Made by a program: the position numbers and the translations under genes
Origin: Miniimonas arenae
GTDB lineage: Bacteria; Actinomycetota; Actinomycetes; Actinomycetales; Beutenbergiaceae
Assembly (NCBI RefSeq): GCF_006351005.1
Contig: NZ_VENP01000027.1
Location: forward strand, 1 to 43,737
DNA: 43,737 nt
Reading direction: 5' to 3'
In this document: positions 1 through 43,737 of the stretch, in pieces
How the letters are laid out: every line of letters begins with the position of its first letter
Numbering within the stretch: the stretch's first letter is position 1
The notes under the pieces: generated by a model
The model's database searches: none
Seen by the model: only the letters and a program-made list of their open reading frames with translations
What the model was told of the DNA's origin: nothing

Positions 1-5
1 TCCAC

Positions 6-1017
6 CTACGAGGCCCGCCGGGCCGCTACGCTGCCGACCGCCGCGTAATCACACCCCGTGTCCAACATCCGGGGGTAGGGCCCGACCTCCAGGGCCGTGA
101 ACCGGATCAGGGTCCCGTCGAGCAGCTGCGCCAACGGCGGCTCGGCCGCGAGTCCGGAGCGGCGGAACGCCGCCCCCCACCGACCCCCACCCTGCGCCAC
201 ACCGGCGGCCGACACTCCGGCGGCCGCGCCAGTGGCCGAGGCTCCGGCGGCCGCGCCAGTTGCCGAGGCTCCGGTGGTCGCGCCAGTGGCCGAGCCTCCG
301 GTGGGCGCGCATGTCGTCACCCCACGGCTGTCGCCACAGCCCGTGCCGCGCTCTGCGTCCCCACCGCCGCCGTCGGCGTACTCGCCGCCGCGCTCTGCGT
401 TCGCGCCGCCGCCGTTCGCACAGGCGTCGCTGCCGTTCCTCGCGCACCTGAGGCAGATCCGTCAGCACGCTCGTGAGGTGCTCCTCAGCCCGGGTAGTGC
501 CCCGTGACTGGCCCGAGGTCGTAGTGCGCCACCGGGTGAAGTCCTCCCGACCCGCACCCGGCTGCGCGAACCGCCCCGACTCCCGCACCACCCCCAGCAC
601 ACCCGCCCGCGCAACCCCGAGCACCGAGCACGCGGTGTCCAGGTCCTTCACCGCGCCCGTCAGAACACTCCCACCGCCCACGCCGGTCGGCGGGTCTGCC
701 TGCACACCGCGCACCACGGCGGCCAGCGTCGCGACCGCCTCACGCACCACATCCACCGCGCCTGCCAGCTCACCCAGCGCGCCCCCAGCGCCGGCAGCGC
801 CGGCAGCGCCGGCAGCGGTGAGGAGAGCGTCTCCAGACCCCGCGGCGACGACCGAACCCGCGCCCGCGGAGCCCGCCCGGGCCGGGGCACGCACGAGAGG
901 CGTCGGCTCCGGCAACGCTGCATCCAGAACCCGCGGCGAGCCGACCGGCGCGCGGCCACGCCGGCGCTGGGCGGGCGCAAGGGTGGCTGGTGCCTTCGCG
1001 CCCGCGCGATGCGCCAT
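6..1017 (-). pseudogene. Decayed DUF222/HNH-nuclease-like gene (13E12-type), frameshifted
   Basis: Read on the minus strand, about positions 780-450 encode a stretch like the N-terminal part of actinobacterial DUF222 proteins, including LGVARAGVLGVVRESGRF and SGQSRGTTRAEEHL. Near position 430-450 this frame turns into an arginine-rich run, while the neighbouring frame continues with an Asp/Gly/Ala-rich sequence to a stop at 6, which suggests a frameshift. No HNH motif or other catalytic core is visible, so the central and C-terminal domains are missing or replaced by Ala/Gly/Thr repeats. The start is uncertain: an ATG at 1017 is used here, but upstream GTG codons are possible. DUF222/HNH genes are multicopy and decay often. 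Family assignment is moderate, pseudogene status is inferred. Confidence 0.42.
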
Positions 1018-1408
1018 GCCCCGTTCCGCGACCGGTTCCGCAGCCACCTCGCCACCCCCTCTCACCTGGCCCGACGTCCACGTCGAACTCGCGTACCACA
1101 CGCTAAGACCCGACCACCGACAACGCATCCAGGGGGCCAAACCGGTGCGGCCGAACGACCCGGTCCGGGTGAGCGACCCACGCGGAGCGCCCGGTGCCGA
1201 GGCGACGCGTCCCATCGCCGCGAGACCGCCGGGTCGCGTCGTCCCGCTGCCCCAGGTCCGCGCGTGTGCGGGATCGAACCAACGGTTCGTGAATCCGGTC
1301 CCACCCGCCTCATCGAACGCATGTCGCAGGGCTAGGTCCAGCCACCGACACGCATGAAGGAGAACCGTGAGGTCGAAAGACGCGCCCACATGAAGGGTGG
1401 CGGACTCG

Positions 1409-1754
1409 GGGAGGCGGGCACCGCCGTCGTGCGCCCGGCGTCGGTGTGCGCGACGGAGACTCGAGCGTCGCGGGCGTGCGTGCCCGATCAGGCGGGCATC
1501 GGAGAGGCGAAGTTTGCCGACGTGCAGGCCACGCCGGCGCGCGATGAAGACTCGAGCGTCGTCGTCTCCCCGCCGAACGAGGCGAGCATCTTCGGGAGGC
1601 GAGCACCGCAGTCGTGCATGCCGAGCTGGGAGAGGCGGGCACCGCCGTCGTGCACAGTGAAAGAGGGGTCGTGAATCAGAGGGAGGCGTGCATCGCCGTC
1701 ATGCGTGCCGACCGAGGCGCGCCTCAGGGTGAGGCGAGCACCGCCGTCGTGCAC
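1409..1754. repeat. Degenerate interspersed repeat family, about 28-bp unit
   Basis: A unit with core GGCGAGCACCGCCGTCGTGC recurs with irregular spacing at about 1409-1434, 1594-1620, 1628-1655, 1681-1706 and 1727-1754, with weaker copies near 1459, 1501 and 1545. Several copies can form a short GGCG/CGCC hairpin. Read on the minus strand the unit encodes HDGGARL-like heptads, but the reading is not gene-like. The stretch 1390-1938 holds no other gene that I can support. Confidence 0.7.
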
Positions 1755-1794
1755 GCTGACGATGCACGGCTACACGGAGTCGGGACCCGCCCGG

Positions 1795-1938
1795 GACGAA
1801 CGCCCCGCCCTGGACGAACGCCCGGGCCGGGACGAACGCCCCGCCCGGGACGAACGCCCGGGCCGGGACGAACGCCCCGCCCGGGACGAACGCCCCGCCC
1901 GGGACGAACGCCCCGCCCGGGACGAACGCCCCGCCCGC
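1795..1938. repeat. 18-bp tandem repeat, eight units
   Basis: Eight head-to-tail 18-bp units begin with GACGAACGC at 1795, 1813, 1831, 1849, 1867, 1885, 1903 and 1921. The second half alternates between CCCGCCCGG and CCGGGCCGG, so there are two unit variants. The array ends at the base before the stop codon of the minus-strand trans-sulfuration gene, so it forms the start of its 3' untranslated region. Confidence 0.93.
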
Positions 1939-3189
1939 CTACCTCTCCTGGCTCACGCGCAGCGCCTGGTCGAGGTCCGCCCACAGATCCTCGAGGTGCT
2001 CGATCCCGACGCTCACCCGCAGCAGCTCCTCCGGAACGCTCCGCGCCTCGTCGGGCCAGCGCCGCCGCCGCTCGATCATCGACTCCACGCCGCCGAGCGA
2101 CGTCGCGGGCAGCCACAGCCGCACCGCGCCGGTCAGTCGCGCCGCCGCGGCCGCGCCACCCCGCGGGCACAGCGTGAGGATCGCGCCGTACCCGTCCATC
2201 TGCTCACCTGCGAGCGCGTGCTGCGGGTGGTCGGGCAGTCCGGGGTGCGCGACGGCGAGCACCGCCGGGTGGTCGACGAGCCGCCGGGCGAGCTCGAGTG
2301 CGTTCTCCTGCGCGCGCTCGACCCGCAGCGCCAGCGTCCGCAGCCCACGCAGCGCGAGCCATGCGTCCATCGGCCCGGCGATCGCGCCGCCGAAGGTGCG
2401 CCGACGCCGCAGGGAGGCGTACAGATCGGGATCGGAGGTGACCGCGGCGCCGAGCGTGACGTCGGAGTGCCCCGCGAGGTACTTCGTGACCGAGTGCACC
2501 ACCACGTCGGCGCCGAGCTCGAGCGGGCGCTGCAGCAGCGGAGTCGCGAAGGTGTTGTCCACCACGACGATGCCGCCCACCGAGTGCGCCACCCGGGAGA
2601 CGGCCGCGATGTCGGCGATCTCGAGCATCGGGTTGGTCGGAGTCTCGAGCCACACGACGGCGGCCGGACCGCCACCGTCGGCGTCCCAGCCCTCGCCGCG
2701 CGTCGCGGCGGCCACGGCGTCGGTGTCCGCGATGTCGACGCTGCGCAGGCGCACGCCGCACCGCTCCACCAGCACTCGGGCCGCGACCAGCGCCGCGTGG
2801 TAGGCGTGCCGCGGCACGACGAGGGCCGCACCCGGCCCCACGAGGTCGAGCGCCGCGGTGATCGCGGCCATCCCGGACCCGAAGAGCAGTCCCGGCTGGT
2901 CGGCCCGCTCGAGCGCGGCGAGCGCCTCCTCGAACGGCACCCACGCGTCGGTGCCGATCCGGCTGTAGACGAGCTGGCCGGGCGCGGGCGTCTCGTCGCC
3001 GACGTACGTGCTCGAGTAGACGATCGACGGGTTCACCGCCGCGCCGGGCTCGCGTGCGGGGCGGCCCGCGGCGACCACCGTGGTGGCGGGCCGAAAGGAC
3101 GAGTCGACGTGGGAGGCGGGGGACGCGGGGGACGCGGGGGCCGCGTGGGGCGCGGGGGAGGCGGGGGAGGCGGGGGAGTGCTGGCTCAC
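1939..3189 (-). CDS. PLP-dependent trans-sulfuration enzyme (cystathionine gamma-synthase/lyase family)
   Basis: A 416-aa fold-type I PLP enzyme of the Cys/Met metabolism family. Such enzymes make or break C-S bonds in methionine and cysteine synthesis in the cytosol. Visible signatures are FGSGMAAI near residue 104, LETPTNP near 181, VVDNTFATP near 209, and HSVTKYLAGHSDV, whose Lys236 should hold PLP. The usual YSRxxNPT is changed to YSRIGTDAW, so the substrate is uncertain. The first 30 residues are a Ser-Pro-Ala repeat tail built from 9-bp DNA repeats. The GTG start lies 8 nt after a TAGGGT -10 box (3198-3203), suggesting a leaderless transcript. It diverges from ddl. It could be MetB, MetC or cystathionine gamma-lyase-like; the family is secure, the reaction is not. 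Confidence 0.85.
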   Translation of the reverse strand: MSQHSPASPASPAPHAAPASPASPASHVDSSFRPATTVVAAGRPAREPGAAVNPSIVYSSTYVGDETPAPGQLVYSRIGTDAWVPFEEALAALERADQPGLLFGSGMAAITAALDLVGPGAALVVPRHAYHAALVAARVLVERCGVRLRSVDIADTDAVAAATRGEGWDADGGGPAAVVWLETPTNPMLEIADIAAVSRVAHSVGGIVVVDNTFATPLLQRPLELGADVVVHSVTKYLAGHSDVTLGAAVTSDPDLYASLRRRRTFGGAIAGPMDAWLALRGLRTLALRVERAQENALELARRLVDHPAVLAVAHPGLPDHPQHALAGEQMDGYGAILTLCPRGGAAAAARLTGAVRLWLPATSLGGVESMIERRRRWPDEARSVPEELLRVSVGIEHLEDLWADLDQALRVSQER

Positions 3190-3251
3190 GTGGGCCGACC
3201 CTACGCGTGCCGGTCCGACGGCGTCGCGTCGGCGGCCCGTAGTCTCGCGAG

Positions 3252-4364
3252 GTGACCAGGATCAGGGTGGCGATCATCTTCGGCGGACGCTCCAGCGAGC
3301 ACGCCATCTCGTGCTCGACGGCGGCCGGCGTGCTCTCCGCGATCGACCGCTCCCGCTTCGACGTCGTGCCGATCGGCATCGCCCGCGACGGGTCCTGGCT
3401 CCTGCTTCCCGACGACCCCGAGCCCCTCCGCCTCGACGGCGCGCGGCTGCCCGAGGTCCGCGCCGGCCACCCCGAGGTCGTCCTTCCGTTCGGCCCGAGG
3501 ACCGGCCGCGTCCTCGTCAGCCCCGCCTCGGAGGGCGCGCGCGTGCTGAACGGCGTCGACGTCGTGCTTCCGCTCCTGCACGGCCCCTTCGGCGAGGACG
3601 GCACCCTGCAGGGCCTGCTCGAGCTGCTCGGCCTGCCCTACGTCGGCTCGGGCGTCCTCGCCTCGGCCGCCGGCATGGACAAGCACGCGATGAAGGTGCT
3701 GCTCGCCGGCGCCGGCCTGCCGGTCGGCCCCTACACCGTCATCACGCGCGCGGGCTGGGAGCGCGATCGCGCGCTCTGCCTCGACCCGATCCCCTCGCTC
3801 GGCGACGTGGTCTTCGTCAAGCCCTCGCGCGCCGGTTCGAGCATGGGCGTGAGTCGCGTCGTGCTCGCCGACGGCGAGGACGCCCTCGTCGCCGCGATCG
3901 AGGACGCGCGCCGGCACGACCCCAAGGTCCTCGTCGAGGCCGCGATCGACGGCCGCGAGATCGAGGTCGCCGTCCTGCAGGGCCGCGGCACGGACCGACC
4001 GCGCACGACGGCGCCCGGCGAGATCGTCGTCGGCGGCGACCGGGCGTTCTACGACTTCGAGGCGAAGTACATCGACACGTCCTCCACCTCGCTGCGCATC
4101 CCGGCCGTCGTCTCGGACGAGGACGAGGCGGCCGCCCGCGCGCTCGCCGCGGACGCCTTCGACGCCCTCGGCTGCGAGGGCCTCGCACGCGTGGACCTGT
4201 TCCTCGCCGGCTCCGGTCCGATCGTCAACGAGGTGAACACGATGCCCGGCTTCACGCCGTTCTCGATGTTCCCGCAGCTGTGGCAGCACGAGGGGCTCAC
4301 CTACCCCGAGCTCATCACCGAGCTCCTGGAGCTCGCGCTCGAGCGTCCCGTCGGGCTGCGCTGA
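3252..4364 (+). CDS. ddl: D-alanine--D-alanine ligase
   Basis: A 370-aa ATP-grasp ligase that joins two D-alanines for the peptidoglycan stem peptide in the cytosol. Visible signatures are FGGRSSEHAIS at the N terminus (N domain), HGPFGEDGTLQG near residue 116, KPSRAGSSMGVSRV near 190 (ATP-grasp) and NEVNTMPGFTPFSMFPQLW near 325 (metal and substrate binding). Length matches the family. The GTG start is 6 nt after a TAGTCT -10 box (3240-3245), which points to a leaderless mRNA. It is followed by a hairpin terminator and by convergent minus-strand genes, with thiL further on, a common actinobacterial neighbourhood. Confidence 0.96.
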   Translation: MTRIRVAIIFGGRSSEHAISCSTAAGVLSAIDRSRFDVVPIGIARDGSWLLLPDDPEPLRLDGARLPEVRAGHPEVVLPFGPRTGRVLVSPASEGARVLNGVDVVLPLLHGPFGEDGTLQGLLELLGLPYVGSGVLASAAGMDKHAMKVLLAGAGLPVGPYTVITRAGWERDRALCLDPIPSLGDVVFVKPSRAGSSMGVSRVVLADGEDALVAAIEDARRHDPKVLVEAAIDGREIEVAVLQGRGTDRPRTTAPGEIVVGGDRAFYDFEAKYIDTSSTSLRIPAVVSDEDEAAARALAADAFDALGCEGLARVDLFLAGSGPIVNEVNTMPGFTPFSMFPQLWQHEGLTYPELITELLELALERPVGLR

Positions 4365-4399
4365 GCGCGCACGACGGCGCAGCGTCCGTCCGGCGTTCG

Positions 4400-4434
4400 G
4401 CGCGCCTCGCAGGTGCGCACCGCGCGAGGCGCGC
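4400..4434. terminator. Bidirectional hairpin between ddl and the 52-aa gene
   Basis: A perfect 11-bp stem, GCGCGCCTCGC (4400-4410) with GCGAGGCGCGC (4424-4434), and a 13-nt loop. It lies between two convergent genes. There is no T tract, as is usual in high-GC actinobacteria. Confidence 0.7.
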
Positions 4435-4446
4435 GGCTCACCCGGC

Positions 4447-4605
4447 TCAGGCGGTGCGGGCGACGACCGCGCGCGCCTCGTGCAGCAGCATCTCCCACGT
4501 CGCGTTGTCGAGCTCGCTGCGCCGCACGCGCGCGTACGGGAGGTACTCCTCCAGCGCCTCGTGCAGCAGGGCGACTGCCTCGTGGTGGACGTCGTTCGTG
4601 GTCAT
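4447..4605 (-). CDS. Small protein of unknown function, 52 aa
   Basis: An ATG at 4605 preceded by a strong AGGAG Shine-Dalgarno opens a 52-codon frame that ends at a TGA at 4447-4449. The product starts MTTNDVHHEAVALL, is rich in Glu, Ala and Leu, has no membrane segment and is probably helical. I do not recognise a family. Ninety bases upstream is a box, AGGACCAAGGTC (4690-4701), that repeats the first 12 bp of the cydA-promoter palindrome, and a good -10, TAACAT (plus coordinates 4660-4665), sits 34 bp from the box centre. The gene is therefore probably switched by the same regulator as the bd oxidase, which would make it a hypoxia or redox small protein. That role is inference; that it is a gene rests on the SD, promoter and terminator. 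Confidence 0.72.
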   Translation of the reverse strand: MTTNDVHHEAVALLHEALEEYLPYARVRRSELDNATWEMLLHEARAVVARTA

Positions 4606-4659
4606 CGTGGGACTCCTGAGATGTGCGCCTGGCCGGCCCTCGTGAGGCCGTTGCCTGCG

Positions 4660-4703
4660 ATGTTACGAGCGTGTTTCGTCGTCGCGGTTAGGACCAAGGT
4701 CAC
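4660..4703 (-). promoter_or_regulatory. Putative DosR-type box and -10 element of the 52-aa gene
   Basis: The box AGGACCAAGGTCAC (4690-4703) shares 12 identical bases with the cydA box at 26645-26658 and resembles the DosR consensus (GGGAC-N4-GTCCC). A TAACAT -10 (complement of 4660-4665) follows at a box-to--10 spacing of 34 bp, and there is no good -35, as expected for an activator-dependent promoter. Confidence 0.5.
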
Positions 4704-4730
4704 GCATTCGCGCTGGTCAGCGTGGGGTAT

Positions 4731-4784
4731 ACCGCCTCGCGACGGGGTCGTGACGCCCCCTTGGGGCGCCCTCGACGAGGCGGT
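4731..4784. terminator. Nested hairpin downstream of the DUF3515 gene
   Basis: The outer arms ACCGCCTCG (4731-4739) and CGAGGCGGT (4776-4784) are perfect 9-bp complements enclosing an inner CGCCCC-CTT-GGGGCG hairpin (4754-4768). It lies just downstream of the minus-strand DUF3515 gene and just upstream of the regulatory box, so termination that insulates the 52-aa gene is likely. Confidence 0.55.
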
Positions 4785-4870
4785 GACGTTGGCCGAGCTC
4801 GCCCGGCACGCAGCGCCCGACGGCGAGCCAGCGGCCAGGCAGTCGACTCGCCACCCGGAGCGGCGCGCCG

Positions 4871-5455
4871 TCAGTAGCAGGACCGCTGGGCGTCCGTCCG
4901 GGAGACGGCCGAGCCGAGGTCGATGAGGATCGCCGTCGCGTCCGTGCCGGCGTACTCGACCGGAACGACGACCTCGATGGCGGGCACGCGCCCGTACGTG
5001 GTGAACACGAACCGACCGTTGCCGATCTCGGCCTGCTGCTGGGCGGCGTCCGGGTCGGTGGGGTCCACGACGTCGTCGTACTCCTTGACCACCCAGTCCA
5101 CCGACGTGTCGCCAGGACCGGTGACCGCCCAGCACCGGTCCGTCGTCGGCCCGAGCGGCGTGACCCCGCAGCGCAGCGTGATCGGCGGGTCGCCCCACGC
5201 GGCCGAGGCCTGCGACGTCGTCTCGCGCTGCGTCGCCCCGCCGAGCTCGCCCGGCAGCGCCTGCAGCACCTGGGCGCAGACGGGGTCCGACGCCGAGGGT
5301 GCGGGCTCGAGGACCGCCGCCGACGAGCACGAGGCGAGCGTCGCCGTCGTGAGCCCGAGCGCGAGGACCGCCGCCGAGGGGCGAAGCGTGCCGAGCCGCG
5401 CGCGACCCCGTGGACGGACGCCGACGGAACGAGGCGAGAGCGGACGCGCGAGCAC
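4871..5455 (-). CDS. DUF3515-family putative lipoprotein
   Basis: A 194-aa predicted lipoprotein. After a basic N terminus comes a hydrophobic stretch ending in a lipobox, TLASC, with Cys near residue 40, followed by SSAAVLEPAPSASDPVC. The rest, with CAQVLQALPGEL, WGDPPITLRCG and a C-terminal RTDAQRSCY, matches the DUF3515 layout found beside ddl and thiL in many actinobacteria. Its function is unknown; location is probably the outer face of the membrane. The GTG start is 6 nt after a TACCGT -10 (plus 5462-5467), so it is probably leaderless. It diverges from thiL with only about 59 bp between starts. Confidence 0.8.
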   Translation of the reverse strand: MLARPLSPRSVGVRPRGRARLGTLRPSAAVLALGLTTATLASCSSAAVLEPAPSASDPVCAQVLQALPGELGGATQRETTSQASAAWGDPPITLRCGVTPLGPTTDRCWAVTGPGDTSVDWVVKEYDDVVDPTDPDAAQQQAEIGNGRFVFTTYGRVPAIEVVVPVEYAGTDATAILIDLGSAVSRTDAQRSCY

Positions 5456-5514
5456 CCGTCCACGGTAGCCGCGCCCGGGCGCGCCCCCGCACGCGGAGGC
5501 GGCAGGATGGCCCC

Positions 5515-6474
5515 GTGCTCGTGCGCGACCTCTCCGAGACCGACCTGCTCGCCTCCTTCGTCCCGCTCCTGCCCGCCGGCCGGGCCACGCGCCTCGGCCC
5601 GGGCGACGACGCGGCGGTGCTCGGCGTCGCCGGCGACCTCGTCGTGACAACCGACGTGCTCGTCGAGGACCGGCACTTCCGCACCGCCTGGAGCACGGGG
5701 GAGGACGTGGGCTGGCGCGCGGCGATGCAGAACCTCGCCGACGTCGCGGCCATGGGCGCGGAGCCCACCGGCCTCGTCGTCGCGCTCGCGATGCCGGGCG
5801 ACACCCCCGCCGCCTGGGTCACGGACCTCGCGCGGGGCCTCGCGGCGGCGTGCGCGCCGCACGGGGTCGGCGTGATCGGCGGCGACCTCTCCGGCGGCCC
5901 GGCGATCTGCGTGGCCGTCACGGCGTTCGGCGAGCTCGACGGCCGCCCTCCGGTCCTGCGCTCCGGCGCGCGGGTGGGCGACGTGGTCGCCGTCGCAGGC
6001 ACGCTCGGCCGCTCGGCCGCCGGCCTCGCGCTCCTCACCGCGCACGAGCACGACGGCGTGGTCCCCCCTCCCGGCACGGACCTCCTCACCAGGACCTACC
6101 GCCGCCCGGACCCGCCGCTCACGGCCGGCGTCGAGGCCGCCCACGCGGGCGCGACGGCCATGCTCGACGTGAGCGACGGGCTGCTGCGCGACGCGGGCCG
6201 CATCGCCACGGCGAGCGGTGTGGCGCTCGACCTCGACGTGGGAGCGCTCGCCCCCGACGTCGAGCTGCTCGCGGAGGCCGCCGAGTCGCTCGGCGTCGAC
6301 CCGCTTGCGTGGGTGCTCACCGGCGGGGAGGACCACGCACTCCTGGCGACCTTCCCGCCCGGCGCGCTGCCCGCGTCGTTCCGTCCGGTCGGCCGGGTCG
6401 GGTCGGGCAAGGGCGTGACGCTCGACGGCGAGCCCTGGGTCGGGTCGTTCGGCTGGGACCACTTCGGGTACTGA
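5515..6474 (+). CDS. thiL: Thiamine-monophosphate kinase
   Basis: A 319-aa AIR-synthase-like kinase that phosphorylates thiamine phosphate to thiamine diphosphate with ATP, the last step of cofactor synthesis in the cytosol. Motifs are GPGDDAAVL near residue 25, TTDVLVEDRHF near 43, NLADVAAMGA near 71 (metal and nucleotide binding), GGDLSGG near 122, and LDVSDGLLRDAGRI near 217. Length is typical. The GTG at 5515 has GGCAGGA about 8 nt upstream; longer in-frame extensions lack gene-like sequence. It is followed after 59 bp by an unknown membrane protein gene with its own promoter. Confidence 0.94.
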   Translation: MLVRDLSETDLLASFVPLLPAGRATRLGPGDDAAVLGVAGDLVVTTDVLVEDRHFRTAWSTGEDVGWRAAMQNLADVAAMGAEPTGLVVALAMPGDTPAAWVTDLARGLAAACAPHGVGVIGGDLSGGPAICVAVTAFGELDGRPPVLRSGARVGDVVAVAGTLGRSAAGLALLTAHEHDGVVPPPGTDLLTRTYRRPDPPLTAGVEAAHAGATAMLDVSDGLLRDAGRIATASGVALDLDVGALAPDVELLAEAAESLGVDPLAWVLTGGEDHALLATFPPGALPASFRPVGRVGSGKGVTLDGEPWVGSFGWDHFGY

Positions 6475-6533
6475 GGGCGGGGCTCGGCAGCCCGGCTCGC
6501 GCCCCACTAAGGCCCCGCACGTACCCTGGTCGG

Positions 6534-7124
6534 GTGGTGGCACCGCAGCCAGTCCCCGACGACGTCCGCGCCGAGATCGCCGGTCCGGGCGTGCTCGACG
6601 CCGTGGTCGCGCAGGCGCGCGCCGACTCCTACGTGCCGTCCGCGCTCGGCGAGCCGCGCACCGTGCACACGTGGTCGGACGCGTTCCTCGCCGGCGACGT
6701 CTCGGGCGACGTGCTCGAGGCGCTCCCGGAGTGGGAGGCACCGGTCCTCGTCGGGACCTACCCCGCGGCGGTCGCGACGTTCGTGCGAGAGGACGACGCC
6801 GTCGTGCTCGCGGGGCTCCAGCACGATCCGAGCCTCGCGGCCGAGGTCGTGGGGCTGGGCGACGACGTCGCGCTCGTCAGCTACACCGGCTGGGACTTCC
6901 TCGTCGACGACGCCGGCGTCAGCGCGTTCTCACCCGGGGCCCGGTTCGTGCTCGACGGCCCCGGCCCGGTGACGCTCGCCGAGGCCTCGACGGCGATGGC
7001 CCGCGACCCGGGGGAGTCCTCGGCGCTGCCGGTGATCGGCGGCCTGCTCGTGGTGGTGGCGTTGCTCGTCGCGCCGGTCGTGGCGCTCGTCGCGTGGCGC
7101 TCGCGGCGCGCCCGGCAGGGCTGA
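6534..7124 (+). CDS. Membrane-anchored protein of unknown function, 196 aa
   Basis: I do not recognise the family. The first 160 residues look soluble (charged, with WSDAFLAGDVSGDVLEALPEW and YTGWDFLVDDAGVSAFSPGARF). One C-terminal hydrophobic helix follows, VIGGLLVVVALLVAPVVALV, with a basic tail RSRRARQG. That suggests a single-pass protein with its bulk outside and the tail inside, or a tail-anchored one; there is no clear N-terminal signal peptide. The GTG start at 6534 sits 6 nt after a TACCCT -10 (6522-6527), so it is leaderless and has its own promoter downstream of thiL. It ends before a strong bidirectional terminator shared with rpmB. Confidence 0.75.
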   Translation: MVAPQPVPDDVRAEIAGPGVLDAVVAQARADSYVPSALGEPRTVHTWSDAFLAGDVSGDVLEALPEWEAPVLVGTYPAAVATFVREDDAVVLAGLQHDPSLAAEVVGLGDDVALVSYTGWDFLVDDAGVSAFSPGARFVLDGPGPVTLAEASTAMARDPGESSALPVIGGLLVVVALLVAPVVALVAWRSRRARQG

Positions 7125-7149
7125 GAACACCCGCGGGTCCGAGCGCGAC

Positions 7150-7183
7150 GAAGGCCGCCGACCCGGGCGGGTCAGCGGCCTTC
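7150..7183. terminator. Strong bidirectional terminator between the 196-aa gene and rpmB
   Basis: Arms GAAGGCCGC (7150-7158) and GCGGCCTTC (7175-7183) flank an inner stem GACCC-GGGC-GGGTC, giving 14 bp with a single mismatch. It lies between converging genes. Confidence 0.85.
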
Positions 7184-7204
7184 GCGAGTCCGGCTGGAGG
7201 CGGC

Positions 7205-7396
7205 TCAGAGAGCGCGCGTCACCTTGCCCGCCTTGAGGCAGGAGGTGCAGACGTTGAGGCGCGTCGGGGTGCCGTTGACCACGGTGCGCACCTTCTGGAT
7301 GTTCGGGTTCCAACGGCGCGAGGTCCGCACGTGCGAGTGCGAGACGCTCTTGCCGAAGCTCGGGTGCTTCGCGCACACGTCGCAGGTCGAAGCCAC
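7205..7396 (-). CDS. rpmB: Ribosomal protein bL28 (zinc-binding form)
   Basis: A 63-aa large-subunit protein. The core [17 protein letters not shown] and the two CxxC pairs, CDVC near the N terminus and CTSC near the C terminus, mark the zinc-binding C+ form. The GTG start at 7396 is preceded by GAGGAG at good spacing; an ATG 15 nt upstream would overlap that Shine-Dalgarno and is less likely. A perfect 18-bp palindrome (7417-7434) lies in the leader. rpmB diverging from recG is conserved in actinobacteria, usually with a DAK-phosphatase-like gene between them; that gene is absent here. Confidence 0.96.
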
Positions 7397-7416
7397 GGTC
7401 GTTCTCCTCATCGTGA

Positions 7417-7434
7417 GCCACCCGATCGGGTGGC
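7417..7434. promoter_or_regulatory. 18-bp palindrome in the rpmB leader
   Basis: GCCACCCGATCGGGTGGC is a perfect palindrome that can fold in RNA as a 7-bp stem with a GATC loop. It ends about 9 nt before the GAGGAG Shine-Dalgarno of rpmB on the minus strand. Either a leader hairpin that modulates translation or a protein operator would fit. Confidence 0.45.
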
Positions 7435-7701
7435 GAATCCTGACAGCGTCCCTGGTTTCGGCCAGCACCACGAGGGCACAGCGCAACGATCCGGGTCAAC
7501 GCAACCGCAGCAGCATACACCGGGAGGCCACGCGGATCGAATCGGCGGGACGCCGCGCGCGAACCGCCGCCGGACCCGTCCGACCCGTCCGACCCGTCCG
7601 CGCCGACGGCCCGCACGTTCGTCGGACCCGTCGTGCACAGCCGTCCACACCCAGCCACCGCACCGCAGCGCCCTGTCGCACCGGCGTCCTACGCTCGTGG
7701 G

Positions 7702-10053
7702 GTGGCTGCGGACGAGACCGGCGAGCGAACCGGCGGAGTCGTCCGTCGCGCGCCCCTGGACCGTAGCCTGCGGCTCGCCCTCGGTGACAGCCAGGCCAAG
7801 AAGTTCGCCCGCCTCGGCCTCGTCACGGTGCGCGACCTGCTCGAGCACTACCCGCGCCGCGCCGTCGACCCCGGCGAGCTCACCGACCTGTCGAAGGTCG
7901 AGGTGGGCCGGCACGTCATGGTCATCGTCGAGATCGCCTCGCTCACCTCGAGGCAGCGGCGGGCCGGTCGCGGCGCCGTCGTGACCATCGAGGTGACCGA
8001 CGGCACGCGTCGCCTCCCGCTCGTCTACTTCGCCCCGCACCAGGGCCGCGTCGCCTACCTCGAGCAGCGGCTCCCGGTCGGCCGGCGGGTCACGGTGGAC
8101 GGCAAGGTCGGCATGAACAACGGGCGTCTGCAGATCGTGCACCCGCGCATCGACGTCGTGGACTCCGGGCTGTCCGACGCCGAGATCGAGGCGCAGGCCC
8201 AGCGCCCGCGGCTGCTCTACGGCCAGACCCGTGGGCTCACGTCGGAGCGCATCGGCGCCACGCTGCGCGGCCAGCTCGACCGGCTGCGGGACGAGGACCT
8301 GCCCGACCCGGTGCCGTTCGAGGTGCGGATGTCCGAGGGCCTGCTCGGCCACGCCACGGCGCTGCGCGCGCTGCACGAGCCCGAGACGTTCCGCGACTTC
8401 CTCGCCGCGCAGGACGCGCTGCGGTTCGAGGAGGCGTTCGTGCTGCAGGCCGCGATGGCGCGGCGCCGGGCCGAGGCGGCGGCGGACCCCGCGACCGCCC
8501 GGCCCACCCGGATGCAGGGCCTCCTCGACGCGTTCGACGCGAGCCTGCCGTTCGTGCTCACGGCCGGGCAGCTCGACGTCGGCGGCGTGATCTCGGCCGA
8601 GCTGGCCGGCACGGTGCCCATGCACCGCCTGCTCCAGGGCGAGGTCGGCTCCGGCAAGACGCTGGTCGCGCTGCGGGCGATGCTCCAGGTCGTCGACGCC
8701 GGCGGCCAGGCGGCGCTGCTCGCCCCCACCGAGGTGCTCGCCGCGCAGCACGAGCGGTCGATCCGCGCGATGCTCGGGCCGCTCGCCGAGGGCGGGATGC
8801 TCGGCGGCGCGGACGACGCCACCCGCGTCGTCCTCCTCACCGGCTCGATGTCCGCGGGTCAGCGGCGCAAGGCCCTCGCGGAGGCGGCGGGTGGCAGCGC
8901 CGGGATCGTGATCGGCACACATGCGCTGCTCCAGGAGCACGTCCAGTTCGCCGACCTCGGGCTCGTCGTCGTCGACGAGCAGCACCGATTCGGCGTCGAG
9001 CAGCGCGACGCGCTGCGCGCCAAGGGCCGCACCGCGCCGCACCTCCTCGTCATGACGGCGACGCCGATCCCGCGCACCGTGGCGATGACGATCTTCGGCG
9101 ACCTCGAGGTCTCCACGCTGCGCGACGTTCCCGCCGGCCGCGCCGCGGTCGAGACCTTCGTCGTGCCCGAGCACAACGAGCGCTGGACCGACCGGATGTG
9201 GCAGCGCGTCGCGGAGGAGGTCGCGCAGGGCCGACGCGCCTACGTCGTCTGCCCGCGGATCAGCGCGTCGGCCGGCGAGGCCGGGGAGGACTTCACCGCC
9301 GTCGACCCCGACCCGGACGACGCCGCCGCCCTCGCCGCTCCTGTCGGCGCCGCGGGTTCGCCGTCGGCCATCCCCGCCGTCTCCGGACACGCGGACGACG
9401 GCGAGCACGGCCCGGTCCGCGAACTCGCCTCGGTCGAGGCGGTGGTCGAGCGGCTGCGGACCCTCCCGGCGCTCGCCGGCGTGCCGATCGGGGCGCTGCA
9501 CGGACGCCTGGCCGCGGAGGAGAAGGAGTCCGCGATGGCCGCGTTCGCGTCGGGCGAGACCCCGGTCCTGGTCTCCACCACCGTGGTCGAGGTCGGCGTC
9601 GACGTGGCCGAGGCGAGCGTCATGGTCGTGCTCGACGCCGACCGGTTCGGCCTGTCCCAGCTGCACCAGCTGCGCGGTCGGATCGGTCGCGGCGCGCTCC
9701 CGGGCGTGTGCTTCGCGGTCTGTCCGCTGCCGTTCCCGGGCCGGAACGAGGCGCCGAGCCCGTCGCTCGAGCGGCTGCTCACCTTCGCGGGGACGCGGGA
9801 CGGGTTCGCGCTGGCCGAGGCCGACCTCGTGCAGCGACGCGAGGGCGACGTCCTCGGCGCCGCGCAGCACGGGCGCGGCAGCACGCTGCGGCTGCTGCGC
9901 GTGGTCACCGACGAGAAGGTCATCGTGGCGGCCCGGGACGCGGCGCGCGCGCTCGTCGCGCAGGACCCGACCTTTGCGGAGCACCCCGACCTGGCCGCCG
10001 CGATCGAGCGCACGCTCGAGGGTGATCGCGAGGAGTTCCTCGAGCGCGGTTGA
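7702..10053 (+). CDS. recG: ATP-dependent DNA helicase RecG
   Basis: A 783-aa branch-migration helicase that remodels stalled forks and Holliday junctions. The N-terminal OB/wedge domain covers about residues 40-200; the helicase core has Walker A GEVGSGKT near 315, DEQHRFG near 425 (the RecG DEQH box), TATPIPRT near 453 and a C-terminal QLRGRIGRG near 655. An Asp/Ala/Gly-rich linker of about 50 residues (SASAGEAGEDF onward, near 520) widens the second RecA-like domain; such linkers are common in actinobacterial RecG. The GTG at 7702 is 6 nt after a TACGCT -10 (7690-7695), so it is leaderless. Two palindromic repeat units follow the stop. Confidence 0.96.
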   Translation: MAADETGERTGGVVRRAPLDRSLRLALGDSQAKKFARLGLVTVRDLLEHYPRRAVDPGELTDLSKVEVGRHVMVIVEIASLTSRQRRAGRGAVVTIEVTDGTRRLPLVYFAPHQGRVAYLEQRLPVGRRVTVDGKVGMNNGRLQIVHPRIDVVDSGLSDAEIEAQAQRPRLLYGQTRGLTSERIGATLRGQLDRLRDEDLPDPVPFEVRMSEGLLGHATALRALHEPETFRDFLAAQDALRFEEAFVLQAAMARRRAEAAADPATARPTRMQGLLDAFDASLPFVLTAGQLDVGGVISAELAGTVPMHRLLQGEVGSGKTLVALRAMLQVVDAGGQAALLAPTEVLAAQHERSIRAMLGPLAEGGMLGGADDATRVVLLTGSMSAGQRRKALAEAAGGSAGIVIGTHALLQEHVQFADLGLVVVDEQHRFGVEQRDALRAKGRTAPHLLVMTATPIPRTVAMTIFGDLEVSTLRDVPAGRAAVETFVVPEHNERWTDRMWQRVAEEVAQGRRAYVVCPRISASAGEAGEDFTAVDPDPDDAAALAAPVGAAGSPSAIPAVSGHADDGEHGPVRELASVEAVVERLRTLPALAGVPIGALHGRLAAEEKESAMAAFASGETPVLVSTTVVEVGVDVAEASVMVVLDADRFGLSQLHQLRGRIGRGALPGVCFAVCPLPFPGRNEAPSPSLERLLTFAGTRDGFALAEADLVQRREGDVLGAAQHGRGSTLRLLRVVTDEKVIVAARDAARALVAQDPTFAEHPDLAAAIERTLEGDREEFLERG

Positions 10054-10067
10054 CCCTCCGCCAGCGT

Positions 10068-10218
10068 CTCGCGACCGACCCGGCGAGAGGTGAGTCGCGA
10101 CTCACCACCCGGGCCTGCGACCCGCGGGGCAGCCCGGACCACCGGCTCGCGACCGACCCGGCGAGAGGTGAGTCGCGACTCACCACCCTGCGACCCGCGG
10201 GGCAGCCCGGACCACCGG
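10068..10218. repeat. Tandem pair of palindrome-bearing intergenic units
   Basis: Unit 1 (10068-10145, 78 bp) and unit 2 (10146 to about 10218) are near-identical; unit 2 lacks 5 bp. Each contains the perfect 18-bp palindrome GGTGAGTCGCGACTCACC, at 10089-10106 and 10167-10184. They fill the gap between recG and the ABC transporter promoter. No T tract follows, so they may act as mRNA-stabilising or terminating hairpins, or as protein sites. Confidence 0.93.
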
Positions 10219-10274
10219 CTTGCCAGGACCAACGGGCGCAAGACCGCCGCCGCGCGGGTCCTACGCTCGTCGTC

Positions 10275-10967
10275 GTGGCTTCGACCCCCGCACTGCGCTC
10301 CCAGGGCCTGCTCGTCGGCTACGGCGAGAGCGCCGCGACCGCCGTCTGTCCCCCGATCGACGTCTCCGTCCCGCCGGGGGCGGGGCTCGCCGTCGTCGGT
10401 GCGAACGGAAGCGGGAAGTCGACGTTCCTGCGTGCTGTCGTGGGCCTGCTGGCGCCGCTGGGCGGCAAGGTCGAGGTGTTCGGGCGCGAGGTCGACGAGC
10501 GCGAGGCGGAGTTCCGCTCCGCCGTCGCCACCGTCATGGACGAGGACGCCGCGTTCCCTGCGCTCACGGTCCGCGAGCACCTCCTGCTGCTCGCGCGCGG
10601 CCACGGCGTCGCGAAGGCGAGCGACCTCGTCACCGAGCTCGTCGACGAGTTCGGCCTGGGCGAGCGGCAGCGCGCGATGCCGGCGGCGCTGTCCTCCGGT
10701 CAGCGGCGACGCATGCTGCTCGCGGCGGCGTTCGTGCGCCCACGCAAGCTGCTCGTGCTCGACGAGCCGGAGCAGCGCCTCGACGCGGGCATGCGAGACC
10801 GGCTCGTGACCCGGCTGCGCGCCGAGCGTGCGGCGGGCGTGACGGTCGTGATGGCCACGCACGACCCGGCGCTCGTCGGCGCGGCGTCGCACGCGCTGCT
10901 TCTCACCGAGTCCTCGGTGCGCTCGACCAAGCCCGCGCAGGCGCTCGCGTTCATCGAGGCGCTGTGA
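10275..10967 (+). CDS. ABC transporter ATP-binding protein
   Basis: A 230-aa single ATPase domain. Walker A is GANGSGKST near residue 42, the signature is LSSGQRRRM near 138 (a variant of LSGGQ), Walker B is LLVLDEPEQRLD near 158, and the switch His is in MATHDP near 194. The D-loop region EQRLD is unusual in having Glu-Gln after the catalytic Glu. The GTG at 10275 is 7 nt after a TACGCT -10 (10262-10267), so it is leaderless. The next gene, a large membrane protein, overlaps its stop by GTGA, so the two form a coupled exporter-like pair. Substrate unknown. Confidence 0.9.
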   Translation: MASTPALRSQGLLVGYGESAATAVCPPIDVSVPPGAGLAVVGANGSGKSTFLRAVVGLLAPLGGKVEVFGREVDEREAEFRSAVATVMDEDAAFPALTVREHLLLLARGHGVAKASDLVTELVDEFGLGERQRAMPAALSSGQRRRMLLAAAFVRPRKLLVLDEPEQRLDAGMRDRLVTRLRAERAAGVTVVMATHDPALVGAASHALLLTESSVRSTKPAQALAFIEAL

Positions 10968-12631
10968 GCCCCGACGCCCCCGACAGCCCCGACGCGCCCG
11001 ACGACCTCGCGGGCGTCGCACCCTCGACCCACCCCGTGGGGTCCGACGTCCCCAGCGGCGCCGGCCTGCGCGCCCTCACCCGTCGCGCCCGCAAGGGCCA
11101 CGGCGGCGCGCCCTGGTACAAGATCTTCGGCGACCTCTACACCTACGTGTTCACGGCCGCGATCGCGATCGTGGTCGCGGTGCAGGGGGCCCGCCTGCTC
11201 GGCGGCGGCATCAACACGGACGCGACCAGTCAGCACGCGGCACTCGTCGACCCGGTGTGGCTCGTGCTCGTGGCGGCGCTCGCCGTCGTGGGACCCACCC
11301 TGGCCCTGCTCGTGCGACTCGGACCGGTGGCGGTCGGATCCGCCGGCGCGCTGTGGTGGCTGCCCACGCCGGCCGACCGCGCCTCGCTGCTGCGACCCAC
11401 CGCCCTCGGCTGGCTCGGCCTCGGCGCCGGGGTCGGTGGCCTCGTCGGCGTGCTGATCGGCCTCGTCGGCGAACCGGCGGAGCTGCCGTGGCTCGCGCTC
11501 GCCGGGGTCGGCATCGGCGTCGCGCTCGTCGGCGCCACGATCCTCGCGCAGACGAGCAACGCCTCCCCGGTGCGCCAGGCGCGACACTCGCGCCTCGTCG
11601 CGCGGTTCGGTGACGCGCTGCCCGCGGTCGCCGTCCTCGCCTGGCTCGGCCTGGCCCTCACGGACCCTGCGGCGCCTGCGCTGCACCCCGCGATCGTGGC
11701 GATCCCGGCCGGTGTGCTCGCCGTCGTCGCGCTCGTCGGCGTGCTGCTGCGCGTCGGGGCGATCCCTGGCGCGGTCCTGCGCACGCGCGGTGCGCGGATC
11801 GGCGAGGCCACGACGGCGGTCCTCACGATGGACCTGCGTGCCCTCGGGCGTGCGCTCACCGACGCCGGGGCCGACGTTCGCCGCCGCAGCTCGTCTCTGG
11901 TCACGGCGCGCGGCCGGATGACCGCGATGATGACGGCCGACGCGCTCCTGCTCGCCCGCAGCCCGGGTCGGATCACGAACATCCTCGCGGCCACGGTGCT
12001 GCCCGTCGCGGTGGCCGCGGCGGGCGCCTCGCCGATCGTCACGGCGCTGACGCTCGTCGTCGGCGGCTCGCTCACCGCGACCGCCCTCGGCGCGGGCGCC
12101 CGGGCGGGGGAGCACGCGCCGGCCCTGGACCGCGTGCTCGGCATGTCCGCCCGCGCGACGCGCGGCGCGCGCGTGCTGCTCGCGGCGATCGTCGCGGCCG
12201 TGTGGGCCGCGGTCGTGCTCGGGGTGCTTGCCGTCCTGCTCGCGGGCGGCTTCGGGATCAGCTGGCTGGCGCTCGCGCTCGCCGTCGCGCCCGGCCTCGC
12301 GGGCACCGGGATCATCACCGCCTACCGGCGCACGCCCGACTGGTCCAAGCCGCTCGTCATCACGCCGCAGGGCGCCTACCCGCCCGACCTGTTCTCCGCC
12401 GTCGCGCTCGGCCCCGCGCTCGCGCTCGTCACGGTGCTGCCGGCGGCGGTCGCCCTCGTCGTCGGGCCGGCCGTGGTGCTCGTCCAGATCCAGGTCGTGC
12501 TCTCGGCGATCCTCGTGCTCGTCGCGCTGCACGTGCGCGGCGTCCAGAAGCCGGGGCAGCCCACCGGCCTGATGGCGCGCGCCCAGGCGCAGGCGGAGCA
12601 GCAGCAGGCGAAGCAGCCGCCTCGGCGCTGA
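10964..12631 (+). CDS. Multi-pass membrane protein (DUF6297-like), partner of the ABC ATPase
   Basis: A 555-aa protein with roughly ten to twelve hydrophobic segments from residue 60 to 525, such as YVFTAAIAIVVAVQGARLL and LALALAVAPGLAGTGIITAY. The hydrophilic N terminus contains WYKIFGDLYTYVF, and the C-terminal tail is Gln/Ala-rich. It overlaps the ATPase gene by 4 bp (GTGA), implying translational coupling, so it is very probably the permease of that ABC system. The layout fits the actinobacterial DUF6297 family, which I recall by position and topology rather than by alignment. Substrate unknown; export from the cell is the likelier direction because no binding protein is present. Confidence 0.82.
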   Translation: MSPDAPDSPDAPDDLAGVAPSTHPVGSDVPSGAGLRALTRRARKGHGGAPWYKIFGDLYTYVFTAAIAIVVAVQGARLLGGGINTDATSQHAALVDPVWLVLVAALAVVGPTLALLVRLGPVAVGSAGALWWLPTPADRASLLRPTALGWLGLGAGVGGLVGVLIGLVGEPAELPWLALAGVGIGVALVGATILAQTSNASPVRQARHSRLVARFGDALPAVAVLAWLGLALTDPAAPALHPAIVAIPAGVLAVVALVGVLLRVGAIPGAVLRTRGARIGEATTAVLTMDLRALGRALTDAGADVRRRSSSLVTARGRMTAMMTADALLLARSPGRITNILAATVLPVAVAAAGASPIVTALTLVVGGSLTATALGAGARAGEHAPALDRVLGMSARATRGARVLLAAIVAAVWAAVVLGVLAVLLAGGFGISWLALALAVAPGLAGTGIITAYRRTPDWSKPLVITPQGAYPPDLFSAVALGPALALVTVLPAAVALVVGPAVVLVQIQVVLSAILVLVALHVRGVQKPGQPTGLMARAQAQAEQQQAKQPPRR

Positions 12632-12688
12632 GATCGCTGCTGCGGCGTCCGATCGGCTGATGCGCGACCGCGTCACTAGGCTGCCGGG

Positions 12689-13390
12689 GTGGCACGGATC
12701 ATCGCGGGGAGCGTCGGCGGACGGACCATCGCGGTCCCGCCGCGGGGGACGCGCCCGACCACGGACCGGGTGCGCGAGGCGCTCTTCACGGCGCTCGATC
12801 ACGACGGCCTGCTCGACGGCGCACGCGTCCTGGACCTGTACGCCGGCTCCGGAGCGCTCGGCCTCGAGGCGGCAAGCCGCGGCGCGGCTCACGTCGACCT
12901 CGTGGAGGCGGACCGTCGCGCCGCCGACGTCTGCCGGGCCAACGCGAGGTCGCTCGGGCTCACAGGCCTCGTCCGGACGCACCAGGCGAAGGTGGAGACG
13001 TTCCTCGCCGGGGGGACCGGAGCGACCGCTGGAGCGACCGGAGCGCACGCCGGGGCGACCGGCGGGGCGTCACGTGCGGTCGGAGCCGTGCCGGACGGCG
13101 GCTGGACCCTCGCGTTCCTCGACCCGCCCTACGACGTCGACTCCTCGCGCGTGGCCACGGTCCTCGCGGCGCTCGTGCCTCACCTCGCGGCCGACGCCGT
13201 CGTGGTGCTCGAACGCTCCGTGCGCAGCGAACCGGTCGCGCTGCCCGAGGGCCTGGAGGCCTGGCGGGATCGCCGCTACGGCGAGACCGTGCTGCACCTG
13301 CTGGACCACGTGGCGCCGGGCGGCCCCGCGGAAATCGACGCTGACACCATCGACGAGCGAACCGACAACGTCCCCGAGGTGCTTCCGTGA
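12689..13390 (+). CDS. rsmD: 16S rRNA (guanine(966)-N(2))-methyltransferase
   Basis: A 233-aa SAM-dependent methyltransferase that modifies G966 (E. coli numbering) in the small subunit. Motifs are ARIIAGSVGGRTI at the start, RPTTDRVREALF near residue 27, LDLYAGSGALGLEA near 50 (SAM binding) and FLDPPYDVD near 147 (catalytic DPPY). An insert of about 30 residues rich in Gly, Ala and Thr (near 110-135) comes from short DNA repeats of the GGAGCGACC type and enlarges the protein relative to the usual 185-190 aa. The GTG start is 6 nt after a TAGGCT -10 (12677-12682), so it is leaderless. coaD lies two genes downstream, as in many actinobacteria. Confidence 0.93.
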   Translation: MARIIAGSVGGRTIAVPPRGTRPTTDRVREALFTALDHDGLLDGARVLDLYAGSGALGLEAASRGAAHVDLVEADRRAADVCRANARSLGLTGLVRTHQAKVETFLAGGTGATAGATGAHAGATGGASRAVGAVPDGGWTLAFLDPPYDVDSSRVATVLAALVPHLAADAVVVLERSVRSEPVALPEGLEAWRDRRYGETVLHLLDHVAPGGPAEIDADTIDERTDNVPEVLP

Positions 13391-13419
13391 GCGCTTCCGC
13401 AGGAATACCGTCCTGATCC

Positions 13420-13836
13420 ATGAGCACCCCGGACGCTTCGCGACCCGACCCCCTTATCCCCAGCGCCGCGAACCCCTCGGGTTCCGACCCCGAGCACGGC
13501 GCGAACCGCAACGAGAGCATCGGCTACCCGCTCGACCCGCCGCTGTCGGCCAGTGACGCGCCCGGTGGCACGTCGTCGTACGGCACGCCCGCGTACGGCG
13601 CCCCGACGCCCGCCGCCGGGGTGCCCGCAGCCTCCGTCCCGCCGGCCCGTTCAGGGGGAGGGCTGAGCAAGGGGCAGATCCTCGCGATCACCCCGATCGT
13701 CGCGACGATCCTGTTCTTCCTGTGCGGATTCCTGTTCGGTGGCTGGGTCTGGTCCTGGTTGTTCTTCCTCGCGGTGCCGATCGTCGGCATCGTCGTGAAC
13801 GGCGACAAGGGCAAGGACGAGCGCTCGCGACGCTAG
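13420..13836 (+). CDS. Small two-helix membrane protein with a disordered N terminus
   Basis: A 138-aa protein of unknown function. Residues 1-85 are rich in Pro, Ser, Ala and Gly with a short repeated SYGTPAYGAP pattern and are probably disordered. Two hydrophobic helices follow, about 88-107 and 109-127, then a basic tail NGDKGKDERSRR. It is probably in the cell membrane with both ends inside. The ATG at 13420 is 8 nt after a TACCGT -10 (13406-13411), consistent with a leaderless start. It sits between rsmD and coaD, a position that is usually empty in relatives I recall. Confidence 0.82.
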   Translation: MSTPDASRPDPLIPSAANPSGSDPEHGANRNESIGYPLDPPLSASDAPGGTSSYGTPAYGAPTPAAGVPAASVPPARSGGGLSKGQILAITPIVATILFFLCGFLFGGWVWSWLFFLAVPIVGIVVNGDKGKDERSRR

Positions 13837-13896
13837 CCGGAGCCCGACGGCGAGCCTCCCGCGCGGTCGCTGCGCATCGGCGCCTAGTCTGGACGG

Positions 13897-14394
13897 GTGC
13901 GCACCGCCGTCGTCCCCGGCACGTTCGACCCCGTCACCCTGGGGCACGTCGACGTCGTCACGCGCGCCGCGGCGCTGTTCGACGAGGTGGTCGTCGCCGT
14001 CGGACGCAACGCTGCGAAGGCGCCCCTGCTGACCGCCGAGGAGCGTGTGACCGCCTTCGCGGGCGCCGTCGCCCACCTGCCCACGGTGCGGGTGGCCGAG
14101 ATGCCCGGTCTGCTCGTCGACTTCTGCCGCGAGGTCGGTGCGGTCGCCGTGGTCAAGGGCCTGCGCGGCGGCGCCGACTTCGACGGCGAGGCGCCGATGG
14201 CCGCGATGAACCGGCACCTGTCGGGCATCGAGACCGTGTTCCTCGTCGGCTCCGGCCACCTCTCCCACATCGCGAGCTCGATGGTCCGCGACGTCGCCCG
14301 CTACGGCGGCCCCGTCGACGACCTCGTTCCCCCGGGAGTCGGCGATCTCGTCCGCGCCCGACTCCGCTCCCTCACCCGCCAGGAGAACCCGTGA
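13897..14394 (+). CDS. coaD: Phosphopantetheine adenylyltransferase
   Basis: A 165-aa nucleotidyltransferase that makes dephospho-CoA from 4'-phosphopantetheine and ATP. The N-terminal GTFDPVTLGHVDVV holds the T/HxGH-type nucleotide site, VKGLRGGADFDGEAPMAAMN lies near residue 87 and HIASSMVRDVARYGG near 125 matches the ISSSxVR motif. The GTG start is 6 nt after a TAGTCT -10 (13885-13890), so it is leaderless. Its stop overlaps the next start by GTGA. Confidence 0.96.
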   Translation: MRTAVVPGTFDPVTLGHVDVVTRAAALFDEVVVAVGRNAAKAPLLTAEERVTAFAGAVAHLPTVRVAEMPGLLVDFCREVGAVAVVKGLRGGADFDGEAPMAAMNRHLSGIETVFLVGSGHLSHIASSMVRDVARYGGPVDDLVPPGVGDLVRARLRSLTRQENP

Positions 14395-14909
14395 CCCACG
14401 ACCCCGATCCCGCTGCCACCCGCGCGTCTGCGCAGTCCGCGTCGGACGACCGGTCCGCCCCGCTGCTCGGGCTGCTCGACGACGTGGCCACGCTGCTCGA
14501 GCACGCGCGTGCCATGCCGATGAGCGCGTCCGTGCTGGTGAACAAGGCCGAGGTGCTGGACCTGCTCGCCGCGGCGCGCGAGGCCGTCCCCGACCAGGTC
14601 GCCGCCGCCGACCAGGTGGTGGCCGAGGCGGAGAAGGTGCTCACCCGGGCGCGCGCCGAGGCCGAGGCGATCGTCGCCGACGCGCGGCTGCGTGCCGAGA
14701 AGCTCGTCGACGAGCACGAGCTCACGGAGGGAGCGCGCACGCGAGCCGCCGAGATCGTCGCGCGGGCCGAGCAGCGCGCCGCCGAGCTCGAGGCCGGCGC
14801 TGACGACTACGCGGACTCTCGGCTCGCCCAGTTGGAGACCGACCTCGACGCGGTGAAGCAGCAGGTCCTGGCCGGCCGAGCGCGCCTCGCGGGGCGCAAG
14901 TCCTCCTGA
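14391..14909 (+). CDS. Coiled-coil protein, possible SepIVA/DivIVA-like septation protein
   Basis: A 172-aa protein. After a short disordered start come LLDDVATLLEHARAMPMSAS and VNKAEVLDLLAAAREAVPDQ, then one long charged coiled coil (about residues 65-165) rich in Ala, Glu and Arg. The position between coaD and DUF177-rpmF-rnc matches mycobacterial Rv2927c, described as the septation factor SepIVA, and the N-terminal pattern is of the same sort. This copy is shorter than the mycobacterial protein. Start: GTG overlapping the coaD stop (GTGA) with AGGAGA upstream, so it is co-translated. The septation role is inference from position and coiled-coil layout. Confidence 0.75.
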   Translation: MTHDPDPAATRASAQSASDDRSAPLLGLLDDVATLLEHARAMPMSASVLVNKAEVLDLLAAAREAVPDQVAAADQVVAEAEKVLTRARAEAEAIVADARLRAEKLVDEHELTEGARTRAAEIVARAEQRAAELEAGADDYADSRLAQLETDLDAVKQQVLAGRARLAGRKSS

Positions 14910-15062
14910 CCCGACGAGCACCCGAGGGGCCACCGAGGGGCCACCGGCGAGCACCCGGGCAGACACCCCTGGACCCGCGCCGGCCGACGGCCGCGCGTAC
15001 GGTAAGGTAGAACGCTGGCCGTCCGTCGGCCGCCCCCACCTCGCACGAACTGGAGCATCCGC

Positions 15063-15680
15063 GTGGACACGCGCTCACCGTTCGTCATCGGGATCCACGA
15101 CCTCAGCCGTCGCCCCGGGACGATGCGCACGTACACCCTCGAGGTCCCGGCACCCGCCGACCTGGCCATCGAGGTGATCGGCGTACCCGAGGGCGCTCCC
15201 GTGACGCTGGACGTCCGGCTCGAGTCGATCGTCGAGGGCGTGCTCGCCTCGGCCGAGATCAGCGCCCCGCTCGTGGGGGAGTGCGTGCGGTGCCTGGGCG
15301 AGGTCACCGACCGGATCGACGTCGACTTCACCGAGCTCTACGCCTACCCGGGTGCGATCGAGCACGACCCGGACGACGACGAGGCGGACGAGGTGCACGA
15401 GCTCACCGGAGACTTCGTCGACCTCGAGCAGGCGGTGCGCGACGCCGTCGTGCTCGCCCTCCCGTTCCAGCCGTACTGCCGCCCGGACTGCAAGGGTCTG
15501 TGCCCCGAGTGCGGCGCCGACCTCAACGAGGCGGGCACCGAGCACGGGCACGAGAAGATCGACGCCCGGTGGGCGGCACTGGTCGACGCGCTGACCCGCG
15601 ACGACGAGCACGACGAGACCTCCGAGACGCCCCAGGCGCCCCGGACATCCGACACACCCGACCAGCAGGACGTGCCGTAG
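15063..15680 (+). CDS. DUF177 (YceD-like) protein
   Basis: A 205-aa protein of the YceD/DUF177 family, linked to 23S rRNA accumulation and almost always encoded just upstream of rpmF. A CxxC pair (ECVRCLG near residue 77) and a second cluster CRPDCKGLCPECG near 140-152 look like a zinc site. The N-terminal FVIGIHDLSRRPGTM and the acidic middle are typical. Start: GTG at 15063; the ORF opens there. A TAAGGT -10 (15003-15008) places transcription start near 15015, and the leader contains a small GGCCG/CGGCC hairpin (15017-15031). rpmF follows after 39 bp. Confidence 0.9.
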   Translation: MDTRSPFVIGIHDLSRRPGTMRTYTLEVPAPADLAIEVIGVPEGAPVTLDVRLESIVEGVLASAEISAPLVGECVRCLGEVTDRIDVDFTELYAYPGAIEHDPDDDEADEVHELTGDFVDLEQAVRDAVVLALPFQPYCRPDCKGLCPECGADLNEAGTEHGHEKIDARWAALVDALTRDDEHDETSETPQAPRTSDTPDQQDVP

Positions 15681-15719
15681 ACTTCTCTGCGGTTTCACGA
15701 CGAAGGAAGAGGAAGACCC

Positions 15720-15908
15720 GTGGCTGTTCCCAAGCGCAAGATGTCGCGCGCCAACACCCGTGCGCGCCGTTCGCAGTGGAAGGCGACGCCCGCCACCCTG
15801 AGCACCTGCCCCAAGTGCAAGGCCCCGCGCCTGTCGCACCAGGCGTGCCCGTCGTGCGGCGCCTACAACGAGCGCACCTACGCCGAGGCCATCCGCACGG
15901 ACGCCTGA
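15720..15908 (+). CDS. rpmF: Ribosomal protein bL32
   Basis: A 62-aa large-subunit protein starting [20 protein letters not shown], the standard bL32 start. Two CxxC pairs, CPKC near residue 37 and CPSC near 50, give the zinc-ribbon form. The GTG start is preceded by the purine-rich GAAGGAAGAGG. It lies between DUF177 and rnc, the conserved order. Confidence 0.97.
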
Positions 15909-15913
15909 GCGTC

Positions 15914-16741
15914 ATGAGCGTGAGCACCCCCCGCCCCGTCGGTAGCGTTGACGCGCTGCTGGCGGGGCTAGGTGAGCAGATCGACCCCGAGCTGCTCGTG
16001 CTCGCGCTCACGCACCGCTCGTTCGCCCACGAGGCGGGCGGCACCCCCACGAACGAGCGCCTGGAGTTCCTCGGCGACTCGGTCCTCGGCGTCATCGTCA
16101 CCGAGTACCTCTTCGCCACGCACCCCGACGTCCCCGAGGGCGACCTCGCCAAGATGCGGGCGGCGTGCGTGTCGCAGCGCGCCCTCGCCGGGGTCGCCCG
16201 CGCGCTCGACATCGGGCAGTACCTCCTGCTGGGCCGCGGTGAGACGACCTCGGGCGGCGCGGACAAGGACTCGATCCTGTCCGACGCCCTCGAGGCGCTC
16301 ATCGGCGCCGCCTTCCTCTCCGCGGGCCTCGAGCGCACGAAGGCGATGGTGCTGCGACTGCTCGAGCCGACGCTCGCCGTCGCGGCCTCCGCCGGCGCCG
16401 GCCTGGACTGGAAGACAAGCCTCCAGGAGCGCTCGGCGGAGCTCGGCCTCGGCGTCCCCGTCTACCAGGTCGAGCACACCGGGCCCGACCACGCGCGCGT
16501 CTTCACCGCGCAGGTCCTCCTTGGCGGGATCGTCCACGGCCAGGGCACCGGCACGGCGAAGAAGCACGCCGAGCAGGTCGCCGCGCAGCAGGCCTTCGCC
16601 TCGCTCGCCGGGGCCGACGCCGCCGACGGCGCACCGACCGCTCGTGCCTCCTCGAACGGCGGTGGGTCGACGGCTTCCGCGGAGGCGCCCGTCAACGGCG
16701 CCTCGAACCAGGCCCGCCGTCGGGTGCGCAGCGGCGCCTGA
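15914..16741 (+). CDS. rnc: Ribonuclease III
   Basis: A 275-aa double-strand-specific endoribonuclease that matures rRNA and cleaves duplex RNA. The catalytic signature NERLEFLGDSVLG lies near residue 45 and the second acidic motif DALEALIGAAFLSAG near 120; the C-terminal dsRNA-binding domain runs from DWKTSLQERSAELGL near 158 to AQQAFASLAG near 232. A disordered tail of about 40 residues, rich in Ser, Gly and Ala, ends in a basic RRRVRSGA. The ATG at 15914 follows rpmF by 5 bp. The mutM gene follows after 38 bp. Confidence 0.96.
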   Translation: MSVSTPRPVGSVDALLAGLGEQIDPELLVLALTHRSFAHEAGGTPTNERLEFLGDSVLGVIVTEYLFATHPDVPEGDLAKMRAACVSQRALAGVARALDIGQYLLLGRGETTSGGADKDSILSDALEALIGAAFLSAGLERTKAMVLRLLEPTLAVAASAGAGLDWKTSLQERSAELGLGVPVYQVEHTGPDHARVFTAQVLLGGIVHGQGTGTAKKHAEQVAAQQAFASLAGADAADGAPTARASSNGGGSTASAEAPVNGASNQARRRVRSGA

Positions 16742-16779
16742 CCGCGCGCCCCCCTCGTCCTGCACTCCGCCAGCTGACC

Positions 16780-17781
16780 GTGCCCGAGCTTCCCGAGGTC
16801 GAGACCGTCCGCGCGGGACTCGCCGCGCACGTGCTCGGTCGCCGCATCGCCGCCGTCGACGTTCTCTCCGCCCGCGCCGTGCGCCGCACCGCCGGCGTGG
16901 CCGACGCCCTGACCGAGGGCCTCGTCGGTCGCACCGCCAGCGCGGCCGTGCGCCGCGGCAAGTTCGCCTGGCTGCTGCTCGACGGCGAGCCCGCCTCAGG
17001 CGGCCAGCGCACCTCGAGCACCCAGCCCGCGCCCGACGGCGAGCCCGCCTCGGGCGGCCAGCCCACCCCGGCCTTCGACGTAGCATCCGCGCTCCTCGTG
17101 CACCTCGGCATGAGCGGCCAGCTCCTCGTCCGCGACGCCGCCGCGGCACACGCCACCGCGGGCGTCGCCCACCCTCACCTGCGGGTGCGCCTCACGTTCG
17201 CGGACGACGGCGCACTCGACTTCGTGGACCAGCGCACCTTCGGCTACGTCGCTATCGAGCCCCTGATCCCGACCGCGGACGGCGGCCCGGGCGGCCTGGG
17301 AGCGCCCGACCCCGCACTGCCTGCGCCCGTCGCCCACATCGCCCGCGACCTCCTGGACCCCGCGCTCGACCTCCGGGTGCTCGCCCGATCGCTGCGCCGT
17401 CGCCGATCGGGCATCAAGCGCGTCCTGCTGGACCAGACCGCCGTCTCCGGGGTCGGCAACATCTACGCCGACGAGGCGCTGTGGCGTGCCCGCGTGCACC
17501 CCGAGCGCCTGGTCGCCTCGATGCCGACGGCCCGCGTCGTGGAGGTGCTGGAGGCCGGACGCGAGGTGATGTCGCAGGCGCTGGCGCAGGGCGGAACCTC
17601 GTTCGACGCGCTCTACGTCAACGTCAACGGGGCGTCGGGCTACTTCGACCGCTCGCTCGCGGTCTATGGGCAACACGGCAGGCCGTGCCCGCGTTGCGGC
17701 ACGCCGATCGTGCGGCTGTCGTTCATGAACCGTTCCTCGCACCTGTGCCCGCGCTGCCAGCGCGCGCCCCGCGCCGCCTGA
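16780..17781 (+). CDS. mutM: Formamidopyrimidine-DNA glycosylase (Fpg)
   Basis: A 333-aa DNA repair glycosylase/AP lyase that removes 8-oxoguanine. It begins V-PELPEVETVRAGL, giving the catalytic Pro after removal of the start residue; the beta-clamp Lys is in RRGKFAWLLL near 60. SGVGNIYADEALW (near 223) is the helix-two-turn-helix, and the C-terminal zinc finger is CPRCG with CPRCQ. A 30-residue insert after residue 65 consists of two copies of a GEPASGGQ unit from imperfect DNA repeats, making this longer than the usual 270-290 aa. In most actinobacteria smc follows; here the order breaks and a regulator gene follows instead. Confidence 0.95.
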   Translation: MPELPEVETVRAGLAAHVLGRRIAAVDVLSARAVRRTAGVADALTEGLVGRTASAAVRRGKFAWLLLDGEPASGGQRTSSTQPAPDGEPASGGQPTPAFDVASALLVHLGMSGQLLVRDAAAAHATAGVAHPHLRVRLTFADDGALDFVDQRTFGYVAIEPLIPTADGGPGGLGAPDPALPAPVAHIARDLLDPALDLRVLARSLRRRRSGIKRVLLDQTAVSGVGNIYADEALWRARVHPERLVASMPTARVVEVLEAGREVMSQALAQGGTSFDALYVNVNGASGYFDRSLAVYGQHGRPCPRCGTPIVRLSFMNRSSHLCPRCQRAPRAA

Positions 17782-17806
17782 GCCTCTGGCGTAGGTCTGC
17801 ACGCCT

Positions 17807-17865
17807 CGAATGCTGCGTTCCGGCGACCGGCGGGCGTCGAGCGCTGAGTTTCGGTCACCAGCGGG
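17807..17865. repeat. Degenerate 31-bp direct repeats between mutM and the response regulator
   Basis: Two units of period 31 start at 17807 and 17838 and share the spaced pattern CGA-N2-GCTG-N-GTT-N-CGG-N2-ACC-N2-GCGGG (the last block offset by one base). A more decayed third copy seems to lie near 17887 (CGACCCAGCGTTCGGC). The rest of the 204-bp gap carries only the promoter of the next gene. Confidence 0.6.
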
Positions 17866-17985
17866 GATTGTCGTGACCACGACCCAGCGTTCGGCGCCCT
17901 CGCATGACCGCAAGCCGGCGTTCGACGCGCTCGCGCGCCCGCTCGCCTCGCGCCTCCGGCGGGGTGGTGCCGATACCCTGCAGGG

Positions 17986-18618
17986 GTGAGCGCACCCACC
18001 ACCGTCATGATCGTGGACGACCACGAGGTCGTCCGTCGTGGCATCGCCGACGTCGTCGCCGCCGCCGAGGGCCTGGACGTCGTCGCCGAGGCCGGCACAG
18101 TCGCCGACGCCCAGCGCCGTGGCGCACTGCTCAAGCCGCAGGTGGCGCTCGTCGACCTCCAGCTGCCGGACGGCACCGGCATCGACGTCATCACCGCCCT
18201 CGCGCAGAGCTCGCCGGACACCCGGGCGATCGTGCTGACCTCCTTCGACGACGACGACGCCCTCGCCGCCGCGGTCCAGGCCGGCGCCCGCGCCTACGTG
18301 CTCAAGACCGTGCGTGGCTCGGAGATCGTCGACACCGTGCGCGCCGTCGCGGCCGGCCGCGTGCTGCTCGACGAGCGCACCCTCACCCGCCGCCGCCAGG
18401 CCCACCCGGACCCGACGGCGAACCTCACCGCGAGCGAGTCGAAGGTCCTCGATCTCGTGGCCAAGGGGATGACGAACCGCGACATCGCCGACGAGCTCGG
18501 CCTCGCGGAGAAGACCGTGAAGAACCACGTGACGTCGATGCTCGCCAAGCTCGGGCTGTCCCGTCGCACGCAGGTCATCGCCTGGGTCGCGAGCCAGCAC
18601 TCCACGTCCTGGCGCTGA
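17986..18618 (+). CDS. NarL/LuxR-family response regulator, DosR-like
   Basis: A 210-aa two-component regulator. The receiver domain (1-120) has the acidic pair in IVDDHE (Asp11-Asp12), phospho-acceptor Asp57 in VALVDLQLPDG, and Lys107 in YVLKTVRG. A NarL-type helix-turn-helix follows: LTASESKVLDLVAKGMTNRDIA and EKTVKNHVTSMLAKLGL, near 145-195. Overall layout is that of DosR/DevR. The GTG start is 6 nt after a TACCCT -10 (17974-17979), so it is leaderless. It converges on a GAF sensor kinase at the end of the cyd operon, which is its likely partner, and is the best candidate to bind the GGACC-AA-GGTCC boxes in this window. That binding is inference. Confidence 0.9.
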   Translation: MSAPTTVMIVDDHEVVRRGIADVVAAAEGLDVVAEAGTVADAQRRGALLKPQVALVDLQLPDGTGIDVITALAQSSPDTRAIVLTSFDDDDALAAAVQAGARAYVLKTVRGSEIVDTVRAVAAGRVLLDERTLTRRRQAHPDPTANLTASESKVLDLVAKGMTNRDIADELGLAEKTVKNHVTSMLAKLGLSRRTQVIAWVASQHSTSWR

Positions 18619-18643
18619 GTCTCGAACCGCTGAGTCTCGAACC
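18614..18643. repeat. 15-bp tandem duplication at the end of the response regulator gene
   Basis: GCTGAGTCTCGAACC occurs twice head to tail (18614-18628 and 18629-18643), the first copy spanning the stop codon. It lies in the 70-bp gap between the convergent regulator and kinase genes. Confidence 0.9.
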
Positions 18644-18688
18644 GCGGGCACTACGGCGCAGGGCAGCGTTCCCCGCGCGACGCCCGGG

Positions 18689-20362
18689 TCAGCCGATCCA
18701 CGCCTCCCACGTGAGCTGAGACCCGCAGCCGTCCGGCCCGGGCTCGAGGCGAGACACGCCGTCGTGCTCCGCCGCCCGCGACGCGAGGTTCCCCAGCCCG
18801 CTGCGCCGGTCCGAGGCGGGGTCGGCGCCGCGGCCGTCGTCGGTCACCGTGACGGAGACCGTGCGGGCGTCGACCCGGATCTCCACGCGCGCGCTCGTCG
18901 CCGCGGCGTGCCGGGCCACGTTCGACAGCCCTTCGCGCACGACCGCGACGAGGTCGTCGCCGAGGCGGTCGCCGAGGCGCGCGTCGATCTCGCTCGCGAC
19001 GTCGCCTGACGTGTCGAGCGAGGCGAGCTGCTCGCCGTCGAGCGTGAGCAGCATGGACGGCGCGAAGCCGAGGCTCGCGCGCGCCAGGGACGCCTCGCGG
19101 ACGAGGCGCTCGACGACGGGCAGGTGCTCGTCGCGGTCGCGCAGCGAGCGCACGATGCCGCGGATCTGCCGCACGCCCTCCTCGACGCCGTCGATCGCCT
19201 GGTCGATCTCGGTGCGCACCCCGACCTCCGCGGGGTTGTCGCCGGCGAGCAGCGACTTGGCGTGCTCGAGCCGCATCCCGGTGGCGAAGAGCTGCTGGAT
19301 CGCGAGGTCGTGCAGGTCGCGCGCGATCCGGTTGCGCTCGTTGAGCAGCGACGCCACGTCCTCCGCGTGCCGGGCCGCGGCCAGGCGCAGCGCGAGCGCC
19401 GCCTGCGCCCCGAAATCGTTCGCGACGGCGAGGTCGCCCTCGGTGAACGCGGGCCGCCCCGGGAGGCGGAACAGGATGAGGACGCCGAGGGCGTCGTGGC
19501 CGTCACCGTCGGCGCCGCTGGACAGCAGCGGCGCGTAGAGGGCGCGCTCGAACGCCCGCGCGGGCGCGATGAACCGGTCGGGCTCGCGGCTGATCGACTC
19601 CACGATCGAACCTCGCGCCGTGCGAACGCTGCGGATCGCGTGGCCGTCCTCGTGCAGCGTGTTGCCGATCATCTCGGCCATGTGGGCGCCGTCGACGATC
19701 TCGGTGACCCACTCGTCGTCGACCGAGGGCAGCACGATCGCCGCGGTGTCAGCGTCGGCGACCTCGCGGATGCGCCGTGCCACGAGCTGCAGCACGTCCT
19801 CCTCGTCCGAGCCCTCCAGCAGCGCCGTCGTGATCTCCTGCGAGACGGCGAGCCAGCGCTCGCGGTCCTGCGCCTGCTCGTACAGGCGCGCGTTGTCGAT
19901 CGCGACGGCGGCCGCCGCGGCGAGCAGCTGGACCGTCTCGACGTCATGCGCGGTGAACCCGCCGGCCTTCTCGGCGAGGTAGAGGCGCCCGAGCGAGATC
20001 TCCCCGGCGGCGACCGTCACGCCGAGGAACGTGTGCATCGGGGGGTGGCCGGGCGGGAACCCGCCGAACGCGGGGTGGCGGGTGAGGTCCTCGAGCAGGA
20101 GCACGCCCTCCTGCGGGAGCGCGCCGAGCACGCCGTGGCCGCGCGGCGGGTGGCCCAGCACATGCTCCTCCTCCGGCGTGACGCCCTGCTGGACGAACGT
20201 GGTGGTCTCGCCGTACGCGTCGAGCTCGGCGATCGCGGCGTACCGCGCCCCGGTGAGGTCGGCGGCGGAGACGACGAGCTCGGCGAGCACGCGCTCGGCG
20301 TCGAGCTGTCCCGCCAGCTCGAGGACCTTGGTGAGCAGAGCCGGGGTGATCGGGGACGTCAT
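18689..20362 (-). CDS. GAF-domain sensor histidine kinase, DosS/DevS-like
   Basis: A 557-aa soluble kinase with two GAF domains (about 20-165 and 185-335), a HisKA_3 dimerisation segment and an HATPase domain. The first GAF has RHPAFGGFPPGHPPMHTFLG: His106, just before PPM, aligns with the proximal heme ligand His149 of mycobacterial DosS as I recall that sequence, so heme-based sensing of O2, NO or CO is likely. The phospho-acceptor is His351 in RDLHDLAIQQLFATG. The ATPase domain has EGLSNVARHA and DDGRGAD with SGLGNLASRA. The ATG at 20362 follows cydC by 7 bp, so the kinase is the last gene of the cyd transcript. No transmembrane segment is visible. Confidence 0.9.
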   Translation of the reverse strand: MTSPITPALLTKVLELAGQLDAERVLAELVVSAADLTGARYAAIAELDAYGETTTFVQQGVTPEEEHVLGHPPRGHGVLGALPQEGVLLLEDLTRHPAFGGFPPGHPPMHTFLGVTVAAGEISLGRLYLAEKAGGFTAHDVETVQLLAAAAAVAIDNARLYEQAQDRERWLAVSQEITTALLEGSDEEDVLQLVARRIREVADADTAAIVLPSVDDEWVTEIVDGAHMAEMIGNTLHEDGHAIRSVRTARGSIVESISREPDRFIAPARAFERALYAPLLSSGADGDGHDALGVLILFRLPGRPAFTEGDLAVANDFGAQAALALRLAAARHAEDVASLLNERNRIARDLHDLAIQQLFATGMRLEHAKSLLAGDNPAEVGVRTEIDQAIDGVEEGVRQIRGIVRSLRDRDEHLPVVERLVREASLARASLGFAPSMLLTLDGEQLASLDTSGDVASEIDARLGDRLGDDLVAVVREGLSNVARHAAATSARVEIRVDARTVSVTVTDDGRGADPASDRRSGLGNLASRAAEHDGVSRLEPGPDGCGSQLTWEAWIG

Positions 20363-20369
20363 GCCCCGA

Positions 20370-22232
20370 TCATGCCTCGCTCGCGGCGGGCGCCGGCGCC
20401 GCCGACGCGGCACCGGGCGCGGCACCGGTCGCGGCCGCGCCCGCCGGCACGGCGTGCCCGAGCGTCACCACGGCGTCCGCCGCCTCGACGGCCGCGACGT
20501 GGTGCGTCACGACGACGACGCTGCGCTCGTGCCGGCCGAGCGCCAGCAGGTCACGCACGAGCGCCTGCGCGACGTCGTCCGGGAGGTGCTCGGCTGGCTC
20601 GTCGAGCAGGAGCAGGGGAGCGGGGCTCGCGAGCGCGCGCGCGACGAGGAGCCGGCGTCGCTCGCCGCCGGAGATCGTCTCGGGCCCGACGACTGTGTCC
20701 AGCCCGTCCGGCAGCGCCTCCACCCACGCGCGCAGGCCGACGGCGTCGAGCAGCTCGAGCGCCTCCTCGCGCGCCACGTCGCCACGCGCCACCCGGATGT
20801 TCTCCAGCACGCTCGTGCCGAACACGTGGGCGTCCTCGGCGGTGAGCGCGACGTGCGCGGCGCGCTCTGGCCCACGCATCCCGTGCGGGTCCACGCCGTC
20901 CACCCGCACCGCGCCGCCGACCGGCGCGAGCATGCCGGCCAGCGTGAGCAGCAGCGTCGTCTTCCCGGTTCCGGACGGGCCCACGACGGCGAGCGATCCG
21001 CCCGTGAGGTCGAGGTCCAGCGGGGCGGTGCACGCCTCGCCGCCGGGCCAGCCGCACACGAGGCCGCGCGCGTGCAGGCCGGGCGGCTGCAGGGTCGTCG
21101 CGAGCGGGTCGAGCGCCTCGGGCGCCGCGTCCGGCGCGACGCCGTCCGGCGCGACGCTGTCGCGCACGACGCCGGGGCGCGCCGCGCTGTCCGTGGCCGC
21201 GAGCAGCGCCGAGATGCGCCGCGCGGCCTGCGCCGACCGGCGCAGCTGGGCGGCCGCAGCCGGCAGCGGCGCGGTCGCCTCGAACGCAGCCAGCGGCACG
21301 AGGACGACGACGGCGAGCTCGGTCGCGGTCAGCGCCCCGGAACCGACGGCCGGCACCGCGACGAGCAGCGCGCCGAGCACCGACGCGCCGACCGCGAGCA
21401 CGGCCGTCGCCGCGGACCAGGCGAGCGGGCGCGCGGCGAGGCGCTCGCCGTCGCGCGCCTGGGTGTGCGCCGCCTCGAGCGCGGCGAGCGCGTCGGGCCG
21501 ACCACCCCCGACGGCGAGCTCGGCTGCGCGGGAGACGAGCGCCTCGGTCGCGGTGGCGACCTCGGCGCGGGACGCGACTCGGACCGTCTCGGCGCGGCTG
21601 TCGGCCCGGCCGGCGAGCGCGGGCACCACGACGGCCGTCACGGCGAGGCACGCGAGCAGGACGAGCGCCGACGGCACCGAGAAGCACGCGATGAGCACCA
21701 CCGAGCCGAGGCCGACCACGACGCTCACGCCGGCCGGCACGAGGGCGCGGATCACCACGTCGCCTACGTCGTCGACGTCGGCGCCGGTGCGGGCCAGCAG
21801 GTCGCCGCGCCGCAGCCGCGCGAGCTCCTCGGTCCGCCCCGCGGACAGCCGCTCGTACAGCTGGGTGCGCAGCTCGGCGACCCCGGCGAGCGCGGCGTCG
21901 TGCGTCGCGAGGCGCTCGAGGTAGCGCGAGACGCCGCGCAGGATGCCGAACGTGCGCACGCCCACGGCGGCCACGTTGAGGTACATCACGGGCGGCATCT
22001 GGGCCGCGCGCACGATGAGCCACGCGGCCGTGCCCGAGAGCGCGACGGACGCGGCGAGCGTGAGGGAGCCGAGCGCGACGGCGCGCGCCAGCACGGCGCG
22101 GCGCAGACCGAGCATCGCGAGGACCGGGCGCAGGGCCCGCAGGTCCGCGCGCACGCCGGTCGTGACGGCCGCAGCGGGGGGCAAACCGGCGGGCTCGGGC
22201 AGCAGCTGCGCGCCCGGCTCGACGACGCTCAC
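20370..22232 (-). CDS. cydC: Thiol reductant ABC exporter subunit CydC
   Basis: A 620-aa fused membrane/ATPase half-transporter. With CydD it forms the inner-membrane cysteine/glutathione exporter (heme binding has also been shown) needed to assemble cytochrome bd. Six hydrophobic segments lie in residues 40-320; the ATPase domain has Walker A GPSGTGKTT near 420, signature ISGGERRR near 515 and Walker B LLLLDEPAEHLP near 535. A 70-residue Asp/Ala/Pro-rich linker precedes the ATPase domain, and the last 30 residues are Ala-rich. The GTG at 22232 overlaps the cydD stop (GTGA), so the two are translationally coupled. A much longer reading upstream is out of frame with cydD and was not used. Confidence 0.93.
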   Translation of the reverse strand: MSVVEPGAQLLPEPAGLPPAAAVTTGVRADLRALRPVLAMLGLRRAVLARAVALGSLTLAASVALSGTAAWLIVRAAQMPPVMYLNVAAVGVRTFGILRGVSRYLERLATHDAALAGVAELRTQLYERLSAGRTEELARLRRGDLLARTGADVDDVGDVVIRALVPAGVSVVVGLGSVVLIACFSVPSALVLLACLAVTAVVVPALAGRADSRAETVRVASRAEVATATEALVSRAAELAVGGGRPDALAALEAAHTQARDGERLAARPLAWSAATAVLAVGASVLGALLVAVPAVGSGALTATELAVVVLVPLAAFEATAPLPAAAAQLRRSAQAARRISALLAATDSAARPGVVRDSVAPDGVAPDAAPEALDPLATTLQPPGLHARGLVCGWPGGEACTAPLDLDLTGGSLAVVGPSGTGKTTLLLTLAGMLAPVGGAVRVDGVDPHGMRGPERAAHVALTAEDAHVFGTSVLENIRVARGDVAREEALELLDAVGLRAWVEALPDGLDTVVGPETISGGERRRLLVARALASPAPLLLLDEPAEHLPDDVAQALVRDLLALGRHERSVVVVTHHVAAVEAADAVVTLGHAVPAGAAATGAAPGAASAAPAPAASEA

Positions 22233-23911
22233 GCGGCCACCTCCGCCGGCGCGGACGAGCGGACCTGGACCACGACGTCGGCCGCCGCGAGCGTGCCCGG
22301 TCGGTGCGCGACGACGACGACCGCGGCGCCCGCGTCCGCGACGGCGCGCAGCGCGGCGACCACCTCCTGCTCGTCCCCGGGCGCGAGGTGCGCGGTCGGC
22401 TCGTCGGCCACGACGAGCCGCGCCCCGCGTACGAGCGCCCGGGTGAGCTCGAGCCGGTGCGTCTGGCCGACGGACAGCCCCGAGGACAGCCCGCCGGCCT
22501 CGGCCGCGAGCGGCGTCGCCCAGCCCAGCGGCAGATCCGCGACCACGTGCGCGAGGCCGGTCGCCTCGGCCGCCTGAACCAGGCGGGCCTCGGCGTCGGG
22601 ACCCGACGCGCCGCCGAGCGCGTGGCTGCGCACGGTGCCGCCGCTCGTCACGACGCGCTGCGGCACCCAGGCCGCCTGGGCCCACCACGCGGCCGAGGCG
22701 ACGTCGGCGAGGTCGGTGCGTTCGCCGTCGTGCTCCAGGACGAGCGTGCCGGCATCCGGCGGCTGCAGGCGCAGCAGGGCCATCGCGGTGGTCGTCTTGC
22801 CCGCACCGCTCGCCCCCGCCAGCGCCGTGACCCGGCCCGGCTCGATGACCGCGTCCAGGTCCGCGGGGGCGAGGTAGCCGCGGTCGTCGGCCGCCACGGC
22901 GAGCCCCGAGACGACGAGGCGGTCCCACGCGGGGACGGCACGCTCGCCGTCGGCCGGCAGGGGCTCGTCGAGCACCGCGAAGACGCGCTGCACGGCGGTG
23001 AGCCCGTTGGTGGAGGCGTGGAACTGGGCCCCGACCTGGCGCAGCGGCTGGTAGATCTCGGGCGCCAGGATGAGCACCGTGAGGCCGGTGGCCAGGTCGA
23101 TCCGGTCGTAGACGAGCCGCATCCCGATCTCGACCGCGACGAGCGCGACGGACAGCGACGCCAGCAGCTCCAGCACCGCGCTGGACAGGAACGCGACCCG
23201 CAGGGTCTGCATCGTCGTGGTGCGGTACGCCTCGCCGAGGCGACGCACGCGCACGCCGGGCCCGACCTCGCGGCCGAGTGCGCGCAGCGTGGTGAGGCCG
23301 GCGAGCAGGTCGAGCAGCTGGGAGCCCTGCGCGGCCAGCGCCTCGAGGCGCTGCTCGGACCAGCGCTGCGTCGTGACACCGACCAGCCACATGAACACCG
23401 GGATGAGCGGCAGCGTCGCGGCCACCACGAGTCCCGAGACGAGGTCCAGGCGCAGCACGACGAGCAGCGTGAGCGGCGTGAGGATCGCGGTGAGGAGGAG
23501 CTGCGGCAGGTACCCGGTCACGTAGGGGACGAGGTCGTCGAGTCCGCGCGTGGCGAGCGTGGTGACCTCGGCGCCGTGCCGGGTGCGCCAGCGGTGGGGG
23601 AGCCGCGAGGTGTGCTCGAGCAGGCGGGTCCGCAGCTGCGCGACCACGTCGACCGCGGCCTGCGCGCCGAGGCGCTCACGGAACCAGGTCAGCGCGGCGC
23701 GCAGGACGACGGCGCCGACGAGCGCGGCGAGGGGCGTCGCGACCGCGGCGAGGTCGACGCCGTCGAGCGCGACCGGTGCGACGGCGTGCCCGATCGCGAA
23801 CGCCTGGACCACGACGCATACGGTCGCGAGGACCGAGAGCGCCGCTGCGGCGACGACGAAGGTGCGGGCCGCGGCCGCGGTGCGCAGGAGGCGAGGATCG
23901 AGGGGCCGCAC
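22229..23911 (-). CDS. cydD: Thiol reductant ABC exporter subunit CydD
   Basis: A 560-aa partner of CydC. Six hydrophobic segments fill residues 15-310. The ATPase domain has Walker A GASGAGKTT near 369, a degenerate signature LSVGQTHRLE near 490 and Walker B LVVADEPTAHL near 510. The degenerate signature (SVGQ instead of SGGQ) is worth noting but is seen in heterodimeric exporters. Start is GTG at 23911, 5 bp from the cydB stop. Order cydA-cydB-cydD-cydC is the usual actinobacterial one when the two subunits are not fused. Confidence 0.93.
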   Translation of the reverse strand: MRPLDPRLLRTAAAARTFVVAAAALSVLATVCVVVQAFAIGHAVAPVALDGVDLAAVATPLAALVGAVVLRAALTWFRERLGAQAAVDVVAQLRTRLLEHTSRLPHRWRTRHGAEVTTLATRGLDDLVPYVTGYLPQLLLTAILTPLTLLVVLRLDLVSGLVVAATLPLIPVFMWLVGVTTQRWSEQRLEALAAQGSQLLDLLAGLTTLRALGREVGPGVRVRRLGEAYRTTTMQTLRVAFLSSAVLELLASLSVALVAVEIGMRLVYDRIDLATGLTVLILAPEIYQPLRQVGAQFHASTNGLTAVQRVFAVLDEPLPADGERAVPAWDRLVVSGLAVAADDRGYLAPADLDAVIEPGRVTALAGASGAGKTTTAMALLRLQPPDAGTLVLEHDGERTDLADVASAAWWAQAAWVPQRVVTSGGTVRSHALGGASGPDAEARLVQAAEATGLAHVVADLPLGWATPLAAEAGGLSSGLSVGQTHRLELTRALVRGARLVVADEPTAHLAPGDEQEVVAALRAVADAGAAVVVVAHRPGTLAAADVVVQVRSSAPAEVAA

Positions 23912-23915
23912 GCCG

Positions 23916-24935
<1,020 letters not shown>

Positions 24936-24995
24936 GGTCAGGTTCCTTGTCGGTCGCGGCGTGCGGGTGGGATGAGATCTGCGCGGGCGCGCCGG

Positions 24996-26531
24996 TCAGT
25001 AGGCGAAGTCGAGCTGAGGGGTCCTCGAGGACTCGTGCTCGCCGTCGGGCGTGTGCTGGTCGTCGTCCCGGTCGCGCGAGGTGTCGGGGGAGTCCGGCGA
25101 GCTCACCACGGGCGCGCCGGCGCGGACGTCCTTGCGCAGGAGCTTGAACCACACGACGGCGAGCGCGCCGTAGACCAGCGTGAACGCGAGCAGCGAGAAC
25201 AGGACGGTGCCGCCGCCCACGACGGTCGAGACGCCGTCGGCCGTGGCCATCTTGATCTCGATCACGCCGTCGGCGCCGATGTTGGGCACCACCACCCACG
25301 GCTGACGGCCCATCTCGGTGAAGATCCAGCCGAAGGAGTTCGCGAGGAACGGCATCGGCAGCGCGACGAGGCAGAGCCGGGAGAACCACACGTTGTCGGT
25401 GAGCCGGCCGCCCCGCAGGGTCCACAGGCCCCACAGCGCGAGCGCGGCGGAGAAGATCGCCGGGCCGATCATGAGGCGGAACGCCCAGTACGTGATCATG
25501 AGGTTCGGGATGTACACCATGTCGTCGCCGTAGGTGTCGCCGAACCGCTCGGCGAAGTCCGCCTGGACGTTCTCCGTGCCCGGGACGCTGCTCTCCGGAC
25601 CGCTCCAGTTCCCCGTGGCGAGGAACGACGTCAGGCCCGGGATCGAAAGGATCGCGGTGGTGTCACCGCAACTGTTCGGGTCGTTGAGGTTGCCGATCGT
25701 GAGGATCGAGAACGGCACGCTCTCCGCGGTCTCGCAGTGCGCCTCGGCCGCGGACATCTTCCCCGGCTGCTGCTCGTACATGATCTTGGCCTGGTGGTCA
25801 CCGGTGACGAGCAGCCCGACGCCGGCGACGAGGATCGCCACGAGGCCGACGTAGGCGGCGGGGCGGTAGACGGAGCGCGCGGTGGCCTCGTCGCCCTTCT
25901 TGACCGAGCGGACGATCCACCAGCCCGCGATCCCTGCGACGAACGTGCCGGCGACGAGCCAGGCGGCCACGATCACGTGCGGGAAGGTCGCGATCGTGGT
26001 CGGGTTGGTCAGCACGGCACCGATGTCGGTGAGCTGCGCGCGGCCGAGTTCCTCGTTCCACACGGCGCCCACGGGGTGCTGCATGAACGAGTTGGCGGCG
26101 AGGATGAAGTAGGCCGAGAGCGTGGTGGAGAAGGCCACGGCCCAGATGCAGAGCAGGTGGACGCGCTTGGACAGCCGCTCCCAGCCGAAGATCCACAGGC
26201 CGAGGAAGGTGGACTCCACGAAGAAGGCGGCGAGCGCCTCCATAGCGAGCGGGGCGCCGAAGACGTCGCCGACGAACCGGGAGTACTCGCTCCAGTTCAT
26301 CCCGAACTGGAACTCCTGCACGATGCCGGTCACGACGCCGATCGCGAAGTTGACGAGCAGGAGCTTGCCGAAGAACTTCGTGATCCGCAGCCAGTTCTCG
26401 GTGCGCTTGACGTACCAGATCGTCTGCATGATCGCCACGAGGGTCGACAGCCCGATCGTGAGGGGCACGAAGATGAAGTGGTAGACGGTGGTGATCCCGA
26501 ACTGCCACCGGGCCAGGTCGAGCGCTTCCAT
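24996..26531 (-). CDS. cydA: Cytochrome bd oxidase subunit I
   Basis: A 511-aa heme-bearing subunit of the bd oxidase, which reduces O2 to water at low oxygen. Ligands visible: His18 in VYHF (heme b595/d), His185 in FPHVIVAAW and the Met of MGRQPW near residue 407 (heme b558). Glu98 and Glu106 in MEALAAFFVEST lie in the proton/heme path. The quinol loop after residue 245 is of the short type. An extra C-terminal tail of about 45 residues (SSPDSPDTSRDRDDD onward) is polar. The ATG at 26531 has GGGAGA upstream. The promoter region carries a DosR-like palindrome. Confidence 0.97.
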   Translation of the reverse strand: MEALDLARWQFGITTVYHFIFVPLTIGLSTLVAIMQTIWYVKRTENWLRITKFFGKLLLVNFAIGVVTGIVQEFQFGMNWSEYSRFVGDVFGAPLAMEALAAFFVESTFLGLWIFGWERLSKRVHLLCIWAVAFSTTLSAYFILAANSFMQHPVGAVWNEELGRAQLTDIGAVLTNPTTIATFPHVIVAAWLVAGTFVAGIAGWWIVRSVKKGDEATARSVYRPAAYVGLVAILVAGVGLLVTGDHQAKIMYEQQPGKMSAAEAHCETAESVPFSILTIGNLNDPNSCGDTTAILSIPGLTSFLATGNWSGPESSVPGTENVQADFAERFGDTYGDDMVYIPNLMITYWAFRLMIGPAIFSAALALWGLWTLRGGRLTDNVWFSRLCLVALPMPFLANSFGWIFTEMGRQPWVVVPNIGADGVIEIKMATADGVSTVVGGGTVLFSLLAFTLVYGALAVVWFKLLRKDVRAGAPVVSSPDSPDTSRDRDDDQHTPDGEHESSRTPQLDFAY

Positions 26532-26616
26532 GGGGTTCTCCCGGTCCTGTCATGCCGTCGAACGAGGTGACGGTAGCCGACCCCGCCGACAGCCGAAGGG
26601 GTGCCCCGTCGTCGTC

Positions 26617-26658
26617 AACCTAGTGTCGTGACGCCGCGTCAAGAAGGACCAAGGTCCT
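26617..26658 (-). promoter_or_regulatory. cydA promoter with DosR-type palindrome
   Basis: The palindrome AGGACC-AA-GGTCCT (26645-26658) fits the DosR form (GGGAC-N4-GTCCC) apart from the outer base pair. Its centre lies 32 bp from a -10-like TAGGTT (complement of 26617-26622), placing the box near -42 relative to a start around 26609, the usual class II activator position. The -35 region is weak. Leader of about 77 nt to the cydA ATG. Confidence 0.58.
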
Positions 26659-26877
26659 AGGGCCCGATGGCGTGTTCCGTGCGTGCCGTCGACCCTCGCC
26701 CGGGCTGTGGTGCGGGTCTCGTCCCAGGCCGGTTCAGGGGCCGGTTCAGGGCCCGGTACGGCGCCGGGCGTCGCGACTCTCGGCCGGCGTGTCGCACGGC
26801 CCCGCGTGACTCGCCGGGGGACCACCGATGGACCACCGATGGATGACCGATGGACACCTCAGGTGCTTTTCGCGGGC

Positions 26878-27117
26878 CCTGTGCGATACTGCTGGAGGTC
26901 GGCGGGGCCACACCCCCCGCCGGTCCGACGACAGCTCCGGCCCCTCGTCCACCTCGCACCGCCACGTCGGCGTCGTGCGGCGGACCCGGCCGTGAAGCGG
27001 GCGTCGGCCCCCCTGTCGGGGTATCCCTGACTTCCGGTGTCGGCCTGGCCGCCACCGACGAGAGAGCCCGCGGGCGCCCGCGGTGGTGTGACGGGCGCAC
27101 CCGGGCACGGAGCCACC
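26878..27117 (+). promoter_or_regulatory. rne promoter and long 5' leader
   Basis: An extended -10, TGCGATACT (26882-26890), is the best promoter upstream of rne and would give a leader of about 220 nt. RNase E genes often have long leaders used for autoregulation. Just upstream, 26821-26852, is a short tandem of GACCACCGATG-like units. I see no other gene in 26659-27117. Confidence 0.4.
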
Positions 27118-30100
27118 ATGGCAGACGAGTCCTACGAGCAGACCCAGCAGAACGACGGCGCAGCGGCGCCCGCGCCCACCCGGCGCCGCGCCCCCCGCCG
27201 CGCCACCCGCGGTGTCACGACGCCCACGGCCGTGCCGGCCGACACCCCCGCCGAGGCCGCAGCGCCCGCCGACACCGAGCAGCAGGCGCCCAGCCCCGCC
27301 GCGCCGGAGGCTGCCGCTCCTGTCGAGCCGGTCGCGCCCGCCACCGACGAGCCGGTCGAGACGCCCTCGGCGGACGCCGAGCCCGAGAGCGACGCCGAGC
27401 CCGAGAGCGACGCCGAGCCCGAGGAGGACGAGCTCGACGGCGAGCACCCCGCGGGCCACGCCCTCACCTTCTCCGCCGCGCCGGTCCACCCGGTCCGCGC
27501 CCCCGAACAGCAGATCGACGTGTTCGCCGCGTTCGGCCTCGGCACCGCCCGTCCCGCCGAGTCCGGCGCCGACGCAGCACCCGCGGACGAGCCGGCCGCC
27601 GAGAAGACCGCCGAGAAGACGAACCGAGCGCGCAAGACCAAGCGCGACACCGCGACCGCCGCGCCGAGCGCGCCCGAGTCGAACGCACCCGCGTCGGACG
27701 AGGCCACGGGGAGCACCCCCGACGACGAGTCCCAGCCCCGCCTGGCCGCCTCGGCCCTGCTGTTCCAGCCGCCCGCGTCGACCCCGCGTCGTCGCCGCCG
27801 CAAGGCGGGCGCCGAGGGGGAGACGACCGAGCCGTCGGGCGCCGGTTCCGCCGAGGGGCCCGAGTCCGCCGCGAGCGACGACACGGCGGACGACGCCGAG
27901 CCCAAGCCCGCACGCAGCCGCGGCTCGCGCCGTGGTCGCGGCCGGGGCGCCGCCACCCGGGACGAGACCGAGGAGCCGGTGGTCGAGGTCGTCGAGGCGA
28001 CCGAGCCGACGGACGCCACGACCGAGCCGACGGACGCTCCCGACGCGACGGACGACGTCGAGCCCGGTGAGCAGGACGAGGCGGGTGAGGGCACGGACGA
28101 CTCCGGCGAGGCCGGCACGCCCCGCCGTCGCCGTCGTCGCGGAGGCCGCGGCCGCCGTCGTACGGGGGAGTCCGGCGGCGACGCCGACGGCGAGGACGAC
28201 GCGGACTCCACCGACGCCGACGGCGACACCGACCGCGCCGAGGACGATCCCGAGGACGCCGCGTCCAGCGCGAGCGACGGCGGGGCCGACGGCGAGGACG
28301 ACTCCGCCGGGGGCAGCTCCCGGCGTCGTCGCCGCCGTCGCGGCAGCAGCAGCCGGCGCACCGAGCCCGACACGAGCGACAGCGGACGTGCCCGCGCCGC
28401 GCGCGACGAGGTGACGGCCCTCAAGGGGTCGACCCGGCTGGAGGCCAAGCGCCTGCGCCGTCGCGAGGGTCGGGACTTCGGGCGTCGCCGCCAGGTGATC
28501 ACCGAGGCCGAGTTCCTCGCGCGCCGCGAGTCGGTCGAGCGCGCCATGGTGGTGCGCGAGCGTGCCGGCATGACGCAGATCGCGGTGCTCGAGGACGGTG
28601 TGCTCGTCGAGCACTACGTCGCCCGTGCCCAGCAGACCACGATGGTCGGCAACGTCTATCTCGGCCGCGTGCAGAACGTGCTGCCGTCGATGGAGGCCGC
28701 GTTCGTCGACCTCGGCCGCGGTCGCAACGCCGTGCTCTACGCCGGCGAGGTGAACTGGGAGGCCTCGGGCCTCGAGGGGCAGCCGCGCCGCATCGAGCAG
28801 GCGCTGAAGTCCGGCGACCAGATCGTCGTGCAGGTCACGAAGGACCCGATCGGGCACAAGGGTGCGCGGCTGACGTCGCAGATCACGCTCGCCGGTCGCT
28901 ACCTCGTGCTCGTGCCGAGCGGTGCGATGACCGGCATCTCCCGCAAGCTCCCCGACACCGAGCGTGCCCGCCTCAAGAAGCTGCTCGGCGAGATCGTCCC
29001 CGAGGGCCAGGGCGTCATCGTGCGCACCGCGGCCGAGGGTGCGAGCGAGGAGGAGCTGCGCCGCGACGTCGAGCGACTGAGCGCGCAGTGGAAGGAGATC
29101 GAGGCCAAGTCCACCGGCAAGAAGACCTCGGCGCCGGCGCTGCTCAAGGGCGAGCCCGAGCTCTCCCTGCGCGTCGTGCGCGACGTCTTCAACGAGGACT
29201 TCTCCTCCCTCACCGTGTCCGGCGACGGCGCGTGGAGCACGATCTCGGAGTACGTCGGCTCGGTCGCGCCGGACCTCGTGGAGCGCCTGCACCACTGGAC
29301 CGGTCCCGAGGACGTGTTCGCGAGCAAGCGGATCGACGAGCAGCTCGCGAAGGGCATGGACCGCAAGGTCTGGCTGCCCTCGGGCGGCTCGCTCGTGATC
29401 GACCGCACCGAGGCGATGACCGTCGTCGACGTCAACACCGGCAAGTTCACCGGCTCGGGCGGCACGCTCGAGGAGACGGTGACGCGCAACAACCTCGAGG
29501 CCGCCGAGGAGATCGTCCGGCAGCTCCGCCTGCGCGACATCGGCGGCATCGTCGTCATCGACTTCATCGACATGGTGCTCGAGTCCAACCGCGACCTCGT
29601 GCTGCGCCGCCTCATCGAGTGCCTCGGCCGGGACCGCACGCGGCACCAGGTCGCCGAGGTGACCTCGCTCGGGCTGGTCCAGATGACGCGCAAGCGGGTC
29701 GGCCAGGGACTCGTCGAGGCGTTCTCGACGACGTGCGAGCACTGCCGGGGGCGCGGGTTCATCGTGTCCTCCGAGCCGCACGCGCACGACATCGCGCCCG
29801 AGCCGGAGGAGGAGACCCCGCGCGTGGGTCGCCGTCGCAGCGGCAGCGGCGGCCCGAACGGCGGCAACAGCGCGAACGCGAGCGGCTCCGGCCGGTCGGG
29901 GCGCGGCGCGTCCACCGGGACGCCCGCCGCCGCCGCGCCGGTGGACTCGGCCGCGCGCGAGGCGGTCAAGGCCACGCTCGCGCAGATCGCGGCCGCCGCG
30001 CAGCACGCGCACCAGGCCGCCGAGGAGCCGCACGCCGAGGCCGGTGCGTCGACGATCGCGGTCGTGTCCGACACCGCGCCCGACGGCGAGCCGCAGTCCG

Positions 30101-30579
30101 CGTCCGACGTCGAGACCACCGGGGCGAGCGCCGGCGACGGCGAGCGCGCGTTCGTCGACGGCGAGGTCATCGCCGAGGTCGTCATCGAGCTGCCGCTCGA
30201 GCAGGTCGTCGAGTCCGTCGTGGCCACGGTCGAGGCGACCGAGGCCGCCCGCGCCGAGGAGGCCGCCGAGCCCGGGGCCGCTGAGCCGCAGGACGCCGAG
30301 TCCGGGGCCGCTGAGCCGCAGGACGCCGTCGTGCCGGAGACGGTCGAGGACGCTGCTGAGGTCGTCGGCGAGCCCGACGCCGAGGGGGAGTCCAGCGACG
30401 TCGCCGAGCAGCCGGTGTCCACGGACGAGCCGGCTGAGCAGCCGGAGTCCACGGACCAGTCGGCTCCGGAGGTCCTCGACCGACCGGGGGGCGCGGAGAG
30501 CGACGCCCCGGACGACATCAGCGAGCCGAACCAGGTCGAGCCGGCCGTGCAGCCCGACGAGGCCGAGCGCACCGAGTAG
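27118..30579 (+). CDS. rne: Ribonuclease E/G
   Basis: A 1153-aa single-strand endoribonuclease of mRNA decay and rRNA processing. Residues 1-440 are disordered, alternating acidic (EPESDAEPESDAEPE) and arginine-rich blocks (RRRRRRGGRGRR), as in actinobacterial RNase E where long flanks surround the core. The S1 domain starts near VGNVYLGRVQNVLPSMEAAF (about 510), and the catalytic Asp residues lie in VVDVNTGKFTG (near 770) and IDFIDMVLESN (near 815). The Zn-link is TTCEHCRGRGF (near 870). The C-terminal 250 residues are again Glu/Ala/Pro-rich with a duplicated 42-bp acidic repeat near 30270-30325. The ATG at 27118 opens MADESYEQTQ. A strong terminator follows. Confidence 0.95.
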   Translation: MADESYEQTQQNDGAAAPAPTRRRAPRRATRGVTTPTAVPADTPAEAAAPADTEQQAPSPAAPEAAAPVEPVAPATDEPVETPSADAEPESDAEPESDAEPEEDELDGEHPAGHALTFSAAPVHPVRAPEQQIDVFAAFGLGTARPAESGADAAPADEPAAEKTAEKTNRARKTKRDTATAAPSAPESNAPASDEATGSTPDDESQPRLAASALLFQPPASTPRRRRRKAGAEGETTEPSGAGSAEGPESAASDDTADDAEPKPARSRGSRRGRGRGAATRDETEEPVVEVVEATEPTDATTEPTDAPDATDDVEPGEQDEAGEGTDDSGEAGTPRRRRRRGGRGRRRTGESGGDADGEDDADSTDADGDTDRAEDDPEDAASSASDGGADGEDDSAGGSSRRRRRRRGSSSRRTEPDTSDSGRARAARDEVTALKGSTRLEAKRLRRREGRDFGRRRQVITEAEFLARRESVERAMVVRERAGMTQIAVLEDGVLVEHYVARAQQTTMVGNVYLGRVQNVLPSMEAAFVDLGRGRNAVLYAGEVNWEASGLEGQPRRIEQALKSGDQIVVQVTKDPIGHKGARLTSQITLAGRYLVLVPSGAMTGISRKLPDTERARLKKLLGEIVPEGQGVIVRTAAEGASEEELRRDVERLSAQWKEIEAKSTGKKTSAPALLKGEPELSLRVVRDVFNEDFSSLTVSGDGAWSTISEYVGSVAPDLVERLHHWTGPEDVFASKRIDEQLAKGMDRKVWLPSGGSLVIDRTEAMTVVDVNTGKFTGSGGTLEETVTRNNLEAAEEIVRQLRLRDIGGIVVIDFIDMVLESNRDLVLRRLIECLGRDRTRHQVAEVTSLGLVQMTRKRVGQGLVEAFSTTCEHCRGRGFIVSSEPHAHDIAPEPEEETPRVGRRRSGSGGPNGGNSANASGSGRSGRGASTGTPAAAAPVDSAAREAVKATLAQIAAAAQHAHQAAEEPHAEAGASTIAVVSDTAPDGEPQSASDVETTGASAGDGERAFVDGEVIAEVVIELPLEQVVESVVATVEATEAARAEEAAEPGAAEPQDAESGAAEPQDAVVPETVEDAAEVVGEPDAEGESSDVAEQPVSTDEPAEQPESTDQSAPEVLDRPGGAESDAPDDISEPNQVEPAVQPDEAERTE

Positions 30580-30604
30580 TCAGCCGCACCACGCAGAAGC
30601 GCAG

Positions 30605-30644
30605 AAGCGCGCGTGCCGTCCCGCGAGGGTCGGCACGCGCGCTT
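30605..30644. terminator. Perfect 14-bp hairpin after rne
   Basis: AAGCGCGCGTGCCG (30605-30618) pairs with CGGCACGCGCGCTT (30631-30644) around a 12-nt loop. It lies between convergent rne and the 708-aa gene. Confidence 0.85.
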
Positions 30645-30699
30645 CGTCGTCGGGGCCCGCTGTCCCGGCATGGTTCCGCTCGCGCAGGTGTAGGAGGAG

Positions 30700-32826
30700 C
30701 TACCCGACGACCCCGCGCCGCAGGCGCCACCGGGCGAGCAGCGCCAGCACGCCGGCCCCGCCGAAGGTCAGCAGGAGCTCCGCCAGCGAGAGCCAGAGCG
30801 GCCGCGCGGGCTTGGCCGGCACGAGCAGCAGCACCAGCGCCGCGGGGGCCGCGAAGAACCCGAGGATCAGCAGACCGCGCACGTGGGGACCGAACGCCCG
30901 CGTCGCGGCGGCTCGCCCCGGGGCGACCGTCTCCTGGTCGAGGCGGGGGAGCGGGTCGACGTCCTGGTCTGCCAACCCGAGCCCGGCGGCGCGCGCGAAC
31001 TCCTCGAGCGCGTCGTACCGGCCGTTCGGCGTCCACTCGTGCGCGGGCAGCACGGCGCGCCAGCGCCAGCGCGAGTCGGCGAGGGCGAACCCCCACGTGC
31101 CCGAGGAGCGAAGCCGGACGAGCCGCACCACGCCGAGGTCGCCGTCGCTCGGACCGGGTACCCGCGTGACGTGGCCGGACCGGCTCGTGAGGACGAGGTC
31201 GGGCCCGCGCAGCTCGAGGTGAGGCGCGAACGGCCCCTTGCCCGCTCGGTAGCGCGCGGTCGCGGGCGCTCGCACGGCGAGGTCGCGAGCCCAGACCGCG
31301 AGCCACGCGACGTAGGGCTCGACCAGGGCCGCGAGCGTGAGCAGCAGGACGAGGACCTGGAACCAGCCGCGTCCGCCGCCGGGCCACACCACGAAGGGCG
31401 CCGCGAGCACGAGCCACGGCGCGAGCGCGCGCAGCGGCCAGGACCAGGTGAACCCGGGACCGAGATCGCGGTTCCACCAGCGCCCGCGCCAGCCGCGCCG
31501 CAGCGCCGCCCGACCCACGCTCGCCTCGCGGCCGCGGTACGGCGGCCGGTGCGGTGCGGGCCGGAGCATGCCGGCGGAGGAGTCGGCGTCGGGCGGGTGC
31601 GCCACGCCGCGGCGCAGCGGGACGCCGATCGTCGTCGCGCCGCGCGTCACCCCGACCGCCTCGAGCGCGAGCACGCCGCGCGCGGCGCCGAGCGGCACGT
31701 CGCCCAGGGTCGAGTCGACGAGCGCCTGGTCCACCACGGTCGTGGGCTGGCTCGCCCAGTCGGCGACGGCGAAGCTCGCCAGGGAGCGGCCGGCCGCGTC
31801 GAGCACGTGCACGGTCCCCAGCTCGTCGAGCTCGGGCACGCCGGCCCACCGCTCGTCCGGCGCGAGCGCCTCGGCGAGCGCGGAGCGCGCGGCGGGGGCG
31901 ACCCAGAGCAGACCGCCGATCGGCTCGCTCTGGCCGATCGAGACCCGGCCGGCCGCCGTCGTGACCTCCACGCGACCCGGCGTGAACCGCACCCGGGCGG
32001 CTACGCTCGCGCGGCGGTAGGGCGCCGCCCGACCGCTCGCGTACAGCTCGACGTCGCCGCCGACGCCGGGCAGCTGTGGCGTGCTGGGTCGGTCGTCGGT
32101 CCAGCGGTGGGACACCACGACGTCGGCGATGCGCTCGATCCGGGACGCCGACGTCGTGAGCAGGGCCAGCGCCGGGAGCACCGCGGCGGCGCCGACGCCC
32201 CGCCGCGACGTCGCGGCGAGCCGGCGGACGTCCTCCGAGAGCGCGGCGAGCGCCGAGCGCAGCGTGCCGCGCAGGCCGTACAGCTCCTCGCGCGAGGTGG
32301 CCACGGGGTCGGCGAGCCGGGGGACCTCCTGGAGCACGGCGTCGAGGTCGAGCGCGGCACCCTGGCCACCCCCGGCGCCTGGTGCCCCCGCACCGAGCGC
32401 GCCCGGGCGCCACGGCAGCCGCGCGAACGAGGGCAGGTCCTCCACCCGCGTCTCCGACGTCATCCGCGAGGCGAGGTCGAGCTGCTTGCGCGCGTACGCG
32501 AACGCCTCGTGCAGGTCGCGGTCCTCGGCCTCGACGGCCGCGGCGGCGTCCTCGCAGGCCAGCTGGGCCGAGCGGAGCTCGTTGGCCGCGGCCGTCAGCG
32601 GGTCCTTGCCGGCCGCGAACAGCCGGGCGAGCATGGCCTGCTCGCCGGTCGCGATCCGGGGGACGCCCGCCGGGCCCAGCACCGGCGTCAGCGCGATGCG
32701 CGAGGCGAACCGGGTGCCGACGGCAGAGGCGCCGGGCGCCGAGCCCGACGCCGAACCCGGCGGCGCGGCGCCGCTCGGGCCGGCGCCGAACGGTCCGGGT
32801 ACTGTCGGGTGCGTCGGAGCGGTCAT
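30700..32826 (-). CDS. Large membrane-associated protein of unknown function, 708 aa
   Basis: I do not recognise it. Residues 1-45 are Pro/Gly/Ala-rich; about 60-290 is helical and charged, with [20 protein letters not shown]; a beta-rich middle (290-470) contains [17 protein letters not shown] and [19 protein letters not shown]; two hydrophobic hairpins lie near 510-560 and 655-700. Between them is a soluble module with [21 protein letters not shown] and a [20 protein letters not shown] stretch, resembling PH-like domains. The ATG at 32826 is 7 nt after a TAAGGT -10 (complement of 32834-32839), so it is leaderless. It is inserted on the opposite strand between rne and rplU, which are normally adjacent. 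Confidence 0.8.
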
Positions 32827-32901
32827 CGGGGGCACCTTACCCGCGGGCCCCGGCGGCCCTGCGGCGTGCCGCACGGCACTCGCGCGCGGGCCGCTGCGCA
32901 T

Positions 32902-33069
32902 TTGACCCGCTCGGCCTGGCCGCGTAACCTGGACCGTCGGCGCGAGCACGTCCAGTGTGCGCCGAAAAGCCCTAGCTGCTGCAGCCACCGGTGCCGCGCG
33001 TCCAGGACCTCATGGTCCGGCCCACGCGCCGCGGTGATGCGCAGCAGTTCCGATGAGGAGAGATGCAAC
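32902..33069 (+). promoter_or_regulatory. rplU-rpmA promoter and structured leader
   Basis: TTGACC (32902-32907), a 17-bp spacer and TAACCT (32925-32930) form a strong promoter, giving a leader of about 133 nt. The leader contains a large imperfect hairpin (about 32994-33035) topped by GGACC-TCAT-GGTCC, ending some 20 nt before the GAGGAG Shine-Dalgarno. L21 operons in other bacteria have autoregulatory leaders; the same is possible here. Confidence 0.7.
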
Positions 33070-33378
33070 GTGGTGTACGCGATCGTCAAGGCGGGTGGCC
33101 GTCAGGAGAAGGTGGCCGTCGGTGACATCGTCGTCGTGGACCGGGTGTCCGGCGACGTCGGTGACAAGATCGAGCTGACCCCCCTCCTCCTCGTCGACGG
33201 CGAGAAGGTCACCTCGGCGGCGAAGGACCTCGCCAAGGTGAAGGTCTCGGCCGAGATCGTTCGGGACGAGAAGGGCCCGAAGATCACCATCCTGAAGTTC
33301 AAGAACAAGACCGGCTACCGCAAGCGCCAGGGGCACCGTCAGAAGTTGACGCGCCTCAAGGTCACCGCGATCGCCTGA
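33070..33378 (+). CDS. rplU: Ribosomal protein bL21
   Basis: A 102-aa large-subunit protein starting [19 protein letters not shown], the typical bL21 start, and ending [19 protein letters not shown]. The GTG at 33070 has GAGGAG about 9 nt upstream. It is followed by rpmA after 34 bp, the conserved pair. Confidence 0.97.
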
Positions 33379-33412
33379 GCCGCACGGCTCCCAGAAGAAA
33401 GGGGTGTGCGTC

Positions 33413-33661
33413 ATGGCACACAAGAAGGGCGCCAGCTCCTCGCGGAACGGCCGCGACTCCAACGCTCAGCGTCTCGGCGTCAAGCGCTACGGCGGCCAGG
33501 TCGTCAAGGCCGGCGAGATCATCGTCCGTCAGCGCGGCACGCACTTCCACCCCGGTGAGGGTGTGGGGCGCGGCGGCGACGACACGCTGTTCGCACTCCA
33601 GGCGGGTGCGGTGCAGTTCGGGACCCGGCGTGGTCGCCGGGTGATCGACGTCGTCGCCTGA
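33413..33661 (+). CDS. rpmA: Ribosomal protein bL27
   Basis: An 82-aa large-subunit protein whose N terminus reaches the peptidyl-transferase centre. It begins [20 protein letters not shown] and contains [20 protein letters not shown]. The ATG at 33413 was chosen over a slightly earlier GTG because bL27 begins at this Met-Ala-His-Lys-Lys; AGAAAGGGG lies upstream. No Firmicutes-type N-terminal extension is present. A perfect terminator hairpin follows. Confidence 0.97.
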
Positions 33662-33682
33662 CCGATCGCTTCGATGCAGCTC

Positions 33683-33719
33683 CGCGAGGGGCGTACCGCG
33701 CCGCGGTACGCCCCTCGCG
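33683..33719. terminator. Perfect 17-bp hairpin after rpmA
   Basis: CGCGAGGGGCGTACCGC and its exact complement flank a GCC loop, followed by CATTT. It terminates rplU-rpmA. Confidence 0.9.
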
Positions 33720-33739
33720 CATTTCCTGCCCTGCATCGT

Positions 33740-33790
33740 CCCGCACCACCCACCCCGCACCACCCCGCACAACCCGCCCCGCACCACCCT
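33740..33790. repeat. Short CCCGCACCACC direct repeats before obg
   Basis: Four imperfect copies of an 11-14-bp CCCGCACCACC unit fill the space between the rpmA terminator and the GAGGAG Shine-Dalgarno of obg. The transcript leader of obg would be C-rich and G-poor, thus unstructured. Confidence 0.75.
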
Positions 33791-33801
33791 GAGGAGTAGT
33801 C

Positions 33802-35319
33802 GTGGTCTCGTTCGTCGACCGGGTCGTCCTGCACGTCGCAGGCGGTGACGGTGGGCACGGCTGCGCCTCCGTGCACCGGGAGAAGTTCAAGCCGCTCGGC
33901 GGCCCCGACGGCGCCAACGGCGGAGACGGGGGCGACGTCGTGCTCGAGGTCGACCCCCAGGTCACCACGCTGCTGGACTACCACCACCGTCCGCACCGCA
34001 GCGCGCAGTCCGGCGGTCAGGGGCGCGGCGACATGCGGCACGGCGCGAACGGCGACGACGTCGTTCTCGGCGTCCCCGACGGCACCGTGGTGCGGGCCCA
34101 GGACGGCACCGTGCTGGCCGACCTCGTCGGCGCCGGTGCCCGCTACGTCATCGCGCACGGCGGCCGCGGCGGCCTCGGCAACGCCGCCCTCGCCTCCCCC
34201 CGCCGCAAGGCCCCCGGCTTCGCGCTGCTGGGCGAGCCCGGCGAGGAGGTCGAGGTCGTCCTCGAGCTCAAGTCCGTCGCCGACGTCGCGCTGGTGGGCT
34301 TCCCGAGCGCCGGGAAGTCCTCGCTCATCGCCGCCATGAGCGCCGCGCGGCCCAAGATCGCCGACTATCCCTTCACCACGCTCGTGCCCAACCTCGGCGT
34401 CGTCCAGGCCGGGTCCGAGCGCTTCACCGTCGCCGACGTGCCCGGGCTCATCGCGGGCGCCAGCGAGGGCAAGGGCCTTGGCCTGGAGTTCCTGCGCCAC
34501 ATCGAGCGCTGCGCCGTCATCGTGCACGTGCTGGACTGCGCCACGCTCGAGCCGCGTCGCGACCCGATCACCGACCTCGACGTGATCTCCGCCGAGCTCG
34601 CCGCCTACGCGCCCGACCTCGACATCGCCGGCGGCCGCGTGCCGATCCTCGAGCGCCCGCAGCTCGTCGTGCTGCACAAGGTCGACGTGCCCGAGGCCAA
34701 GGAGCTCGCCGACTTCGTCAAGCCCGAGCTCGAGGCCCGCGGCCTGCGGGTCTTCGAGGTCTCCAGCGCCTCGCACGAGGGGCTGCGCCCGCTCACGTTC
34801 GCGCTCGCCGAGCTCGTCGCGCAGGCTCGCGCCGCCGAGCCGCCGCCCGCGCCCGCGCCCGTCGTGGTGCGCCCACGCGCGCACGGTGACGCGCTCTTCA
34901 CGGTCACCAAGGTGAACACGCCCGACGGCGAGGCGTACCAGGTGCGCGGCGACAAGCCGGAGCGGTGGGTGCGTCAGACGGACTTCGCCAACGACGAGGC
35001 CGTCGGCTACCTGGCCGACCGGCTCGCGCGCCTCGGCGTGGAGGACCAGCTCGCCAAGGCCGGTGCGCTGCCGGGCGACACCGTGGTGATCGGCGCGCTC
35101 GTCGGCGGGGTCATCTTCGACTGGGAGCCCACGCTCAGCGCGGGCGCGGAGCTCCTCGCGCCGCGCGGCACCGACATCCGGCTGGAGGAGTCCGGCCGGC
35201 GCAACACGCGCGAGCGGCGCGAGCAGTACACCTCGCGGATGGACGCCAAGACCGCCGCGCGCGAGCAGCTCGCGGACGAGGCCGACCGCGGGGTGTGGAC
35301 CGACGCGGACGACGCGTGA
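33802..35319 (+). CDS. obg: GTPase ObgE/CgtA
   Basis: A 505-aa ribosome-associated GTPase acting in 50S assembly and stress response. The glycine-rich Obg fold (1-160) begins [20 protein letters not shown]. The G domain has [11 protein letters not shown] near residue 169, [12 protein letters not shown] near 190, [16 protein letters not shown] near 212 and a G4 motif HKVD near 292. An OCT domain follows, near 360-440, and a charged tail [10 protein letters not shown] to the end is longer than in E. coli. Start: GTG at 33802 with GAGGAG upstream. It overlaps proB by GTGA, so translation is coupled. Confidence 0.96.
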
Positions 35320-36518
35320 GCTCGCCGACGAAGGCCGTCGCGGTCACCGAGCCCGACGGAGCCACCGAGCCCGACGGAGCCACCGAGCCAGAAGGTGCCG
35401 ACCGCTCGTCGCTCCTGCAGGCCCGGCGCGTCGTGGTCAAGATCGGCTCGTCCTCTCTGACCCAAGGCGGGGGTGCGCTCGATCCGGAGGCGGTGACCGC
35501 CGTCGCCGACGCGCTCGCCGCCCGGCGCACGGCCGGCACGCAGGTGGTCCTCGTGTCCTCCGGTGCGATCGCGGCCGGCATCACCCCGCTCGGCCTGCCG
35601 GCCCGGCCGCGTGACCTCGCCACCCAGCAGGCCGCTGCGAGCGTCGGCCAGGGCCTGCTCATGGCGCACTACACGCGCGCCTTCGCGGCGCACGGCCTCA
35701 CGGTCGCACAGGTGCTGCTCACCGCGGACGACGTCGTGCGCCGCGGCCAGTACAAGAACGCCCAACGGGCGCTGGAGCGCCTGCTCGCGCTCGGCGTCGT
35801 GCCGATCATCAACGAGAACGACGCCGTGGCCACGGACGAGATCCGGTTCGGCGACAACGACCGCCTCGCCGCGCTCGTCGCGCACGTGGTGCAGGCCGAC
35901 GCGCTCGTCCTGCTCACCGACGTCGACGCGCTCTACGACGGCCACCCCAGCCTGCCGACGTCGCGGCGGATCGCCGTCGTGGCCTCGGCGGCCGACCTCG
36001 ACGGCGTCGTCGTCACCCAGCGCGGCAGCGGGGTGGGCACGGGCGGCATGACCACCAAGGTGACGGCCGCGCAGACCGCGACCGGAGCCGGGATCCCGAC
36101 CCTCGTGGCCGGCGCCGCCCGGATCGCCGACGCGCTCACCGGCGCCGACGTCGGCACGTGGTTCCGCGCGACGGCGTCGCGTCCGCGGACCCGCCGGCTC
36201 TGGCTCGCGCACGCCGCGCACACGCGTGGCCGGCTCGTGCTCGACGACGGCGCGGTGCGCGCCATCACGCACGGCAAGCGGTCGCTGCTCGCGGCGGGCG
36301 TCGTGGGCGTGGAGGGGGCGTTCGAGGCGGGCGACCCCGTCGAGCTCGTGTCGCTCACAGGTGTCGTGGTCGCGCGCGGCCTCGTCGCGTACTCGAGCGA
36401 GGAGCTGCCCGAGCGGCTCGGCCGCACGTCGGAGCAGCTGCGGGAGCGGTTCGGCCACGGGCACGACCGCGAGGTGGTGCACCGCGACGACCTCGTCGTC
36501 GTCGCGCGGCGTCGCTGA
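35316..36518 (+). CDS. proB: Glutamate 5-kinase
   Basis: A 400-aa amino-acid kinase for the first step of proline synthesis. Signatures are [16 protein letters not shown] near residue 37, [11 protein letters not shown] near 78, [18 protein letters not shown] near 165 and [12 protein letters not shown] near 240; the PUA domain covers about 300-385. The N terminus has an 18-bp direct repeat coding [17 protein letters not shown] that is not part of the enzyme core. The GTG start overlaps obg. proA, which often follows, is absent from this window. Confidence 0.95.
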
Positions 36519-36533
36519 GGCGAGGCTCAGCGA
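36512..36533. terminator. Hairpin spanning the proB stop codon
   Basis: TCGCTGAG (36512-36519) pairs with CTCAGCGA (36526-36533) around a 6-nt loop, between convergent proB and the flavin reductase gene. Confidence 0.5.
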
Positions 36534-36536
36534 CCC

Positions 36537-37118
36537 TCAGCCGACCTGGGAGTGCGGCCCCGTGCCGTGGTAGGTCCGGTCGACGTACACCAGCCGCGGG
36601 GCGCTGGGCTCGCCGTCGGGCGAGAGATCGTCGGCGAGCTCGAGCACGCTGGCGACCACGAGGTAGCTGCTGCCCGCGCGGACGCGCTCGTCGATCGCGA
36701 TACGTGCCCACGCGTTGACATCGGCGAGCCGCGGCTCGCCCGTGGGCAGCCACGTCAGCGGGACGCCAGCGAAGCGGTCGATCCCGGGGGTCGCGAAGCG
36801 CGTCGAGAGCTGCGCGTGGTCGTGGGAGAGGAAGTGCACGACGGCGGAGCTCGCCTCGCGCAGCGCCGGCCACGACGAGGACACCTCCGTGATGGAGAAC
36901 GCGAGCACGGCCGGATCGGCGGACACCGAGATCACCGACGTCGCGGTGAAGCCGACGGGGTCGCCGTCGGGCCCCGCGAGAGTCACCACCGCGACCCCCG
37001 CGGGGTGCCGGCGGAAGAGGTCCTTGAAGGTGCGCGGCGTCACGGAGCCGGACGCGGCGGGGGAGACGTCAGCGCTCACGGACGCACGGTCCTCGGTTCG
37101 GGGCAGGTCGAGGGTCAC
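36537..37118 (-). CDS. Flavin reductase family protein
   Basis: A 193-aa protein of the HpaC/flavin-reductase-like (split-barrel FMN-binding) family, which supplies reduced FMN or FAD to two-component monooxygenases. FRRHPAGVAVVTL near residue 39, GFTATSVISVSADPAVLAFSI near 58 and LSHDHAQLSTRFATPG near 96 are family hallmarks. Start: GTG at 37118 lies 7 nt after TAGCGT (complement of 37126-37131), so it is probably leaderless. A longer reading to 37232 would overlap the -35 box of the divergent promoter and has an odd His-rich start, so it was rejected. Its likely partner is the divergent LLM monooxygenase. Confidence 0.87.
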   Translation of the reverse strand: MTLDLPRTEDRASVSADVSPAASGSVTPRTFKDLFRRHPAGVAVVTLAGPDGDPVGFTATSVISVSADPAVLAFSITEVSSSWPALREASSAVVHFLSHDHAQLSTRFATPGIDRFAGVPLTWLPTGEPRLADVNAWARIAIDERVRAGSSYLVVASVLELADDLSPDGEPSAPRLVYVDRTYHGTGPHSQVG

Positions 37119-37225
37119 GCTGTCGACGCTAGGACGATCCGGGCGCTCGCGGCGAGCGGACGTGACGGGTTCCACGATGTGGACACCGCCGTCGGGGTGA
37201 TGGCCTTGCTCACCCTCGTGATGAG

Positions 37226-37254
37226 TTGACACGACAACCTCTCCGGCCTACTTT
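37226..37254 (+). promoter_or_regulatory. Near-consensus sigma-70 promoter of the SAM-IV/LLM transcript
   Basis: TTGACA (37226-37231), a 17-bp spacer and TACTTT (37249-37254). Transcription should start near 37261, two bases before the riboswitch. Confidence 0.85.
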
Positions 37255-37262
37255 GGGGACAC

Positions 37263-37378
37263 GGTCTCGAGTATCAGCGACAAGCCCCGGCTCGCTGGTC
37301 GGCAACCCTCCTCCTGCGGTGGGGTGCCCCGGGTGACGACCAGGTCCTGGCTACCTGCCCAGGGCAAGCGCTCGTCCG
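37263..37378 (+). promoter_or_regulatory. SAM-IV riboswitch
   Basis: The aptamer follows the actinobacterial SAM-IV pattern as I recall it from the mycobacterial example: GGTC opens P1 at 37263, then CAAGCCCCGGCT, then CGGCAACCCTCC, GCGGTGGGGTGCCCCGGGTGA and the closing GACC at 37338-37341. A CCTGG/CCAGG hairpin and GGCAAGCGC follow, as expected for the peripheral stems and pseudoknot. SAM binding would report methionine/SAM sufficiency and lower expression of what follows. The expression platform is not obvious: there is no terminator with a U tract, and the next element is the Shine-Dalgarno of a leader peptide. Confidence 0.93.
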
Positions 37379-37398
37379 CTCCCGCGGAAGAACGAGGA

Positions 37399-37500
37399 AT
37401 GAACACGATGGTCACGCGAGTGCAGAGCCCCTCTCCGCTGCTTCCCGCCTCCTCCTCGATGATGTGTGGCACGCCCTGCGCGTGCATGTGTATGCGCTGA
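37399..37500 (+). CDS. Met/Cys-rich leader peptide, 33 aa
   Basis: An ORF of 33 codons begins with ATG at 37399, preceded by GAGGA 3-5 nt upstream, and ends with TGA at 37498-37500. The last 13 residues are MMCGTPCACMCMR, with four Met and four Cys, far above chance in this GC-rich genome. It lies just after the SAM-IV aptamer and 159 nt before the monooxygenase start. I infer a ribosome-stalling or speed-sensing leader for sulfur amino acids: low Met- or Cys-tRNA would halt the ribosome near the end of the ORF and change folding downstream. Actinobacterial cysteine-rich attenuator ORFs are known in mycobacteria, but one with both Met and Cys behind a SAM riboswitch is new to me. Translation is not proven. 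Confidence 0.6.
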   Translation: MNTMVTRVQSPSPLLPASSSMMCGTPCACMCMR

Positions 37501-37533
37501 CGGCGGCCGGAACGGGATCTTCTCCCACCAGCT

Positions 37534-37595
37534 GCTGGCCCACCAGAGCCAGCCTCCCGCCGTCGTGCCCCGGCTCGCGTTGCTCGCGGGCGCCC
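37534..37595 (+). promoter_or_regulatory. Hairpins between the leader peptide and the LLM gene
   Basis: Two stems can form: GCTGGC (37534-37539) with GCCAGC (37548-37553), and GCTCGCG with CGCGGGC (about 37573-37591, one G-T pair). They occupy the place where an attenuator would be expected. No U-rich tract follows, so Rho-dependent or translational control is more likely than intrinsic termination. Confidence 0.35.
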
Positions 37596-37659
37596 GACCT
37601 CGCCTCCTACGGCCCCGGTCGGCCACACATCACCCTGCTCGTGCAGAAGAGGACCACTC

Positions 37660-38667
37660 ATGTCTGTCCAGAACCTCCCCACCCCCGCCGACAGCTCCAG
37701 CCCCGCCTTCACCGGCCGCCTGCTCCTCGGCGTCGACCTCACCACCACGGGCGCCAAGGCGCCCCTGCACCGCCGCAGCTCGGCCGGGACCGGCCAGCGC
37801 GTCTCGCTCGGTGACGTCGCCGACTACGTGGCGCTGTCGCGCGACGCCGGCGCCGAGCTTGTCACGTTCGGCGAGTCCTTCCGGCTTGACGACGCCCCCC
37901 GCAACGACGCCTGGCTCGACCCGGCCGTGATCGCCTCCCGCCTCGCCGCGGCGGGCCTGCTCGACGGCGGGCCGCGCGTGGTCTCGGCCCTGCCGGCCGG
38001 TTTCCTCGACCCGATGAGGCTCGCCCGCGCGATCGCCGGCATCCACGCCCGATCGGGCGGACGCGCCGGCTGGCAGCTGCCGACGTCGACGACGTCGGGC
38101 GGCGTGCACGCCGAGGTGCGTCGCGTGTGGTCGCTCACGCCCGAGGCCCGCACGGGCGGCCGCGCGCCGCTCCTGGTGACCGCGCCGACCGACCCGGCGA
38201 CCGCCGTCGTGGCCGGTCGGTGGTCCGACGTGGTGCGCCTGCGCGTCACGGACGTGGCCGAGGCGCGCCGTCGCCGGCTTGCGATCCGCACGGCGGCCGA
38301 GCAGGCGGGTCGCAACCCCGACGACGTGCGCGTCGTGGTCGACGCCGTCACCGTGATCTCCAACGACGCCGCGAGCGCGCTGTTCCGCGCCGACCTGCTG
38401 CGCGACCTGGGCACCGTCGAGGGGCCCGAGCCGCTCACGGTGGCCGGGACGGGCCGCGGGGTCGCGGACGTGCTTCAGGAGTGGGTCGAGGCGGACGCGG
38501 CCGACGGCTTCGTGGTGCTGCCCGGCTCGCTGCCGACCGATGTGCTGGCGATCGCCGGATCGCTCGCCCCCGAGCTGCGCGAGCGTGGCCTGCTGGCGCC
38601 CGCTGACCCGGTGGTGGCCGAGGCGCGGGTCGGTGGTGCGGCGCTCTCGCTGCCCGAGCTCGTCTGA
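37660..38667 (+). CDS. LLM-class (luciferase-like) flavin-dependent monooxygenase
   Basis: A 335-aa protein with the TIM-barrel layout of bacterial luciferase/SsuD-like enzymes: GRLLLGVDLTTTGAKAP at the start, DVADYVALSRDAGAELVTFGE near residue 50 and a C-terminal VADVLQEWVEADAADGFVVLPGSLP near 268, typical of the family. It has no other cofactor domain and needs reduced flavin, which the divergent flavin reductase could supply. A SAM-IV riboswitch and a sulfur-amino-acid leader peptide precede it, so a role in releasing sulfur from organosulfur compounds is likely; the substrate is unknown. The ATG at 37660 has AGAGGA upstream. A terminator follows. Confidence 0.85.
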   Translation: MSVQNLPTPADSSSPAFTGRLLLGVDLTTTGAKAPLHRRSSAGTGQRVSLGDVADYVALSRDAGAELVTFGESFRLDDAPRNDAWLDPAVIASRLAAAGLLDGGPRVVSALPAGFLDPMRLARAIAGIHARSGGRAGWQLPTSTTSGGVHAEVRRVWSLTPEARTGGRAPLLVTAPTDPATAVVAGRWSDVVRLRVTDVAEARRRRLAIRTAAEQAGRNPDDVRVVVDAVTVISNDAASALFRADLLRDLGTVEGPEPLTVAGTGRGVADVLQEWVEADAADGFVVLPGSLPTDVLAIAGSLAPELRERGLLAPADPVVAEARVGGAALSLPELV

Positions 38668-38685
38668 GGCGATCGCCTGGAAGCC

Positions 38686-38718
38686 GGAAGCCCCGCCACG
38701 ATCGGTGGCGGGACTTCC
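38686..38718 (+). terminator. Terminator after the LLM gene
   Basis: GGAAG-C-CCCGCCAC pairs with GTGGCGGG-A-CTTCC, 13 bp with one mismatch and a short loop. Confidence 0.85.
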
Positions 38719-38837
38719 GCGGGAGGCCGCTCCGGCGCTAGCGGGCCTCTACCTCCGTCGACGACCGAGGCCGCCGACGGCGCTTCGCGGCTGTTCGGCC
38801 GCTCGACCAGTCTCGTCCGCGTCGGCGCCGCCCACGC

Positions 38838-38851
38838 GGGACGAAGGTCCC
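38838..38851. promoter_or_regulatory. Third, weaker DosR-type box candidate
   Basis: GGGAC-GAAG-GTCCC matches the arms of the classic DosR box exactly, and the core GAAG-GTCC resembles the two other boxes here (CAAG-GTCC). No good -10 lies at the expected spacing on either strand, so it may be chance. Confidence 0.3.
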
Positions 38852-38900
38852 GTCGGCTCGTCTCGCCTCGTCTGGTCGACAGGCGGCGGGCGCGTCACAG

Positions 38901-38944
38901 GCACGGCCGGGGCACGGCCGGGGCACGGCAGGGGCACGGCAGGG
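38901..38944. repeat. 11-bp tandem repeat, four units
   Basis: Four copies of GCACGGC(C/A)GGG run head to tail. Apart from this array, the terminator and the box at 38838, I see no gene I can support in 38668-39021. Confidence 0.9.
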
Positions 38945-39021
38945 GCGCTGCAGGGCACTGTGCGGCCAGACGTGCGAGACTGTGCGCTGGCCCTGCCCAG
39001 GGCACTGCGGAAGGAGACAGC

Positions 39022-39171
39022 ATGGCGAGCTCGCTGGTGATCATGGCCGAGGCGGCCCACGAGTCGGCGTACCACAGCCCCTACCTGTACGGCGGAGTGG
39101 CGCTCGGCGTCCTGCTGTTCCTCCTCCTCGCGACCTACGCGTTCCGCAGCGTTGGCACGCGTCGCCGCTGA
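39022..39171 (+). CDS. Small single-pass membrane protein, 49 aa
   Basis: An ATG with a strong AAGGAGA Shine-Dalgarno opens a 49-codon frame. Residues 1-20 are polar ([20 protein letters not shown]), followed by one hydrophobic helix ([17 protein letters not shown]) and a basic end RSVGTRRR, so N-out, C-in by the positive-inside rule. It overlaps the nadD start, which suggests translational coupling. Similar tiny membrane proteins upstream of nadD are frequent in actinobacterial genomes as I recall. Function unknown. Confidence 0.85.
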
Positions 39172-39811
39172 GGCGTCCGCGCACCGCGCCCGCGGCGGCA
39201 CCGGTGCGCGACGCGCCCGCCGCCGCACGGGGATCATGGGTGGCACGTTCGACCCCGTGCACCACGGTCACCTCGTGGCCGCGAGCGAGGCGGCCGCCGA
39301 GTTCGGCCTCGACGAGGTCGTGTTCGTGCCGACCGGGCTGCAGCCGTTCAAGACCGACCGCCGCGTCGCACCCGCCGAGCACCGCTACCTCATGACCGTC
39401 ATCGCGACGGCGTCCAACCCGACCTTCACGGTGTCCCGGGTCGACATCGACCGCGAGGGCACCACGTACACCGTGGACACGCTGCGCGACCTGCGCGCCG
39501 AGCGGCCCGAGGAGGAGTTCTTCTTCATCACGGGCGCCGACGCTCTGAGCCAGATCCTCACGTGGAAGAACGCCGAGGAGCTCTTCGAGGCGGCGCACTT
39601 CATCGGCGTGACGCGCCCGGGCCACGACCTCGACGGGCACGGACTCCCGGTCGACAAGGTCTCCCTGCTCGAGGTGCCGGCCATGGCGATCTCGTCGACG
39701 GCGTGCCGCGAGCGGGTCGAGCGCGGCAAGCCGGTCTGGTACCTCGTGCCCGACGGCGTCGTGCAGTACATCAACAAGCACCGGCTCTACCGCGTGGACG
39801 AGGGAGGCTAG
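39152..39811 (+). CDS. nadD: Nicotinate-nucleotide adenylyltransferase
   Basis: A nucleotidyltransferase that makes deamido-NAD from NaMN and [16 protein letters not shown] holds the HxGH site, [17 protein letters not shown] lies near residue 55 and [15 protein letters not shown] near 175 has the ISSTxxR motif. The frame opens at TTG 39152, inside the end of the small membrane gene, giving 219 aa; an internal ATG at 39236 would give 191 aa but leaves nothing before the nucleotide-binding strand, so the TTG start is preferred. proA, usually near nadD, is absent. Confidence 0.93.
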
Positions 39812-39813
39812 CC

Positions 39814-41085
39814 ATGAGCACCGAATCCCAGCCGACGGGGGAGCGACGGCGTCGTCGTCGCGCCGCACAGGCGGCCGCCGGGGACGGGTCGGGCGAGAAC
39901 AGGGCGGTGGAGTCCGGCGCGGCTGCGGCTGCTGCGACTCCGAGCGCCGCGGCGTTTGCGCCCCCCGCCGGGGCCGGTCAGGCGGCGCCTGCAGCGGGCG
40001 AGGCGTCCGACCGGACCGAGCTGATGCCTGCGCTGTCCGACGAGACGGCGCCCGTCGAGCCGGTCGCGGCCGAGAGCGCGTCCTCCGCGAGCTCGGCCTC
40101 GAGCGGGCCTGCGACCGAGCCGCCCGCGAGCCGCACGCTGACGCGACGCGAGCTGCGGGAGCTGCGCGCGTCGGGCACGTCCGAGCAGGTCATCGCCGAC
40201 CTCGCCGGCCAGGCGACGGGTGCCGGCACCGAGTCGGGCTCGAAGGGCTCAGCCTCCGGAGGCGGTCGGTCCGCCGCCGGCGCGACCTCGTCCGCCGCGG
40301 GCGCCGCGACGAAGCCCGACGCGCCGGCCGAGCCGAGCACGCCGTCGCGCCGCTCGATGCGTGACCGCCCGCCGCCCGCGCAGACCGCGGTGCCCGGGCG
40401 CGGCGAGCGCGTGCCCCCCGGCTTCCCGACCGTCCGGCCGCCGGCCTCTGCCCAGGGCGTGCGCAGCGTGGACGAGACCGGCGGGCTGTCCGAGGTCCGC
40501 CCGACGCGGTCCCAGGACTCCCCGGTCGAGGTGACCGGACCGCTGGACTGGCAGTCCAGCGTGACCACCGGGAACGCCGGCGTCGACGCCGCCAAGGCGG
40601 CGGAGTCGGAGGCGCCCGACGGCGAGGACTCGCCTCCGCCGCTGTCCGCGGCGCCGCAGCGCCGGTCCGTCCTGGGCGGGGCGAGCGCTACGCGAGGTGA
40701 GTCGTCGCGCGCGACGCTCGGTGCGCCGTCGTCCGTCCCGCCCTCGATCCCGCCGGCCTCCGCGTCGACTCCGGCGACGCCGTCGCTGTCCGAGGCGACG
40801 GAGTCCACCGCCGCGGACGACGCCGAGGACGAGACGCTCCGTCCGCCCGTGTGGGAGCCCGTGCGCAGCGACGCGGGCGCCAGCGTGCCGACGCCCCCGC
40901 TGGCGCCACCCCCGTCGCCCCGGAAGGCCTTCGGCGCCGCCGCCCCGGCCACGGAGAAGGCGGCTGACGCGGAGCACGCCGACGACGAGCCCCGACGCTC
41001 CTGGTGGTCCACCCCGGTGGGCTTCCTGCTGCTGGGGGTGCTCGGCGTCGGGCTCGGCGTGGCGCTGTTCCTCCTGCTGACCTGA
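39814..41085 (+). CDS. Long disordered protein with C-terminal membrane anchor, 423 aa
   Basis: A protein of unknown function starting 3 bp after nadD. Residues 1-395 are low-complexity Ala, Ser, Pro, Gly, Glu with an Arg cluster ([14 protein letters not shown]) near the start and one conserved-looking patch, SRTLTRRELRELRASGT, near 107. One hydrophobic helix ends the protein (VGFLLLGVLGVGLGVALFLLLT). It is probably tail-anchored with the disordered part in the cytosol. TRRELR patches are common in Micrococcales membrane proteins of this type. It sits between nadD and rsfS, so it is likely in one transcript with them. Confidence 0.82.
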   Translation: MSTESQPTGERRRRRRAAQAAAGDGSGENRAVESGAAAAAATPSAAAFAPPAGAGQAAPAAGEASDRTELMPALSDETAPVEPVAAESASSASSASSGPATEPPASRTLTRRELRELRASGTSEQVIADLAGQATGAGTESGSKGSASGGGRSAAGATSSAAGAATKPDAPAEPSTPSRRSMRDRPPPAQTAVPGRGERVPPGFPTVRPPASAQGVRSVDETGGLSEVRPTRSQDSPVEVTGPLDWQSSVTTGNAGVDAAKAAESEAPDGEDSPPPLSAAPQRRSVLGGASATRGESSRATLGAPSSVPPSIPPASASTPATPSLSEATESTAADDAEDETLRPPVWEPVRSDAGASVPTPPLAPPPSPRKAFGAAAPATEKAADAEHADDEPRRSWWSTPVGFLLLGVLGVGLGVALFLLLT

Positions 41086-41169
41086 CCGCTCGCCTGACCG
41101 ACCGACCCCGACCCACTCACTGCACGACCACCGTCGTCTCGCCCCGAGACCCGACAGACCGGAGCCGTT

Positions 41170-41562
41170 TTGACCGCATCGCCCACCGCCGTCGAGCTCA
41201 CCGTCGCCGCAGCCCGCGCCGCCGCGGACAAGAAGGCCGAGGAGATCATCGCGCTCGACGTCTCGGAGCGGCTCGTGCTCACCGACGCGTTCCTTGTCGC
41301 CTCGGCGTCCACGGAGCGTCAGGTCGGCGCGATCGTGGACGGCATCGAGGAGGCGCTGCACGCGCGCGGAGTGAAGGCGCTGCGTCGTGAGGGCGTGGGG
41401 CAGAACCGCTGGGTGCTACTCGACTTCGGTGACCTCATCGCGCACGTCCAGCACAGCGAGGACCGCGAGTTCTACGCGCTCGAGCGGCTGTGGCGGGACT
41501 GCCCGGTGATCACCTTGCCGGACGACGTGCGCCACCCCGCACCGGCCGGTCCGGAGGCGTGA
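41170..41562 (+). CDS. rsfS: Ribosomal silencing factor RsfS
   Basis: A 130-aa protein that binds uL14 and blocks subunit joining in starvation. AADKKAEEIIALDVSERLVLTD, ASTERQVGAIVDGIEEAL and NRWVLLDFGDLIAHVQHSEDREFYALERLW are clear family blocks. Start: TTG at 41170, with GGAG just upstream, which is the opening of the frame that includes the whole N-terminal helix. The order nadD-(unknown)-rsfS-phosphatase is like that of mycobacteria. Confidence 0.95.
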   Translation: MTASPTAVELTVAAARAAADKKAEEIIALDVSERLVLTDAFLVASASTERQVGAIVDGIEEALHARGVKALRREGVGQNRWVLLDFGDLIAHVQHSEDREFYALERLWRDCPVITLPDDVRHPAPAGPEA

Positions 41563-42170
41563 CGGCCCGACGCGTCGTGCTCTGGCGGCACGGCCAGACC
41601 GACTACAACGTCGCCGGACGCCTGCAGGGCCAGGTGGACATACCCCTGAACGAAACCGGCCGCGCGCAGGCGAAGCAGGCCGCGCGCCTCGTGGCCGAGT
41701 TCCACCCCGCGCTGGTGGTGTCCTCGGACCTGTCGCGCGCCGTGGCGACGGCGCAGGCCGCCGCCGAGTTCCTGGGGCTCGACGTCGTGACCGACGAGCG
41801 GGTGCGCGAGCGCAGCTTCGGCACCTGGGAGGGCTTGCACGACACCGAGATCGCCGAGCGCTGGCCTGAGGAGAACGCGGCCTGGCGGGCCGGCGGCCAC
41901 CCTGAGGGCGTGGGCGCGGAGACGCGCGGGGCGGTGGCCACCCGGTTCGCCGCGGCCGTGCAGGAGCACGCCGAGGCGCTCGACGGCGAGCAGACCCTTC
42001 TCGTGGTGGCGCACGGGGCGTGCATCGCCGTGGGGATCACGGCGCTGCTCGGGCTCGACGCCGACCAGTGGGCGGGGGTGCGTGGGCTGGGCAACTGCCA
42101 CTGGAGCGTGCTCCAGGCGTCGCCGCGGGAGCCGCGGTGGCGGCTCGAGGCGCACAACATCGCGCCGTGA
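41559..42170 (+). CDS. Histidine phosphatase family protein, GpgP-like
   Basis: A 203-aa phosphoglycerate-mutase-like phosphatase. The catalytic RHG motif is in VVLWRHGQTDYNVAGRLQGQVD near residue 7; the second His is in VVAHGACIAVGI near 151; SSDLSRAVATAQAAA and RERSFGTWEGL are also typical. The mycobacterial gene at this position (Rv2419c) is glucosyl-3-phosphoglycerate phosphatase, so that reaction is possible, but other sugar phosphates or phosphoesters cannot be excluded. Start: GTG overlapping the rsfS stop by GTGA, with GGAGG upstream, so the two are coupled. Confidence 0.92.
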   Translation: MTARRVVLWRHGQTDYNVAGRLQGQVDIPLNETGRAQAKQAARLVAEFHPALVVSSDLSRAVATAQAAAEFLGLDVVTDERVRERSFGTWEGLHDTEIAERWPEENAAWRAGGHPEGVGAETRGAVATRFAAAVQEHAEALDGEQTLLVVAHGACIAVGITALLGLDADQWAGVRGLGNCHWSVLQASPREPRWRLEAHNIAP

Positions 42171-42244
42171 GGCGTGGTTCGAGGTGCTTCAGGGGCGGTC
42201 CGGGCCGCTGCTCGAGGGCTGCTGAGCCGCGCCGTTCCGCCGGT

Positions 42245-42274
42245 TTGGTCGATCGGGTTGCGGTCGCGTAAGAT
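42245..42274 (+). promoter_or_regulatory. tRNA-Ala promoter
   Basis: TTGGTC (42245-42250), an 18-bp spacer and TAAGAT (42269-42274), about 50 bp before the mature tRNA. Confidence 0.65.
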
Positions 42275-42325
42275 GGACGAGCCCTGCGGGGCACACCAGT
42301 CCGAGGGTCGCAAGGCCGGAGGCAC

Positions 42326-42398
42326 GGGGCATTGGCGCAGTTGGTAGCGCGCTTCCATGGCATGGAAGAGGTCAGGGGTTCGAATCCCCTATGCTCCA
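42326..42398 (+). tRNA. tRNA-Ala (anticodon GGC)
   Basis: The acceptor stem GGGGCAT pairs with ATGCTCC (one G-T pair), the D arm is GCGCAGTTGGTAGCGC, the anticodon stem-loop is CTTCC-ATGGCAT-GGAAG with GGC as the anticodon, and the T arm AGGGG-TTCGAAT-CCCCT is perfect. The discriminator is A at 42398 and CCA is not encoded. The 3' end is the integration site of the element on the right. Confidence 0.96.
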
Positions 42399-42410
42399 CA
42401 TAACCGGTTA

Positions 42411-42454
42411 CGTTCGAACCCTGCCCCGCTTCATCGTGGGTCAGGGTTCGAACG
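42411..42454. repeat. 13-bp inverted repeat next to the tRNA attachment site
   Basis: CGTTCGAACCCTG (42411-42423) and CAGGGTTCGAACG (42442-42454) are perfect complements around an 18-nt spacer. The 10-bp palindrome TAACCGGTTA (42401-42410) lies immediately before. Both fall between the tRNA end and the conserved part of the recombinase, so they may be recombinase or accessory-factor sites of the att region, or a terminator. Confidence 0.85.
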
Positions 42455-43592
42455 TTGTTGGGGCTGGTGTCGGTGGCCAGGATCGTGGCGATGGTCTGCA
42501 CGGGCTCGGGGGTGACGTGTTCGGCGTCATCGATGGTGATCTTGGTGAACAGTGCCCGGTTGAGCATCCGGCGTTCGGCGGGTTCGGCTTTGGCGTAGAG
42601 GTCTCCTAGGTCGGTGAGGATGTCGAGGATCGCGTCGAGTCCGATCTTCGCGTTGGTGTAGAGGGTGCCGAGTGAGTCGAGGCGGCTGTTGATTGCGTGG
42701 AGGCTGGCGCGGATGCGGTCTTGCTCGGTCTTGAGCAGGTCGATGGGGATCGCGTCGGCGTAGTGGGCTTGGAGCAGCTTGACCTGTTCGGCTTCGAGCT
42801 TGGCCTTCTGCGCGCTCAGGGTGGCTCGTTCGTCGGCGGACGCGGCAGCGAGAGTGTCGAACACGCGCCCGAGCACGCTCTTGATTCGGGTGGCCTCGTC
42901 GGCGGTGACGCCTTGCTGCTGGTAGGCGTGGGTGATGTGGTCCTCGACGCGGTAGACGAGGATGGCGCTGCGCTGGCAGGTGTTGCGCTTGAGGCGTCGT
43001 CCGGTGCAGGTGAAGTAGTCGTAGGCGATGCCCTGGTGGTTGCGGGGCCGTTCGTACATGAGCCGCTTGCCGCAGCTGCAGTAGATCGACCCTTTCAGGT
43101 AGTGGTCGTACTTCTGGGGCTTGTCACCGACCACGTTGTTCTGACGCAGGATCGTCCGGACCCGATCGAATGTCTCTGGGGTGACCAGCGGCTCGTGGGT
43201 GCCGGGGTAGGTGACCTCGCGGTAGGTGACGATGCCCTGGTAGTAGGGGTTGGTCAGGATGGTGTGCAGCAGCTTCGTGGTGACGGGCTTTGCTGGGAAC
43301 GACGGTGTGGGCCGGGTGGTCAGGCCCCGGGTCTCCAGCTCGCGGGCGAGCGTGGAGAGTGACCAGTTCCCGCTGGCGTAGGCGGTGAATGCGAATCGGA
43401 TCAGTTCGGCCCGATCCGGGTCGAGTGCGATGTCGCGTATCTCGTGGCCTTTGGCGTCGATGGTGCGGATGTTGAGGTAGCCGATGGGCGCCTTGTTCGG
43501 GGTACCACCGAGGGATGCCTTCTGGACGAGACCCTTGGTGACCTCTTGGGCGAGGTTCAGGGAGTAGAACTCGGCGATGGAGGCCAGGGGCC

Positions 43593-43737
43593 TGACCCCG
43601 GATCTTGGACACGCTGAATCCGGCACCTGGTGCTGGGGAAGCGAGATGATCTGAGAATCATGGCCAGGAAGAACTACTCGGAGGAGTTCCGTCGTCAGGC
43701 CGTCGACTTGTACGAGTCCACCCCGGGCGCCACGGTC
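43593..43737 (+). mobile_element. Left end of an IS3-family-like insertion sequence
   Basis: Homology to the recombinase stops near 43590 and a sequence starting TGACCCCGGATCTTGGACAC follows, the probable terminal inverted repeat, 67 bp before an IS3 orfA-type start. The element continues past the window, so the right end and target duplication cannot be seen. Confidence 0.75.
43660..43737 (+). CDS. IS3-family transposase OrfA, partial
   Basis: The first 26 codons encode MARKNYSEEFRRQAVDLYES and on, the standard helix-turn-helix start of IS3-type OrfA proteins. It runs off the right edge of the window. The ATG at 43660 follows GAGA-type purines weakly. Confidence 0.85.
   Translation, partial: MARKNYSEEFRRQAVDLYESTPGATV

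Follow-up and report, generated by a model that had tools for sequence, protein, structure and literature searches.

A SAM-IV riboswitch stacked on a Met/Cys-rich leader ORF before a sulfur-poor flavin monooxygenase gene in Miniimonas arenae and relatives: a proposed serial control by two sensors

A complete SAM-IV riboswitch aptamer, a short open reading frame (ORF) crowded with methionine and cysteine codons near its stop, and a gene for an LLM-class FMN-dependent monooxygenase almost free of both amino acids follow one another on the plus strand of the window, by which we mean the whole 43,737-nt stretch analyzed here (Miniimonas arenae contig NZ_VENP01000027.1, positions 1-43,737 of the forward strand; genome size, 3.4 Mb). 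This order of parts is conserved in relatives, the riboswitch and the leader occur as modules, and the nearly sulfur-free composition of the enzyme recurs throughout its clade. We hold it to be probable, somewhat beyond an even call, that the locus is under serial two-sensor control, in which the riboswitch would gate a Met/Cys attenuator peptide and the monooxygenase would be switched on only when both SAM and charged Cys/Met-tRNA are low. The broader reading, in which a riboswitch regulates a second sensor rather than an enzyme, forming a serial RNA AND gate whose output, the monooxygenase (with the flavin reductase in the window's clade), has been stripped of sulfur amino acids and so could be made in the state that stalls the leader, appears to us evenly poised. 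The features of the locus are as follows.

36537..37232, minus strand: divergent flavin reductase (PF01613, E 2.8e-28); no Cys and no Met besides the start
37226..37254, plus strand: probable promoter, read from the sequence
37263..37376, plus strand: SAM-IV riboswitch aptamer (RF00634), complete by cmscan
37371..37396, plus strand: post-aptamer hairpin, CUCGUCCGC/GCGG..ACGAG; MFE fold -12.1 kcal/mol, z -0.91
37408..37500, plus strand: leader peptide ORF, 30 codons (33 codons if from 37399), ending MMCGTPCACMCMR-stop
37459..37497, plus strand: Met/Cys codon block, ATG ATG TGT GGC ACG CCC TGC GCG TGC ATG TGT ATG CGC
37469..37485, plus strand: hairpin H1, within the leader ORF, with Met-Cys codons on either side; covariation in group A
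37499..37564, plus strand: helix H2, pairing GACGGCGG (37499-37506, stop codon) with CCGCCGUC (37557-37564)
37501..37659, plus strand: C-rich stretch from leader stop to monooxygenase start, 159 nt, C 45%, G 28%
37660..38667, plus strand: LLM-class FMN-dependent monooxygenase (LLM), 335 aa; no Cys and one Met besides the start

Our covariance-model search recovered the riboswitch, which had been placed at 37263-37378, as a match spanning the full RF00634 model (1-116) at 37263-37376, with 104.1 bits against a gathering score of 38 and an E value of 3.1e-18; it was the one match in the 3.4-Mb genome. By this model the aptamer is a member of the SAM-IV family, and SAM binding with a resulting change in expression is predicted. 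Upstream, a perfect -35 element, TTGACA (37226-37231), is separated by 17 nt from the best -10 candidate, TACTTT (37249-37254), which agrees with the consensus at three of six positions. The description of this promoter as near-consensus in the original prediction thus holds for the -35 element and not for the -10, and a consensus scan listed no promoter, passing over this site because of the three-of-six match. The short ORF that follows the aptamer spans 37399-37500 if read from its first ATG, giving 33 aa with the C-terminal end MMCGTPCACMCMR; read in this way, its length and its end agree with the original description. Because the first ATG (37399) directly adjoins its own Shine-Dalgarno sequence, GAGGA (37394-37398), and the leaders of relatives begin where the second ATG (37408) stands, the start is more likely to be 37408, which would yield a peptide of 30 residues, MVTRVQSPSPLLPASSSMMCGTPCACMCMR. 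Methionine or cysteine accounts for eight of its final 15 residues. When the 330 nt 5' of LLM were dinucleotide-shuffled 300 times, no shuffle reached eight Met/Cys, the maximum being four (P=0.003, the floor of a 300-shuffle test).

The same locus was found in relatives that include Serinibacter, a genus placed in Beutenbergiaceae, Micrococcales, as well as Occultella, Ruania, and Pseudactinotalea. Of 297 genomes of the order searched with an LLM profile, 57 gave a match at E <= 1e-25. In the window's own family (f1), LLM was present in 23 of 24 genomes, and all 23 carried SAM-IV and a Met/Cys leader 5' of LLM; the 24th genome (G003, 89% complete) had SAM-IV at a contig end and no LLM match. 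Outside this family, SAM-IV precedes LLM in two, three, and five genomes of f13, f3, and f9, respectively, and the resulting 33 loci are spread over four families. A strong leader, defined by at least two Cys and at least four Met/Cys among the final 15 residues, was found in 31 of the 33, and the other two carry a weaker Cys leader with three Met/Cys (L206, ending RSCCR) or two (L209, ending CRCRR), each end holding two Cys and one Met or none. The occurrence of such an ORF in relatives, one of the two points on which the original prediction was to stand or fall (the other being translation of the ORF), was therefore borne out. In the shuffle test, 30 of the 33 loci lay at the floor of P=0.003, and the remaining three gave P values of 0.007-0.027. 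Eighteen weaker profile matches remain in f3, f14, and f20, of which eight were examined (L196-L203), the other ten all belonging to f20; none of the eight had SAM-IV, nor did a Met/Cys leader appear among the ORFs listed close to their LLM genes. L211, which covers the L196 place at greater length, does have an ORF containing two Cys (P 0.05). A class-wide search for the LLM clade in 394 genomes (E <= 1e-40) returned two matches, both from the window's own family.

The position of the leader relative to the aptamer suggests what the riboswitch acts on. Ordinary SAM-IV targets of the family, measured at 13 loci, have their start codon 32-40 nt past the aptamer tail, the target at L002, for example, being a class-V aminotransferase by Pfam. 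The corresponding distance to the leader ATG was 36-47 nt in 23 of the 24 loci measured, a count that does not take in three f3 loci, and 24 nt in L125; in the window it is 36 nt from 37408 and 27 nt from 37399. Since the leader ATG stands at the usual target distance of SAM-IV, the simplest reading is that the riboswitch controls translation of the leader and would not control LLM directly. Among the SAM-IV loci tested, the leader was also confined to this target. We applied a single rule (a start codon at most 85 nt from aptamer position 100, a length of 10-60 aa, and a C-terminal stretch of 15 residues holding two or more Cys and four or more Met/Cys) to 115 SAM-IV loci, which form part of all SAM-IV matches and omit L004, where the locus is cut off. 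Nineteen were positive, all of them 5' of this LLM clade (16/29 in the family set, 0/30 among the top-scoring loci in the order, and 3/56 in the multi-copy genomes), and by the same rule the 96 SAM-IV loci with other targets had no leader. Five of these 96 loci precede other Pfam-confirmed LLM genes (L141, L152, L156, L178, and L183). The target at L153, which on inspection had looked like a further LLM paralogue, was rejected for want of a Pfam match.

On the preferred serial reading, SAM-IV would act on translation of the 30-codon leader standing at the usual position of a SAM-IV target gene. With SAM low, the leader would be translated, and if Cys-tRNA, plus Met-tRNA where Met codons exist, were poorly charged, the ribosome would stall in the Met/Cys block, altering the downstream RNA so that LLM is expressed. 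With SAM high, the leader would stay untranslated and LLM off; with Cys and Met plentiful, the ribosome would reach the leader stop and LLM would again be off. Being nearly free of Met and Cys, LLM could still be made during the very starvation that stalls the leader.

Hairpins, suggested as possible in the original prediction, do exist, and one that lies in the leader itself shows covariation among relatives. Within H1, three of seven pairs have changed on both sides among the six group A loci, and H2 is paired in all cells in 6/6 of these loci and forms part of the window's minimum free energy (MFE) fold, its changes among the six loci being confined to one side. For the group A structure as a whole, 97.8% of cells are paired and the covariation score was reached by 1 of 500 shuffles; the measure of further pair types fell below all 500 shuffles. 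The window's own MFE fold keeps H2 but, in place of H1, has another hairpin where the last Met-Cys codons lie, suggesting that alternative pairing is possible. The post-aptamer hairpin extends into the leader's Shine-Dalgarno sequence, and a similar sequence occurs in four of the five other group A loci, L112 being the one that lacks it. Fold energies of the window's four leader pieces were ordinary (z -0.4 to -1.7), groups B, C, and F have structures other than that of group A, and a permissive Rfam search at six loci gave no second RNA family 3' of the leader.

How a stall might be passed on to LLM was narrowed by two further results. A search of 37150-37750 revealed nothing resembling a terminator followed by a U run, so the locus is not a classical terminator attenuator, and attenuation by an intrinsic terminator was dropped. 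At 26 loci, a ribosome was modelled by constrained folding at the leader stop or at either outermost Met/Cys codon, and the LLM ribosome-binding site became neither consistently easier nor consistently harder to reach (comparing free RNA with the first codon occupied, easier at 8 loci, harder at 10, and no more than 0.3 kcal/mol apart at 8). This leaves a read-out by simple unmasking unsupported. Rho acting at the C-rich spacer is one possibility for the read-out of a stall. In each of the 26 loci measured, C (38-48%) exceeds G (26-33%) in the spacer. Both this composition and the lack of an intrinsic terminator in the window would suit sensors working in parallel rather than in series, with SAM-IV and the leader each controlling transcription elongation, for instance through Rho at the spacer, in an additive or OR-like manner. 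The suggestion of Rho for mycobacterial Cys leaders, in the portion of PMC1262725 available to us, and the six LLM relatives that have a leader without SAM-IV point the same way. We nonetheless consider parallel control rather unlikely, as the leader start at the usual SAM-IV target distance ties the sensors in series and the leader stop lies 140-273 nt from the LLM start across loci.

The six relatives just mentioned belong to f9, and in them SAM-IV was absent even at E <= 1; each has a Cys-rich upstream ORF (L130, L132, L133, L204, L207, and L208). Several of these leaders begin with GTG or TTG, which makes their starts unsure, and that of L133 lies beyond the 330-nt test region and hence scored 0. 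On the LLM tree (39 rows, built by a quick method, with some long branches and L211 as the outgroup), the presence of SAM-IV requires at least four changes, two of them forced by well-supported branches, and the Cys leader stays throughout. The riboswitch and the leader are thus separable modules, of which the leader is the more constant.

The two sulfur amino acids fared differently across these loci. Cysteine codons were found in every relative's leader examined, with or without the riboswitch, whereas multiple Met codons occur mainly where SAM-IV is present, so the original claim that both residues characterize the peptide holds for Cys and only in part for Met. At least two Met were counted in the leader end at 26 of 27 SAM-IV loci outside f9 (range 1-5) and at two of five SAM-IV loci within f9; where SAM-IV is missing, the final 16 residues of the six leaders include 0-1 Met and 3-5 Cys. 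Cysteine may therefore be the core signal of the leader and Met an addition. Taken further, this pattern could mean that SAM-IV controls the whole LLM message and that the leader is a Cys attenuator with incidental Met codons and no sensing of Met-tRNA. The universal Cys codons, the scarcity of Met in the six riboswitch-less leaders, and the 0-1 Met at three of five f9 SAM-IV loci would agree with such a Cys-only attenuator, which we nevertheless judge improbable, given that at least two Met in 26 of 27 SAM-IV loci outside f9 is far above one in 64 codons.

That the short ORF is kept for what it encodes is suggested by several lines of comparison. Leader peptides differ widely along their length and retain Met/Cys near the stop (MATRVQTPTLRHSTTSSMCGMPMACLCMR, MAQAKVLRFGRTTRSNMGACMCMCPCTKA, MNQVRQYVPVSSTATCVMCCCSMSA, and MTTHLSPRQITSRCGSSMCMCGRPCMSV), with divergent ends such as CMCMCPC, MCCCSM, ARMCRARMCC, and MCMCGRPCM. 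In group C, TGC and TGT are exchanged at Cys codons with the residue unchanged. Insertions and deletions kept to multiples of three in 48 of the 63 found within the leader, versus 45 of the 220 found in the downstream spacer, counts that are pairwise and so not independent; in the group C leaders, 15 of 48 were not multiples of three. The rare Cys codon TGT makes up 45 of 89 Cys codons in the leaders (27 loci, identical leaders counted once) versus 2 of 45 in the window's ORFs, and 69 of 523 in the ORFs of a relative, the background ORFs having been chosen by simple GC rules rather than annotation. In being rich in codons for the amino acids of its pathway and kept in relatives, the ORF is what a leader attenuator is expected to be, and its translation is predicted, the Shine-Dalgarno sequence and the prevalence of indels in threes being indirect signs.

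These same observations bear on whether the product might instead be a functional peptide, metal-binding or modified, rather than a leader. Strings such as CMCMC and MCCC could bind Cu(I) or Zn, and the window's peptide had no Pfam or NCBIfam match. Such a role seems very unlikely, since neither the N-terminal parts, the length, nor the Cys spacing is conserved, TGT is enriched, a covarying hairpin lies within the group A codon block, and the neighbors tested (an Obg GTPase, an amino acid kinase with a PUA domain, and the reductase) include no peptide-modifying enzymes. That the ORF arose by chance or through constraint on RNA structure alone can practically be set aside. The invariant RNA around the group A block (AUGUGU ... 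UGUAUGCGCUGACGGCGG) would by itself fit that reading, which is contradicted by the comparison across groups: groups B to F keep Met/Cys in other RNA, group C alternates between TGC and TGT where Cys is retained, and shuffle P values lie at the floor in 30 of 33 loci.

The gene after the leader was confirmed as an LLM monooxygenase related to the NtaA/DmoA group. Its product matched PF00296 (E 3e-7), and its best NCBIfam match was NtaA/DmoA TIGR03860 (E 1.5e-23) at 83.3 bits versus a cut-off of 279.7, which makes it a relative outside that curated subfamily; a direct hmmsearch comparison with NtaA gave E 2.2e-21. An AlphaFold model (mean pLDDT 78.2, ten sequences) retrieved NtaA (E 5.2e-18) and BdsA (2.1e-17) with Foldseek, along with YtnJ/CmoJ, DmoA, and SfnG, at 14-20% identity to the matched solved enzymes. 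The model thus predicts a bacterial-luciferase fold related to those of NtaA, BdsA, and DmoA. Several of these relatives use organosulfur compounds and others use different substrates, so that an organosulfur substrate is something we infer for LLM; most likely, it is a two-component FMN monooxygenase that would release sulfur from such a compound. The divergent flavin reductase is its likely partner in a putative two-component system, on the basis of adjacency. A reductase homologue lay upstream on the opposite strand, adjacent or up to about 3 kb off, in 16 of 51 loci scanned, some of which are one place counted twice and many of which are too short to reach a reductase.

The composition of the enzyme was compared with that of its homologues and of other ORFs. 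Met plus Cys besides the start numbered at most one in all 39 LLM homologues, that is, every protein of the tree, including one (L124) cut to 274 aa. Among 198 ORFs of at least 200 aa in 400 kb of a relative (G023), a selection without its own LLM, median Met plus Cys was 2.22%, two ORFs had at most one, and none had zero. Reductases of four group A relatives had no Met or Cys from match to stop, and the complete group C reductases had one to three. Seven other SAM-IV targets examined were sulfur-poor too (Met plus Cys 0-0.85%), so the composition of LLM supports sulfur starvation generally and not the leader mechanism specifically. Together, the sulfur-free LLM and divergent reductase and the predicted LLM fold agree with production of the enzyme when sulfur runs short. 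For Rhodococcus, proteins that spare sulfur when it is limiting have been described, according to the part of PMC8557817 consulted.

If the serial reading is true, the locus would combine a metabolite riboswitch with an amino-acid attenuator for the same nutrient in a modular arrangement that occurs naturally and is conserved, being present in four families, and since relatives exist with the leader and without the riboswitch, the contribution of each layer could be compared in nature. The analysis further predicts a sulfur-scavenging LLM enzyme and provides more than 30 short leader genes, a family model (Pfam/NCBIfam) being absent in the one case tested. Open-licence literature, seen mostly as titles and abstracts, yielded no report of SAM-IV combined with a leader peptide and no paper joining SAM-IV, a monooxygenase, and a riboswitch. 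Among RNA leaders with two inputs, a known example is the Mg2+ leader with the proline peptide mgtL. Contiguous riboswitches, as abstracted in PMC12452182, resemble the present locus in bringing two inputs to one transcript; as far as those sources were available, neither they nor mgtL place a metabolite riboswitch before an amino-acid leader of the same nutrient.

The individual parts have closer counterparts. Polycysteine leader attenuators of mycobacteria were reportedly described by Canestrari et al. in 2020. The accessible text of PMC13236596 cites that work on polycysteine leaders, and that of PMC1262725 reports cys leader peptides of actinobacteria. From these portions, both share with our locus the Cys codons near the stop, sulfur genes downstream, and the lack of a U-run terminator; compared with the mycobacterial Cys leaders, the present one differs in its long 5' leader, its mixture of Met and Cys, the preceding SAM riboswitch, and the LLM monooxygenase target. 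In Streptomyces lividans, metNIQ is preceded by the metL leader, MSTTSDRTPATEATTTPGARCMCRRMCAF, for which the authors name Met and Thr (PMC8079986, seen in part). It likewise mixes Met and Cys at the end of the leader peptide of a sulfur gene, and its transcript is reported to start at the leader, from which we infer that no riboswitch can precede it; the same excerpt lists SAM-IV before a cysteine desulfurase. LLM shares its fold, sequence signature, and neighboring flavin reductase with the NtaA/BdsA/DmoA/CmoJ group, although it is shorter than the solved enzymes and 14-20% identical to them. As in ordinary SAM-IV (RF00634) loci, a complete aptamer stands 36 nt 5' of a start codon, and here that start codon is the one of a leader peptide rather than of a structural gene. 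Judged by the sources seen, SAM-IV and Cys or Met/Cys leaders were thus each already known, and it is the stacking of both that is the new element.

The interval between the leader stop codon and the start of the LLM monooxygenase gene contained the motif GUGACA at 17 of 26 scanned loci (L109-L111, L114-L124, L128, L129, and L131), a count that leaves out a 27th locus, L015. The motif lay 77-121 nt downstream of the leader stop codon at these 17 loci and formed a hairpin loop closed by a stem that differed from locus to locus, and one further locus, L113, carried the variant GUGGCA in its place. No GUGACA was found between the leader stop and the LLM start in the group to which the window belongs, and an Rfam search of six loci returned no match for the hairpin. 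Covariation within group C, one of the other leader groups, was mixed: the hairpin scored above all shuffled alignments, yet its number of pairs with two-sided changes was matched by 224 of 500 shuffles.

In genome G002 (L210), the LLM match was split into two pieces, with the first ORF ending at 209 aa, while the SAM-IV riboswitch and leader ORF upstream were intact; either the gene is decaying or the assembly is faulty there.

Proteins encoded behind ordinary SAM-IV riboswitches were, like the LLM, low in methionine plus cysteine (0-0.85% in the seven examined), including targets with neither residue over 449 (L074) and 323 (L136) residues. Sulfur-sparing proteins may be a general hallmark of the SAM-IV regulon. 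SAM-IV aptamers also occurred back to back, diverging on opposite strands with approximately 155-230 nt between them:

L195 (genome G293), opposite strands, divergent SAM-IV pair
G145:C2 77978-78365, opposite strands, divergent SAM-IV pair
G258:C2 817005-817380, opposite strands, divergent SAM-IV pair

Downstream of the LLM gene, the window contained two further features:

38888-38955, 11-bp tandem repeat GGCACGGCAGG, approximately five copies, in the gap that separates the LLM gene from the gene after it
39022-39171, ORF of 49 aa containing a hydrophobic stretch, upstream of a gene resembling nadD on visual inspection, with zero matches for the ORF in Pfam and NCBIfam searches

Upstream of a distant LLM relative in family f14 (L211, genome G109), an ORF ended in RRHVDLCRTRSAACR, which resembles a leader motif of Streptomyces sulfur genes.
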